Both the position numbers and the translations under genes were made by a program. Source: Crossaster papposus (Eukaryota; Echinodermata; Asteroidea; Velatida; Solasteridae). From it: DNA of 64,000 nucleotides. Under the pieces are notes generated by a model that saw only the letters and a program-made list of their open reading frames with translations, made no database searches and was not told the DNA's origin. Location of the stretch: assembly GCA_037893245.1 (NCBI GenBank), contig JBAIAA010000905.1, positions 111,001 through 175,000 of the forward strand, in the 5' to 3' direction. Of the stretch, positions 1-64,000 are shown piece after piece. Each line of letters starts with the position of its first letter. Position 1 is the first letter of the stretch.

Positions 1-1353
1 ATAAAGATGGGGTTGAAGTTTGTACCGGTACCATGAAGGTATGTTTCCACAAACACAAATGTACATGTACATGGTAATGGCATACCTTGTGCAGCCTTGC
101 TTGTCGGGGGCATTGTAGTGTGAAATCAACCTCTCAGTTAGACCTTGCTTATTCTGAATGCAATTAAAGATTATTGAAAGATACAGGAGATGAAGGAAAA
201 TATGACTGATGTGACAGTGATGGACATTGAGCTTATCTCAAATAATGTATTTAACCTTGCCCTTATTTTGAAATGCACCAGTACATACATTCCAAATCTT
301 TTAAACTTCTAAAAGAAAATGAAGCTTTTGACAATTGTTTGTTATGGAGATATTGCTTTCAGATTTTTTTTCTCGCATAAATTTCAGCAATACAAACTAT
401 AACAACCCCAAAGTTTGGCTTTTTTATCGAGAGTTCAGATAGGGAAAGTTATGCTTATCAACTACCCTCGACAACAAACCTATGGAAAGCCTGCTAATGC
501 TCCCATGAAATGTACCTTTGGTGAAATGACAGTCATGCCAAATTTAGCAACTTTGCGACCTTGCCTTGCTTGTCCATTAAGGAAATGTTGGCCCAACTGT
601 GACCTATTAGTACAAAAAATGCAACAATAGCTATAACTGTGGAAATGAGTAAATGCACAATTCATTTGACTTTATCTAATGCTCAATTATTTTTCTACCT
701 TGAATTCAAAACCTTTGGGTAAAAGACCAATGCAGAGATAATCGAAAAATATAAAAGAAATCATACCTTATCTGACCATTCATAATGGAGTTCAAGTAGG
801 AAATTGCAGAATCAAACTGAAATAAAGCATACAACATGAACGAGAAGATTTAACTTTTAAGCCTTACAAATGACACACTTTATAGGAAGTAATTCACAGA
901 ATGTTATAGGCTTGGGCGATAATTCGGTAATACCATGTAGTTTGGTAGTTCGGAAATCCAATACCAAGGCAGTTGTAAAATATCTACATTGATGTGATGA
1001 TGCACAACATAAATAATATATACTGTAAATTCGGGAGTCATCTCTCATTCTCGGCACATGTTTTTTACAGCAGCAATCAGTTTCTATTTTGGAGGCATTA
1101 TGGAAACTTCATTTGCTTAGTTCCGATCGGTACACATTATAATGCATGTTGCAATCGCCTAGTATTTTTTTCCAAAGAAGTACATGCTGTTTCTGTTAAT
1201 AAAGACAAACCAAGTAAAAGCACATCACCCAGAATAGCAGCGACAATATAATTATGAATTATGTAAATGTTGTTATTGTTTTCACATCTTCCACCAACAT
1301 TGTTTGCACAGTATGATTAGGGCAATACCTCTTATCATTTTGATAAAAGAATT
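1..1353. other. Flank 3' of the integrase-USP gene, no gene seen
   Basis: AT-rich sequence downstream of the stop codon of the minus-strand gene. The open frames are short, lack recognisable domains and look like chance. A pyrimidine microsatellite (repeated CTCTC) lies just upstream at about 1540-1565, inside the last intron. I looked here for an inverted copy of the sequence beyond 9621, as expected if the neighbouring gene were inside a Ginger DNA transposon, and found none by eye. The left end of such an element could lie outside the window. Confidence 0.4.
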
Positions 1354-3611
1354 TCAAAAATAATTTACATGTCTTTTGATGAACTCTTCTGTCACTGTGA
1401 ATTCCATGTCCTCTTGCCAGAGGTCAGTGTCTAGCTGATGCTGCAGCTGTGGTTGCCAGTTGCCATTGCAAAGTTGCAATGTTCTTCCTGGTGTTAAGAC
1501 CAAAATAAAAATAAATATCATGACGGCGTGGCAAAACTCTCTCCTCTCCTCTCCTCTCCTCTCCCTTAACGTGCACACTCACTGCTTTTTTTTCAATGGC
1601 TGTCAGTGCAGTTGTCGCAGCCTGATTAAAGTCTTGTGATACCCCCTGCATTACATACCTCTTTGGTAGTCTCCCCCCCCCCCTAATTTTCAACAGCTTG
1701 TTTAGGAAAAACCTTTTATTTTACTCCCGACATAGAGCTCTGGTGATGGTCAGTCAGTAGACATTCATAACCAATCTTACACTGGATCACTGTGAGTGAA
1801 CACTACATTAAAGTTTGATCTGCTAACTCACTGGATGTTTTGTGTCATCTGTTTCATAATGAATAATCCGTGGTGATCTTGTTGAATGTTAACTGGGGTG
1901 CAACAACGTAATAGTGGCGTTTTTGTTGTGTTTTTGTCATGTGCCACACCTCACAAAGTAAACTCCACAAATATTACCTAGCTTTAAGTGCAACAAGTCC
2001 TAATTCTTACCTTTACGATAGAAACATCCACAGATCTCCTTGTCCCAGGATTTGCCAAGGTTGTTGGTGACACTGCCCTCATCAAACAGCCACCACTTGT
2101 CCCCGTCTGTCTGTACCACAGCCACATAGTGTCCACTTGCCAGAAATTCACCCTTGTGACACTATTTGTTTAGAAGGAAAATATGTAGTGCACACAAGGA
2201 AGTACTATCTAAAGACAGCCACAACTTTAACAAATTGGGACTCTTGCTGACCCCTAATATCAACTGTAAAAAGACCAGCCTTTTTTATGTGGCACTGGGA
2301 TAAATTTTACAGATGTGAAGTGATTTGTAATCAAGGGTCACACTTCCGATTCAAACAATAAAATGGCACCGATGCGACACTTCACATTAAGACTACATTA
2401 TCTTACCAATACGGCAACAAGTCTGTACTGCAGTCGCAGATGATCTCCAATGTCTAGAAAGATTTCTGGTGAAGCAGATATAGGTACATGGCTCTTGCGG
2501 AGACCAGACACACTAAGGTCATCCGCCCAGTTCACAGAAGCAACTTGAGATACATCCCACCTCTTTAGATTGAGACACAGGACAGTTGGCGTTTCATGCT
2601 CATTATGTACCACAGGAGCCATCATTACCTCTTGAAGATCATACCCACTAATATGGTGCAAAAAAAACACATTGAAATTTCATCAAGTACACAGACAGAT
2701 GATTTTGAAATAAGCTTAGATACTGTTTTGGCTTTTGCATCTAAATGTACACAACTAAATGTACTTGGGAATTGAAACTATACTCAGTCATAAATGTTGG
2801 TGCATGAGATTCAAGTGCAACTTCTCAATTATTAATTCAGTCATACAATGTGAAGCCAATGTCAGGCCAGCTTCTTGTCAACAAGAACAATGGAAAAACT
2901 TCCCAGGGGTATTTAATATTAGTGCAAGTCAAATAAACATCCTCTTTTAAAGAAAAAAAAATGGCCACAGTAATTAGGCAACAAAAACATCCCTTGCTCA
3001 GACACAGTAAAATGCAAATTGTAATTACCACCTGTCGCAAACTCCATTAAAGGGTACCGGGTTCCAGTTCCAGAATTCAGTAAGAAGTTCTGAAACATCG
3101 GATGCCTCATCTGACTGTGCTTCTAGAGGAATGCTTAGCAAATTGCTTTCTCCACTTCTCCATTTATTATCGCACTTTGTGCACGACAGTTCATTCCTCA
3201 GCCCAATGGTGAAAAAGCTGTGGAGAAAAGAAAGTCCAAAATCATTCCCACTTCTAAGTGAGGGGGGATTAATAAACTTGCTGTGAGGTTATAAGGCCAT
3301 CATTTGTTTTACCTCTTGAGAAAACTGCAGTCTCCAACACAGTGAGTGCAAGCTGCATTTTTGAATGACTCAATAAAATCGAAGGCATCCTGCTGCAGCT
3401 TGTTGTCGAACTTCGGGAAAAGCTTTTTCAGGGTGACAACGACTCCCTCCACTGCACCATCAGTGATTTCATGTCCAACAATGTCTTTCAGGACCTCCAA
3501 AGCTGGGATGTGATGGCCATCACTCAAGAAGTATTCCCCAATAACTCCTGTATTTGCGATAATTCTTGCGACAGAAGTCATGTAGCAAGTGTTCCTATTT
3601 TGTGGAGCGGG
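1354..3611 (-). other. Ubiquitin-specific protease (USP/C19) module of the fusion gene (exons 8-12)
   Basis: The Cys box is QNRNTCYMTSV in exon 8, with catalytic C470 matching the USP consensus NTCYMNSV; the usual Gly before Asn is Arg. Exon 9 has CTKCDN and a later VCD, where USPs carry a zinc-binding finger; only three of the four cysteines are evident, so zinc binding may be lost. Exon 10 has LCLNLKRWD, the conserved strand before the C-terminal half, and YRLVAVL. Exon 11 has the His box SGHYVAVVQTD (H714) and WWLFDEGSV (D730). The module is about 335 residues, near the minimal USP fold. The expected activity is cleavage of ubiquitin or a ubiquitin-like protein. A role in protecting the transposase from turnover is inference only. 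Confidence 0.82.
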
Positions 3612-6600
3612 CTGTGTAGCAACGACATATTAGAAATGTGTACAAAGTGAATAGGCCAATGTAAACAAACAATTGGGGTTTTTTTCAATTCAAAAAGCAA
3701 TATTTGGCTGGGTAATATTTAGAAAAAGTTCTTTTATGAAGTGCTGAAAGGAATGTTACTTGCCAATAAAATTTTAAAAAACAGAGAACTAAAGTTGCCA
3801 AAATCAGGTTTTGGGGTTACTTGCCATAAGTAGAATATACATATAAAGTGACCTTCCAAGTGATCTTTATGTGTTCATATGTTTACTGATTATGTGCATG
3901 CAAGTAATTAACTTTTTTAAAAACCAGTTAAATTTCATAGAGGAACAGAGAGAACGCAATAGGGATAAAACTTCAAGAGAACGCAATAGGGATAAAACTT
4001 CAAGAGAACGCAATAGGGATAAAACTTCAAGAGAACGCAATAGGGATAAAACTTCAAGAGAACGCAATGGGGATAAAACTTCAAGAGAACATTCAACACA
4101 ATGGGGATAAAACTGTGATGACCTGGTCTTTACCAGTCAAAAAATAGCTTTTATCCCCTTATTACAAACATTCTAGATCTGAAAAGTTGAACCTTAACAA
4201 TAACAAAAACTCATCAAAAGTGATGAACTATCAATGCAATGTTATAATTGATAATGTAGTAACTACCGAACAGAAAACGCTTCACCTACCGATAATGTAA
4301 TAACAATTAGCATATAAAATATGGTTTAGTCAGTTTTAGGATGGACAAACAGTCACAAGTATGGTAATTCCTGTGTACTCACTGAGTCCTTTGACTTCTG
4401 CTGGGACCTGACATCTGATACAAAGGCAATAATGCATAGTTGTTTGATTTAAATCACTTGATTTAAATCAAGTGATAGAAACACATTTTTTGTACACCAG
4501 TGATTTGCGATGATGTGACTAGTTTGATATACAATATGTCCCTGACCAATTTCAAATTGGCACGGAAACCAAGGACATGAGTGCTATCATTTGAAGCAAG
4601 GTTAAAACAAGGGTCTTAAATGTCATACATGGGCTTAGCACCCGCAATTCCAATTTGAAAGTCATCTGAGTCCACCTGACCTTGACCGAAGTCTGCCTGA
4701 CCTTGACATGGGCCCACTTGACCTGGGCCATGAGGGTTGTAGCCTTGGACTGGGCCTTGAGGGTCAATATCAAAGCCTCAGCCTTGCGAGTTAAACCTAT
4801 GGCCCAGGCCTTGGGAGGTAGAGCATTTCCGCCAACACTAGTGAAAAACAGTCATACAGTATGAACATGTCATATGAACATGTAGCAGGTTGCACTGAAA
4901 CATCAATAAAAAATAACCAGGACAATGAACAGCATGAAAAGGATTCAGATTTACCTCCCTTACTAGCGAAATATTGCTTTAAGTGGCAGCCATTGACACG
5001 ACTGGACCGTGGCTCCTTTGTCTTAGCATTGGTCAGGTTGTACAATCCTTTTTCGTGCACCGCCATAACAATGTAGGGGCCAGTCCAATTTGGCTGCAGT
5101 TTGCCCCCTTTTCGAGTAGCCTTTCGTGCATTCTTTAGAAGCACAGAGGTCCCAACTGAAAATTGCTGCAGAAAAATGCAAGAACAAGATTAAGTCTTGT
5201 TAAAGTTTAACTTTTTACTTTGTACAAATTAATAATCAAAGGTTGTTGCTAGATTGAGAAGTGGTGGATAGCAGTGTCATTTATGGATTGCTGGGCTTCA
5301 TGAATTTGGGGTTGGTTGGGGGGGGGTTTGTGCACGCTTCCCCCCCCCCCCCCCCCACACTTTCTACGGGGAGGGGGGGGGGGGGGGGGTGGCGGGGGGC
5401 AGCAGAAGTCCAGGTGAACTGAGCAAAATGATATAAACTATATAAAATATATATATTCAGTGCTCCCTTTTAAAAATGTGTGCATCCCCCGGGTGCCTTC
5501 CTGGAAGATCGACCCTAGTTACGCCACTGGACAGTGGTCATAAAACTGATTGTTTAGAGATACCTTTTTGGACTGGTGACGCTTATCATAGTTGTACTTC
5601 TGTCTGGCCTGTGCCTTCAGGATGTTCTTCTTCGCCTGGGGTGCCACTGCCTGTCTCACTGCCATCATGGACCTTACAATAGGTTCGGCTTGGTCAACCC
5701 TGTCACCACTGCCATCGGGTTGAACACTACAGCCACCACGTTGATCGCTACGGCTACCAGGTTGATCGCTAGGGTCACCGGGTTGATTGCAACGGCCACC
5801 AGGTTGATCACTACGCACATCAGGTCGATCACGCAGGTCAATGGGCAGAACAGGATCCCTGTACACAAAAAAATTGAACAATATGGTAATGCATATTTGT
5901 AGAAGACTGCGGTTGTGTGTCGAAACACAAACTAAATATTAAGACATGTGGAGCCCAGATCTTTTTTCTTTTTTTTAATTATTGTGTTTACATGTATATA
6001 TATTTTTTTTAACAGCTGAAAACATATGTCATGTAAAACACAAACTTAATCAACGGTTCATTTGAAATAACTATAACTAGACAGAAATTACAGCTAATTT
6101 ACAGCAAATATGACATAAAAGGGAAACAATGAGGTCTAAGATGTCATCAAATCTGCTAACACAAAGTTAGCACTGTTCCCTTACTGTAAGTAAAACTAGT
6201 TCAATCCAAAAGGTGCGACAAGAAATAGGAAACAGCAGAAATCATTTGTTACACCAACAACATACAGTACTGGTCAAGGGCATTATATTTGCTGTTAGAT
6301 TGATATGGGGCTATAGAGATTGGGATTTAAAGCTTTACATGGTGGAGACAAGACTGAGAAAATTTGCGGTAACACCATAAATTGGATCTCTTAAGAAGAG
6401 GTAGGGTGGTTCTGATAAGAACCGGTTGGTTTGACACGACGTTTCGACCAGTGTCCTCAGTTTGTCCTCAGGACGACCTGAGGACGTGAGGACCTTTTTC
6501 ACCTCAGGACGACCAAAGCACACTGGTCGAGTGAGTGAGTGAGTTTTTAGGGTTTAACGCTGTACCAGCATCAATGGCCATATTCACGGCGGGAACAAAT

Positions 6601-9600
6601 TTCATTCAACAATTTTTTATTTCATTCAACAATTAATGTGAAGAAGTTACAGTTTTAGAGGTGGGAGGAAAACCCCAGAAGAATATCCTGGGGAAAAACC
6701 CACGGAGTCAGGCAGGGACTGAAAACCCAATCCACATATTGGCCCAGGCCGGATTCGAACCCGGGTCATAGTGGTGGAAGGCGAGGAAAGAACCGCTACA
6801 CCAACCCGACTCCCCCACACTGGTCGAAACGCCGTGTTAAACCAACCGGTTTTTATCAGAACCACCCTACCTCTTCTTAAGAGATCCAATCCATGGTGTT
6901 ACCGCAAATCTTCTCAGTATTATATTATTATGTACACAAATTTAAAAGACAGTAACGTGCTAATACAAAGAAAACCAACAGTGTGTTAAGTCCTTTACCT
7001 TCCATACATAATAAAAAATGGTGAATACCCGGTGGAAGCATGAACTGATGTTCTATATCCAAATAGGACAGCATCTAGGTTCTCATCCCAGTTGTCCTCC
7101 TTGTCATTGACAACTTTGGCCAGACACCGTTGCAATGTCTGATTGAACCTTTCGTCCAGCCCATTCGTCTGTGGGTGGTAAGCCGACGTCATTCTGTGCT
7201 CTGTACCAGTTAGACGAAAGAGCTCCTGATTCACTTTGTTGACAAATTCCCTTCCCTGGTCTGTAATAATAGTCTTGATACACCCAAGCCTGAAAACGAA
7301 GGAGAAAGAACTTTTTACAACAGGTAGTACCGTACGCAGGAAAAAATATATACACACAAAATAGGCCCAAAAAATGGAAGCTTGTTGAGGTTTTGCTTTC
7401 CCTTGAACAATATACATTTGTCAGGCTAGAGAGTAATATCACAATATGCTTACACTATAAAACGGGAATGTCTCTAATGCTTTTAGGGGTCTACAAAGTT
7501 TCGTCATTTGCCCGTATTTTCTCGTTTCAGACATTTTTATCCCAAACAACAGCATTTTAGACATTCATGGTTCATAGTGTTATAAAATGTTTGTGTTTCC
7601 TGAAGGTTAATGTCACAGGGCACAAGGTCTATAGCAACTCTGTTCATGAGTAAAGTGTCACCTTACTCTTTCATACTGAAAGTTGTTTCATACTGCTAAG
7701 AAGCTGATACTGACTTTCGTCTCAAAGATAGCTTTTATGAACAACACTTTTGGGCCTTACTGTTCAAAACCAGCCTATGTGGAAGAATAGGACATAAACG
7801 CACACCTACGTTGTAAAGGTCTTATAAAGAAACAGTGCCACTGTCAGACTTGATTTGTTGGGAACAGCCTCAGATACTGGCCACTTGGAGAAAAAATCAC
7901 AGAGTGTGATTAAGTATCTGTTCCCTCTCGGGGTTTCTTTGAGAGGGCCAATCATGTCCAATCCAGCCTGTGCAAAATGAAATAACAAAAAATACTTCAT
8001 GCGCAAGTTTAAAAAACACATTATTAGTAGTACATGTAGTTGGTTGTACATATTTTGTTGTTTGGAGGCTATAAATGACTACACATCTGTTAACAACTTG
8101 CCTGATCCCATACTCTAGACACTGGTATCGGATGGAGGGCTGGTGTTGATTTGGCGAGTGTGCTATTCCCGCGCTGGCATACATCACAACGTTTAAGAAA
8201 TTCCTTGACATCTGATTGGATGCCGGGCCAAAAATACCTCTTGGCGACATTGTGGTAAGTTTTGTCCCGTCCGAGATGGGCACCTAGGTGGTTGGTGCAG
8301 GTAAAAATAAAGGAATACATGATGTAGTATATAAAACTGTGGCCAGCAGGCAGGGTTGAGAGATTTGCCGGACACACGGTATCACAGAATTGGCAAGAAT
8401 ACCAAACCATCACTGTGCAATATATGTAGTGATATGGGCCACACACTCTGCAATAAAGTGCTTTGCTTGGTCAAGTTGTCTTCATGTCAAAGTCAACTTG
8501 TCTTGTCTCATTAGACTATTTGACAGACAGTCCCACTTTTTTTTTACAATACAAATGTTTAACCAAGTGCAAAAGAGCACAGTTCTTACACCCACTGCCC
8601 ATGTCAAAATTGATAGGAGAGGCAAAAATGATCAGGGGCTAATCGGTCAAATAATTGTAGGTCAACTCGCCCCTTACCTACTCGTCCCTTACCAACTCAC
8701 CCTCTAACTGACTCGCCCCTTACAAACTCGCCCCCTGGCCAACTCGCCCCTGGCCTACTCGCCCCCGACCGACCCGCCCCCTGGCCGACTCACCCCCTTA
8801 GTAGGCAGTCCACTCGTTTGAACCATGGACCTTAAAGTTGTAACCATAAAACGTGTCATTTTGAGGAATAAAAATGAACTCTGAACCTAGACATTAACTC
8901 ATTTTTTTCCCCAATATTAATTATGTATCATTGAAAAGAGATTCACATATACCACACGCAATTTATCGATAAATCGCATTTATCAGAATTTGGAAATTTC
9001 AGGTCCTGAAATAGGCCGCCTATATTACGTTGTATAACTTTTTCAAAACCTATAAATATAAAATAGCATTCCTCCATGGGCCTATCCACAGAAAATAATA
9101 GTTGTTTGGAATCAGATTGTATCGCTTGTAACAAAAACTATTATTGATTTTATATTATTTACAATTTATCTGTGGGCTGAGAGTACGGGCAAAATACAGT
9201 ACATTATGTCTAGGTTGACAGCTCATTTTTATTCTGCAAAATGACACATTTTATGGTTACGGATACATCGGTCATCGTACAAGGTCCATGATTTGTACAC
9301 AACGTTGTACGTTACACAAGTCAACGGAGGAGTCCAGTCTGGGCGAGTCTAGGACTAACTAGACATGCTATTGCTAGTGCTACTTGCTAGGCCGTAGCCG
9401 TAGGTACCTGAGACAGCGTGGATGGCGTGTAATTTGTGTTGTTGTTCCTCAGCATACGCAACAACCAGCCGTCCACTGTAGAACAGATTCCCCCCTTCCA
9501 AAGTGAATGACTTTGCTTTTCTTCTCAGAGCCCTCTTTTGGTTTTTATCCAGGTCTGGAGGGTGTTGTCCTGAAGACAGGAACTCTATAAGTCGCTGCAC

Positions 9601-9621
9601 CTCCTCCATAAAGTCGGCCAT
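1354..9621 (-). CDS. Integrase-USP fusion gene, 12 exons, 797 aa (Ginger1-like transposase or domesticated derivative)
   Basis: Exons on the minus strand, in order: 9621-9408, 8283-8102, 7967-7810, 7289-6999, 5858-5564, 5165-4955, 4414-4383, 3611-3313, 3217-3032, 2647-2407, 2161-2011, 1487-1354. Every acceptor is AG. Every donor is GT except exon 2, which has CAG|GCAAGT, a classic GC donor. Exon phases fit at all 11 junctions and total 2394 coding bases with one terminal TGA. The start is the first Met of the first integrase exon. Residues 1-450 are a Ty3/Gypsy-like integrase and 462-797 a ubiquitin-specific protease. Exon 7 (32 nt) is the weakest call, but without it exon 6 (phase 1) cannot join exon 8 (phase 0). 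The USP cannot be a separate gene starting in exon 8, because its first Met lies after the catalytic Cys. Known Ginger1 transposases have this integrase layout with an OTU or Ulp1 protease; the USP is unexpected. Whether this is a transposon or a host gene is undecided. Confidence 0.82.
3951..4111. repeat. 27-bp minisatellite, five units
   Basis: The unit begins AGAACGCAATAGGGATAAAA and repeats at 3951, 3978, 4005, 4032 and 4059, with a degenerate sixth copy. It lies in the intron between exons 7 and 8 of the integrase-USP gene. The open frame across it on both strands is a by-product of the 27-bp (3 x 9) period. Confidence 0.95.
5310..5395. repeat. Opposed poly-dC and poly-dG tracts
   Basis: A G-rich run at about 5310-5326 is followed by 17 C (5340-5356) and then 17 G (5373-5389). 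The C and G tracts could pair as a hairpin with a 16-base loop, and either could form a four-stranded structure. They lie in the intron between exons 5 and 6 of the integrase-USP gene. Run lengths may be imprecise because homopolymers sequence poorly. Confidence 0.85.
6353..6918. mobile_element. Foldback MITE with ~102-bp inverted arms, split by a SINE
   Basis: The left arm 6353-6454 and right arm 6817-6918 are near-perfect reverse complements starting ACTGAGAA. The loop contains short GGACGACC repeats. A SINE at 6531-6815 sits between the loop and the right arm, so the original element was about 270 bp. I could not assign a target duplication for the foldback itself. It lies in the intron between exons 4 and 5 of the integrase-USP gene. 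Confidence 0.9.
6531..6815 (-). mobile_element. tRNA-derived SINE (family A), complete, 12-bp target duplication
   Basis: Read on the minus strand, a tRNA-like head has a GGTTCGAATCC B box. It is followed by a body with GGGTTTTCCTCCCACC and a 3' end of GCGTTAAACCC, then AAAACTCACTCACTCAC. The element is bounded by exact copies of CACACTGGTCGA at 6519-6530 and 6816-6827. This shows insertion into the pre-existing foldback MITE. Truncated copies of the same family lie at 56446, 57388 and 58200. Confidence 0.9.
8655..8800. repeat. Degenerate ~17-bp minisatellite (ACTCGCCCCT core)
   Basis: ACTCGCCCCT or close variants recur about nine times with intervening TTACCTA or GGCCA. The repeat lies in the first intron of the integrase-USP gene. 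The units are imperfect, so the array is old or under little homogenisation. Confidence 0.8.
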
Positions 9622-10267
9622 GACGACAACATGCGCTATGCGTACGTACCCATATCAAAGACCCTAGAGCGCCGTTGCCCTATGTATATGTACCGCGCGT
9701 ACACGGTTGAGAATAGAATTTGTACGCTTGCAAAAAGTCTGAAATGATACTGATTACTGCCAATTTCCGTTTCTCGCAGAAACGTAGATCGGCCGATTTA
9801 ATTAATAAAGCTATTTAAATGTTGATAATTCGATAAAGGGAAGAGAAGTCCAAATAATAAATACCCTGTGGGCTTAAATTCATTGAAATAACATCAAAAT
9901 AACCACTTATGTGTTGAACAATTGGGGGGACAAAATTACCTAGAGAGGGGACAGAATAAACTGAAGGGGGACAGAATTAACGGCTCCAGGGGGACACTTT
10001 TACCTAGGTAATTCTGTCCCCCCGGACAAGATTACCGGGGGACAGAATTACCTGCCACAACGGCCCTGCTTCCTGCCATCAATTCCGGGACCGGACAAAC
10101 AAGCACACTTTTCCTGTCACTGGTTAGCGTTCATTTGATTAAAAAACAAATCAAACTCATAATTCTCGTACATGTATACATACCTGTATGTACATGTATG
10201 TACATTTCTGACAAAAAAATCTGAATTATTGAGTAATTTACCCGAAAACGTGGGTTTCCTTTGGAGT
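9622..10267. other. Upstream flank of the fusion gene with a GGGGGACAGAATTACC repeat block
   Basis: No gene is seen. From about 9925 to 10055 the motif GGGGGACAGAATTACC recurs with variants in both orientations, including AGGTAATTCTGTCCCCCC. This gives a hairpin-capable block around 9990-10055. It lies within 450 bp of the start codon of the minus-strand gene, so it could include promoter sequence, but no TATA or initiator element is convincing. Confidence 0.6.
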
Positions 10268-10563
10268 AACTATAGAATGCAGGGCCACCCGCGAACACCT
10301 TTTTTTTCCGGTTGGATGCGCTGTGGGTCGACCTGAAGTAACTTTAAATTCAGAGATGCCGTTACAGATATCATACAGTTTTGGGCGGATGTGCGTTGAA
10401 GTTCGATAAAATGTCTAAGTACAAAAAAACTTCACCAGTGATTGCGGTGGACATACGAAGCGAATGGTATTTTACAAGTATAAGGTTACGCCTGGATGCA
10501 GTCAACAGAGGGCCGTATATGAAGCGAATTATATATATAGAAGTGACGGTTTGGGGTTGTCTG

Positions 10564-11371
10564 GGATGCGCGGATGCGCGGATGCGCGGATGCGCGGATG
10601 CGCGGATGCGCGGATGCGCGGATGCGCGGATGCGCGGATGCGCGGATGCGCGGATGCGCGGATGCGCGGATGCGCGGATGCGCGGATGCGCGGATGCGCG
10701 GATGCGCGGATGCGCGGATGCGCGGATGCGCGGATGCGCGGATGCGCGGATGCGCGGATGCGCGGATGCGCGGATGCGCGGATGCGCGGATGCGCGGATG
10801 CGCGGATGCGCGGATGCGCGGATGCGCGGATGCGCGGATGCGCGGATGCGCGGATGCGCGGATGCGCGGATGCGCGGATGCGCGGATGCGCGGATGCGCG
10901 GATGCGCGGATGCGCGGATGCGCGGATGCGCGGATGCGCGGATGCGCGGATGCGCGGATGCGCGGATGCGCGGATGCGCGGATGCGCGGATGCGCGGATG
11001 CGCGGATGCGCGGATGCGCGGATGCGCGGATGCGCGGATGCGCGGATGCGCGGATGCGCGGATGCGCGGATGCGCGGATGCGCGGATGCGCGGATGCGCG
11101 GATGCGCGGATGCGCGGATGCGCGGATGCGCGGATGCGCGGATGCGCGGATGCGCGGATGCGCGGATGCGCGGATGCGCGGATGCGCGGATGCGCGGATG
11201 CGCGGATGCGCGGATGCGCGGATGCGCGGATGCGCGGATGCGCGGATGCGCGGATGCGCGGATGCGCGGATGCGCGGATGCGCGGATGCGCGGATGCGCG
11301 GATGCGCGGATGCGCGGATGCGCGGATGCGCGGATGCGCGGATGCGCGGATGCGCGGATGCGCGGATGCGC
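10564..11371. repeat. 8-bp satellite GGATGCGC, 101 exact copies
   Basis: This is an uninterrupted, error-free array of 808 bp. The same 8-mer occurs two to three times in each of the following ~138-bp units. A partial ~138-bp unit precedes this block at about 10495-10563, so the long array is an expansion inside one such unit. All six frames are open because 24 bases make a stop-free repeat. The long frames here (344, 343, 310, 357 and 337 codons) are artefacts, not genes. Confidence 0.99.
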
Positions 11372-11380
11372 GGATGCGAG

Positions 11381-12611
11381 GTCGAAAAAAGCTTGACGTC
11401 ATCACGTGTTAGGCTCATTACAGTCAACAGAGGGCCGTATATGAAGCGAATTATAGAAGTGACGGTTTTGGGTTGTCTGGGATGCGTGGATGCGCGGATG
11501 CGCGGATGCGAGGTCGAAAAAAGCTTGACGTCATCACGTGTTAGGCTCATTACAGTCAACAGAGGGCGGTATATGAAGCGAATATAGAAGTGACGGTTTC
11601 GGGTTGTCTGGGATGCGTGGATGCGCGGATGCGCGGATGCGAGGTCGAAAAAAGCTTGACGTCATCACGTGTTAGGCTCATTACAGTCAACAGAGGGCCG
11701 TATATGAAGCAAATTATATATATAGAAGTGACGGTTTTGGGTTGTCTGGGATGCGTGGATGCGCGGATGCGCGGATGCGAGGTCGAAAAAAGCTTGACGT
11801 CATCACGTGTTAGGCTCATTACAGTCAACAGAGGGCCGTATATGAAGCGAATTATATATATAGAAGTGACGGTTTTGGGTTGTCTGGGATGCGTGGATGC
11901 GCGGATGCGCGGATGCGAGGTCGAAAAAAGCTTGACGTCATCACGTGTTAGGCTCATTACAGTCAACAGAGGGCCGTATATGAAGCGAATTATATATATA
12001 GAAGTGACGGTTTTGGGTTGTCTGGGATGCGTGGATGCGCGGATGCGCGGATGCGCGGTCGAAAAAAGCTTGACGTCATCACGTGTTAGGCTCATTACAG
12101 TCAACAGAGGGCCGTATATGAAGCGAATTATATATATAGAAGTGACGGTTTTGGATTGTCTGGGATGCGTGGATGCGCGGATGCGCGGATGCGAGGTCGA
12201 AAAAAGCTTGACGTCATCACGTGTTAGGCTCATTACAGTCAACAGAGGGCCGTATATGAAGCGAATTATATATATAGAAGTGACGGTTTTGGGTTGTCTG
12301 GGATGCGTGGATGCGCGGATGCGCGGATGCGAGGTCGAAAAAAGCTTGACGTCATCACGTGTTAGGCTCATTACAGTCAACAGAGGGCCGTATATGAAGC
12401 GAATTATATATATAGAAGTGACGGTTTTGGGTTGTCTGGGATGCGTGGATGCGCGGATGCGCGGATGCGCGGTCGAAAAAAGCTTGACGTCATCACGTGT
12501 TAGGCTCATTACAGTCAACAGAGGGCCATGATATGAAGCGAATTATATATATAGAAGTGACGGTTTTGGATTGTCTGGGATGCGTGGATGCGCGGATGCG
12601 CGGATGCGCGG
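11381..12611. repeat. Nine ~138-bp tandem units with CRE/E-box cores
   Basis: Units begin GTCGAAAAAAGCTTGACG at 11381, 11513, 11644, 11782, 11920, 12058, 12196, 12334 and 12472, with spacing 131-132 then 138. Each contains TGACGTCATCACGTG, a CRE palindrome followed one base later by an E-box. Each also has an AT-rich segment missing some bases in the first two units, then two or three GGATGCGC copies. The ninth unit ends at a divergent copy at 12611. Open frames of 313-320 codons are repeat artefacts. Confidence 0.97.
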
Positions 12612-12709
12612 TCGGCATAGGCAAAAAGTCAATAGACGTGGGACGTAGTATGTCTGTTTACACATGCGCTTTCTTACGCGAACAAAGTCGGGACGCCAGA
12701 TGAGTTTAT

Positions 12710-13193
12710 TTAGGTGCATAATTAACCCATAATAATTGATACAGTCCTTATTGTATACAGTCCCTAGTTTTTCGTATACACGACTTTTATACCTTTTTTT
12801 ATAAGACCCTATCTAGACGAGAATATTTAGGTGCATAATTCACCCATACAAACGGATACAGTCCCTAGTTAATTGTATACAGTCCCTAGTTTTTCGTATA
12901 CACGACTGTTATACCTTTTTCTATAAGATCCTATCTAGATGAGATTATTTAGGTGCATAATTCACCCATAAAAATGGATACAGTCCCTAGTTAATTGTAT
13001 ACAGTCCCTAGTTTTCCGTATACACGACTTGTATACCTTTTTCTATAAGATCCTATCTAGATGAGATTATTTAGGTGCATAATTCACCAATAAAAATGAA
13101 TACAGTCCCTAATTAATTGTATACAGTCCCTAGTGTTTCGTATACACGACTTTGATACCTTTTTCTATAAGACCCTATCTAGATGAGATTATT
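12710..13193. repeat. Four ~120-bp tandem units
   Basis: Units start TAGGTGCATAATTCACCCAT near 12710, 12828, 12950 and 13072, with a partial fifth at 13194. Each holds two copies of ATACAGTCCCTAG and a CGTATACACGACTT motif. The units have diverged more than the adjacent ~138-bp array. Confidence 0.93.
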
Positions 13194-13519
13194 TAGGTGT
13201 CTATTTAAACAATTCTCTGTGTTAATATAAACAATAATGAAAGTCGTGTCTACGGACTGTATCCATTTATTTTGAATTATCGCTGTCAACCGGCGTTGGT
13301 TTTTATACGTTCAGCGCGTATTGAGTTTAATGATTTAACTAAAAATGGTTTGCGCAGCAGCGCCCTCTTGTGGTATTTAGTTTTTTTAGTTACCGTCTAG
13401 CTGGGCGGAGAATGGAATGACCCGGTTTATAGGCCGTTTTCTAAACCCCTGCCTTCAGCCTATTGCTAAACCACATGGATGAAACCGAGACGTAGACGAA
13501 GCTGGGGTTAGTAAAACGG

Positions 13520-13690
13520 CCATAAAGTCTTGGCTGCGCATCCACGCATCCGGATGCGGGGAGCTGAGCTGGGGTTTCGAAAACGGCCATAAAGTCTCGA
13601 CTGCGCATCCGCGCATCCACGCATCCGGATGCGGGGAGGTTTCATGGTGACCGCGCATCCACGCAGCCATGGATGCGCGGATATAGAATG
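13520..13690. repeat. Duplicated ~85-bp block with inverted GGATGCGC units
   Basis: Two copies of AACGGCCATAAAGTCT followed by GCGCATCC, CGCATCC and GGATGCGGGGA segments. The 8-mer here is mainly in the opposite orientation to the large array. The block is the inner flank of the right terminus of the satellite-filled element. Confidence 0.8.
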
Positions 13691-13713
13691 GAGTGGCCCT
13701 GCATTCTATAGTT

Positions 13714-16700
13714 GTACCTTTCCTTTTTTCAGGGACACAAAAAGAATATAATTTGTAAATAAAATTTATTTTGTAAACTTTATAAATAAAAATAAGAACC
13801 AATCATGTAAATTGGAACAGGAAGCAGGAACAGTTCTGATTGGTCAGTGTTGTGGGTGTGAGGTTGAATCTTTGATTCTGATTGGTCAATATTAGCAGCA
13901 TAACATTAATCATGAAACTGGTCTGTAAAATGGATTTCCATGAACTTTTTTAATTCTAATACGCTTTAAATTTGGATTTCTTTGAAATGAATATATTTTA
14001 AATTACCAGTTTAACAATGTGTGAAAAGATTATCAGTTAATTCCTAAAATACAATAAGGAATCAAAAAACAAAAAATACTCGGCTCCATAGGATTGTGCA
14101 CAAATTTTCAGGTTTGTTTGTCATCCAATCCCATGATGCTTTGAGAATGTCGATAAGGTTTCCATCAAGCACAACTTGAACGATCATTGTGTACAATTCA
14201 TGAGATATCCCTTGCGTGGCGGAAACCAGACTGGTACCGTATGGATTGTGTAGGGGAAACCTTTGTAACTCAATTGCCGGTGTCATATAAAAATTAGACA
14301 ATGATATTATTTGGGTCGTTTTATAGCTATTTTGGTGCTGAAAATGATGGTTTTGCTGAGACATGTTGAACAAATGTTGGACGTGTGACGCACGCAGAAG
14401 TTTGGTATCACAGTTTGGACTTGGACCCTACAATTCGTCTTTTAGCATTTGGTCATTGTCTGGCGAATGTAGGGTTAAGTTAATCGGACTACCTCCACTC
14501 ATAAAAAAAATTCATCTGTAAATTGTGCTCTTTTTGGACCAGTTTGAATAGCCAAATATAAATGTTGCTCATAATAAACATGACTAAGATCCTTGTCTAC
14601 AAAGCAGTATTCCAAGAGTGAAGGCTATGGTTGCCAATCATGGGGGGAAAACAAGAGATTTTATCATGTAAACATGACAGCAGTGTTATTTACATAATTA
14701 AACATGGATCTCGAGGGGCTTTGTGGTTCAGAGCAATGATTCTTTCTCCAAACAGTTCCACCAATCGCTCTTGTATGATGATGCAGCGATGGGGCCCACC
14801 ACAACAACCACAAATAAATAGTGGTGCACTTTCCTAAATATACCCTTTCATAACATTGGTCACCGTGACTGTAATGCCATGAGCAAGGTGTCATTTTAAA
14901 GAGAATATCTCCCTATTTCTGTTACAATTACATGTAGCAATAATATCTCGTTTCGGTTTTTTTATCCATCCTGTACAGCTCTAAGACATGAACTCTGTAT
15001 CAGAAAGTTCCATCAGAAGGTTCCATCACTCCAAGCTCTGTTCTATTCTTGGAGTGAAACGGGAGGATCGATGTTACAGACAACAAGGGTGGATCTTCCA
15101 AGCATAGAGACCATGATTCGTCAGCTCAAGAGGATGACATACTCACGACTACATATACCCAGCACGATATGGGGCCGAGGGGTACCCCCCCCCCCCCCCC
15201 TTATCCCTATACCCTAACCCACTTTACACTATTGTTACCTAACACACGTCCCCCCCCCCCCACTCCTTAAAACCTAAAAAAAAAATCCTGAGATTCCGGG
15301 AGCACAATGGCCAACACAATAGAGGGGCAGGGGGGGGGGGGGTATGTCGGCCCTGTATCATGCTGCATGTGGGACTACAGGCTGTACTCATAGTCAATTT
15401 ACATCAAAATAGGGCCTTACCTAGAAGTAATTGCAATATAATTTAGTTTAACACTGTCACGTGGGGGAAGTATCACTCATAATCTAAATCCCCCAATGAG
15501 TGGAAAAGTGATTTGTATTCACTTTTTCGCTACTATTTTTTACCATACAACAACAACCGGTACAGAGGGAGTGTTGTTTATCTTTTGCGTCTGGTAACCC
15601 TCAGAAAAATCGCTCACATCATGCAGGCGATACCTCGAAACTAGACTTATCACAAGCAGATGCCTTGTCTACCAATTTATATAATGGGAATCTACCTTGC
15701 CCCACAATAATATTATTTTGGTATTTTCTAGAAAAAGGTCAAGAATTTTGAATAATTTTGGCTGTCAAAATTATTAATCGGTTAAAATAAATCGACCCTC
15801 ATGTTCAATAAACTATTTGTTTTAGAATGTTTTGGCATAAATAAGGCAAATTCAAAAACAGGGTCCGGCAATGATGTGCAGAAAGTGACCCATTTGAAGT
15901 TAAATTTAGGTGTCCATGCACAAAAGCTTGAGCCCATTTTGGGGATATATCCCAAATCCAAAATTCCAAGAGTTTCCTGAGAAATTAACGTTCTTGGCAT
16001 AACTTTATAATTGTAAAAAGTAGACGCCAAAAGCCTTAATGAAGAAAAAACGTGCAGGGTTGAAATCTTTCACTGAAAGTTTCAGTGAATATAAATTGTC
16101 CACTGTTTTTAATATCCAAGGATCAAACTTAAATTTTCTACATTCTTTTTGCAAAATAATGAATGTTTTTCATCTATGGACTTAAGCACTGTTGGGTGAA
16201 AGTTAAAGTCATCCACTCTGTCAGAAGCGACTAGGACTGTGAATAAAGTTATGTCTTGAAAACTACAATGTTTCCGTCAATTGTAAAGTTGTAAACAAGT
16301 TTAAAATATTTTGTACTCTATATAGTTTATGTAAAAGATCAACGAAAAAATATAACAAAGGAGAGAAGTGTTTTCAAACATTGAAGATATTTTTATTATT
16401 TAGAGCTTTTTCCCAAACCCCAACTACGACTGCATTGTGCCTTTTTTCGTTCAGTATGGCAATGAAGATGGAGCCTTATACGGACCGAAGTCGGGATCTT
16501 AGAAATGGCCCAAGTTTCCGACGCACTGTCGTATGTATTCGCATTTGGTCTTAAATCCTATTATTATTACACATAGTGTTAATACTTTTCCAATGTTCAC
16601 TCTGGTGAGTGGTGGTTACACACCGAGTATATATATATTATTTCGGTACATGTACATAGGGTTTGTGTGTAAACTGAAATATCTCTAATCTCAAACCGGA

Positions 16701-16984
16701 ACACTCTAAAATTTTTAGCATCACCCTAATTTGTTCCCTTCTACATTTTCTTTCGTTATACCCTAATTTTACCTTGTTCTACCTTTACTGAAGAAGACCC
16801 ACCGCGCTATGGGGACTCAACTACTCGGTCTGTCTTTTCCAAACAAAGGAGCCTGTCCCCATAACTCTGTGTGTGCCTACCTACAGTGTTGTACATCGGT
16901 GAAGGGCAAAAATCTATATTGAATATTATAGTTAAATCGCAGTCCCGGTGCTATATGTACATCAGATTCGAACCAGCCACAGGA
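13714..16984. other. Repeat-poor intergenic stretch, no gene recognised
   Basis: AT-rich sequence with poly-C or poly-G tracts at 15185-15200, 15250-15261 and 15330-15342. The largest open frames (14062-14373 minus, 103 codons; 15782-16030 minus, 82 codons) have no domain I recognise and no supporting splice structure. I see no RNA gene. Confidence 0.4.
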
Positions 16985-17135
16985 TCCCGTAAGCTCGGTG
17001 GTCGAGTGGTGATGTCATTTTCTGCACTACAAAGCAGGAGGTCGTGGGTCAAGCCCCACTCGAGTGGTTACACACCGACAAGTACACAGTGCATACATGT
17101 ATACATCGGTGAAGGGCAAAAATCTAACATTGATT
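16985..17135 (+). mobile_element. tRNA-like SINE fragment
   Basis: TCGGTGGTCGAGTGGT resembles a tRNA A box and GTGGGTCAAGCCCC a degenerate B box. ACATCGGTGAAGGGCAAAAA occurs both before (about 16892) and after (about 17103) the tRNA-like part. This suggests either flanking duplication or two overlapping copies. Confidence 0.5.
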
Positions 17136-17319
17136 TCTAATGGTATTACAAATGTAAAAGTGAATCGGAACCGACCTGCATGACTCGGACTCAATTAGAG
17201 ATGTGATTCAGACCTGGACTCGTGCAGGGTTGATGTGTACATAAACTACATTGTTTGTTACCACTTTATAGAACAATATTCATAGTACTTATATTTATTT
17301 ATATTTATTTATAATTTTT

Positions 17320-17650
17320 AATATGCAATTTGACCACCACAAGTGCCAAGGTGGGGGCTACTAAGGGGAGATAGAATGGAGAAACCAGACCCTCGTACTG
17401 AAACAAGATCCCTGTTCCACGGATCTCTTCAAAGTGCAAATAGAGCTGGGAGCTAGGGGTATATAACCACAGTCCGAAGAAAAGGCATTACCCCTATTAT
17501 GAGTAATATGTGATAAAGTGTTTTGCCCAAGGACACAAGCAGCACCATGATCCCACGCTAGGGTTCAAATTAACCCACTACATGTACCACCGCACATGGC
17601 AGACACTGTAATCATCGGACCACGTTGCAATGTTAGTGAAACATTGGTTT
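17320..17650 (-). mobile_element. tRNA-derived SINE, degraded
   Basis: On the minus strand a tRNA-like head contains GGTTAATTTGAACCC as a degenerate B box. It is followed by TCCTTGGGCAAAACACTTT, the same phrase found in the SINEs at 52679 and 56112. The remainder is old and its ends are unclear. Confidence 0.55.
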
Positions 17651-18539
17651 TAAGATATCGTCACGTCAGTGCAATTATTTTGTCGTAACTCAATTGTGCA
17701 ACAAAGTCGTATTTTTATCTCGCGCAATATAACGCCGTATATCGACGTACATGATCATATGTACATACATGTATCGACGTATTATGTTTGGATCTGGAAC
17801 AGTCTACCTTGGCTGCAGTTACTGCAACCAATCTGAAAGGGTTCCAGAGAGAAGCACGACCAGCTATATAGTGTAGGATGCTATGTATATTTGCATTTTT
17901 TTTTGCTAAGGATGCTTTTTTTGGTTTCATTGGCTAGAGTAGACTCTCAGCTCTCAGAAAAGTATTGGTAACATTTTTTTCCGTCAAACGTATGGCCGCC
18001 ATCTTGATTTTCAAAATGGCCGCCGTTTCCAAAATAATTTGCCCTATAACTTTGGTTCTGAGCAACATATGGAGTTAAACTTGGTGGCAAAGCCTATGTT
18101 TTCAATACCAGGGAGTTCAAAAATATCAAAATTAAGTTTATAGCTATATACGTATGACCGCCATCTTGGATTTCAAAATGGCCGCCATTTCTAGAGAATG
18201 TTGCCCTATAACATTTGTTTTGAGCAACATATAAAGTCAAACTTGGTGGCAATAAAATGTATACATGTAGCTCTAGCTGTTGTCAGCAATCTTAGGCTGG
18301 CAGGTGTAATTACGCAGCTATAAATGTAAATTATAAAATTGACAATAATAATTTGCTTTTGATGCTGTTTTTACTTGTACCAGATCATAATATGCTAATT
18401 AAATTGTTGACCCTTTTGGTAATCTGTAACAACATGACAATATGAGAGCTATTGGGTGCCGTTGTGGTTACTTAACCCTGTATATACCAATGCCAGCCTC
18501 AGGCTATCAACTCCCCCCCCCCCCCCCCCCCTCCCGCAA

Positions 18540-20610
18540 TCAACGATCTAACCCTTTCATCGCATCAAAACTCCAGAACACTCGTATAGTAAAAGGTATT
18601 ATTAGTGATCATGAGGCGGTATTGAGTGACATTGACTTCCAGCCTGCAGTCAACAAGAAGGCACCTAGAAGAATCTGTTTTTTACAGCAAATGTTACATG
18701 GAAGGTGTGAGATCGGATTTTGTAACCTTTCAAGAAGAATTTTTCAGCACCTCGGCGATCAACCAATGAGAACTGGTTCCTGTTGAATAATTTTATTCTG
18801 CAGACAATGAAGAAAAACACCCCTAGTAAGATTGTAGGATATCGTGCCAACCGGCCATGGATTACACCTTCCCTCGAACGTATGATCAGAAAGAAGGCCA
18901 GAATGTAAAAGAAGGCAAAAGCTTCCAACTCCAAGGATGACTGGGATCATTTTAAGTCATTCCGCAATGAAAAAAGATCCCAGCCTCCTACTGGTCATAC
19001 ACCAACCGCATCTTAATGACAAACATAAAAACAATTTCTGGCGCTACATACTACTGGTATCTCACCCTTACACACAATAACAAGATCATCTCAGACAACA
19101 AAGGTAAAGCTAGAATTTTTAACATGAAATTCATGTCTGTTTTTACCTCCGAGAGTCTGTCTGATCTGCCATCAATGGGCAAGTCTTCGTTTCCTGATGC
19201 ACATTGAAATATCAGTGAGTGGTGGGCGTAAACTCCTTGAGAAGATTAGCATCATCAAGGCAACAGGTCCGGATTTCATTCTAGCCCGTTTTTTAAAAGA
19301 CATGGCGGAAAAAATATCTCCTATCTTGTCATCCATCTTTCAACAGTCGTTGAAGTCTGGTAAAATCCCTCATGACTGGGGGATTGCAAACATGGTTTCC
19401 ATAATAAAGATAGGTGATCGCAGTGAAGCCGCCAACTACCGACCCGTATCACTCGCATCAATATCATGTAAAATACTTGAGCATATTATTTGTATCCCTG
19501 TGATGGATCATTATGAAACTCACAACATTTTATTTTGAAAGTCAACTTGGCATTTGCCCTGGCCGCTCCTTTGAATAATCAAAGCTTATCATTACAACTC
19601 ATGAACTTGCTGAGGCCTTGGATGACAGAAAGCAAACAGATTTCATCATTCTTGACTTCTCTAAGGCTTTTGATAGAGTACCCTATTAAGGCTCTTCCTT
19701 ATTAAAACTATATCATTACGGAGTTTGTGGCTCTCTTCTGAAGTGGTTCAACAATTTCCTCACCCAAAGAAGCCTGCGAGTTGTGGTGGATGGCGAAGCT
19801 TCGGAGTGGTCAGATGTTCTTTCTGGAGTTCCCCAAGGCACGGTGGTAGGGCCATTGTTATTTCTCACATTCACCAATGGTATATCAATCTTCATCACAT
19901 CGATTGTTTTATTCACCGTTCTATTAACAAGGTGTATGAATGCGGAGCTCTTTAAAAAGATCTTGATTCAGCTGCATTCTTGCTCAGCCAAATGACAGAT
20001 GAAGTTTAACATCGACAAATGCCATGCGATGCAAGTTTCCCACCTGGAAAACAACATCGGCTTTGACTACCACTTGGGTTATGATGTACGGTCATCAGTT
20101 GATGAACATCCATATCTGGGACTATCTTTCAACTCCAAACTTTCCTGGAATACACACATATCATCACTTTGAAAGCCAACCGGATGCTAGGGTTAATTTA
20201 GAGGAATCTATAGGCACTGTAACCCACGGCTGCAGAAACAAGCCAAGCTTACATCTCTCTGGTCAGGCCACATTTAGAATATTGCTCAACAGTTTGGAAT
20301 CCCCATCATCAAACCCCCATCAATCAAGTACAAGCCATCTAGAGAAGAGCAGCTAGATTTGTGCAGAACATCTATCAGCGCAATAAAAGTTTTACTGCAA
20401 TGCTGCAGAATCTGCAGGGGCCTTCACTTCAAGCTAGAAAGGAAGCAGCCACCAACATTATGATGTACACAATTCCCCACGAGTTCATTGCCATCAACAG
20501 GGATCCTGTACCTGACCCCAATGACAGGTACAAGGACATCCATGCCTACAGCTGTCCGGCAATTAATATTGCATCTTCTTGGCAAACTCAATGTTGATTA
20601 TGGCATTCAC
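18540..20610 (+). pseudogene. Dead LINE reverse transcriptase (CR1/L2/Jockey-like), multiple stops and frameshifts
   Basis: Fragments in successive frames include ISDHEAV of the endonuclease C-terminus near 18605 and RPWITPSLERMIRKK near 18855. They also include the reverse-transcriptase segments NYRPVSLASISCKILEH (about 19430), FIILDFSKAFDRVPY (about 19643) and SGVPQGTVVGPLLF (about 19820). The downstream thumb region reads LVRPHLEYCSTVWNPH near 20260 across frames, followed by an RRAARFV-like motif near 20345. At least four frame changes and several stops make it non-functional. It lies inside the inverted-repeat segment 17892-22058. Confidence 0.88.
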
Positions 20611-20696
20611 ATCCTAAGTTTTTAAGCAAACTGATTCTAAAATGGAGGCCATTTTGGAATTTAAGACTTTTCATCCTAATACCCCTGTCAGACCGG

Positions 20697-21660
20697 TGTG
20701 CGATCCCACGGCGACCTTACTGCGATGCAGTTTTCATCAAAAACGCAGTGGGGTCGCCGAAAACTGGCAAAAAATCCTGAAATCTATGAGGTAGGTAGCT
20801 CACAGTACGCTCTTGACTCGCTCACTGCGCTCTCACTACACTCTCACTGCGACCTATGCGTTCCCAGTTTGATCATCGCCACGCTCTCACTGCGCTCCTA
20901 TTACGCTCTACGCGATTTTGCTGCGACCAAGGCGACCTCGCTACGACCTCGCTACGACCTTACGACGCTCTCAATACGTCCCCACTACGTTCTGTGCGTT
21001 TGTACCGCGTTCGTGCGGCAACTATAAATACAGCGAGCTCGATGTTGCTAGATATTTGCTATCTGTTGTACAATGTTTATGTTCTGACTCTCTACAGCCA
21101 TAGTGAAGAGGAGATGCACATTAGTATGTTGTGTGGAGGATATAGGCTGTATACCATTTGTGGCCTTTACGCATGTCAAAGTCAGAACGTATTATACACG
21201 CAGTATAATCGCAGTTTAATCACACTGTGATCGTACAGGAAGCTCCATAACATCGCCATGGACGCATTGGGGGCGCCATAGTCGTACTGGCAGCCCCGTG
21301 TGGACGCAGTATGAGCGTGAAAAAGCCCTATACGACGTAGTAGAAGTGCAGTATGAGCGTGGTAAGAGCGTAGTGAGAGCGTGATAAGCGTACAGCGGTC
21401 GTACTTCAGACGTACTTCAGTCGCAGATTAGGCAGACGGCGATACCAACTCGCTCTTGTTACGATCATGCCACGCCCAGGTAGACTTCACTACGTCCCAA
21501 GTACCCGGTACGTTCTTTGATATCCCACTACGCTCTCACTGCGCCCCCGTTGCGTTTTGGACCAGATCGCCGAGGTTTGGCGACCATGGAGACCCTCTCA
21601 CGACCTAGGTAGACTCTACTACGTTCCCATTACGCTCTTGGCAATCCTACTGCGCTTCTA
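20697..21660. repeat. Degenerate CTACGCTCTCACTGCG repeats in both orientations
   Basis: Variants of TACGCTCTCACTGCGACC are dense at 20800-21010 and 21470-21660. Their reverse complements (GTAGTGAGAGCGTGA-type) lie at 21290-21430. This could fold into a large imperfect hairpin and may be an old MITE. Open frames over it are repeat artefacts. Confidence 0.6.
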
Positions 21661-22058
21661 CTGCGTTTTTAAACTCCTTAGCATAATACATGTGGGTATT
21701 GACACCAAAATGGAGATCATACGAAATTCCAATCCTGGGTTAAAAAACATTGTCCTAAAGTGGCGGCCATTTTGAAATTCAAGATGGCTATCAACCAGTG
21801 AGATGGTATCAATCAATACTATTTGTATCTGTAACTCCTTTGCTTAATAAATTGAAGTAATTGTCAGTAAAATGAACTTCGCATAGCATTAATACTTTGA
21901 TTTATTAAACATTTGGTTAACAAATGGCGGCCATTTTGAAATCCAAGATGGCGGCCATACGGTTAATGGAAAAAAATGTTACCAATACTTTTCTGAAACC
22001 TGGATGTCTACTCTTTCCAATGAAACAAAAAAAAGCATCCTTAGCAAAAAAAAATGCA

Positions 22059-22543
22059 CAACTTTGAAATCCCACATAACAGCCTACGCGACATCCAACC
22101 TTTAGTCAGTCTCTGCTTTACCAATGCGCATGCTCTACTGTACGTTCGCACGCGCTCCCGGCGAACTATTTATGAAAAGATGGCAACCGCTTTGTTTACA
22201 TTTGCGACATGATGGTCATTGGCACTATTCTTCCATACTGTAAGTAGGATAAGTCATAACGTTAGTCGTGTTGGTCCAAAAACAAGACAAAAATTACATT
22301 AGGCCCGCCAGATTTTCACTTAACGTTTTTCACTGCCTTTCCCTTCCGTCCGACTACTGACATCACTTTGTCCACGCCTCTGTTTTCCTATGAAAAGAGG
22401 CTACTGTCAACTAAGTTAACCAGCGCCAACCGTGCCCCGGGTTAGTGCATGGAGCTCCATGGATATTGCAACCATTATGCGTTCGAGCGACGTTAGTCGA
22501 ACTATAGCCCGAACTTGCTCCATTTATGGAGATCAATCGGTCT
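22059..22543. other. Unassigned spacer
   Basis: Unique-looking sequence between two mobile-element clusters. No open frame, RNA or repeat is convincing. Confidence 0.3.
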
Positions 22544-23151
22544 GGGCCTAATTTCTTGGCTCTGCTTATACCGTCTGCTATCGCGGTTAGCGGAAAATGG
22601 TGACCGTAAGCGAGGAATTCTGTGGTTAGCAGAGCCAAGAAATTGGGCCCTGGGCCCAATTTCTTGGCTCTGCTTACTACGAAAAATCCCTGCTTACAGC
22701 AGAAAATTCGGTGCTTACGGTAAACGTATTTCACGCGTTAGCAAGGAATATGTTGGTCTCTGCATGCGTACATCCCGCAACTAAGGATTCTGTGCTTACC
22801 GGGTGAGCAAATAATTTTTCTGCTAGCGCGGAGTAGCGGAAAATGGTGACCGTAAGCGAGGAATTCTGTGGTTAACAGGGCCCAATTTCATAGCGCTGCT
22901 TATCAGTTAGCGGAAAAGTCGTGCTAACTTTAGCAGAAAAATTTGCTAACCTTAAGCGCTATTTCACGGCGTTTTTGTGCTAACGTTTGCGCGCGCATGG
23001 AGATTCTACTGTTACGTCACTGATTTAAGCAAATTTTCCCGCTAGGTTAAGGGTGCCTTTTGCTGCGCTTACTGCTTACGGTCCCCATGAAATAGACGGA
23101 GGCTCGGTTAGCAGAAAATCGTGTGCTTAGCAGCGCTATGAAATTGGGCTC
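22544..23151. mobile_element. Cluster of three related palindromic MITEs (GGGCCCAATTTC termini)
   Basis: The first element runs 22544-22650, with GGGCCTAATTTCTTGGC at the left and its complement at the right. The second starts at 22652 with GGGCCCAATTTCTTGG and lacks a matching right end before 22877. The third spans 22878-23151 with GGGCCCAATTTCATAGCGCT and its complement. All carry AGCGGAAAA and GCTTACGG variants internally. They look like tandem or nested insertions of one family. Confidence 0.85.
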
Positions 23152-25308
23152 AGGGCCACGTCCACAATAGACTTGGTGCCAAGTCGGTATAATAGCGGTC
23201 CACTCGGTATATACAGGGGGGAGGTTGCGGTTGCCTCGTTCCCAAATTCGAAGTTAGATATGTCGCAACTCGGCACGTTACTAGTCTTAAACCAGCCGTG
23301 CCGATAAACTTCAACTGAAATACACGGATTAAACCCGACTATCTAACGACTTGTCATCAAGTCTACGTCCAGAATAACGTGCCGCCGTTGTACATGTGCG
23401 CCTGGCCTCAATTTTGTATCAATTTTAGCGTCGGTAAGTATTATCGCGGTCGCGGCGTGCGCCGCGCCCGAGTTAGCCTTTTGACAAGGCCTCGTGACTC
23501 TGGCTAAGCGGCTGGGATGAGTCTAGATACCCGGGGTGAACGCGCGACCGAGTGACGAATGTCACGAGGCCTTTTGCAATGTAGGTTTCACTGCTCCGCA
23601 TGAATTATTCATAGATACATATTAGCGTGCCAATACGCCCAATCAGAACGGCGATCTCCCAGTTGGCTTCGTTCGTGATTCGTTCAATATCAAAGCATGT
23701 AAGAAAGGTAAAAAAACGTATATAAATTTTGCTTCTGAGTTGAATATATGAATGATAAATACAATAAATACAAGATATCACATTTAAATCTATTTTACAT
23801 GCAAAATTGCAATAAATTAGGAAGCAACTAATGATTTGAGCTAAATATTGTAAGTGACATGATTGGACATTCCCTGTTTGTAAAATGAACTAGTCCAACT
23901 CAAATATAAGCTGACGTCACGCGGAGATACGTTCGCTGATTGGACGCTACCATTTCGGTAGCGATTCCAGTCGGAAACAAAGGTTAACATAAGAAATCCA
24001 AACCAGATTGATAAAGGCCACTTGTCTGGGCAATTCACACTGGCGTTCACTCAGGTTTTCGCGATTAGTCTCTTTTTAGTCGCTCGGCGTCTATCAGACA
24101 TGTGGCCTTGTTTAAAGGCTACGCCCGAGTCGGCCGAATATGTAAACAGCGCATGAAGTAATATACGCAATATGCCTTGCTGATTTGCGATGACGGTCAC
24201 ATCAAATTATAGCCTTTTTGCGGCTTTTACCATCGTCCGTACTAGTAGTGGTAGTATCATGACATCTTAGGAATTCTACTGCCATTCATGGTCAAGTTTG
24301 ATGCCAGGGTTTGATGAGTGGCCACGCTGACACAGCCACACGACCAGGGACAGGTCATGCAGGTTAGGCTACCACGAGCATAACGAGGACCGCTCACCGA
24401 TTGAGTGGTTATAGGCCTAACGTTAGATTCTTTTTAGAATTTTTTAGACGAATATTTCATCTCCATTCCCAATGTGCATTTTGATCATCGTTCCCGATGC
24501 ACATTTCGCTAATTCATTTTGCTGTAATTTTCATAAAACAATGGATGGATTTGAGGGGATAGTATGTATAGCAAATATTGTTACACTGATTCGTTTCACT
24601 GATTTAATTGTTTGAATTCGGTTTGTAGATGCTGGAAAAAGATAGAAAATCTACCATGTTCTTGTAGTCTGGTTCCCTGGCCCCACTTAAAATGAAGCGA
24701 AGCAATTATAGAGTTAGAGAATTATAAGGTCATAGAATTAGTCTAGTTGTTTGCTGGTGTAATCCAAAATGCGGAATAACTAAATTTCAAAATTTAAGAG
24801 CAGTAGTTTGTTTTAAGCCAGTTTTTTCAAACACTGGTAATTAAGCCAACCAGTGTTGGAAATTGATACGAAAATGGCACTTTATTTGAAAATGTCAGCA
24901 CGCCAGGAACTATATTTTTACAAGATGCTTTTAATAGACTCATTCCTCAACAGTCCAGTACACGTAAAGTATTTTGTGGTATTTTAAGAGGGGAAAATAC
25001 CGAGAGAGAAAGTCGAAAGTTGTCAGTGAGCCCTGCATTCTATAATTGGTCTGATTGCTGTAATTGTAGTTTATGATCAACGAAGCATTACAATTTCCCT
25101 CAAATGTGTGTATTACATGACTATAGGCCTGCAGTCTCTCCTTGCAATTTTTAAGAAGTTTGTGGTTATTAACAGTTAGCTCTGTGGTATTGGATATTTG
25201 CATATCAGTATAAAAAAGGCCAGGCAAGTAGTTGTGGTTGTTGACAACTGGTGGTGGCAAGAGGCTAGCTATCTAACACCTCTTATCCTTACACAATGGC
25301 TGTATTAC
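23152..25308. other. Gene-poor stretch, small inverted repeat only
   Basis: The only structure seen is a short inverted pair, AAGGCCTCGTGAC near 23485 and GTCACGAGGCCTT near 23559, that could form a stem of about 13 bp. A solitary GCCCTGCATTCTATA near 25030 matches the terminus of the element at 10268-13713. No gene is recognised. Confidence 0.4.
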
Positions 25309-25522
25309 GTTTCAGACATTTACAGGCCAAGACTGGGCCAATGTTATAACCTAATTATGTTTCAGACATTTATGTTTCGGTGATTAGAAAGCTTACGTTT
25401 CAGACATTTGAAATGTCTGAAACGTAATCGCTACTTACGTTTCAGACATTTAATATATATTTAATAAGTATATTGTTCTTGTTTCAGACATTTTGACACG
25501 TAACAATAGCGTTTCAGACATT
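25309..25522. repeat. Seven GTTTCAGACATT motifs around a perfect 35-bp palindrome
   Basis: Forward copies lie at 25309, 25359, 25397, 25439, 25481 and 25511, with an inverted copy at 25412-25423. The pair in the middle forms a perfect palindrome at 25393-25427 (17-bp arms, one central G). Spacing is 30-50 bp and irregular. A further copy with similar downstream sequence lies at 7524-7535. Confidence 0.9.
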
Positions 25523-25983
25523 CTTGGTTCACAGAAAAAATAGGACCCCGTTCGAACCCCGTTCGTTTGAATTCCTGACCTGTTTGTTTGTGTTCTTTCC
25601 TCCATGCCATGGTACATGTACATTAAACCACGATGTTTGTCTTTCGGATAATACCAGAAAGAAAACGATCACTGGCTAACAATTAACATTTTGTGGGGTT
25701 GCATTTTATCCTTTCTAAAAATAGGGTTGGTCGGTTATTTTTTGTTTAGCTTTAACTTGTGACATGTTGAACCCTTTGCATAGGGTTAACATGCATACAG
25801 TATTTCTAATCATACATTTTTAATATTTGCAGTAACCTCCTGATCGAGACCCAGACTCGTAGTGTACTTCATTCAGCAGAGATTATCATGTGAACCACAA
25901 CAAACAGGCTTCTTTGAAGTGCAGTTCATCAATGAGTACATTGGTAAGAACGTTTGTACTAAACACTTTGGATAGGTGATTCA
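25523..25983. other. Spacer, no gene seen
   Basis: AT-rich sequence without convincing open frames or repeats. Confidence 0.3.
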
Positions 25984-25986
25984 TTA

Positions 25987-26667
25987 GGGGCTGTCCAAAG
26001 TTGTCAACATTTTTAAGGTCGTACAGAGCGTACTACTTTTAAGACCTCCCTCCCTCCCCCCAAAGTAGTACTTTTCAACATTTAGTCCAAACACCGGTAG
26101 AGCTGTGTGGGGCATTGCGTGCACGATGTCCATGCACAGCTGTGGGAACGAGTCGCAGTAAAGCTGTGTCAAAGGTTATTCATTCACGCTTGGCACATTC
26201 GCGCGCTTATTGAGGGCTAGTATATAGGGCATCAATACATGTGTGTATGTACACCGCATGGTTAACGTTGCGCTATACGAAATCATTGCCAACTCGGTCG
26301 CCGCGGCGTGTAGGGCGGGCGGCGTCAAAAGTATCTCATCCTCGCAAGCTACGTACTGTATAGCTAGCCAGGGACGCATCAGATTTTTTTTCACGGAGTT
26401 GCATAGCTGCTAACAAGGTATAACCTGCCGAAGCAATCATTTTTGAACAGCGGACTATTTGTATCGCTTCTGATTTTAACGTTGGAAATTCTTTCCAGAT
26501 AAAACAAGAAGGAAACAAAACCAATCATATAATTTTCCTTTGCTGATTGTATGGTACAAAATCAACATTTTATTTACAATTTAAAGTCGTACGCGGCCTC
26601 CGACCCCCCTCCCCCCTGTCGTACGCTTTGTACGACCATTAAAATGTTGAAAACTTTGGACGGCCCC
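25987..26667. mobile_element. PIF/Harbinger-like MITE, TTA target duplication
   Basis: The left end GGGGCTGTCCAAAGTTGTC and the right end are inverted repeats of roughly 48 bp, with several mismatches. They are flanked by TTA at 25984-25986 and 26668-26670. A 3-bp TTA/TAA duplication with G-rich termini is typical of PIF/Harbinger. No transposase is present. A related right end, GGACGACCCCTTAG, lies near 28075. Confidence 0.82.
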
Positions 26668-26744
26668 TTAGTCATGAAGTAACACAGACATTTGTAAGTC
26701 ACATCCTATAACTACATAAATATTGAATATTTTAAAGTGAACAA

Positions 26745-26935
26745 AGCTGGCAGGAGCTGGATTCGAACCTGCAACCTCCAGGTTACCGTACCAGCGCTAT
26801 ACCAACTGAGCTATCTTGCCGCAATGCCCTATGAATGAGGCTAGCCTACATGTATGTTGGCGGTCTCCCAAATTGTCAGTATCTTTATTTGGGGGCGATA
26901 GTCAGAAGTCATAAACATAAGAATGACGTATGTGA
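26745..26935 (-). mobile_element. tRNA-derived SINE (family D)
   Basis: On the minus strand it reads GATAGCTCAGTTGGTATAGC (A box region) and GCAGGTTCGAATCC (B box). The anticodon stem does not pair well, so it is a SINE head rather than a working tRNA gene. The tail includes GGGGGCGATAGTCAGAAGTC, shared in part with the pair at 51242-51586. Confidence 0.78.
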
Positions 26936-28084
26936 CCTGTTGCCCTGAAGTGGGCGTAAAGTAGCAAAATTTCAAAATCAAGACTATGGTATTTCCTGAA
27001 AGTACAGGTTTCAAGCTTTAATTATAGATACATTGTGTGTTGTGTATCATACAACCAACAAACTTTGGTTTGGGTCACATGGTGAGAAAACAATTGGGTC
27101 GGTCGGTCGGTCAGCATGACATTTTTTTTTAAATTTTTTTTTTAGGTTTAAATATATGTTAGTATTAGTATTATTATTATTTTAGGAACCATACCTGGGC
27201 TTGAAGTAAACGACGGCCACGACGGCCATTGCCGTTGTTGCCTTTTTGATGGCCGAGGTGCCCCACTAAAAATTGCCGTCTTCACGGCTAGTTTTGCCTT
27301 GCCCAATTTTTACCTTGGCCCGGCCGTCGTGCCCTTTTTTGCAAAAACATCCTTCAGCCTAATGTTAGTATTCTAATCACTGAATCATTGTTGTAGAACA
27401 AAATATCGCTGCATACGTTACGTATCGCGCACGCAGCAACGTTAACGACACAAACTGAATCTAGCTTCGCGATCAGGCCCCATAAATATAGCGCACGCTA
27501 TGTACTGTACATGTTTGTATGTACAGCCGAGTCCAGCTAATTTCGGAGTATGCTGATACTTCTAGCTGCGACACCCCGCCGCAACACACGTACCAGCAGG
27601 AGTAAGTACGGCATGATCGTACCTGCGAAGTCAACTGACTTTCTTTTTCTCAGTGCTACTGTACACGTGACGCGCAGTGTACAATACGAATGCGTGTTTG
27701 TGTGGGTGGGGGTGTACGTGTGATACGTGTACGAGGCAAACGATAGTCGTTACAATCACCCCAACCTCGTTACCATGGCTATGATCTTGCTGCGCTATGT
27801 TTTCCCACCATGCCTTCGCGATAACGCGCACACGCTCATATGGAGTCGAGGCTGCGATCACCCTGCATGCGGCTGGTGCTCCAATATTGTCAACAGGTTT
27901 TTGATGAAGTTATCCCTCTGCTAAATGAACGGCATTGAATTTGTTAGGAAGAAAATCAGAAAAATCAACAATGCCGGGCAAGGATCGCGTAAAGCGAACA
28001 GCCTAAAATTTCAATATGATTTTCCACACACCCCAGGGAGTTAAGGTTGCATTGCAGATATAGTGACAACTTTGGACGACCCCT
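26936..28084. other. Intergenic stretch, no gene recognised
   Basis: Contains a short block of CGACGGCCACGACGGCC variants at about 27210-27330 and a terminal fragment of the PIF-like MITE near 28065-28086. No supported coding sequence. Confidence 0.35.
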
Positions 28085-28292
28085 TAGTTCTGCTTCCGAT
28101 TACATGCCTTTCAAAAGGTTGCTGCGGCACATCTCGTGCTTTAAATGTTTCCATTTACGCTACGAAAGCCATCAAATATTGCCTCAAAAAGTGATAAAAA
28201 CTTGCCTCAATTAATGTCAAAAATGTTTACAGTCAATCATTCTTTTAACAAGAATGGAGAATTTAGATCATGAACAGTGCTATGCACAACGC
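28085..28292. repeat. Dispersed ~200-bp repeat, copy 1
   Basis: Shares GCGGCACATCTCG, AAAAAGTGATAAAAACTTGCC and AATGGAGAATTTAG, in the same order and spacing, with 30166-30357. The two direct copies are clearly diverged. Function unknown. Confidence 0.8.
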
Positions 28293-28359
28293 CTACATTG
28301 TAGCCCCGAGTTTGAGGTGCGGCGGTAAGCGTGCGTGATGAGTTTTTAAAAATAATATT

Positions 28360-28650
28360 GTATAACTTCTACATGTACATGCTTTCACAGATTTTGATAA
28401 AACTTGGATGCAGTGACCCTTGGGTCGGAAGACACATTTCCTCATTGGGTTACAGAGGTCAAAGGTCATGTAGGGGTCATTAGATGTCATTGCTCAAACA
28501 TACCGGTACTTCAAATGTTTCTTTGTACATGTATACAGAATTTGATGGATTTTAATGTAACTTGGATGGAGTGATCCTTGGGTGGGGTTCATCACAACTC
28601 CTTTGAAATAGGAGGTCAAAGGTAATCAAGGGGTCATTTGAGGTCATTGA
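28360..28650. repeat. Two diverged units with AGGTCAAAGGTCA-type direct repeats
   Basis: Each ~130-150-bp unit contains a phrase like AACTTGGATGCAGTGACCCTTGGG and then AGGTCAAAGGTCATG (near 28456) or AGGTCAAAGGTAATC (near 28612). The first is a perfect DR1 of the nuclear-receptor half-site AGGTCA. Further half-sites (GGGGTCATT) follow. It is probably a widespread dispersed repeat; regulatory use is inference. Confidence 0.7.
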
Positions 28651-29179
28651 AAAATGCACAAAATTGAACTTTTTAAAGAAAACTAAACATAGGGATCGAC
28701 CGCGGGGAAAAGGCGACACTCGCGACTCAGGGGATCACTTGTATAGTGATACTGACCTTTATAAAGATTTGTGTTCATAGATGAAAATGAAAAACTGTCT
28801 CAGGTATGTATGCTTTTTGCTGGTTTTGATTTTCTTAGGTCGATCGAGGAACGTTTGCTCAGAAGAATTTTCAAAAAAGCCAATTTCTTGCTGGAATATC
28901 GGGGAGAACTGATAACTCATACTAAAAGGGGAACAGTGGCAGGACACATACCCAGACGAAAAGGGATCGTTTCTCTTCTTCTTCTTCAAGACTAGCGGTG
29001 TTTCACTGTGGTAAGTTGCTTCTGATCATAATGAACTCAAAGTTACTACCTGCGCTTAATATGCTGTAACCCTCTCAATTTTCACTAATGGGCAATTCCA
29101 CGATTACGTTACGTTTTTAGCCATTTAGCACAGCTCTTTGGGCTCCCATATCCAGATGTATGCTTAGGCTAAACAAAAT
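28651..29179. other. Spacer, no gene seen
   Basis: Short open frames at 28759-28995 overlap on both strands and show no domain. Confidence 0.3.
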
Positions 29180-29395
29180 AAATGGTGTGTTTACAGTAAC
29201 GGCTTGAAAAAAATACAGGTAGGTAGGCAGGGAAATATTTTAATTTTGTCTCTTCTTTTTCATTTTAGTTGTGTTTTAAGTGTGGAAAATGATTATTTGT
29301 GACAAATAATTGAAACTAGTATTCATCTACAATGAGGTTGGCAATTGGGCCACCAACAATCCAGGTAGGTAGGGTTAGTGTAAACACACCATTTT
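29180..29395. mobile_element. Small MITE with ~20-bp inverted ends
   Basis: AAATGGTGTGTTTACAGTAA at 29180-29199 is matched in reverse at 29376-29395 with one mismatch, and CAGGTAGGTAGG lies next to both arms. The element is about 215 bp and non-coding. Confidence 0.7.
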
Positions 29396-30165
29396 TCTTT
29401 TGGCCTCATCAATTCTTCATTTTATCATTAATAAATTTTACCTAGACCCAATTATAACACAGTAATAATTAAAATCATGTTTTAAAAGACATGTTTTGTT
29501 AAGGCTGCTACCCTAAAGTTTTTATCGGCAAGTTAAAAAATAATAATAATAACCATTAAAACATTTTTTTTTAAATTAACAAAAATATCTTTTCTGTCTT
29601 TACAAAATGCATTTCAACTACCCAACTACCTACTTACATTCGCTATTTTCTGAGATTTCCTATCACTTTCTGTTCGCAATGACAACGCGTTGCGCGATTC
29701 CCTATCAGTATCACGGTGATGAAAACACGTGCATAATGCTCAATGCAGCAATGCTGTACTGGTTCCCCCCGCACCGCCCACTAAAAGTGCCAAAGAAGGC
29801 AGGATGGAGTCTATGCATACACGGCCGACCAACAGGAAACGGGCAGATAAAAAGAACACGTGTTTGAATCTATGATAAAGCCAGAATCATTGAATGGACA
29901 TTGTGGGGTTCCAGACGCTTTGTTTTTGGTTAAGAACAAATCGCTGCGAACTATGGAATTCCGTACGATTTCGACATTCTTAAGGGCAGAGTGTTGGTTT
30001 GATGAAACAATGAGTCTGTCGTCAATTGTACACAAAGGATAAAATGCCTTGAGCACGCTAATGATACGTACACCACCTTAGTGAATACGTAGTTGGCAGA
30101 ACTCAATCCAAAAGGAAGTACGGTGAAAACGTTTGTAGCAAGTAGCATGCTGCGAGCCTCGCGGT
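29396..30165. other. Spacer, no gene recognised
   Basis: Open frame 29607-29867 plus (86 codons) has no recognisable domain or splice context. Confidence 0.3.
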
Positions 30166-30357
30166 GTGAGTTGCCGCGGCACATCTCGCGCTTCAAATGT
30201 TGACATTGATTTACGCTACATGTACAAAAGCCATTAAAACAATTGCCACAAAAAGTGATAAAAACTTGCCTTAATTAATGTCAACTATTTACTGTCGATA
30301 ATTCTTTAAAATAATGGAGAATTTAGGTCGTGCACACCACTATGCACAACGCTACCC
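30166..30357. repeat. Dispersed ~200-bp repeat, copy 2
   Basis: Direct copy of 28085-28292, ending near ACTATGCACAACGC in both. A short Cys/Arg-rich frame (30314-30532) starts inside it and is not supported as a gene. Confidence 0.8.
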
Positions 30358-31559
30358 ACGAAGGGAAACTTGCCAACACTGTCCGTTTGTAGTGTGTGAA
30401 GCACTGTGTGGCAGGCGACGAACCTCGCGTTGCGGCAGAAAATGTCGGGGAAACATGCTGCGCTATCATTTCAAGTACAAGCGATACAACCTCATCATAA
30501 TTCATGAACACAGAAAACACATACACAGTTGAGAGATCAAGTTTTGTGAATTAACTTGCAGAAATATTCGTTCTCCATCGATGTTTATTCGGCATTTAGA
30601 TCGACCTGGAACTGCAGTGTTACGATGTTAATCGGCCATGCATGTACATGTACATGCATAGACTGATTGTCGCATACATCATGCCTTCTTTGGCGCGGCA
30701 GGGACCAGTACAGCGTTACTGCATTGAGCGTTACGCACATGTTACGCACAGAGGTTTCTTCTCAGAAAATAGCGAACGTAAGTGGGCCGACAAATTAGAA
30801 GCGTTTTGACATAAATAGGTATAGTTGAGAGTCATTTCGTGAAGACAGAAAAGACAGTTTGTTTTCATTTTTGATTTTTTAAAAAAAACTTACCGACACA
30901 AACTTTAGGGCCGCATCAAATATGCTTGCAAATGGGACTGGTTGGAGAAGGAAGTGGATGGAGTTCCTCTTGCAAAAGCTATAGGAAAGCTTAATGGACC
31001 ATGCATGGCATATCGCTGGGTATGCAAGAACTTCAAGGAGATGACGTGGATAGCGCTGGACGATAATATCGTCACGATACGATACCGAAGACGATTTAGA
31101 CAGTATCGTCTTTGGTTTTTTGCATCCAATCTTAACATTTTGTCTCTTGTCTTTAAAAAAAAAGGTTGTTATTTACATACATTTTTATCATCTAATGACA
31201 AAAATTGTATTGAAAATAAAAAAACAGTCCCCTAAAAATTAGCCGTTGACGTACCAATGCTGCACGTGGAGATCGTGCACAAATACACAAACGACGTTAA
31301 CAAATACCTCCCCTAAAAAGGGCAACAATAATCGATACATTTTTGAAAATTCTTCTTCGAACCCACACATTTTTTTGTATGAATACGTTAAAAAAGGATG
31401 TAGCAGTGATATACTGAATTTTTTGAAAAATCTGTATGCCGGCCCCAATTCAACCTCTGCAAAATACGCAGAGGCTAGCCCCGGGAAAAGGTCCCAAGGA
31501 TGTGACATGAGGCAGTTATTTACCGAATTGTTAGAAATTCCACCAAGTTCGGCAAGCCT
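30358..31559. other. Intergenic stretch, no gene recognised
   Basis: A GAAGACAGAAAAGACA phrase near 30840 also occurs twice at 44970-45118. The frame 30942-31235 contains a plausible-looking segment but no family that I recognise. Confidence 0.3.
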
Positions 31560-31738
31560 CCATCCAAGCTCACACCAAGTCCATCTGAGCTGGCAAAAGC
31601 CCACCCAAGCTCACACCAAATCCACCTGAGCTGGCAAAAGCCCATCCAAGCTCCCAATAAGTGTACCTGAGCTGGCAAAAGCCCATCCAAGCTCACACCA
31701 GGACTAACCAAGTCAACTCGAGCTGGCAAAATATCCAA
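31560..31738. repeat. 41-bp minisatellite, four units
   Basis: Units contain CCATCCAAGCTCACACCA and end GAGCTGGCAAAAG. The last unit has a ~9-bp insertion. The open frames on both strands here reflect the repeat. Confidence 0.93.
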
Positions 31739-32598
31739 GCTCATCACATAATTACTATATGCCAGGAATTATTCTAAGTCTGCCTTGCTAAGCCAAGGAG
31801 CAAAATTCCAATCAATGACGATAACAGGATTTGCATTACCATGCTCCATAAGAATGACACCCAAATTACCACGCTGCGTACAATGGTATGGTATGGTACG
31901 GTACGGATGTTTGCATTGCGAGCGTCGAAGAACGAATGAGATACAAATCAACGAAATAACGAAACAAAAAAATAACGAAAACTATGAGAAATAGTTATGT
32001 TAAAACTTGTAAAAACTCCCATAAACACCCTCCCCTTCCAATATAGAATGAGTTCTGACTCACTGCAGCTAACTCTAGCATCGATCAAACAAAATCAATA
32101 AATAAACTATGAAGTATGTTTGCATAAACCGGTTTCTCCTTGTTATTTTCTTGCAAAAGCACCTCATCTTTAACTAAAAAACCTAATAGCCTGACAGAAC
32201 AAAAATCCACAAAACCCAGCATTACACGTTCTTCAATTTAATTTCCATCCCATGTGACCGAGAATCGTTAAACAAAATGTAAGCTGCATGTATGATTACG
32301 CCCCTTCCCAATAAACAAAATATTACCGGCATTTATATAAGTTGTGTGTTTAGTGTTAAAATGGTGTTAGAAATACATTGTTCTATAGATTTAAAAAGGC
32401 TCATTCCAGCCTTTGCAAATTGTAGTTAAGAAAAATAAAATATAAACCACCACAATCTCGGATGTCAAACAATACCCTGTAATGCCTGCATTCATCGAAG
32501 TGCATCATTTTATAAACTTGTCCCATGCCTAATTTGTTATTCTTTCCAAATTCGCAGCCCAGCCCAGAAAAAATACTAATTCAGCAACTGACTCTCCA
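31739..32598. other. Spacer, no gene seen
   Basis: AT-rich, with no supported coding sequence or RNA. Confidence 0.3.
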
Positions 32599-33211
32599 GC
32601 AGCCGATTTCACGAAAAGTGCGTAGCTTGCGCCATTTTCAAAAGTGGCGTAAGGCTTACGCAACAAAAATGTTGCGTAGCTGCGCCATTTCCTTACGGAG
32701 CATTTCACGAAACTTGGCGTAGCTGCGCAACGTTTTAAACACCGTTTACGGCGACTGTTTGCGTATTATTGTGTTCTTTCACGAAATCGTCGTTGTATCA
32801 CCTTCGCCCAACATTTTGAAAATAGTTTTGTCCGACTTTCCGCGAAATCGTGTGGCAACATTAACAATTCTGTCACAGGTAAAATAGTGATTCTTTTACT
32901 TCAATCATGAAACTGTGAGTGTCTTTTATCAAGCTTAATAAGTTGAGCAATGACGGGCTCCACGTCAATTACGATTTGCTGGTAAAATAGGTCATTTTTC
33001 AGTCGCTACGCCATATCTTACGCCACCTAAATTGACTGCGCAAGCTACGCCATAATTTGTTGCGCAAGCCGTGGACTTACGCACTGTCAAACTTTCGTGA
33101 AACTGTCGTAAGCGAAATGTTGCGCAGCAAACAAAAGTAGCGCAGCTTACACAATAAATTGTGGCGCAAGGGGGCTTACGCAATTGCATAAGGTTTCGTG
33201 AAATCGGCTGC
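32599..33211. mobile_element. MITE with GCAGCCGATTTCACGAAA termini
   Basis: The 18-bp left end 32599-32616 is an exact reverse complement of 33194-33211. The interior repeats GCGTAAGC and TTGCGCCA phrases in both orientations, so it can fold into a long imperfect hairpin. It is 613 bp and non-coding. The target duplication is unclear. Confidence 0.88.
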
Positions 33212-35010
33212 AGGTCCGAGAATGATCGACAGTCCAATTTGCAAAGTGGCCTATGTTGCCAACCAGGCAGCATTCACAAAGTAAAACAAGTATTACATTG
33301 TCTGATAATCCTCCAACTGATCAATCATGGACCAATAGGATTTGGCATTAAGGTTTTGTTCCACTTGCGCCACACTATTTTTTCTGAGGAATGCCCACTT
33401 CGTTGCCCTCGATGAAAATTGGCCAATCAGATTAATCTATCTTTGTGCAATAAAAACGCAAGCACCCCCCCCCCCCCCCCCTCCTACTTGTTTTTTGTTT
33501 GACATCGGCGACTTGATTTCAGTGGAAGTGCGTCCATTTCCAGCAACCATTGTGTTCATATATTTTTTCTTTTGTCGACATTGTTCTCGGCGATTAACGA
33601 CAGTCCAGCGCTAGACGTGGATAAGCATGATAATTATAACGCTGACCGGTCACTGCAAAGTGTAAAAACATCGGGAACTAGTTAAGCTACGAAATACTAC
33701 ATGTAATTATCGTCTCCAAAGCAGGCATGTGAAATGTCCGTGCCGCGTTTATAATTTCCCAACTCCGTTTTTTTTCTTCGGTTTTGTTTTTTTCAATATC
33801 CTCGCACGTTTGACATGCAGTTTTGTCAAGTCGGAAAAAAATCAAACCGTGATCTTAGTCCACTATCGTTGCTTTACGCATAGAGCTAAGCCCCCCCCCC
33901 TCATACCCAAAATAATTACATTGAACTTGCAATGATAAAGCGAGCAACGAACAGGGACGAGGTGGTGCTAAGAATACAAAGTAGTCTGGCTCCACTTGTT
34001 TGATATCGTGTTACAGCATCTGTAATAAGTCCAGTCTCCAAGCAAATACTGTAGCAAAAGCATATTGTTTTTGCGAATGAAAAAATAACATCCGTGGCAG
34101 GTGCGTGCATTATGCTTGGGAATATTCCTTCCTCCCTAGCCCTCCATGGTTTGTGTCGTCATGTGTGAGTAAAACTGGGCCTTACGACTTTTGTTCAAAA
34201 ATTGTTTGAAGAATTATTTTCACAAAAAACTCAGGAAAGATTTAAGGCAAAAAAAAAAAAAACTTTGGTAGAAAAAAATTGGGTCAGTCGATCCACATGA
34301 CATTTTTGCCCTTTTTTTTGGAGGTGTATACATGTACACAGTATGTGAGGAACCATACAAGTTTAAGTGGTGCGCAATCAAAGTGTTTTGAGATGATTTT
34401 TGAGACATGTTTTATTACTGATGGTTAAACAGTTTGTGAGTTCTGTGACTGACATAACAAGGTATTGTAACGTTGCACTTCTCCACTCCGGCCCCAGGGT
34501 CATCTGCTTGGCTTCCTACTGGATGTCAATGCAAAAGTCTTTATCAACTTTCCCATGGTTCTTTACAAAGACGTCCTTGAATGTGATCTTGAGATTAACA
34601 GGCAAAAATGTGCTCTTTGTTTTTGAAAAATGTCAACATTCGCTGAGGTCTATGCCGTAAAATGCTGTCATTTTGAAACGATACACGTACAGGTATTACA
34701 GTCACTGAAAGGAAAACATGTGCGCCGCGGTACATGCATGACATTATAGACTTGACAATAGACTGGCCACACACGACATGTACACCCATATACCGGTACC
34801 ACACACATCACAAGCACCATACACACAAAAATATGACCATACGTTACCTGACTGGAGTTTAAGTCTGCGGAACGTAGTGAGAATTTAAACTGTATAGCTG
34901 ACTAGCAGTGCAATATGCATGCATGCAATACAGTATGTCGACAAATTCTCCATTGTCGCCGTGCTGAGGGGAAGTTGGCCACGTTCGAACTTGGCTACGT
35001 CTGGAAATTG
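33212..35010. other. Intergenic stretch, no gene recognised
   Basis: Contains a 17-base poly-C (33465-33481) and a weak dispersed repeat near 34240-34340 (TTGGGTCAGTCGATCCACAT) resembling 27090-27140. The open frames have no recognisable domains. Confidence 0.35.
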
Positions 35011-35019
35011 CACGCAGGG

Positions 35020-35636
35020 TAGTCTTGATCCAAGACCAAGCTAGCCGTTTATTTGTTCCGCGGCGCGCCGTCCGTATATATCCGGGCTTATTGAGGGCGC
35101 CCTTAATTATCGTCACAGATTCCTTCCACTACATGTATCTTGGTCTTGGCGCAAGTGTCACGTGAACCCTGAAAATTCCGAGGACATTCCAAGCATAGCT
35201 CAAATTGCTACTCGTCCCTGCATGCGCGCTAAGTCGTTTTTGTTTAATGTAGTGTACGATTATTATAGTCTGGTTCCCAGACCAAATATTTCTGACTATT
35301 TGTGATTTTGCATTTATTATTTAGCCGCCAATGTCACGTGACCCAAAACTGGATGAATTGCTTAACGTTCGCGATGTTCGAGTGTTTTCAGGTTTTTATA
35401 AAATAAAACTCGCATTGGCAAAAGTCAACACCAGACGAAATGCCTAATAATACCACAGTCATTGTAGTCATTGTGCTTTTTTTGGTAAGAGCCGTTAAAA
35501 TTTGAATTGTTGCGCCAAGACCAAGATAGTGGAAGAAATCTGGCAATAAATAAGGGCGCCCTCAATAAGCCCGGATATATACGGACGGCGCGCCGCGGAA
35601 CAAATAAACGGCTAGCTTGGTCTTGGATCAAGACTA
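35020..35636. mobile_element. Mutator-like foldback element, 9-bp target duplication
   Basis: The arms of about 130 bp begin TAGTCTTGATCCAAGACC at 35020 and end with its complement at 35636. The element is flanked by exact copies of CACGCAGGG at 35011-35019 and 35637-35645. Nine-base duplications with long inverted ends are the hallmark of Mutator-like elements. The 617-bp element encodes nothing. The arms contain GGCGCGCC, giving very stable pairing. Confidence 0.92.
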
Positions 35637-35867
35637 CACGCAGGGCTAAGTAAGCGGTTGTATCAACTAACTCTGTGTGTTATTCTCAATGTTGTTCTTC
35701 CATTACGTAGCCAACAATTTGGACGCAACTGGTACCTTGGCTTTGAGAAATGTTACGCTCTTGTCCCAACTACATGCAAGTCCCAACGTGTTTTTTACAC
35801 TGTATACTCTGTGTTGTCCTGCTAGAAAGCAGGAGGTCGTGGGTTCGAGTCAGTGTGACTGTGTGTG

Positions 35868-35975
35868 TTCGTTTAGCTCACCCGAGTCGACACAAGTAAA
35901 GTCACTTGGGTTAGCCGCGAGAACTGTGCTAAACGAACGCTCAAACCCGGGCCATTATGATCCTCACGTGATGCT
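35868..35975. mobile_element. Short MITE (GTTCGTTTAGC termini), rearranged copy
   Basis: GTTCGTTTAGCTCA at 35868 is matched in reverse by TGTGCTAAACGAACGC at 35925-35940. The following bases to 35975 match, inverted, the interior of the intact copy at 44599-44735, so this copy is rearranged. A tRNA B-box-like GTGGGTTCGAGTC lies just upstream, at about 35838. Confidence 0.72.
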
Positions 35976-36163
35976 CAAATTTTGTGAAAAGGTGTTAACA
36001 TTTTGTGAAACAGTGTGAAAATGGTTTGTAAGTGTGAAAACAGTGTGTGAAAAGGTGTGACAATTTGGTGAAAACGGTTTTCCACTTGAGAAAAAGTGTG
36101 AAAAAAAGTGAAAAGTATTTCCCATTCTAAGGTTAACTTACATAAAAAAACATAATATGTTTG
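35976..36163. repeat. Degenerate GTGTGAAAA repeats
   Basis: GTGAAAA and GTGTGAAAA variants are repeated about a dozen times up to 36120, just before the retrotransposon target site. Confidence 0.7.
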
Positions 36164-36168
36164 TATGT

Positions 36169-36328
36169 TAAAGAAGGTTGACAACTTCGGTTAGATAGAG
36201 GCTAGTCGAGCTTTATTCTAGATGACACGAGCATGAATAGTTACATGTGAGCAGCCATGTTATAAGGTGATGCATTATGGGAAGTAAACATTAGACTTGA
36301 GTCAGTCTACTAATGGCATACCGCTACA
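36169..36328 (-). repeat. 3' LTR, 160 bp
   Basis: Read on the minus strand it starts TGTAGCGGTATGCC and ends ACCTTCTTTA. The left outer edge abuts the TATGT duplication. The terminal TA instead of the common CA is shared with the 5' LTR. Confidence 0.93.
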
Positions 36329-36340
36329 TCCTCTCTTCTA
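36329..36340 (-). other. Polypurine tract
   Basis: Minus-strand TAGAAGAGAGGA ends immediately before the TG of the 3' LTR, the expected plus-strand primer position. Confidence 0.85.
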
Positions 36341-36690
36341 AGTTTTGTTATAGAACTTGAATAAACAAACAGCTTTGGATAGAAAATGAACGTATTCTGA
36401 GTTTATGAATTGGTGTCTGCTGATTTATAGTCCGAGTGCTTCATCGAGTTATTTTAACTTAGAACAAATTTTAAAGAAAAACTTTGTATGTAAATGTTAT
36501 AAAATAAACGATGAATCGTCCTTTCTTTCGAAAACAAATTAAAAAAAACTTTGCCTAGAGTATGCAAACTGTTTACCAAAAAATATTTAAAAAATCCGGT
36601 AGTCAGGGATAGTTCAAAGTTATTAGCGGGAAATCAGGATCAACGGCACAAATCGAGTGTGGGCAAAGCAATAACAGTTACACAAAACTG

Positions 36691-38061
36691 TCAAGTGTAT
36701 CTAGGGTTCGGCTTTGAGATGCGACCAGAGCGGGTCATGGCGGGCTGTGGTGTAGGTGCTTGGGCGATGGCGGGTTGTGGTGGAGGGGCTTGGGCAATGG
36801 CGGGTTGTGGTAGAGGTTCCTGCGAAGGCATGTGGAAGTCGGGCAACTGCTGTTGTTGTGGGAGTGGTTCAGAGACGGGTAAGAGGTGCCTCCGGTTTCG
36901 GCGATAAAGCTTGCCTTGGGCATTGACGATGTAGGATCTGGGGTTGCCAGAATGCCTTTGGACAATGCCAAGCTGATCGTGTCCTTTGGGTGATTGGAGA
37001 CGAACAACTTGTCCTGGGTTCAGTGGTCGGAGGGGTTTGGCGGATTTGTCGTATGAAGACTTCTGCTGCTGGAGTCGCTTTCGTAACTGCGCTGTGACGC
37101 GTGTGTAGACGGTGGGTTTAAGGAGTGGCGTCGAGGTGGGGATGGTTGTTCGAAGACGCCGTGACATGAGACGTTGGGAAGGTGAGCCAAGTTGAGGGTT
37201 GGTTGGGACGTTGCGAATGTTTAGCAAATTTCGGTGAAGGTCGGATCCTTCGCGTTTTGTCTTCCCTAGGAGTAGTTTGGCGCGCTTGACAGAGCTTTCA
37301 GCAAGTCCATTGGACTGAGGGTAGTAGGGACTACTTGTTGTATGCTGGAAACCCCATGACTGTGCAAACTGTTTGAAGGCGAAGCAATCAAATTGTCGTG
37401 CGTTGTCACTGATGACGATGCGGGGAATTCCGTGGATGGAAAATTGTCTCTTGAGTACCTCAATGACTGTGGAGGCACAGGTGTTGTCGAGCGAGGCGAA
37501 GTCAAACCAGCCAGAGTATGCGTCGCCAAGGGCTAGGTAGTCCATGTCGTTCCAATGGAATAGGTCGACACCGATAAGTTCCCAGGGGAGACTGGGTGGT
37601 GGGTAGCTTTTCAATGGTTCTTTCTGTTGGTGGGCTTTGGTAGCATTGCAAACTGTGCATCCAGAGACAGATTGTTCGATATCCATGCACATTGATGGCC
37701 AGTAAACTATATCCATGGCTCTGCGTTTGGTAGCTTCGATACCTGGGTGACCTTCATGTAGTAATTTGGTGTATTCCGTACGCAGTAACTTGGGAATGAT
37801 GGCCTTTTGTCCCTTCAAGATGATGCCACGTTCGAGAGTTAGTTCGTCTCTGAATGGGAAGTAGGGGCGAGCATCGGGTGGGGCATTGTTGGCGTTTGAA
37901 GGCCATCCGCGAGTGATGACATCCGTTAGCTGTTGCATGGCGGGGTCACAGGCGGTTGCTGCTTTGAGCTGTACAAGTCGTGTATCGGAGATTGGTAGGA
38001 GGGTCATGACTTCCAGGTCGAGGTTTTCGGTACCAGTTGTTGACATGGGAGCGCGTGACAA
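36691..38061 (-). pseudogene. pol 3' part: integrase of the Ty3/Gypsy element, frameshifted from gag-pol
   Basis: The 456-codon frame carries an H2C2 finger (HEGHPGIEATK then CTVCNATK). The core has D in GVDLFHW, D in ISDNARQF and E in NGLAESS, with 35 residues between the second D and the E. A C-terminal domain is followed by Pro/Gln/Ala-rich PQPAIAQAP repeats. All catalytic residues are present. It is in a different frame from the upstream RNase H. The shift falls at a run of five identical bases at 38074-38078. That is not a usual recoding site for this family, so it is a mutation or a sequencing error. The apparent start Met is not a true start. Confidence 0.9.
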
Positions 38062-40637
38062 AGTGTCGGCAATAAAAAGTTCTTCCCTTTCTTGTACACA
38101 AGGGTGATGTTATACTTTTGCAACCGAAGAAGCATGCGTTGAAGCCTGGCAGGGGCACTGAGCAGAGGCTTTTTGACGATGGTGACCAATGGCTGGTGAT
38201 CGGTTTCAACGATAATGTCTTTACCATATATGTAGTCATGGAACTTGGTGCAGGCAAACACAACGGCAAGCAGTTCTTTTTCAATCTGCGCATACCGTTG
38301 TTCGGTGTCGGTCATAGTGCGCGAAGCGTATGCGACAGGGTCGCCCTCTTGTAGGCAGGCTGCACCAAGGCCAAACTTTGATGCATCGCAGGTCACTGTG
38401 ACGGGCTTCTTGACATCAAAGTACTGGAGTGTCGGTGCATGAGCGATCTTGGCCTTGATTTCCAAAAATACTGCGTTGTGACAGTCCAACCAGCACCAAT
38501 GAACGTCATTATGTGTGAGCTCGCGTAGCGGGGCTGCTAAGTCGCTTAGATTCGGTATGAACTTGGCGAGGTATGTCACCATGCCGAGGAAGCGTTGTAG
38601 GGCAGTGACGTCCTGAGGTGGAGGCATGTCGTTAATAGCACTGACTTTGGCTGGATCGGGCCTAAGGCCAGTGTCGGTGAAGACGTGACCGACGGATGAC
38701 ACTCTTGTAAGACCAAATCGGCATTTCTGGGGGTTGAGACGCATGTTGATTTTGCGTATCCGATTAAGGACGGTTTTGAGGTTTTGATCATGTTCCTCTT
38801 TGGTACGTCCACCAACTAGAATGTCATCCACGATGATGGAGCATGGCAGATCAGCAAACAACTGCTCCATGGTTCTCTGGTATACATCAGAGGCAGAACA
38901 AATACCATAGGGCATGCGGAGATAACGGTATCTGCCGTGTGGCGTGCTAAATGTAGTCAGCAATGATGACTGATAATCGAGGGGAATCTGCCAGAAGGAG
39001 CATTTGGCATCAAGCACTGAGAAAACAGTGGCACCGTCCATCTGGGCGGCAACTTCCTCTACTGTTCGCGTAGGGTGGTGTGGGCGCTTTAGGGCTAGGT
39101 TAAGGTCACGAGGGTCGATGCATAAGCGAATTTCTTCGGTGTTTTTCTTATGAGTTGCGACCATAGAGGAAACCCAGTCCGTCGGTTCGGAGACTGGAGT
39201 GATCACACCGAGGGTGGTCATGCGCTTGAGTTCGGACTTGACCTTGTCTTGCATCGCTGCTGGGATGCGCCGTGGGGGACGTACAACTGGTGTAGCATTA
39301 GGGTCGATGGTCATGGTGTAGGTGACAGGTAGTGACCCGAGGGAGCCGTCGAACAGGTCTTTGTAATCTTTGAAGATCTGTGTCGATGTTGTGTCAGTTG
39401 AGACGTGGTAGACCATGTTATTGACAGACAACAGGCCTAGGCGGAGGCAATCAGTCAATCCGAGTATAGCTTTCACTTGGGCATCAACAACGTGAAAGTC
39501 GATCATGTAATCAGTCTGTGATGATTCAATGCGGCATGGCAGTGTAGCTAGTCCATCTGTGTGGAGCTCGTTCCCTCCATAAGCTATGAGCGTGGTTGTC
39601 TTAGAACTGTCAATAGACTTAGGTGGTGCGATGACATTGTAGAGCTTCATGGGTAGGACATTACAACGTGCACCTGTGTCAAGTTGGATGGGAACATGTG
39701 TGCCATTCACCACAAGTGTAGCGTGGATGTCATGCTTCGAGTTTAGGTTGGTTCGGTCTAGGGCTCGAATGTGGAAAAGTTCTTGCTCATCCACAATAGA
39801 GTCGTCCTCCTCTGAGTAGGAGTCGGTGTTGACGCTATGTATGCGGCGGCTGCTCCGGCAGTAATCACCGTAGTGATTCTTTTTGTTGCACTTGTGACAA
39901 GTTTTGCCATAGGCCGGACATTCAAACCTCTTGTGAAAAGTACCACAATTTCCACAAGGTTTTCTGGGCTGTTGTTGCTGTGTTGATCTACGGCTTGCGG
40001 GTTGTTGCCATTGGTTGGGCTTACTGGGCTTTGAGCGTTGGGCCTGTTTCTTTTTGAAAGCATTGATGCTGGAACTTGAATCTGCATTGGCGCTTGAACT
40101 GGTAGACGCTGTCAGCATTTTAGCCTGGTCACCTGCGAGCTGCATTGATTGTGCAAGTTCCACTGTGCGCTTGAGGTCGAGTTTGTCCTCTGGTTGGGCA
40201 AGCAGGGATTTCTGGATCCGTTCATCCTGCACACCACAAACAAGCCGGTCTCTCAGCATCTCGTTGAGATTTTGTCCGTAGTTACAGTCACTTGCAAGTG
40301 CACGCAGTGCTGCTAAATATTCAGCAATTGACTCACCAGACCGTCGGTATCGGCTGTTGAACTGAAAACGGGCGATGATGCTGGACTTTGTAGGCTTGAA
40401 ATGCTTCTCTAGTTTATCCACTAGCTCTTGGTATGTAGCTTCGTTGGGTTTCTTTGGGGCGAGTAGATCGCTGATCAGCTTATATGTTTGTGAACCAACG
40501 ACGGAGTTAAGTATGGCCCGTTTGCGTGTTGCATCACTGATGTTGTTCGCCGTGAAATATTCACCAAGACGATCGGTGTACATTAGCCATGTCTCTTTCT
40601 TGTTGAAAAATTCACCAATAGAGCCGAAAGTGGCCAT
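38004..40637 (-). CDS. gag-pol polyprotein (Gag, protease, reverse transcriptase, RNase H), 877 codons
   Basis: The start ATG lies about 30 bases from the primer site, as in compact Ty3/Gypsy elements. Gag occupies roughly residues 1-220. It ends in a Cys-rich region with CGNCGTFHKRFEC and a CHKCNKKNHYGDYC knuckle (CX2CX4HX4C). The protease motif IQLDTGARCNVLP lies near 320. Reverse transcriptase covers about 440-640, with the active site IIVDDILV (Ile in place of the usual Tyr/Phe two residues before DD). RNase H (TCDASKFGLGA, ETDHQPL) is at about 720-850. The frame then runs about 30 codons out of register into a stop, past the break at 38074-38078. Gag and Pol are in one continuous frame. 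Confidence 0.93.
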   Translation of the reverse strand: MATFGSIGEFFNKKETWLMYTDRLGEYFTANNISDATRKRAILNSVVGSQTYKLISDLLAPKKPNEATYQELVDKLEKHFKPTKSSIIARFQFNSRYRRSGESIAEYLAALRALASDCNYGQNLNEMLRDRLVCGVQDERIQKSLLAQPEDKLDLKRTVELAQSMQLAGDQAKMLTASTSSSANADSSSSINAFKKKQAQRSKPSKPNQWQQPASRRSTQQQQPRKPCGNCGTFHKRFECPAYGKTCHKCNKKNHYGDYCRSSRRIHSVNTDSYSEEDDSIVDEQELFHIRALDRTNLNSKHDIHATLVVNGTHVPIQLDTGARCNVLPMKLYNVIAPPKSIDSSKTTTLIAYGGNELHTDGLATLPCRIESSQTDYMIDFHVVDAQVKAILGLTDCLRLGLLSVNNMVYHVSTDTTSTQIFKDYKDLFDGSLGSLPVTYTMTIDPNATPVVRPPRRIPAAMQDKVKSELKRMTTLGVITPVSEPTDWVSSMVATHKKNTEEIRLCIDPRDLNLALKRPHHPTRTVEEVAAQMDGATVFSVLDAKCSFWQIPLDYQSSLLTTFSTPHGRYRYLRMPYGICSASDVYQRTMEQLFADLPCSIIVDDILVGGRTKEEHDQNLKTVLNRIRKINMRLNPQKCRFGLTRVSSVGHVFTDTGLRPDPAKVSAINDMPPPQDVTALQRFLGMVTYLAKFIPNLSDLAAPLRELTHNDVHWCWLDCHNAVFLEIKAKIAHAPTLQYFDVKKPVTVTCDASKFGLGAACLQEGDPVAYASRTMTDTEQRYAQIEKELLAVVFACTKFHDYIYGKDIIVETDHQPLVTIVKKPLLSAPARLQRMLLRLQKYNITLVYKKGKNFLLPTLCHALPCQQLVPKTSTWKS

Positions 40638-40666
40638 GATGAATTAAGAAATAGTTCCTGTACTTA

Positions 40667-40675
40667 CTGACACCA
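40667..40675 (-). other. Primer binding site, tRNA-Leu type
   Basis: Minus-strand TGGTGTCAG directly follows the 5' LTR end. It is complementary to the CTGACACCA 3' end found in some eukaryotic tRNA-Leu. The match beyond nine bases is weak. Confidence 0.75.
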
Positions 40676-40815
40676 TAAAGAAGGTTGACAACTTCGGTTA
40701 GATAGAGGCTAGTCGAGCTTTATTCTAGATGACACGAGCATGAATAGTTACATGTGAGCAGCCATGTTATAAGGTGATGCATTATGGGAAGTAAACATTA
40801 GACTTGAGTCAGTCT

Positions 40816-42162
40816 GCGGGCCTTTACGAAACGGAGGCTAGAGGCTAGGCTTGGGCTAGATTTTTGCGGCGCCATTTTGAAGCCTCATACCAAACGACGG
40901 GCTAGGCTACGCGAAGTAAGCCCGGGGCTAGATTTCAGGCTGTATTCCGAAGCCCCACCAAGCCTCGCGAAAGCTGGCTAACGCCGGGCTTGATGACGTC
41001 ACGGTGTAAAAACTTTCAGCGAATCGCCATCTTGAAAAACACTGTGTGCGGCATTTATTTTCTCTTTTGTGCTGATATTGAAGGATTTTGACGTCGATTG
41101 AACAACCCTTTAGCCACAGGAGCTGAGCCAGGCAAAGCGAAATTCCAGTGTACAATGTAAGTGACTTGCCATGTTAATTTTGCCAATATTTTGGGCCACA
41201 ACTCGGCGTTTTTGTCGGTGTGTTTGATTCCGCTGTCGTACGCTATGCTGGGAACAGGGAAGTCCACTGCGTGAGTGTACGGTTAAACGTAGGAATAAGA
41301 CTACAATTTAGTACAAACAAAAAAGGCAATTTTATGAGGATGAATTTGACGATGATACAAGTAGGAAAAATCATGATTTGGAATCATGCAAGTATTTACA
41401 TGTACCAGCAAGCAAAACTTCGTGGAAAGAGGGTTGGGCCTATGGTTTGAGGAAAAACCGACAACCGGCATGACACAAAAACACAAGATTGCAATAAACA
41501 TGACTGTGCAAAAAGGGTAAGACACTGAGTCACATTTTCTTCAAAACCACTTATCAAAAATAAACAAATAATGGGTTCAAATCTGAAGAACAATGACTGC
41601 TTGAAGCTGGAAAAGTCACTTTTTAATTGGCTTTCAAACGCAAAAGCAATTTTAGAATAGAACTTGTAAAAAATGGGAGTGAAACTACAGTACATGTACA
41701 CGATTGCCATCCAGACTAGGACCATGGTCTTTAAATAAACTGTTGTGTCAATTTTTGATTTATAGTTTGTGTTAACTGAACTTAACTTAAGTTAACTTTC
41801 TCTCTTTAAGAAACGTGGAAATTGGACTTTGGAGTGAATACGGCCAGCACTTCAGAATGTTGGTGACAGACAGGGCTATGCACCATGACATGACCACAGG
41901 TATGACCTGTAACAATTATCACTAGTTAATGTAATTTTGCATCAGAATAAAGCAAATTAGATAACGGGCTCTGCCCTTTACTTTAGCGATGTGCTCACTG
42001 TATGTCAGCTCTGTACACTGCTTTCCGTGAGAAGAAACAAATTCACAAATATAAACCCACCTGTACAATCTGGCAGATACCTCAGCAGGGTAAAAATTTC
42101 AGTCATTGTGGCATTTTTTAATTAACATATTAAAAATAATATTACATATTTTTTTACACCCC

Positions 42163-42193
<31 letters not shown>

Positions 42194-44313
42194 AAAAATG
42201 ATATTTAAATATGTACATGTATATATACTGATTTATTAGCATCATTCGACTATAGTGACGAAACAAAATTTCCCTTGTATGAGAGCATTGTGAATGGAAA
42301 ATCGTTGAAAATAGAGCACTGATGATTACGTTTTGTTGCAGCAAGATTGAAAACTAGACTGCTAACAAGCAGCCATTGTATTCATTTCTTTTATATTACT
42401 TTTTGATCATTTAAACATTTCACTTGTATATTCTTTTCAGAAATCAAGAGTCCTAAACTAGGCACCACTGAAGTCCTTCTGGCTGGCAGCTGTATGAGGC
42501 TACATATAATGGAGAGACATGCTACAATGGTACCACTGTTTGTTCAAGGGAGAAATGACACAAGCAATGGTTATGCCATCAGTCTCCAGCAACTCTGAAT
42601 CTCTCAAATCTTTGGAAATCTCAATTCAAAGATAGATCATATTTCTTGGGGTTTAAAAAAGCACCACAATATTACTTGCAAAGTTGTCCCATTGCTTTAT
42701 TTTTCATAGCCTATTTTAATAGATTGAGCTTAAAAATGCAAGTTAACAGGAATATTTTAATACACAAATATACTACAAGGAATATCTTAGGGCATTCAAC
42801 ATAAATGTTTACAGTTTATCCAATATAAGGGCTGACATTGCAGCACAACTTCAAAGACTGTACTGGAGATTGGGGGGGGGGGGGGGGGGGGGCACATGAT
42901 CACCCCAAGATTTATGTTAACTTGAATTCTACACTCTCAACAATTATACATTACAGTGTATATAAAGGGTCATTCTTTTTCTCCACCTCTGAAAAAGCAT
43001 CACCCCTAATGTCCTCTTGTTTAAGGAGTAAAGCAAACGGACTGGAAACGACAGTCATTGCAAATACTACTTGAATGGTAAAAAGTATATTTAAACAGTT
43101 GACAACATGCTCCTCTCTTTTATTTCTATGTGGTAATTTTGGACTCATGTTTGCACAATTGGCATACATTTGTGTTTATGTTTTTATCTTATTATTCTTT
43201 ACATGTATAGAACTCCGCTCGAAAGTAAAACAATATATATTTAATTTACTGGTTTGGACTGGTGTTCTTCACATTGCTAAATTTCCTGTCCCTTGTCATT
43301 TTAAAGATGAAAATATTGTTTATTGTGAAATGTGAATGCACTACTTGCATTAAATAATGAATATCTTGCATCACACTTTGGACCAATGAATAAACCATGA
43401 TGACTTTGAAGATTCTAAAAATGAACAACGTATGTTCTTATTTGTAACAGTACATGTATGTACAGTAAAAATGCACTTTATTGGAACGCCTTTCCTAAAC
43501 TTCAGGATAAACAAAACTAATTGGGAAGATATGCTAATAAGTTACCTCATAATGAAGTATTCCTTTAAAAAGAAACATTATTTCATTACCATGTCATGCT
43601 CAAATAACCTTTGTCTTCACACATTAATATGTAATTGAAATTGTATTTATTGAATAAAACAGCATTAATTAAAAAGAGAAGAAAACAGATATTGAAATTG
43701 ACATTGAAAATGTTATTGATACTGACTGCTGGAATTAATTATTGTTGTATTAATTAATTCACAAAATCCTGCACCAGTGAAATGCAGTACTGTGTTAACT
43801 GAGAATTCTTATCACAGGGGTTTGTTTATTAATTGGTGCTTCAGACGTGACCCTCGAAGTATTTCGTACTAAGTACTGATACTCAACCACCCCACCTCGA
43901 AGACACTACAAATATGAATAGGCCTACAAGACACTAAAAAATACATTGGACAAAATCTAGAAGCACTCAACTCGGCATCTACTTCAACCCCCCCCCCCCC
44001 CCCCCCACCGTATTTCCAAAAAATACCTACTAAAATTCATTGTATATTTTGAAAACCTTCGAAGAATAAACTTTGTCAGACGAAATTTCATATCAGCAGC
44101 GATAAAAAAAACAATTTACAGTTCGCGATGCGCGCCGAGCCGAGTATCGATAACCGAAGTCACACGCCAGCCGAAGCCTCCCGAAGCCTGACCGTACGAA
44201 TCGTTTTGGCCGCCATTTTGCTTTGTGATGAAGCCCGAGCCTAGCCAAGCCCAAGCCAAGCCCGAGCCTAGCCCCAAGCCTCAAGCCTCAAGCCCCGTTT
44301 GGTAAACGCCCTG
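40816..44313. mobile_element. Nested 3.5-kb terminal-inverted-repeat element
   Basis: The left end GGGCCTTTACGAAACGG and the right end, read in reverse as GGGCGTTTACCAAACGG, continue into repeated GGCTTGAGGCT / GGCTAGAGGCT phrases in both arms. TGC on the left and TGT on the right could be a decayed 3-bp duplication. The interior holds three long homopolymer tracts (C25 at 42159, G21 at 42872, C19 at 43988) and two exon-like segments. No transposase is recognised, so it is probably non-autonomous. Confidence 0.82.
41811..42598 (+). pseudogene. Two phase-matched exon-like segments inside the nested element
   Basis: The first segment is 41811-41899, with acceptor CTCTCTTTAAG and donor CAG|GTATGA. 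The second is 42441-42598, with acceptor TTCTTTTCAG, and ends in TGA. The first ends in phase 1 and the second begins with the two completing bases. Together they read about 81 residues ending in GYAISLQQL. I recognise no family. It could be the 3' end of an element gene or a captured host gene fragment. No upstream exon was found. Confidence 0.45.
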
Positions 44314-44337
44314 TTAATGGCATACCGCTACATATGT

Positions 44338-44598
44338 CAATTGTCTTTATAAAGGATGAGTGTGTAAAAGAATGTAAACTTTCATCCACCTGCCTGCTAC
44401 TCTAAAACATTTTGAAACCCCTGAGAAATATATTTAAGGTTGATGGATCTTAAGAAAAACCAACATTATCGGCGTTCGTTGCAACAGCCGCTGGCCAACT
44501 CCAGCCGTACTGCATTCGCTATGTGTGGACCGCGGGCAGCATGTGCTAGTGTAGAAATGCCACAGGAACACACAACGTTAATGCTATATCATGCTAAG
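44338..44598. other. Spacer after the retrotransposon
   Basis: No feature seen. The 162-codon frame starting at 44440 runs through the next MITE and is not supported. Confidence 0.3.
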
Positions 44599-44735
44599 TG
44601 CGTTCGTTTAGCTCACCCGAGTGAGGATCGTGATGGCCCGGGTTTGAGCGTTCATTTTCATAGCACGGCTTGCGCGGCTAATCTGACTGCCTTTACTCAT
44701 ACCCGTATCGACTCAGGTGAGTTAAACGAACGCAC
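44599..44735. mobile_element. Short MITE (GTGCGTTCGTTTAGCTCAC termini), intact copy
   Basis: The left arm 44599-44623 and right arm 44711-44735 are reverse complements with one or two mismatches. The interior GGCCCGGGTTTGAGCG also occurs, inverted, at 35938-35975. It is 137 bp and non-coding. Confidence 0.88.
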
Positions 44736-44969
44736 CAGCTATATGTCGGCCGTGGTATCGCGCGCCGCGGGAACAAGTCTAGCATTTCTGTATGCAGGAT
44801 ATGTAGTGCTTTCGTTCACTGCGGAGCTTGCATGCCGATCGCACCGGCGAAAAAAACATCGGTTAACCCTTCTGAAAATAGATACATATGTAGCGATTGT
44901 TAGTAAGCAAACAAGCAAATACAGATGACAGAAATGTTGCAAGCATTTTTGATTGAAGAAGCGTTTTTG

Positions 44970-45118
44970 AGAAGACAGAAAAGACATAGATTTTGTGTCT
45001 ACATGTAACTTGCCGATAAAACGGGGACAATTTGTAACAAACGTTTTTTTGTTTTCTGAAGACAGAAAAGACTATGTTGTTTCTACCCGGTAACTTGCTG
45101 ATTAAAACGGGGACAATC
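44970..45118. repeat. Tandem duplication of a ~85-bp unit
   Basis: GAAGACAGAAAAGAC, then GTAACTTGC, then AAAACGGGGACAAT occur in this order twice (from about 44970 and 45058). A partial copy lies near 30838. Confidence 0.78.
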
Positions 45119-46794
45119 CTGCGACTTTAGAAACGCTATAGTATAGCAAAGGTTTCGTTAACAGCAATTTGAGTTAATTTATACATTTTCACGAAGATTT
45201 ATATATTTTGGGTATTATGTATTCATTTTACTTTCATGCCAAAATAAATATCTTTGCCGACTCTACGTACGGCCAATTTTGTTTACGGTCGATTGGGTAT
45301 TACCGGAAACACTATACATGTATTATTTGTTTGGGCGGATGTAAATTGCTACAGTAGATGTGTCTTAAACATGCAAGTCAATATGACAAAATGCTGTGTT
45401 GCCCCTGATCTTCCTTTAGTTGCCATCGATCAGTTCATCAAGTACCAGTACATTCAGGAATGTAGCACAGCCAGCAAGAAAAACCTTCCTTGCTACCAAC
45501 TTGAATGCTACCCAATGTGTGAGTATAAATGCTTTTTACTTTGCACTACAGTGGAATGCTGCGAAACTAATACATGCTATACCGAACATTTGGCTAGATC
45601 ACCACCTTTTGCTCACAGCTAAAGCCAAAAACCTGTATACAGTATGCCAGCGTTGTAGTCATACACTCCACGAGTACGAGTATGAATACTTTGGCATGAG
45701 TAGAGTAGGAGTACGAGTACAAGGTTATTTGTTTACACGAGTACAAGTACTTTCTAGTACATGTAGAGCAAATTTCAATATTGTTTCGATGAACAAAGAG
45801 CTGTCCTTACAGCAAACCTGGAGGGCGCCCTCTTGTGAATAGACATTGACTTTACACATGTTTTTCGGCCATGTTTACAACGTTCGTTTTATTGCTAAAA
45901 GTATAACCGAATTTTCTACCGTTTAAAACCTTGTTTTGTGTCAGTTAACTGAAGCCTGTGAAACCTAGAGTCTTGCCACAGAAGTGAGTATTTGTTAAGT
46001 TACATTTAAGGTGAAAATAGCTTTGTTTAGAAGGTCAGACTTTCCGTACTTTTTGCCACGTTTACAGATTAAAGGTGACTGCATTTATCGAGCTACATGT
46101 GTTTACATGTACACGTACACGTACTAGCATGATACGGTTTGAGAAGTTAATTAGTGAGAACATTTCAGATTTGTCTAACAAAGTATCAGATTAATATAGG
46201 ATGATAGGTAGTTGCATTTACTGGGTTATTTTCTAGATATTTTTGTAGTTTTTCATTTTAAAGGTGACATGTACTTTTGCAAGCATGCTTAAGGATTTTC
46301 TGTTTATTTGTTTGTTTCAGTTCGAATAACTAAGATTAAAGAGGACAACACAACCGGAATTTACAACAGTTAATCATCAGGTGTTGTGTCTCTACGTCTC
46401 TATACGAATTGCAAGATTTCTAGTCCGTAAATTGGTTTTACGCTTCGACGATCCAAATATTTTAACAGGTTTTCAAATGCTTTTAGCTGTCAAAGTACTT
46501 TTTATACACTTGTACAAGTTTCCCAAACAGTAGGAAACTTGATTGTTTCCAGGGTGTACATACAATAGCTCTTTTTTTTCTTTTTTCTCATGTGTGGTAA
46601 CATTTTCAAGAGTACAAGTACTTATCATCAGTATGAGTACATGTACATTTATCATGAGTACTACAACACTGCTGTATGCCATGTACATGCTATGAAGTTC
46701 AGCTGCTCCGATTCCTTACCACATGTGTATTATAAAAAGCAAAAGCCATTTGGATTTAATTTGCGACACCATTTTTGTCCATTGTGTAATTGTA
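45119..46794. other. Stretch upstream of the 56-bp array; possible exon at 45419-45519 only
   Basis: A segment at about 45419-45519 has a TTCCTTTAG acceptor-like start and a GTGTGAGT donor-like end. It reads IDQFIKYQYIQECSTASKK and a short Cys-rich tail. I recognise no family and no partner exon. Degenerate GAGTACGAGTA repeats lie at 45670-45760. Nothing else is supported. Confidence 0.3.
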
Positions 46795-49780
46795 AGCTAT
46801 AGCCAAGTAATTCAGAAGCAGCTGCTTCCATTGGGGCATGTACACTTGTAAGCCATAACCAAGTAATTAAGAAGCAGCTGCTTCCATTGGGGCATGTACA
46901 TTTGTAAGCCATAACCAAGTAATTAAGAAGCAGCTGCTTCCATTGGGGCATGTGTAATTGTAAGCCATAACCAAGTAATTCAGACAGCCGCTTCCATTGG
47001 GGCATGTGTAATTGTAAGCCATATCCAAGTGTAACCGGCGAAATATTTCAATTATGTTTTCCAGCAACCTTTAATTTTTATCTTAAATTTAAGTGGTGAT
47101 ATTTTCTTTATTTGTATACACATTGTACATGTACATAACCTAGGCTATAGAGCCACTGTGAGAAAATCTTATCTTTGGCCCTCACAGGGTCGCAACCACA
47201 TTCCAATCCTCTAAGTAATCACCATTATGACCATACCCACTGCCCCCAACTCATTATTATTCATTAGGTTTCCTAGTTTAATACTCTTGTTTATTGCCCC
47301 TTGTAATCCCTTGATAGTTGCCCAGGAATGTGAGGCACAGGCCCACACAAGTCCTTGTGGTCAAATAGTTCAGTCTTGAAGTGGCCACTGACACGAACAC
47401 ACATTATTCAAAGTCTTCTGTGTTTAGAAAGTTTTCCACAGCGCTGGCTGCGCACAGCTGCCATGCAGCCACTGATGATCATGAAGGAATAAATACATGA
47501 ATTCCAATTCAAGACTTGAAGAGCCCGTTTCCATCTGTCACAAGCGTCGTAGACAGGATCAAGTCGAATTATCAGTGGCCTGGCAACGTGGCCAGCGCTG
47601 CAACATTGAACTATGGAGGAATAAGAAGGAATGAAGTTGAACGGCCAAATTAAACCCCTGCAGGACCATGCACATACTGCAGATCTAGAGAACGTACTAC
47701 CAGACATGCCAGAAGGAAACAAAACTCTAGAACTTAGGATCAGAGCGGGAGGTACGTGTAGCAGAATAACCTGGATGATGGAGAGCAAAGTACAGTGAGG
47801 ACAGATATTGATGTCTGGAACCATCTACATGGAGGGTGCATTAAAGCTGAACTAACCCATCAAGGGATTCAACTTATTGCAGCCATGCAGCTTGGGTCTA
47901 CCTGAGACGAAGTTCAGGGCCCAGACATCACCATGATGCAGCTTGTGTCATCCTGCCCCCATTGTTGTGACAACCTGGCTCAGCACATCGATGAAGAGAG
48001 GGCTGGAGTAAAGAGTTAATAAAAGCACTGTCGCAGCCATCATGGCCAGCGTTGATGAGGCAGGTACAGTTGGTGTTGGTGTTGGGAACCATCTACATGA
48101 AGTGCATGGTTGAACTGGCCCATCAAGGGATTCAACTTATGCAGCCAAGTAGCTCGGGTCTACTTGATTGTAGTTCAGGGCCCCAGCATCTGACTAAACT
48201 GCTTCAAGATTCCCTACTTGGGATGCAGTGAACTTTAACAATACTACTCCAGATAAAAGAGAGAGAGCGAGAGAGCTGAGAGGTACGCTGTCATTTATCT
48301 TCGTGTTTGCTGACCCCCCTGCTTTTGATGCAATCCAGAATATAGTGCCCAGACGAAGAACAGTCTGTTATTATGACCCGGGACTCATACAAGCAGTGGA
48401 GACCCGGTATACCCATCACTATTATGAGTAGTACACACCATCAGCCCAGTCAACCCAACTCGTAAACCCAAGGCTTGGACAAGCAGTGGAGACCCCATCT
48501 CACTTGAACATTGAACACTAACTTCATCATGTCCATACTTCAACCAGGAACACTAAACTGCACTACATGCAATTATATAGAACTCCATGGTTAACGTTAA
48601 TTATGCCTTTGTTAGAAAGTCGATTTGTTTGGTGTTTGTTTTTACATTTTTATATGCATTGTATTACCTTAGAATGCTACTTGCTAGTCTAGATGTTTCT
48701 GTAGTTTTACTGATTTGTTTAATGATATTAAGCCTTTAATGTAGATGGATGTACCACTTCATTGGTTCTTTTTTTAAGCACAGTAGCCCAAAATTGGTTG
48801 TTCACATAAGGTTGTTGGTGTGGAATCCAACAATTTAGCAGTGGAGAGATGTAACCGGCGAAATATTTCAATTATGTTTTCCAGCAACCTTTAATTTTTA
48901 TCTTAAATTTAAGTGGTGATATTTTCTTTATTTGTATACACATTGTACATGTACATAACCTAGGCTATAGAGCCACTGTGAGAAAATCTTTTCTTTGGCC
49001 CTCACAGGGTCGCAACCACATTCCAATCCTCTAAGTAATCACCATTATGACCATACCCACTGCCCCCAACTCATTATTATTCATTAGGTTTCCTAGTTTA
49101 ATACTCTTGTTTATTGCCCCTTGTAATCCCTTGATAGTTGCCCAGGAATGTGAGGCACAGGCCCACACAAGTCCTTGTGGTCAAATAGTTCAGTCTTGAA
49201 GTGGCCACTGACACGAACACACATTATTCAAAGTCTTCTGTGTTTAGAAAGTTTTCCACAGCGCTGGCTGCGCACAGCTGCCATGCAGCCACTGATGATC
49301 ATGAAGGAATAAATACATGAATTCCAATTCAAGACTTGAAGAGCCCGTTTCCATCTGTCACACAAGTAATTCAGAAGCAGCCGCTTCCATTGGGGCATGT
49401 GCACTTGTAAGCCATAACCAAGTAATTAAGAAGCAGCTGCTTCCATTGGGGCATGTGTAATTGTAAGCCATAACCAAGTAATTCAGACAGCCGCTTCCAA
49501 TGCAGCATGTGCACTTGTAAGCCATAACCAAGTAATTAGGAAGCTCTGCTTCCATTGGGGCATGTGTAATTGTAAGCCATAACCTAAACATTCAGAAGCA
49601 GCCACTTCCATTGGGGCATGTGTAATTGTAAGCTATTGCCATGCAATTCAGATGAGGCCGCAGCTGCTTCACTTCGGGCATGTGTAATTAAAGCCATATC
49701 CAAGTAATTTAGAAGCAGCCGCTTCCATTGAGGCATGTGTGCCAAATGTAAGCCATAGTCAAGTAATTTGGACACAGCCT
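46795..49780. repeat. 56-bp tandem array, interrupted by an LTR element
   Basis: Units contain CCATAACCAAGTAATT, AGAAGCAGCTGCTTCC and ATTGGGGCATGT. About four copies lie at 46795-47029 and seven more at 49363-49780. The two parts were one array before insertion of the LTR element at 47030-49362. AGCAGCTGCT is a palindrome with a CAGCTG E-box core. The right end of the array abuts the first visible exon of the Cys-rich gene. Small minus-strand frames here are repeat artefacts. Confidence 0.92.
47030..49362. mobile_element. Non-coding LTR retroelement (LARD/TRIM-like), 513-bp LTRs
   Basis: The LTRs 47030-47542 and 48850-49362 begin TGTAACCGGCG and end CATCTGTCACA. By eye they differ at one position (near 47172 versus 48992). 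The element is flanked by CAAG at 47026-47029 and 49363-49366. The 1.3-kb interior has no gag or pol. It contains a ~100-bp direct repeat (47818-47930 and 48087-48185, GGGATTCAACTTAT) and ends in a purine-rich GTGGAGAGA before the second LTR. High LTR identity means a recent insertion that needed enzymes from another element. Confidence 0.9.
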
Positions 49781-49805
49781 TACTGTATGACCGTCTCTCC
49801 CCCAG

Positions 49806-52800
49806 GATATTACTGCATCCCCGAGCTGGTCGTGGAAGGTGACGGCTCCACAACCTACCACTGCTGCCCGCTGGGGTTCGTCTGTCCCAATGGCACTGGG
49901 CACAACCACCAGCCCTGCCCGGCCGGCACCTACGGGCAATCAGACGGCCTTGCTGAGGCCGCAGAGTGCACACCCTGCGATGCCGGCATGTACTGCCAAG
50001 GCGTGAACCTGACAGCGCCCTCGGCACAGTGCGACGCGGGCTACTACTATGTGTCCGGGGTAGACAAGTCGGATCCGGTCATGCTAGGCGGGGACCAGTG
50101 CCCGGCAGGGACCTTGCATCCCATCATCGGCAATGTGTGCCCGAAGGGTCACTTCTGCCTACAGGGATCTCAATATCTAACTGGTAAGCAGAGAAAAAAC
50201 TTTTCTGATTTTAATTGGAAATCAAACTTTTTTAAATTAATTCTAAACATTTGGATTTTCCTTATGATTTAATTGCCCTGCCAAATCTGATATTTAACCA
50301 AAAATTGAAGGAAATGCTTGGATTTTCCCCAGGAGTTTTTCGGACTTTATCGAGCAAGAAAGGAAGTCAACTTGTTTATTAACGAGCAAGATACACCAAC
50401 TTTAAATAGCCTGTAGCCTGTCTTCAGAACAGATAAAGGAATTCAAAATATTTTATCCTGCGTTTCTTTCTCCCGAGGTTGCGAGGCCGGCACCTACCAG
50501 GACCAAATCCAGCAGTCCTCCTGCCTCCCTTGCCCACAGAGCTACTACTGATACCTCAACACCACCGACTACACCTCCAACGACTGCCCGACGGGCTACT
50601 ACTGCCCCCTTAAAAGTAGGATACACCATTGGTAATTGCTTGAATTATCATGAATGAGTAGATTTGGAGGGTTGTGTTTTATAGTAAATATCGTTTAACT
50701 GACCTGTCCGAAGTTTTACAATCATGGATGCCGAGAAAAGCACGAAAAACCGATTTTTTTCAACAGGCGTCGAGTAGTTATTCTTATGTTATCTTTGTTT
50801 TTTCCTGATCGCCGTCCGGCGATCGCGAATTTTTCATTATAAAATTATATTTTTCAGAATAACTCCAGGATATCTAGCGCAATCATTTTGCTGGATGCCA
50901 AGAATCAACATTTACTTTCAAATGAGTAAGATATTTCTCAATAATTTGGTAGTAAATATTTTTGATATCTGCAAATGGTGTATCCTACCTTTAACACCCC
51001 GCACCCTTACGCCTACCCCTGCCCGCCGGGTACTTTCAACAATCTGACCTTGCAGAAGGGACACGAGGCCTGTGTGGCCTGCACCCCTGGCTGGTACTGC
51101 GAGGGTTACTGGAACAGCTACCCCACGGCGCAGTGCAGTCCTGGGTTCTACTGCTCGGGAGGTGCCAACCAAACTAGGGTGAGTTCCAGAATCCTTAATG
51201 ATTAAAACAACACTTTTGATGTGAGATCAAAAGTTGTATTTCTGTTTTGAAAATTGAACAAAGAAATTGACTGGGGCAGGGTTTAAATCAGCGACCTCCT
51301 GAGCCTCCCGGTGCTCTGACAACTGAGCTATCCAGCCCTGTATTGGCAGCTCCCCAAATTAGTCATTATCTTTTTTCAGGGGGCACTAGTCAGGGATCAG
51401 GCTAAAAGTCCTGATATTATATGTTGAGCAAGGCAATTATAGGTTTGTGGCTTCTGACTATCGTCCCCTGAACACTGATATTGACTAATTTGGGCAACTG
51501 CCAACACGGGGCTGGATAGCTCAGTTTGTAGAGGTTGCTGTTTCAAGCCCTGCTTCAGTCAATTTCTTTGTTCATTTTCAAAATAGTATTGACTTGCACC
51601 TAGCCGGTTTCCCTTGTGGTGCATTTTAAATGTTTTTATTCCTGTGGATGGATGTCCCCTTTTCATATCCGGGACAATTCCTTGACAAGTGCTGGGTAGA
51701 ATCATTCAGTTTGTCCTGAAATACCTCTGCATTTTTCGCCCGGACTTGTTCTGTGGAAAGTTTTAGGAGCATCTGCTGGACTCAACAAATACTGATAACT
51801 CTATTGCAGGAAGATTATGAGGGAAGTTGTTTAGAATCCTGCATCGTACAGTGTATATCAGACACTATGTCTGCAATTTGACTGAGACTTGTCTTAGATA
51901 TGAATTGAGATTTAGAGGCAAGATGACTAATAAGTTACAATTGCTTGTTTGAATAAAGCTACAAATCCAGAAAGTGAAAGTTTTTGTATCGGCATGCCCG
52001 ACATTTTTTATTTTTGTTTAGCCAAATGGTAATGGTGGGGAATGCAAAGCGGGCGAATACTGCCCTAGCGGCTCAGCCCAGCCCTGGCCATGCACCCCGT
52101 GCTGGCACTGCAACACCACAGGCCTCTCCGACCCCTCAGGCCAGTGCAGCCCGGGCTTCTACTGTCCCGAGGGCTCGTCCAGTCCTGAGGAGCGGGAGTG
52201 CCCGGTCGGCCGGTACTGCCCATTGGAGACCAGCGTCCCAATCCCTTGCTCCAATGGGACTTGCAACCTGGCCACAGGGCAGGATGGTCTGGAGGATTGC
52301 TTGCCTTACCGGGCTGGGTTCTACTGTGACGAGATTGGGGCTTCGGCCACCAGCGGCATATGCTCGGCAGGTAGGTTCAATCTTCTCATGAAGACGATCA
52401 GAGCATGCTGATCGGAACGTTGAGTCCGCACTCAAACGGTTCTCTTCAGAACTACACAATTTTCCTAAATAATTCAACCACAAGGTGTTGCTGCAAACCT
52501 TCACTAGTTTGTTACTACCACCATGCAAATCTTTAAATCCTATTTAATGGGAACATACAGGGTGTATATACACACAAAATGCAACTAAATATAATGGAAT
52601 ACCTTGCGTATAATGTATAACTAGGTATAACTATATCTATGCATAACTATATCTGACAATGTTTAACAGAATATGGAGTGTTGTGGTCTCTTGGTTTGGA
52701 GCATCGCATTTGTAATCTGTAGGTTAAGCTACAGGTTGTGGGTTCGAGTCCTGCCCGAGACTATGGTGCGTGTGCCCTTGGGCAAGGCACTTTGTCACTC

Positions 52801-55800
52801 ATTGCTTCTCCACCCAGGAGTAAATGGGTACCTGTGAGGGCAGAGATGGTTTAATTGTGGTTGATTTCGCTGCTTTGCGCCGAAATGGCAGCATCGAGCT
52901 GTATACTCCCCAGGGAACTGAGATGGTATTTGGAATGTTTCATGGGCCCAATGACCGAGTTAATAATGTTAAGCGCTTTGAAACCTTGGTGATAAAGCGC
53001 TATATAAGCACCGCACAATATGAGTATTTTTCCAAGAGAGGTCAAATTGACCATAGGACCAAGTTTTTTAATTTTGTTTGGATACTGTGCAAGTATTAAA
53101 ATCAAGTCCTCAGACACTTTTGTCTGTGTAGGCGCCACCGAAATAAACCAGAGCTGGAGGGAACGGGCATATTGGCTCAGTGCTGGCTCAATTCGGTGAC
53201 GACTTGATTTCAGTCTAAACTATTTTCTATAGGGGCCTATTATTGATGTTAGTTCTATTATTTGTTAGTTAAATACATTCTACGTGTGGTATTCCGTTAT
53301 TTTTTTTATATTTTTTTTTATACACTCTGTACAACATTCGCAAACATCAACAAAATAAAAACCCAAATCATCTCGAAACACTTGACTGGACTGTTAGGGA
53401 ATGACAGTCTAAAGCATCCTGTAAAATAATGGCTCTTGGTGTGCAGACATTTTTCAAGTAAAGTTTTTGTATCAATTTTCTACACTGGTCAATTGACCAG
53501 TGTTGACAAAAAAAATGGCTTTCTTAACCAGTTAGCGCCGGGATTATTGTAACATCACCGAGCCGACGCGCTGGTTTATTTTTAACGAATTACGAGGCGG
53601 GTTCAGGCCGATAGTACCGGGAAACACACCCACGCATTTCCAACGTTGCTTGCTGCTGACAGACATTTTCGGCCTTGCACGTGGCGTGTTTATGTGTCAT
53701 CCGTTTTAGTCTGGGGAAAACTTTGCATTTATTTACGTCATCCGATGCGAACTGGTTAAAACACTGCTCTACTTGTTCATAATTTCTTTGTAATTGATTA
53801 CACACCCGAAGCCAGCTTGACTGATTCTCTGACCTTACAAGTTTTCCCCAGATTCAAAACGGGTGACGCATAAACACCCTCACGAGCAAGGCCGGAAATG
53901 TCTGTTAGCAACGAGCAAGGCCAGAAATGCGTGGGTGTGCTTCCCGGTACCATCAGCTTGAACCCGCCTCGGATCGTGTTTTGTTAAAAATAAACCAGCG
54001 CGTCGGCTCGGTGATGTTACAATAATCCCGGCGCGAACTGGTTAAGTGTTGTCAGAAAACCAGACTACAAGAACAAGGTTGATTGTTTCTTCTTCAGCAT
54101 GTACGGACCCAAAACGTCAAACAAGTTAGTGTAACAATATTGGCAATAACATTAACCCCAAAACCGTCAATTTCAAAATATTTCAGCACAAGTTCAATCA
54201 GACAGAATATGGCCACAGCTTAAATACTTTGTCACATCTGCCCATCTGTCCAGTCCGTGGCGAAAAACTGGTTAACCCTGCAAGCAGCCATGAGGCCGAT
54301 TCGGAAGGCACATTTCTTTTTCTAACTTCCATATAAAGTTGTCGGCCTATTCCATTCAAATGGTTTTATTCCTCAATGACACATTGTAGTTTGAGAAACC
54401 TGGGCCCCAGCGAAAAACCCATTCACTTGTGCACAAAATGGGCCCAATTCACTTGCGCACAAAATGGGCTCTTTGTGTTTCGCCGCCTAACTGTCTAGCC
54501 AGCCAGCCTCTCCAGGGGTGTCATAAGTCATCCTACTGCTGGCCTACAGTAGTGACAGGAAAAAAAAAACCACAGATGTATACAACTGCACAAAACATAG
54601 GTAAACCAAGGTGCCTTCCAAATTTACCCCATGGAAGCTGCGCGAAAATTTTTGGCTCGCGCAGCTTGCAGGGTTAAAGGCTGTTTTTTCTTTTCTTCGT
54701 AGAACCAACTTCTGTAGGTGTATGTGTGACTGTCCGCCATAACCAAGTCGATTTCTAACTTCTTTTTTGGTTTTGGTTAGGATCTTATTGCTCCCCCTGG
54801 TCAGAAAACTTCTACTCCGGCTGACTACCTGTGCCCAGCTGGTCATTTCTGCAAGGAGAACTTCCCCGACCCTGAACGGTGCAACAACGGCACGTACCAA
54901 GACGAGGAAGGCAAGTCAGACTGCCTGCTGTGTGAAGAAGGTAAAAAAAGAGATTGGCTCTCAGAACTATTGGAGGGAAGGGGGTGTTACTCAGTACAAT
55001 TGGCCACACGGGGACGTGCCACAAGCATGGGTCGCATTTTTAAATGTATGGTATATCATTAAACCCTTTTTCGCCCCTGTTTGGTGGTAAACTCGCACTC
55101 GGAAAGGGCATGATGTGGTTTTGCATTTAAAGTGGACACGGTCCTTAGCAGGATGTGATTTCAACAACAGATTTCAAATACCATATTCAAATGCTCGAAA
55201 TTCACATCCTTCATTCAAATTCGCATCCTGGGTTAACTCGTTAAGATTCAAATTCACATCCACTGGATTTTTATTTTGGAAGAGGATGTGAATTTGGAGC
55301 TTTTTGGATGTGATTTTGGATTTCTTTTTTCAAAATCACATTCTGCTAATGACCTGGGGTCGCTTTGAATGCAAAATCACATCATGCCCTTTCCTAGTGT
55401 CATAGATTGTAATTCTATTCTCAGTATTGACATGGTGTTTTATCACATATGGTATATGAATGGGTGGTAAATATTCTAGCTTGCTCGTTATAATAATAGT
55501 GCATGCTCACCATACCAGCTCGTAACGTTATGTATTTGATCTGTTTCCAACATTCAGGACATTCACGCACATGTGAGTTGAGTGTGCACAAAATAACCTT
55601 TCTATGGGCCTGTCGATTTGTACTGTCGATTTGTTTATCAATGGATGGTATTTGAATTTAGTTTTCCAGTATAGTCATGGGTACCTATTCTAAGTTGGTA
55701 TATGCATGGGTAGTGAAAACAAGTTCAAAGTGGTATAGCCATTGGTCTTACCTCAAAATCAACGTGACATGCATGTCTTTTTTACTCCGAAAGGTTACTT

Positions 55801-58800
55801 CTGCGACAACACTGAGTCTGCTGTGATTCACCTCAGCACCTTTGCCTGTCCGACCGGCTACTACTGCCTGTCGGGCACCCAGCGAGCCAGCGAGTACCCT
55901 TGCCCCGTGGGGACTTTCAATAACCTGACCAATGCCGTCAACGAGAGCTGGTGCCAACCCTGCCTGGCTGGCTTCTACTGTCTGGCGGGGACCAGTGTAT
56001 CTGAGTTGCCGTGCTATGCAGGGTAGGTTCTCTGTCTGGATTTATATCCGAGACAAGTGGCCGGTCGCTTGTTGTGCACATGCGCAGTTGGAATACTGAA
56101 CTGGTTTACATTTATAAGTAATTCTGCAGGTCTGGGGTTTGACTCTAGCCTGGCGTTATGGTATATGTGCTCTTGGGCGAGACACTTTGTCTCTCATTGC
56201 TTCTTCCCACCCAGAAGTACCTGTGAGGGTAGAGAGGGTTATTGTGTTTGATAAGATGGCAGTGACGAGCTGTACACTCCACGGGGAGCTGAGATGGTAT
56301 TTGTAATGCTTCAGTGGCCCAATGGTAATATTCTAGGTGCCATAATATTTGTTAGGTTCAATGAACTACTCTATACTTGCATATGACCCGGGCCACAGCA
56401 ATGAGCACTTTACACACTGCATCACTCGTGAGGTTTTCATAATTAGGGAGTCAGGTTGATGTAGTGGTTACTGTCCTTGCCCTTCCACCACTGTGGCCCG
56501 GGTTTGATTCGATGCCTGGTCTAGTTTCTACCTGATTCCGTGGGTTTTTCCCAGAATATTCTTCCAAGGCTTTTCTCCCACCTCCAAAACTGTAATTATT
56601 TCTCACTGTCTTCTCTACAGGTTTCTTGCAAGTTTAATTTAGTCTTGCACTCTTGTGGATTCCTTGGTATCAATACCAGAAATATTATAATAATAATAAT
56701 AATATTTCTGACTTCAGATACTACTGCAAAGGCGGTGACGGCATCCCCAACCCCAACGAATGCCCTGAGGGTAGCTACTGCGTGGAAGGTAGCTACCAGC
56801 CTACTCCATGCCCTGCAGGGACCATATCGTCTGTAACAGGCAGCAAGAACGTGACAGACTGCGCACCCTGCGACATCGGGCACTACTGCAACGTCAACAG
56901 CTCTCAAAATGGTACAAGTCTAGCTTTTTTTGCTCATATGAACTGTCGGTGTAGATGTCTAGTGCATTTTTTATTTTTGTTTTGCTCGTGCCATTTGACA
57001 GTGCTCCCAATTTTGGGTCTGCGAATAGTTGCCCTTGCTGGGATGTGTTTTAAGGCAACAACATAGTTCTTGATACAGAGATTTACATGCGCGAGGCACG
57101 CACTGCACAATGAGGAGTGATGTGTCACAGAACAAAATGTTAGTGGTGTAGTGTGAATTTGGGATTATGAAATACAAACTCATGTATTGCACATGCTGTG
57201 TGAGGGTTTAACCAATGAAAGGGTAAAAGAGGGCACTTTTATTAGGAGTCCAAATTTCATATGACACCAGGAAAAATAAGTGTTCAAAACAGTTGGTGTT
57301 TTATCATCGTTTTTAAATCACCCTTGTGACAGGCTGACGACCAATAGAAATGGCTAGGTATTTCTGAATGCATGTTTAAAGGGATTTGGGTAGTCAGGTT
57401 GGCGTAGCGGTTCTTTCCTCGCCTTCTTTCCACCGCTGTGACTCGGGTTTGAATCCCGGTGTTCAGTCCCTGCTTGATTTTGTGGATTTTCCTCCCACCT
57501 TCCTCTCATTGTCTTCTCCCTGCAGTTTTTGTTTTGCTTTCGAGCCACAGTACCAAGGACACTTTTCGAGGAATTCATGGTTTCATTAATGCAAATAATC
57601 TGTACTGATGGGACCAAAAATAGGACCTTTTAGTAATTTGGGGGGGTACGTACGCACCCGTCGCACCCCCCCCCTGCGTACGGGCCTGTGGTGTCGTAAT
57701 ATTTGTCTGGAAACAGACTAGTGGTCACTAGTTCACAGTTTGCACTGATATTTTAAAACGTTTACTTCTTCTTCTTTTTCCTAGGATCAACATGTCCAGA
57801 GAAAGGAATGATCACCACGCTGCCATGCCTGGCAGGCTACTACTGTCCAGAAGGAACGGATAATAACAGAATGCCTTGCCCTTCAGGTAAGATAGAATGC
57901 AAAACTAAAAAGCAGGTACATGTAACTTTAGGTCTTACACCTCAAGGTTATATGAGGTTCTACTGGGATTTACAGGGCACTCCATGGTTAAACCTCAAGT
58001 TATTGCTTTAACAAAACAACTATTTTGGCATGCTTCCCCGATGGGGATTAGGCTGGAATGCTGGTACTTTTGTTTGCCTTCCACCACTGTGATCCAAGTT
58101 TTATACCCCGTGGTTGTGTGATGTTTTGCTGAGTTTTATAGTGCACCTCATGGTTAAACCTCAAGTTGTTTATTTATTGAAGATTTTGCACCCTTGGGGT
58201 ACTGGTACTTTCCACTGTGGGCTGGGTTCGTATCCCTGAAATGTGTGTTGGGTTTTCACTGTTTGCCTGATTTTGTGGGGTTTCCCTAGAATGTCATTCT
58301 TGGGTTTTCTTCCCACTTGTTTTTCTTTATTTACATACATAAATAGCACATGCGCACTAGATTCCCCCCCGTTTTCAGAAGGAGATTTTACAAAGTTTCA
58401 AAGATGTTGTTACTGGTGGTTCATTATTCTGAGCCACGCAGAGTTTAACAGGCTCTTGAATTGTCGCCCTCAAACCTTGCAGATATTCGCAGCAATCACT
58501 AAACAAGTTGCCCAATACATGATATGAACGTCCACCCCTGGTAAAATGAAAATTTCTACCACTATACTTAATTATCATGGCGTTTACGTAGCTTTTCAGT
58601 TCTTTTATGTTTCTTATTCCGTATAATATATAATAATAATAATAATAATAATTTATTGATTTATATTGCGCCCATTCCATACAATGTACACAGGCGCATA
58701 ACAACTATATAATTGCTAAAACATTGGTAATTAAAAATTATCACAAAATAATCAGTAAATAGCTCGAAAATATGCACATAAAATATGATAAGACATACAC

Positions 58801-60973
58801 TTTGAACAAGTAACAATATTATTATTAAACCTTATTATTATTAAACCACATTATTAAAAAGCTTGTTTAAAAAGGTGAGTCTTCAGGACTGATTTAAAAA
58901 CACCAAGATTAGCAGCGTCCCTAACATGAAGTGGGAGTTTATTCCAGAGATATGGAGCACTATATTCAAAGGCTCGGTCCCCAAGAGTAGCCTTGCCACA
59001 ACCTACAGGGTAGTTAAGAAAGATACCATCACTAGAACTACGAAGACAGTAACGAGATTGGGACTTGATAGAAACAAGCCGACTTAAATACTGTGGGGCT
59101 AAACTATGTAAAATTTTGTAAGTAATCAATAAAAGTTTGAATTCAATTCTAGACCAAACAGGAAGCCAATGTAGATCCATAAATAATGGTGTAATATATA
59201 ATAGCAAAGCTTTATTTCACGTTCTGTACGTTAATTTCTACAATTTTTCTGATAAATTTTAATTTGTACGTGGAACAATTGTGAGAACACCTCGGATGTC
59301 CAAGCGAATGGACCAACAGAAATGCGCGTTGCGGAAGAACTTCAGGCCGAGAGGATCGGGTGAAAAAGGGCTGTTTTCCGAACCCCAACTTTCTCTTCGT
59401 CTCAGGCTTCATTCATACAGTTTAGCAATAGGGTGTAGCCGGAGCCAAAGCCAGGGCTTTGGAAAACGGCCTTGGTCTGTTTGTCTGATTAGGCGCATGA
59501 ATCTTTGCGCTAATAACCACGGATCTTGCAGAATGTCCGCAGGGGTTTGAGCGATATTAGTAAAAGGCTTGTAAAAGCGCTACGTGGCTCAAGCTGGTGG
59601 TTCATGGGTAACAATGGTTTGTTGCGATAACGCTTTCTCGTGGCAGCGTGTTATTACAGAGGCGAATCACGGCGGTGGGGTAACGCGTATCTAACGTACA
59701 TGTCAACACTTAACCATCTTTCAACAGGTTTCACAGCTGCTCTGGAAAACCTTGAAAATGGGTTTCTATTTTTTCAGCTAGAGAAAATTTGGGGCCAAAA
59801 AATACAAATTTGGCAAAACCCACAGACTTTAATGTTAGTTCTTAAAAGTGACTTTGTCAGTGACTAAGAAAAGAACATTTGTTTTTGCCAGCTTGGCAGG
59901 TGTGACAAAAAAATGAGAATAAATTAAAACGATTGTAGGCACATACATATAGAGACTTTCTAACCTTTGTTTTTTGGTTGGTTCGAATCCCACCAGATAC
60001 CTTTAACGACCGGCTCTCACTCGGGGAGGAAGCGGAGTGCCAGCCGTGCCTAATGGGGATGTTCTGTGAGACGCCAGCACTGTCCTGGCCCACGGGCAAC
60101 TGCGACGCTGGGTTTCTATGCCTGGCTGGCGCAGCCACATCCAGCCCTGACGAAGGCACTAATGCACCCTGTGTAGTCGGTCACTACTGCGAAAAATGGT
60201 CAGTTTACGTTTCTCAATTATTCACTTGGGCTTTTTGCACGAATGAGAGAGGCAGTTTTGTTTGTACCTCTTTCAAGCGCCCTGTTGACAGGACTCACTG
60301 GATGCACGTACCACTTCGCATGCATATGGTGTGAAGTGTGCACGACTAAAGAGACTATGAAATCTCTATTAGTCCGTATGTATGTACGTAGTCCGTATGT
60401 ATGTATGTAGTCCGTAATTTACGTAGTCCGTATGTACGTAGTTCATATGTGTGTAAGTAGTCTGGATTTGCGTAGTCCGTGCGTGTGTGCGTAGTCCGTG
60501 CGTGTGTGCATACTCCGTGCGTGTGTGCATACTTCGTGCGTGTGTGTATAGTCCGTGCATGTGTGTATAGTCCATGTGTTTGTTAAATGTGTGTCAAATG
60601 TGTTTTTCTGATGCCAACAATTTGACGAAGGTTAGAAAACGACAAAAACTAAGGAGCTGAGATTTTGTAAACCCCTTTTATTTCACCCACTTTGTCTTTT
60701 TGTGAACCCTTCCAGGCACCAACTCGGCCACCGCTTGCCCCCCTGGAACAATCAACTCTGACGAGGGTGGACGATCCATGGACGACTGCGTCCCATGCGA
60801 GGCTGGTCACTTCTGTCAGGGCACGGGCCTGTCGGCACCCACGGGCATCTGCTCAGAGCGCTACTACTGTCCGAGTGACGCCGTGATTGATTCGTTTAAG
60901 CCCGCCTGCTACGAGTGCCCGGCTGGGTCCTTCTGCCCGAATGAGACGGCGACGCCGGTGGCCTGCAACCTAG
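49806..60973 (+). CDS. Cys-rich ephrin-receptor-like (GCC2/GCC3) repeat protein, partial, multi-exon, damaged
   Basis: Exons: 49806-50183, 50478-51178 (split by a MITE), 52022-52370, 54781-54940, 55794-56022, 56718-56911, 57785-57886, 59997-60198, 60716-60973. They encode repeats of about 40-50 residues. The pattern is CPAGTY...C.PC.AG.YC (examples: CTPCDAGMYCQG, CPVGTFNNLT, CPAGSFCPNE), as in GCC2/GCC3 ephrin-receptor-like modules of large extracellular proteins. Several N-T/S glycosylation sites are visible. Most junctions agree in phase. Exceptions are exon 4, which needs a one-base shift, and exon 8 to 9, which suggests a missed exon or error. An in-frame TGA lies at 50549-50551. Start and end are outside the recognised exons. 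Confidence 0.75.
50614..50990. mobile_element. TTAA-flanked MITE inside a coding exon
   Basis: TTAA occurs at 50610-50613 and 50991-50994. The termini AAGTAGGATACACCATT and the reverse of AAATGGTGTATCCTACCT are inverted repeats. Removing the element plus one TTAA leaves an exon of 320 coding bases whose phases fit both neighbours. TTAA duplications point to piggyBac or Kolobok. The 377-bp element is non-coding. Confidence 0.93.
51242..51586. mobile_element. Inverted pair of tRNA-derived SINE (family D) heads
   Basis: The left arm 51242-51375 and right arm about 51455-51586 are imperfect reverse complements, each with a tRNA-like GGCTGGATAGCTCAGTT. The outer ends TTTGAAAATTGAACAAAGAA match in reverse with one extra base. 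The pair sits in the intron after the second exon of the Cys-rich gene and could fold as a long hairpin. Confidence 0.85.
52679..53022 (+). mobile_element. tRNA-derived SINE (family B), near full length
   Basis: The head has GGTTGTGGGTTCGAGTCC as B box. The body has CCTTGGGCAAGGCACTTTGT and AAATGGGTACCTGTGAGG. The 3' end carries AAGCGCTTTGA and AAAGCGCTATATAAG. The frame across it is not a gene. It lies in an intron of the Cys-rich gene. A shorter copy is at 56112-56330. Confidence 0.85.
53528..54041. mobile_element. TTAA-flanked foldback MITE, ~160-bp arms
   Basis: TTAA at 53524-53527 and 54042-54045 flank arms beginning CCAGTTAGCGCCGGG and ending CCCGGCGCGAACTGG. The arms continue through TTGTAACATCACCGAGCC and GGAAATGT-type segments. 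It is a 514-bp element in the intron between exons 3 and 4 of the Cys-rich gene. Confidence 0.92.
54276..54673. mobile_element. piggyBac-like MITE, TTAA duplication
   Basis: TTAA at 54272-54275 and 54674-54677 flank short inverted ends CCCTGCAAGC, which match the CCCT-type start typical of piggyBac. It is 398 bp and non-coding, ending about 100 bp before exon 4 of the Cys-rich gene. Confidence 0.85.
55096..55399. mobile_element. MITE with ~30-bp inverted ends (GGAAAGGGCATGATGTG)
   Basis: CACTCGGAAAGGGCATGATG on the left is matched in reverse at 55370-55399 with few mismatches. The interior repeats GGATGTGA and AATTCACATCC in both orientations. It lies in the intron between exons 4 and 5 of the Cys-rich gene. 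Confidence 0.85.
56112..56330 (+). mobile_element. SINE family B, truncated copy
   Basis: Shares CTTGGGCGAGACACTTTGTC, GTACCTGTGAGGGTAGAG and GAGCTGTACACTCC with the copy at 52679-53022, but lacks the AAAGCGCTATATAA end. Confidence 0.75.
56446..56610 (+). mobile_element. SINE family A, copy
   Basis: GGGAGTCAGGTTGATGTAGT head, GGCCCGGGTTTGATTC B box and TGGGTTTTTCCCAGAATATT body match the complete copy at 6531-6815 in the opposite orientation. It lies in the intron before exon 6 of the Cys-rich gene. Confidence 0.8.
57388..57530 (+). mobile_element. SINE family A, copy
   Basis: GGTAGTCAGGTTGGCGTAGC head, GACTCGGGTTTGAATCCC B box and TTTTCCTCCCACC body. The 3' part is missing. Confidence 0.8.
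58030..58330 (+). mobile_element. Degraded SINE family A copies
   Basis: Two decayed fragments (GCCTTCCACCACTGTGATCC near 58075; GGGCTGGGTTCGTATCCC near 58219 with TTTTGTGGGGTTTCCC after it). They are probably two old insertions. Confidence 0.6.
58630..59207 (-). pseudogene. LINE 3' fragment (CR1/L2-like reverse transcriptase C-terminus and tail)
   Basis: The minus-strand frame 59207-58854 reads LHWLPVWSRIEFKLLLITYK, later GDRAFEYSAPYLWNKLP and FKSVLKTHLFKQAF, the conserved C-terminal end of CR1/L2-type ORF2. Downstream is a short 3' region with a TTATTATTA microsatellite tail at 58630-58655 (plus-strand AATAATAAT). It is truncated at the 5' end, as LINEs usually are, but the remaining frame is open, so it is fairly young. 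Confidence 0.88.
59208..59996. other. Intron stretch of the Cys-rich gene, nothing recognised
   Basis: No exon with the repeat pattern and no clear element was found. The open frames at 59281-59550 and 59640-59867 have no domain. Confidence 0.35.
60370..60590. repeat. Degenerate GTAGTCCGTGCGTGTGTG repeat
   Basis: GTAGTCCGT with variable GTATGTATGT or GCGTGTGTGC spacers recurs about ten times in the last recognised intron of the Cys-rich gene. The minus-strand frame here is a repeat artefact. Confidence 0.85.
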
Positions 60974-61326
60974 GTAGGAATTAAACCCATGTTGTAGTAA
61001 TTGCAAGACTGTCGCCAGTCCGAACATGTGGCTTGCGACTCGGGTAAGAATCCTACCAGTGTCGTAGTTGGTTGTATTCCGTGAATGTTAAGCTTTGACC
61101 AAAGCTATCAAGCTTGTTCCCTGAACGAGAATTTGTCGGCTAGCCTCATACTCATACTCAACAGCCTGCATGCACGTACATATACACACACGCCCCTCAC
61201 GTACATCCTCAAACAGAATACGGCATAGTCGAGGCGAATGATAGCCTTGACCCAATTTTGTAATCCGTTTATTTACATTTACGGCCAAATTCGGCCGAGC
61301 CAATTAAACACTGTAAACTATGATTT
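60974..61326. other. Downstream of the last recognised Cys-rich exon
   Basis: A GTAGGAATT donor follows the exon at 60973, so the gene continues beyond. No further exon is seen before the satellite. Confidence 0.4.
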
Positions 61327-63806
61327 GATGATGGGATGATGGGATGATGGGATGATGGGATGATGGGATGATGGGATGATGGGATGATGGGATGATGGGA
61401 TGATGGGATGATGGGATGATGGGATGATGGGATGATGGGATGATGGGATGATGGGATGATGGGATGATGGGATGATGGGATGATGGGATGATGGGATGAT
61501 GGGATGATGGGATGATGGGATGATGGGATGATGGGATGATGGGATGATGGGATGATGGGATGATGGGATGATGGGATGATGGGATGATGGGATGATGGGA
61601 TGATGGGATGATGGGATGATGGGATGATGGGATGATGGGATGATGGGATGATGGGATGATGGGATGATGGGATGATGGGATGATGGGATGATGGGATGAT
61701 GGGATGATGGGATGATGGGATGATGGGATGATGGGATGATGGGATGATGGGATGATGGGATGATGGGATGATGGGATGATGGGATGATGGGATGATGGGA
61801 TGATGGGATGATGGGATGATGGGATGATGGGATGATGGGATGATGGGATGATGGGATGATGGGATGATGGGATGATGGGATGATGGGATGATGGGATGAT
61901 GGGATGATGGGATGATGGGATGATGGGATGATGGGATGATGGGATGATGGGATGATGGGATGATGGGATGATGGGATGATGGGATGATGGGATGATGGGA
62001 TGATGGGATGATGGGATGATGGGATGATGGGATGATGGGATGATGGGATGATGGGATGATGGGATGATGGGATGATGGGATGATGGGATGATGGGATGAT
62101 GGGATGATGGGATGATGGGATGATGGGATGATGGGATGATGGGATGATGGGATGATGGGATGATGGGATGATGGGATGATGGGATGATGGGATGATGGGA
62201 TGATGGGATGATGGGATGATGGGATGATGGGATGATGGGATGATGGGATGATGGGATGATGGGATGATGGGATGATGGGATGATGGGATGATGGGATGAT
62301 GGGATGATGGGATGATGGGATGATGGGATGATGGGATGATGGGATGATGGGATGATGGGATGATGGGATGATGGGATGATGGGATGATGGGATGATGGGA
62401 TGATGGGATGATGGGATGATGGGATGATGGGATGATGGGATGATGGGATGATGGGATGATGGGATGATGGGATGATGGGATGATGGGATGATGGGATGAT
62501 GGGATGATGGGATGATGGGATGATGGGATGATGGGATGATGGGATGATGGGATGATGGGATGATGGGATGATGGGATGATGGGATGATGGGATGATGGGA
62601 TGATGGGATGATGGGATGATGGGATGATGGGATGATGGGATGATGGGATGATGGGATGATGGGATGATGGGATGATGGGATGATGGGATGATGGGATGAT
62701 GGGATGATGGGATGATGGGATGATGGGATGATGGGATGATGGGATGATGGGATGATGGGATGATGGGATGATGGGATGATGGGATGATGGGATGATGGGA
62801 TGATGGGATGATGGGATGATGGGATGATGGGATGATGGGATGATGGGATGATGGGATGATGGGATGATGGGATGATGGGATGATGGGATGATGGGATGAT
62901 GGGATGATGGGATGATGGGATGATGGGATGATGGGATGATGGGATGATGGGATGATGGGATGATGGGATGATGGGATGATGGGATGATGGGATGATGGGA
63001 TGATGGGATGATGGGATGATGGGATGATGGGATGATGGGATGATGGGATGATGGGATGATGGGATGATGGGATGATGGGATGATGGGATGATGGGATGAT
63101 GGGATGATGGGATGATGGGATGATGGGATGATGGGATGATGGGATGATGGGATGATGGGATGATGGGATGATGGGATGATGGGATGATGGGATGATGGGA
63201 TGATGGGATGATGGGATGATGGGATGATGGGATGATGGGATGATGGGATGATGGGATGATGGGATGATGGGATGATGGGATGATGGGATGATGGGATGAT
63301 GGGATGATGGGATGATGGGATGATGGGATGATGGGATGATGGGATGATGGGATGATGGGATGATGGGATGATGGGATGATGGGATGATGGGATGATGGGA
63401 TGATGGGATGATGGGATGATGGGATGATGGGATGATGGGATGATGGGATGATGGGATGATGGGATGATGGGATGATGGGATGATGGGATGATGGGATGAT
63501 GGGATGATGGGATGATGGGATGATGGGATGATGGGATGATGGGATGATGGGATGATGGGATGATGGGATGATGGGATGATGGGATGATGGGATGATGGGA
63601 TGATGGGATGATGGGATGATGGGATGATGGGATGATGGGATGATGGGATGATGGGATGATGGGATGATGGGATGATGGGATGATGGGATGATGGGATGAT
63701 GGGATGATGGGATGATGGGATGATGGGATGATGGGATGATGGGATGATGGGATGATGGGATGATGGGATGATGGGATGATGGGATGATGGGATGATGGGA
63801 TGATGG
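61327..63806. repeat. 8-bp satellite GATGATGG, 310 exact copies
   Basis: A 2480-bp uninterrupted array with no substitution that I can see, followed by one variant unit. It most likely lies in an intron of, or just after, the Cys-rich gene. The true length may differ from the assembly. Confidence 0.98.
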
Positions 63807-63813
63807 GATGATG

Positions 63814-64000
63814 AATTCCTGATTCGCTGATTCCCTGTTGAATCCCTGATTCGCTGATTCGCTGATTCCCTGTTGAATCCCTGATTCGCTGATTCGCTGA
63901 TTCGCTGATTCGCTGATTCGCTGATTCGCTGATTCCCTGTTGAATCCCTGATTCGCTGATTCGCTGATTCGCTGATTCGCTGATTCGCTGATTCCCTGTT
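63814..64000. repeat. GATTCGCT 8-bp satellite with higher-order structure
   Basis: Runs of two to six GATTCGCT units are separated by GATTCCCTGTTGAATCCCT. Runs vary in number, giving a higher-order repeat that continues past the window end. Confidence 0.95.

Follow-up and report, generated by a model that had tools for sequence, protein, structure and literature searches.

A probable Ginger1-type transposon of the sea star Crossaster papposus predicted to encode a Gypsy-type integrase joined to a ubiquitin-specific protease

Structure of the integrase-USP gene

The window analyzed here is a 64,000-nucleotide stretch of a Crossaster papposus contig (JBAIAA010000905.1, positions 111,001 to 175,000, forward strand), and its low end carries a minus-strand gene predicted to encode a Gypsy-type integrase followed by a ubiquitin-specific protease (USP). 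A preliminary description of the locus placed 12 in-phase exons on this strand and ended the gene at position 1354. All 12 exons were recovered at the same coordinates with every join in phase, but the codon taken for the stop at 1354 is intronic and would be translated only if a GT donor after residue 793 went unused. Exon 12 has its donor at 1369 (CAT/gtaaat), and exons 13 to 17 continue from there in matching phases, the last two beyond the window at C905:110467-110553 (exon 16) and C905:109898-110012 (exon 17). The model built from the sequence thus comprises 17 exons, rather than 12, and 929 amino acids. The product of exons 13 to 17 matches the C terminus of a sea cucumber homolog (P0001), and both echinoderm homologs described below (P0001 and the sea urchin protein P0002) extend beyond the USP domain. 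All 16 introns are GT-AG except for one, which has a GC donor and follows exon 2. Position 9621, where the earlier model begins, marks no more than the start codon, and the mobile element continues to window position 10059. The features are as follows, in window coordinates unless marked C905.

9408..9621, minus strand: exon 1; start codon, N-terminal YPYY-like region, first zinc-finger His
8102..8283, minus strand: exon 2; remainder of the H2C2 finger (Pfam Integrase_H2C2, residues 60-112), followed by the GC donor
7810..7967, minus strand: exon 3; integrase core with D136
6999..7289, minus strand: exon 4; integrase core with D195 and E231; near-identical copies elsewhere in the same genome
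5564..5858, minus strand: exon 5; linker, a repetitive stretch and then a conserved KAQxRQK region
4955..5165, minus strand: exon 6; GPY/F region (WTGPYIV)
4383..4414, minus strand: exon 7; 32-nt linker exon between the integrase and USP halves
3313..3611, minus strand: exon 8; USP Cys box (NTCYM, C470)
3029..3217, minus strand: exon 9; USP zinc-ribbon CxxC; end 3 nt from that of the first model
2407..2647, minus strand: exon 10; USP
2011..2161, minus strand: exon 11; USP His box (GHY) and FDE
1369..1487, minus strand: exon 12; start of the C-terminal tail
767..816, minus strand: exon 13; C-terminal tail
516..603, minus strand: exon 14; C-terminal tail
86..153, minus strand: exon 15; C-terminal tail
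9408..10059, minus strand: 5′ terminal inverted arm, 652 bp; outer end TGTGGCAGG; upstream region and whole exon 1
C905:107337-107988, beyond the window: partner arm of the window copy, in a 657-bp inverted repeat
10060..10063, no strand: ACGG flank of the element, read from the sequence
C905:107333-107336: opposite flank, CCGG, read from the sequence
6350..6921, no strand: palindromic repeat in intron 4 with 105-bp arms (93%), also present in the copy C318a

Exon 9 most likely ends at 3029 and would thereby restore a zinc-binding Cys. Moving its donor by 3 nt, from 3032, changes VCDSG to VCDRCG and regains a CxxC pair; the end was moved on grounds of conservation, the pair being kept in P0001 and P0002. 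The correction renumbers the USP His from 714 to 715 and the Asp from 730 to 731.

Domains and catalytic residues of the predicted protein

Pfam identifies UCH (75.6 bits), Integrase_H2C2 (58.9), and rve (40.1) in the window protein, all above their cut-offs. Of the three profiles named for this protein in the preliminary description, rve and UCH are recovered and zf-H2C2, at 22.5, falls below its cut-off; OTU and Ulp1 were not found by Pfam in the window protein. The residues reported earlier are all in place: D136, D195, and E231 of the integrase, with 35 residues between the last two, the GPY/F motif, and C470, H714, and D730 of the USP, the numbers of the USP His and Asp being valid for the 12-exon model. 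In the YPYY region, as aligned by eye, P21, F39, and Y48 are invariant across the three fusions, and the first Tyr of the motif is His20 in the window protein and Tyr in P0001 and P0002.

Among solved structures, Ty3 Pol and PFV integrase come nearest to the integrase half. A profile of the three USPs has USP46, USP12, and USP36 as its top matches (4e-22 to 2e-21), and the window USP matches its best PDB chain with 29 bits by phmmer, on a scale that differs from that of the one-to-one bit scores given below. An AlphaFold model of P0001 (32 alignment rows) is good for the integrase half, and pLDDT is below 60 in every 10-residue block from 451 to 720 in the USP half. A tail of approximately 170 residues follows the USP domain. 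Pfam finds no family in the window tail and one subthreshold match in that of P0001. In one-to-one comparisons, the tail relates the window protein to P0001 (3.5e-22) and P0001 to P0002 (3.2e-7), and the direct match between the window protein and P0002 is weak, with 27 of 1000 shuffles scoring as high.

The USP half would be expected to deubiquitinate, judging from its residues: the Cys, His, and Asp and three CxxC pairs are kept. USPs typically carry an Asn and a Gly ahead of the catalytic Cys, which contribute to the oxyanion hole. The window protein has Q465 in place of the Asn (position -5) and R467 in place of the Gly (position -3), both of which are retained in P0001 and P0002, and these changes close to C470 could weaken the protease. 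They also favor the view that the USP is a dead passenger, an inactive captured fold that only binds ubiquitin or partners. We consider this unlikely, given the intact catalytic and zinc-binding residues and given that other cysteine proteases use a Gln at the oxyanion position.

Integrase-USP fusions in other animals

The preliminary description proposed that the same fusion be sought in other genomes, and a protein search found it in two. The best two of 505 matches were P0001 of Apostichopus japonicus (38% identity, 94% of the query) and P0002 of Strongylocentrotus purpuratus (36% identity, 97% of the query), each of which carries H2C2, rve, and UCH in the same order within one predicted protein. 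Because these two annotated animal proteins align over nearly the whole query, the fusion is not a product of chance. The original proposal of a Gypsy-type integrase and a USP in one gene of Ginger1-like architecture is supported. Two shorter A. japonicus predictions (P0013 and P0024) are of the same kind. Another protein, P0112 of Frankliniella fusca, has an integrase, then Ulp1, then UCH. The rest of the 120 listed of the 505 matches have Ulp1, OTU, PHD, or other domains or integrase domains only, and many of the next-best integrase matches bear Ulp1 or OTU.

The integrase-USP fusion is already present in public echinoderm gene predictions. The USP part alone, used as a protein query, returned none at E ≤ 0.001 among 1828 candidates, although homologs exist, and the whole-protein query recovered those that it had missed. 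A profile of the three fusions yielded no additional integrase-plus-UCH protein among 120 listed of 623, and NCBIfam gave only bacterial IS-type matches to P0001 and P0002, all under the cut-off. Among the titles and abstract openings listed, mostly from non-subscription journals, none describes the fusion.

Copies in the C. papposus genome

USP exon 8 is present in near-identical form at 12 loci of the genome, and a further locus (C693) is an internally deleted fragment without exon 8. In the integrase search, in which scores were computed for the best 150 of 3977 candidates, exon 4 was found at 13 loci with 94-95% identity; 12 of these are the exon 8 loci, and at the other one (C816) the contig stops after 1.7 kb, short of the expected position of the USP. 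The remaining 137 of the best 150 matches are at most 43% identical, and many lie in long open frames, which are typical of Gypsy-type pol genes. These loci bear on the reading that two adjacent genes, one for an integrase and one for a USP, were mistaken for one. The join does depend on the 32-nt exon 7 in a model built from genomic sequence. Such a misreading nonetheless merits almost no weight, as the halves occur together at 12 of the 13 exon 4 loci, the other one running off its contig, follow the same order within one predicted protein in two echinoderms, and lie inside one pair of element ends.

The ends are clearest in a copy on another contig, C318a (C318:196768-210481; 13,714 bp), which starts with TGTGAAAGG, ends with CCTGCCACA, and has CCGG on both sides; the element ends are TGTGA and TGTGG. 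Its terminal inverted repeats (TIRs) are imperfect. Their best local alignment scores 55, and none of 200 base shuffles exceeds 17.5; this control is lenient, since shuffling breaks the repeated GGTAATTCTGTCCCC motif found in both ends. This alignment pairs nucleotides 65-219 with nucleotides 21-175 of the other end, a 44-nt shift, and the outermost 20-odd nucleotides of both ends also match in register. A second copy on the same contig, C318b, lies 57 kb away and was compared from its two end regions only; it has the same upstream end, adjoining CCGG, and its low side is without the last 184 bp. The two share 8 flanking bases (CCGGCATA) and then diverge. The upstream homology of the window copy, C318a, and C318b ends at the same TGTGG, and the flanks differ, indicating three insertion sites.

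The window copy extends from C905:107337 to window position 10059, with ends TGTGGCAGG...CCTGCCACA, flanked by CCGG at its low end and by ACGG at its high end. An inverted duplicate of the 5′ end and exon 1, 652 bp long, has taken the place of its 3′ end. The inverted repeat measures 657 bp (C905:107332-107988 and window 9408-10064) and contains 2 mismatches, of which one falls in the flank. Homology between C318a and the window copy stops upstream at the TIR and downstream where the inverted arm of the window copy starts, and the 652-bp arm is a secondary feature, not the ancestral TIR. Since C318a is without the inverted arm and has short imperfect TIRs, the ancestral element probably had TIRs of that kind. 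The arm of the window lineage arose perhaps by faulty gap repair.

Ten further copies were compared with the window copy, each from two halves. Nine of the ten share flanks with it beyond both ends, with two types of upstream flank, and ten of the twelve full copies, that of the window included, look like segmental duplicates of one insertion. As the two flanks of the window copy also differ, only one insertion has two matching flanks. The window copy is most likely a single insertion whose 3′ end was replaced by the inverted 5′ end and which was then multiplied together with its flanks. An assembly artifact could also yield both the inverted repeat and the copy number: the two arms match at 99.7% and break off precisely at the splice donor of exon 1, and the flanks are common to many copies. 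This explanation is very improbable, because eight contigs show the structure, with small differences among them and both kinds of upstream flank, and because the ends and flanks of the C318 copies differ.

A domesticated gene, the other option left by the preliminary description next to an active transposon, would be a Ginger1-derived host gene conserved for a host function of the integrase-USP protein. Its 16 introns, the full-length homologous fusions in two echinoderms, and the identity of all 17 coding exons to those of the window in 7 of the 10 compared copies would fit such a gene. Among the others, two exons are changed in C1067 (one of which lacks 3 nucleotides), one in C1273, and four in C318a, including an exon 3 that is longer by 1 nt; in this copy, which has the cleanest ends, the extra nucleotide is a frameshift or an assembly error. 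The introns, however, are nearly identical too. Outside the replaced arm, the window copy aligns with C318a in two blocks, one of 7.1 kb with 12 mismatches and one of 6.1 kb with 8, which have about 0.14 kb in common; this amounts to approximately 20 substitutions over 13 kb, with 72 gap positions. As the introns are as alike as the exons, exon identity by itself does not demonstrate selection. The TGT...ACA ends, the CCGG duplication, and the three insertion sites also speak against domestication, which we regard as highly unlikely. TIRs, CCGG target duplication, and three insertion sites settle the choice in favor of a recently mobile transposon.

Phylogeny of the two halves

A phylogeny of both halves, also proposed in the preliminary description, gave different results for each. 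The USP-plus-tail blocks score 172 bits (window and P0001), 147 bits (window and P0002), and 118 bits (P0001 and P0002) one-to-one, and the three fusions score 43.5, 31.6, and 21.9 bits against the Frankliniella USP (P0112). By sequence similarity, the three blocks are evidently specific relatives. For the integrase, 34 of 125 proteins were dropped because residues 75-400 of the integrase query were not covered. In the 34-row tree, the window protein and P0001 group together (99/95), and P0002 groups with two OTU-type rows and two unlabeled rows (95/89); a single integrase-USP clade is rejected (p-AU 0.009). An earlier, quicker tree of 55 rows (54 of the remaining 91 proteins and the window protein) put P0002 in the same place with weaker support (94) and a p of 0.024. 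On the starred branches of the 34-row tree, OTU labels need at least six changes and Ulp1 labels at least five, the labels being precomputed Pfam calls and rows labeled none possibly being fragments.

The relatedness of the USP halves, together with the rejected integrase clade, is suggestive of protease modules passing from one Ginger1 lineage to another. Exchange of C-terminal modules is the simplest reading of trees that have long branches and only three USP rows. We put forward tentatively that the USP-plus-tail cassette was exchanged onto at least two integrase lineages, as OTU and Ulp1 would also have been, under selection for any deubiquitinase or deSUMOylase and with the activity needed for transposition.

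In a separate tree of 26 of 27 rows (one was without a match), three Gypsy-like integrases of the same genome branch apart (96/100), and only 32% of 200 bootstrap trees contain a branch that separates the Ginger rows from all others. A fourth Gypsy-like integrase, at 36.7-38.1 kb of the window, has a very long branch in this tree.

Proposed mechanism

The locus is very probably a recently mobile Ginger1-type transposon of approximately 13.7 kb with one recognized gene, which encodes a Gypsy-type integrase, a USP, and a tail. In such enzymes, it is the zinc finger together with the integrase core that acts on TG...CA ends, and these are joined to the target in a staggered manner. By analogy with known families, the integrase half would bind such ends and insert them at CCGG-like sites with a 4-bp stagger, and the 4-bp CCGG duplication at C318a is consistent with this staggered joining. 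The USP may remove ubiquitin in cis from the transposase or the DNA-bound complex, which would shield it from proteasomal turnover. Such cis-protection of the transposase is the likeliest role for the USP, although we hold it with somewhat less than even confidence. The main alternative, which is more doubtful, is that the USP acts on the ubiquitin of chromatin or repair factors at the target. For the earlier suggestion that escaping ubiquitin-type control would help such transposases, the Gly-to-Arg and Asn-to-Gln changes close to the catalytic Cys are a caution.

Comparison with known systems

Ginger1 transposons, as characterized in PMC2836005, encode an integrase of ∼400 amino acids with an H2C2 finger, a DDE core, and a GPY/F motif that mediates multimerization; a YPYY motif lies upstream of the finger. 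They have TGTNR ends, TIRs of about 40-270 bp, 4-bp target duplications of CCGG or CCGT/ACGG, 0-4 introns (the first of Ginger1-5_HM being GC-AG), and lengths of about 2.6-7 kb, and their C-terminal protease is OTU or Ulp1, neither of which is present in Ginger1-1_BF (PMC2836005). The C. papposus element resembles them in its N-terminal H2C2/DDE/GPY/F integrase, TGTNR ends (TGTGA and TGTGG), TIRs, GC-AG intron, C-terminal protease of the ubiquitin/SUMO type, and target sites, with CCGG/CCGG at C318a, CCGG/ACGG at the window copy, and CCGG at the complete end of C318b. It differs in having a USP (C19) and neither OTU nor Ulp1, 16 introns, a length of 13.7 kb, and, in the window copy, the 652-bp inverted arm. 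Roles in repair around transposition were suggested for OTU and Ulp1 by Bao, Kapitonov and Jurka in 2010 (PMC2836005).

GIN1 and GIN2, host genes with six to eight introns (PMC2836005), and Imagin (PMC12863088) are, like the present gene, integrase-like and Ginger1 derived. In contrast to these, the element described here has TIRs and several copies. The text of the Imagin paper (PMC12863088) has no mention of ubiquitin, OTU, Ulp1, USP, or protease.

Unrelated DNA transposons, namely, Helitrons, Ginger1, and Mutator-like elements, carry ubiquitin or SUMO protease domains (PMC2836005 and PMC9741609). Helitrons, with their OTU and VTD deubiquitinases (PMC9741609), share with the C. papposus element a deubiquitinase domain on a DNA transposon and differ in the transposition enzyme and the classes of deubiquitinase. 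That study suggests that VTD protects transposition proteins from proteasomal degradation, and it states that transposon OTU domains were without activity tests (PMC9741609). A third protease on the same transposase core, apparently in two integrase lineages, makes the role of the protease directly testable.

The closest counterparts are P0001 and P0002, known here as predicted proteins, which share the integrase, the USP, and a related tail; P0112 differs in that its USP is only weakly similar and is placed after an Ulp1 domain. A C19 domain on a transposase as such is already in print: Trichomonas XP_001314237.1 combines transposase_11 with Peptidase C19 (PMC2836005), and it shares with the present element the C19 deubiquitinase domain on a transposase and differs in transposase family and host. 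The earlier claim of a third protease type stands relative to OTU and Ulp1, the proteases listed for Ginger1 in PMC2836005, to which the C. papposus element adds a third, structurally distinct type of protease on the Ginger1 core.

Copies of the transposon with common flanks

Ten copies of the Ginger1-type transposon in the Crossaster papposus assembly, including the window copy, have in common the flanks beyond the element, with two types of upstream flank. These copies lie on contigs C905 (which contains the window), C390, C75, C1310, C1567, C1067, C1227, and C1273, and the low arm of the C1227 copy carries approximately 270 bp of extra sequence. On C905 and C390, the copies occur in pairs, spaced 287 kb and 296 kb apart, respectively, and in the same order along the direction of the gene. 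The similar spacing and order suggest a large segmental duplication or uncollapsed haplotypes.

Two palindromic MITE-like repeats interrupt introns of the transposase gene:

window 6350-6921, intron 4
window 8840-9260, intron 1

Because both are also found in C318a, the sister copy on another contig, their insertion probably predates the separation of the two copies.

The 5′ end of the window copy (window 9408-10059) is repeated in inverted orientation at C905:107337-107988, and this second arm stops exactly at the splice donor of exon 1. Chance, microhomology (CAG/CATG), and an RNA-templated step are all possible explanations for this boundary.

Other repeats and contigs with bacterial-type integrase frames

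The window also contains a retroelement and four tandem arrays, all of them large:

window 10564-11378, tandem array of an 8-bp unit, ∼0.5 kb outside the transposon
window 11348-12614, tandem array of a 138-bp unit
window 12698-13199, tandem array of a 122-bp unit
window 36694-40643, minus strand, Gypsy-type LTR retroelement in two frames (reverse transcriptase, RNase H, H2C2, and rve), whose gag-type matches fall below their cut-offs
window 61327-63813, tandem array of an 8-bp unit

Dozens of bacterial-type integrase-core frames (best E value, 1.9e-29), many with equal scores, lie on two contigs of the assembly: C8, with a length of at least 5.19 Mb, and C1027. These contigs look like the genome of an IS-rich bacterial associate within the animal assembly.

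Comparison with other integrase genes

P0112, a predicted protein of Frankliniella fusca (1261 aa), combines an integrase and Ulp1 with a UCH match. Its association with a USP may have arisen independently, or it may reflect a join made by the gene prediction. Since the UCH match begins at profile position 18, the USP of P0112 perhaps lacks the Cys box. Intron 2 of the transposase gene (window 7968-8101, minus strand) is GC-AG, a type shared by the first intron described for the published element Ginger1-5_HM (PMC2836005).
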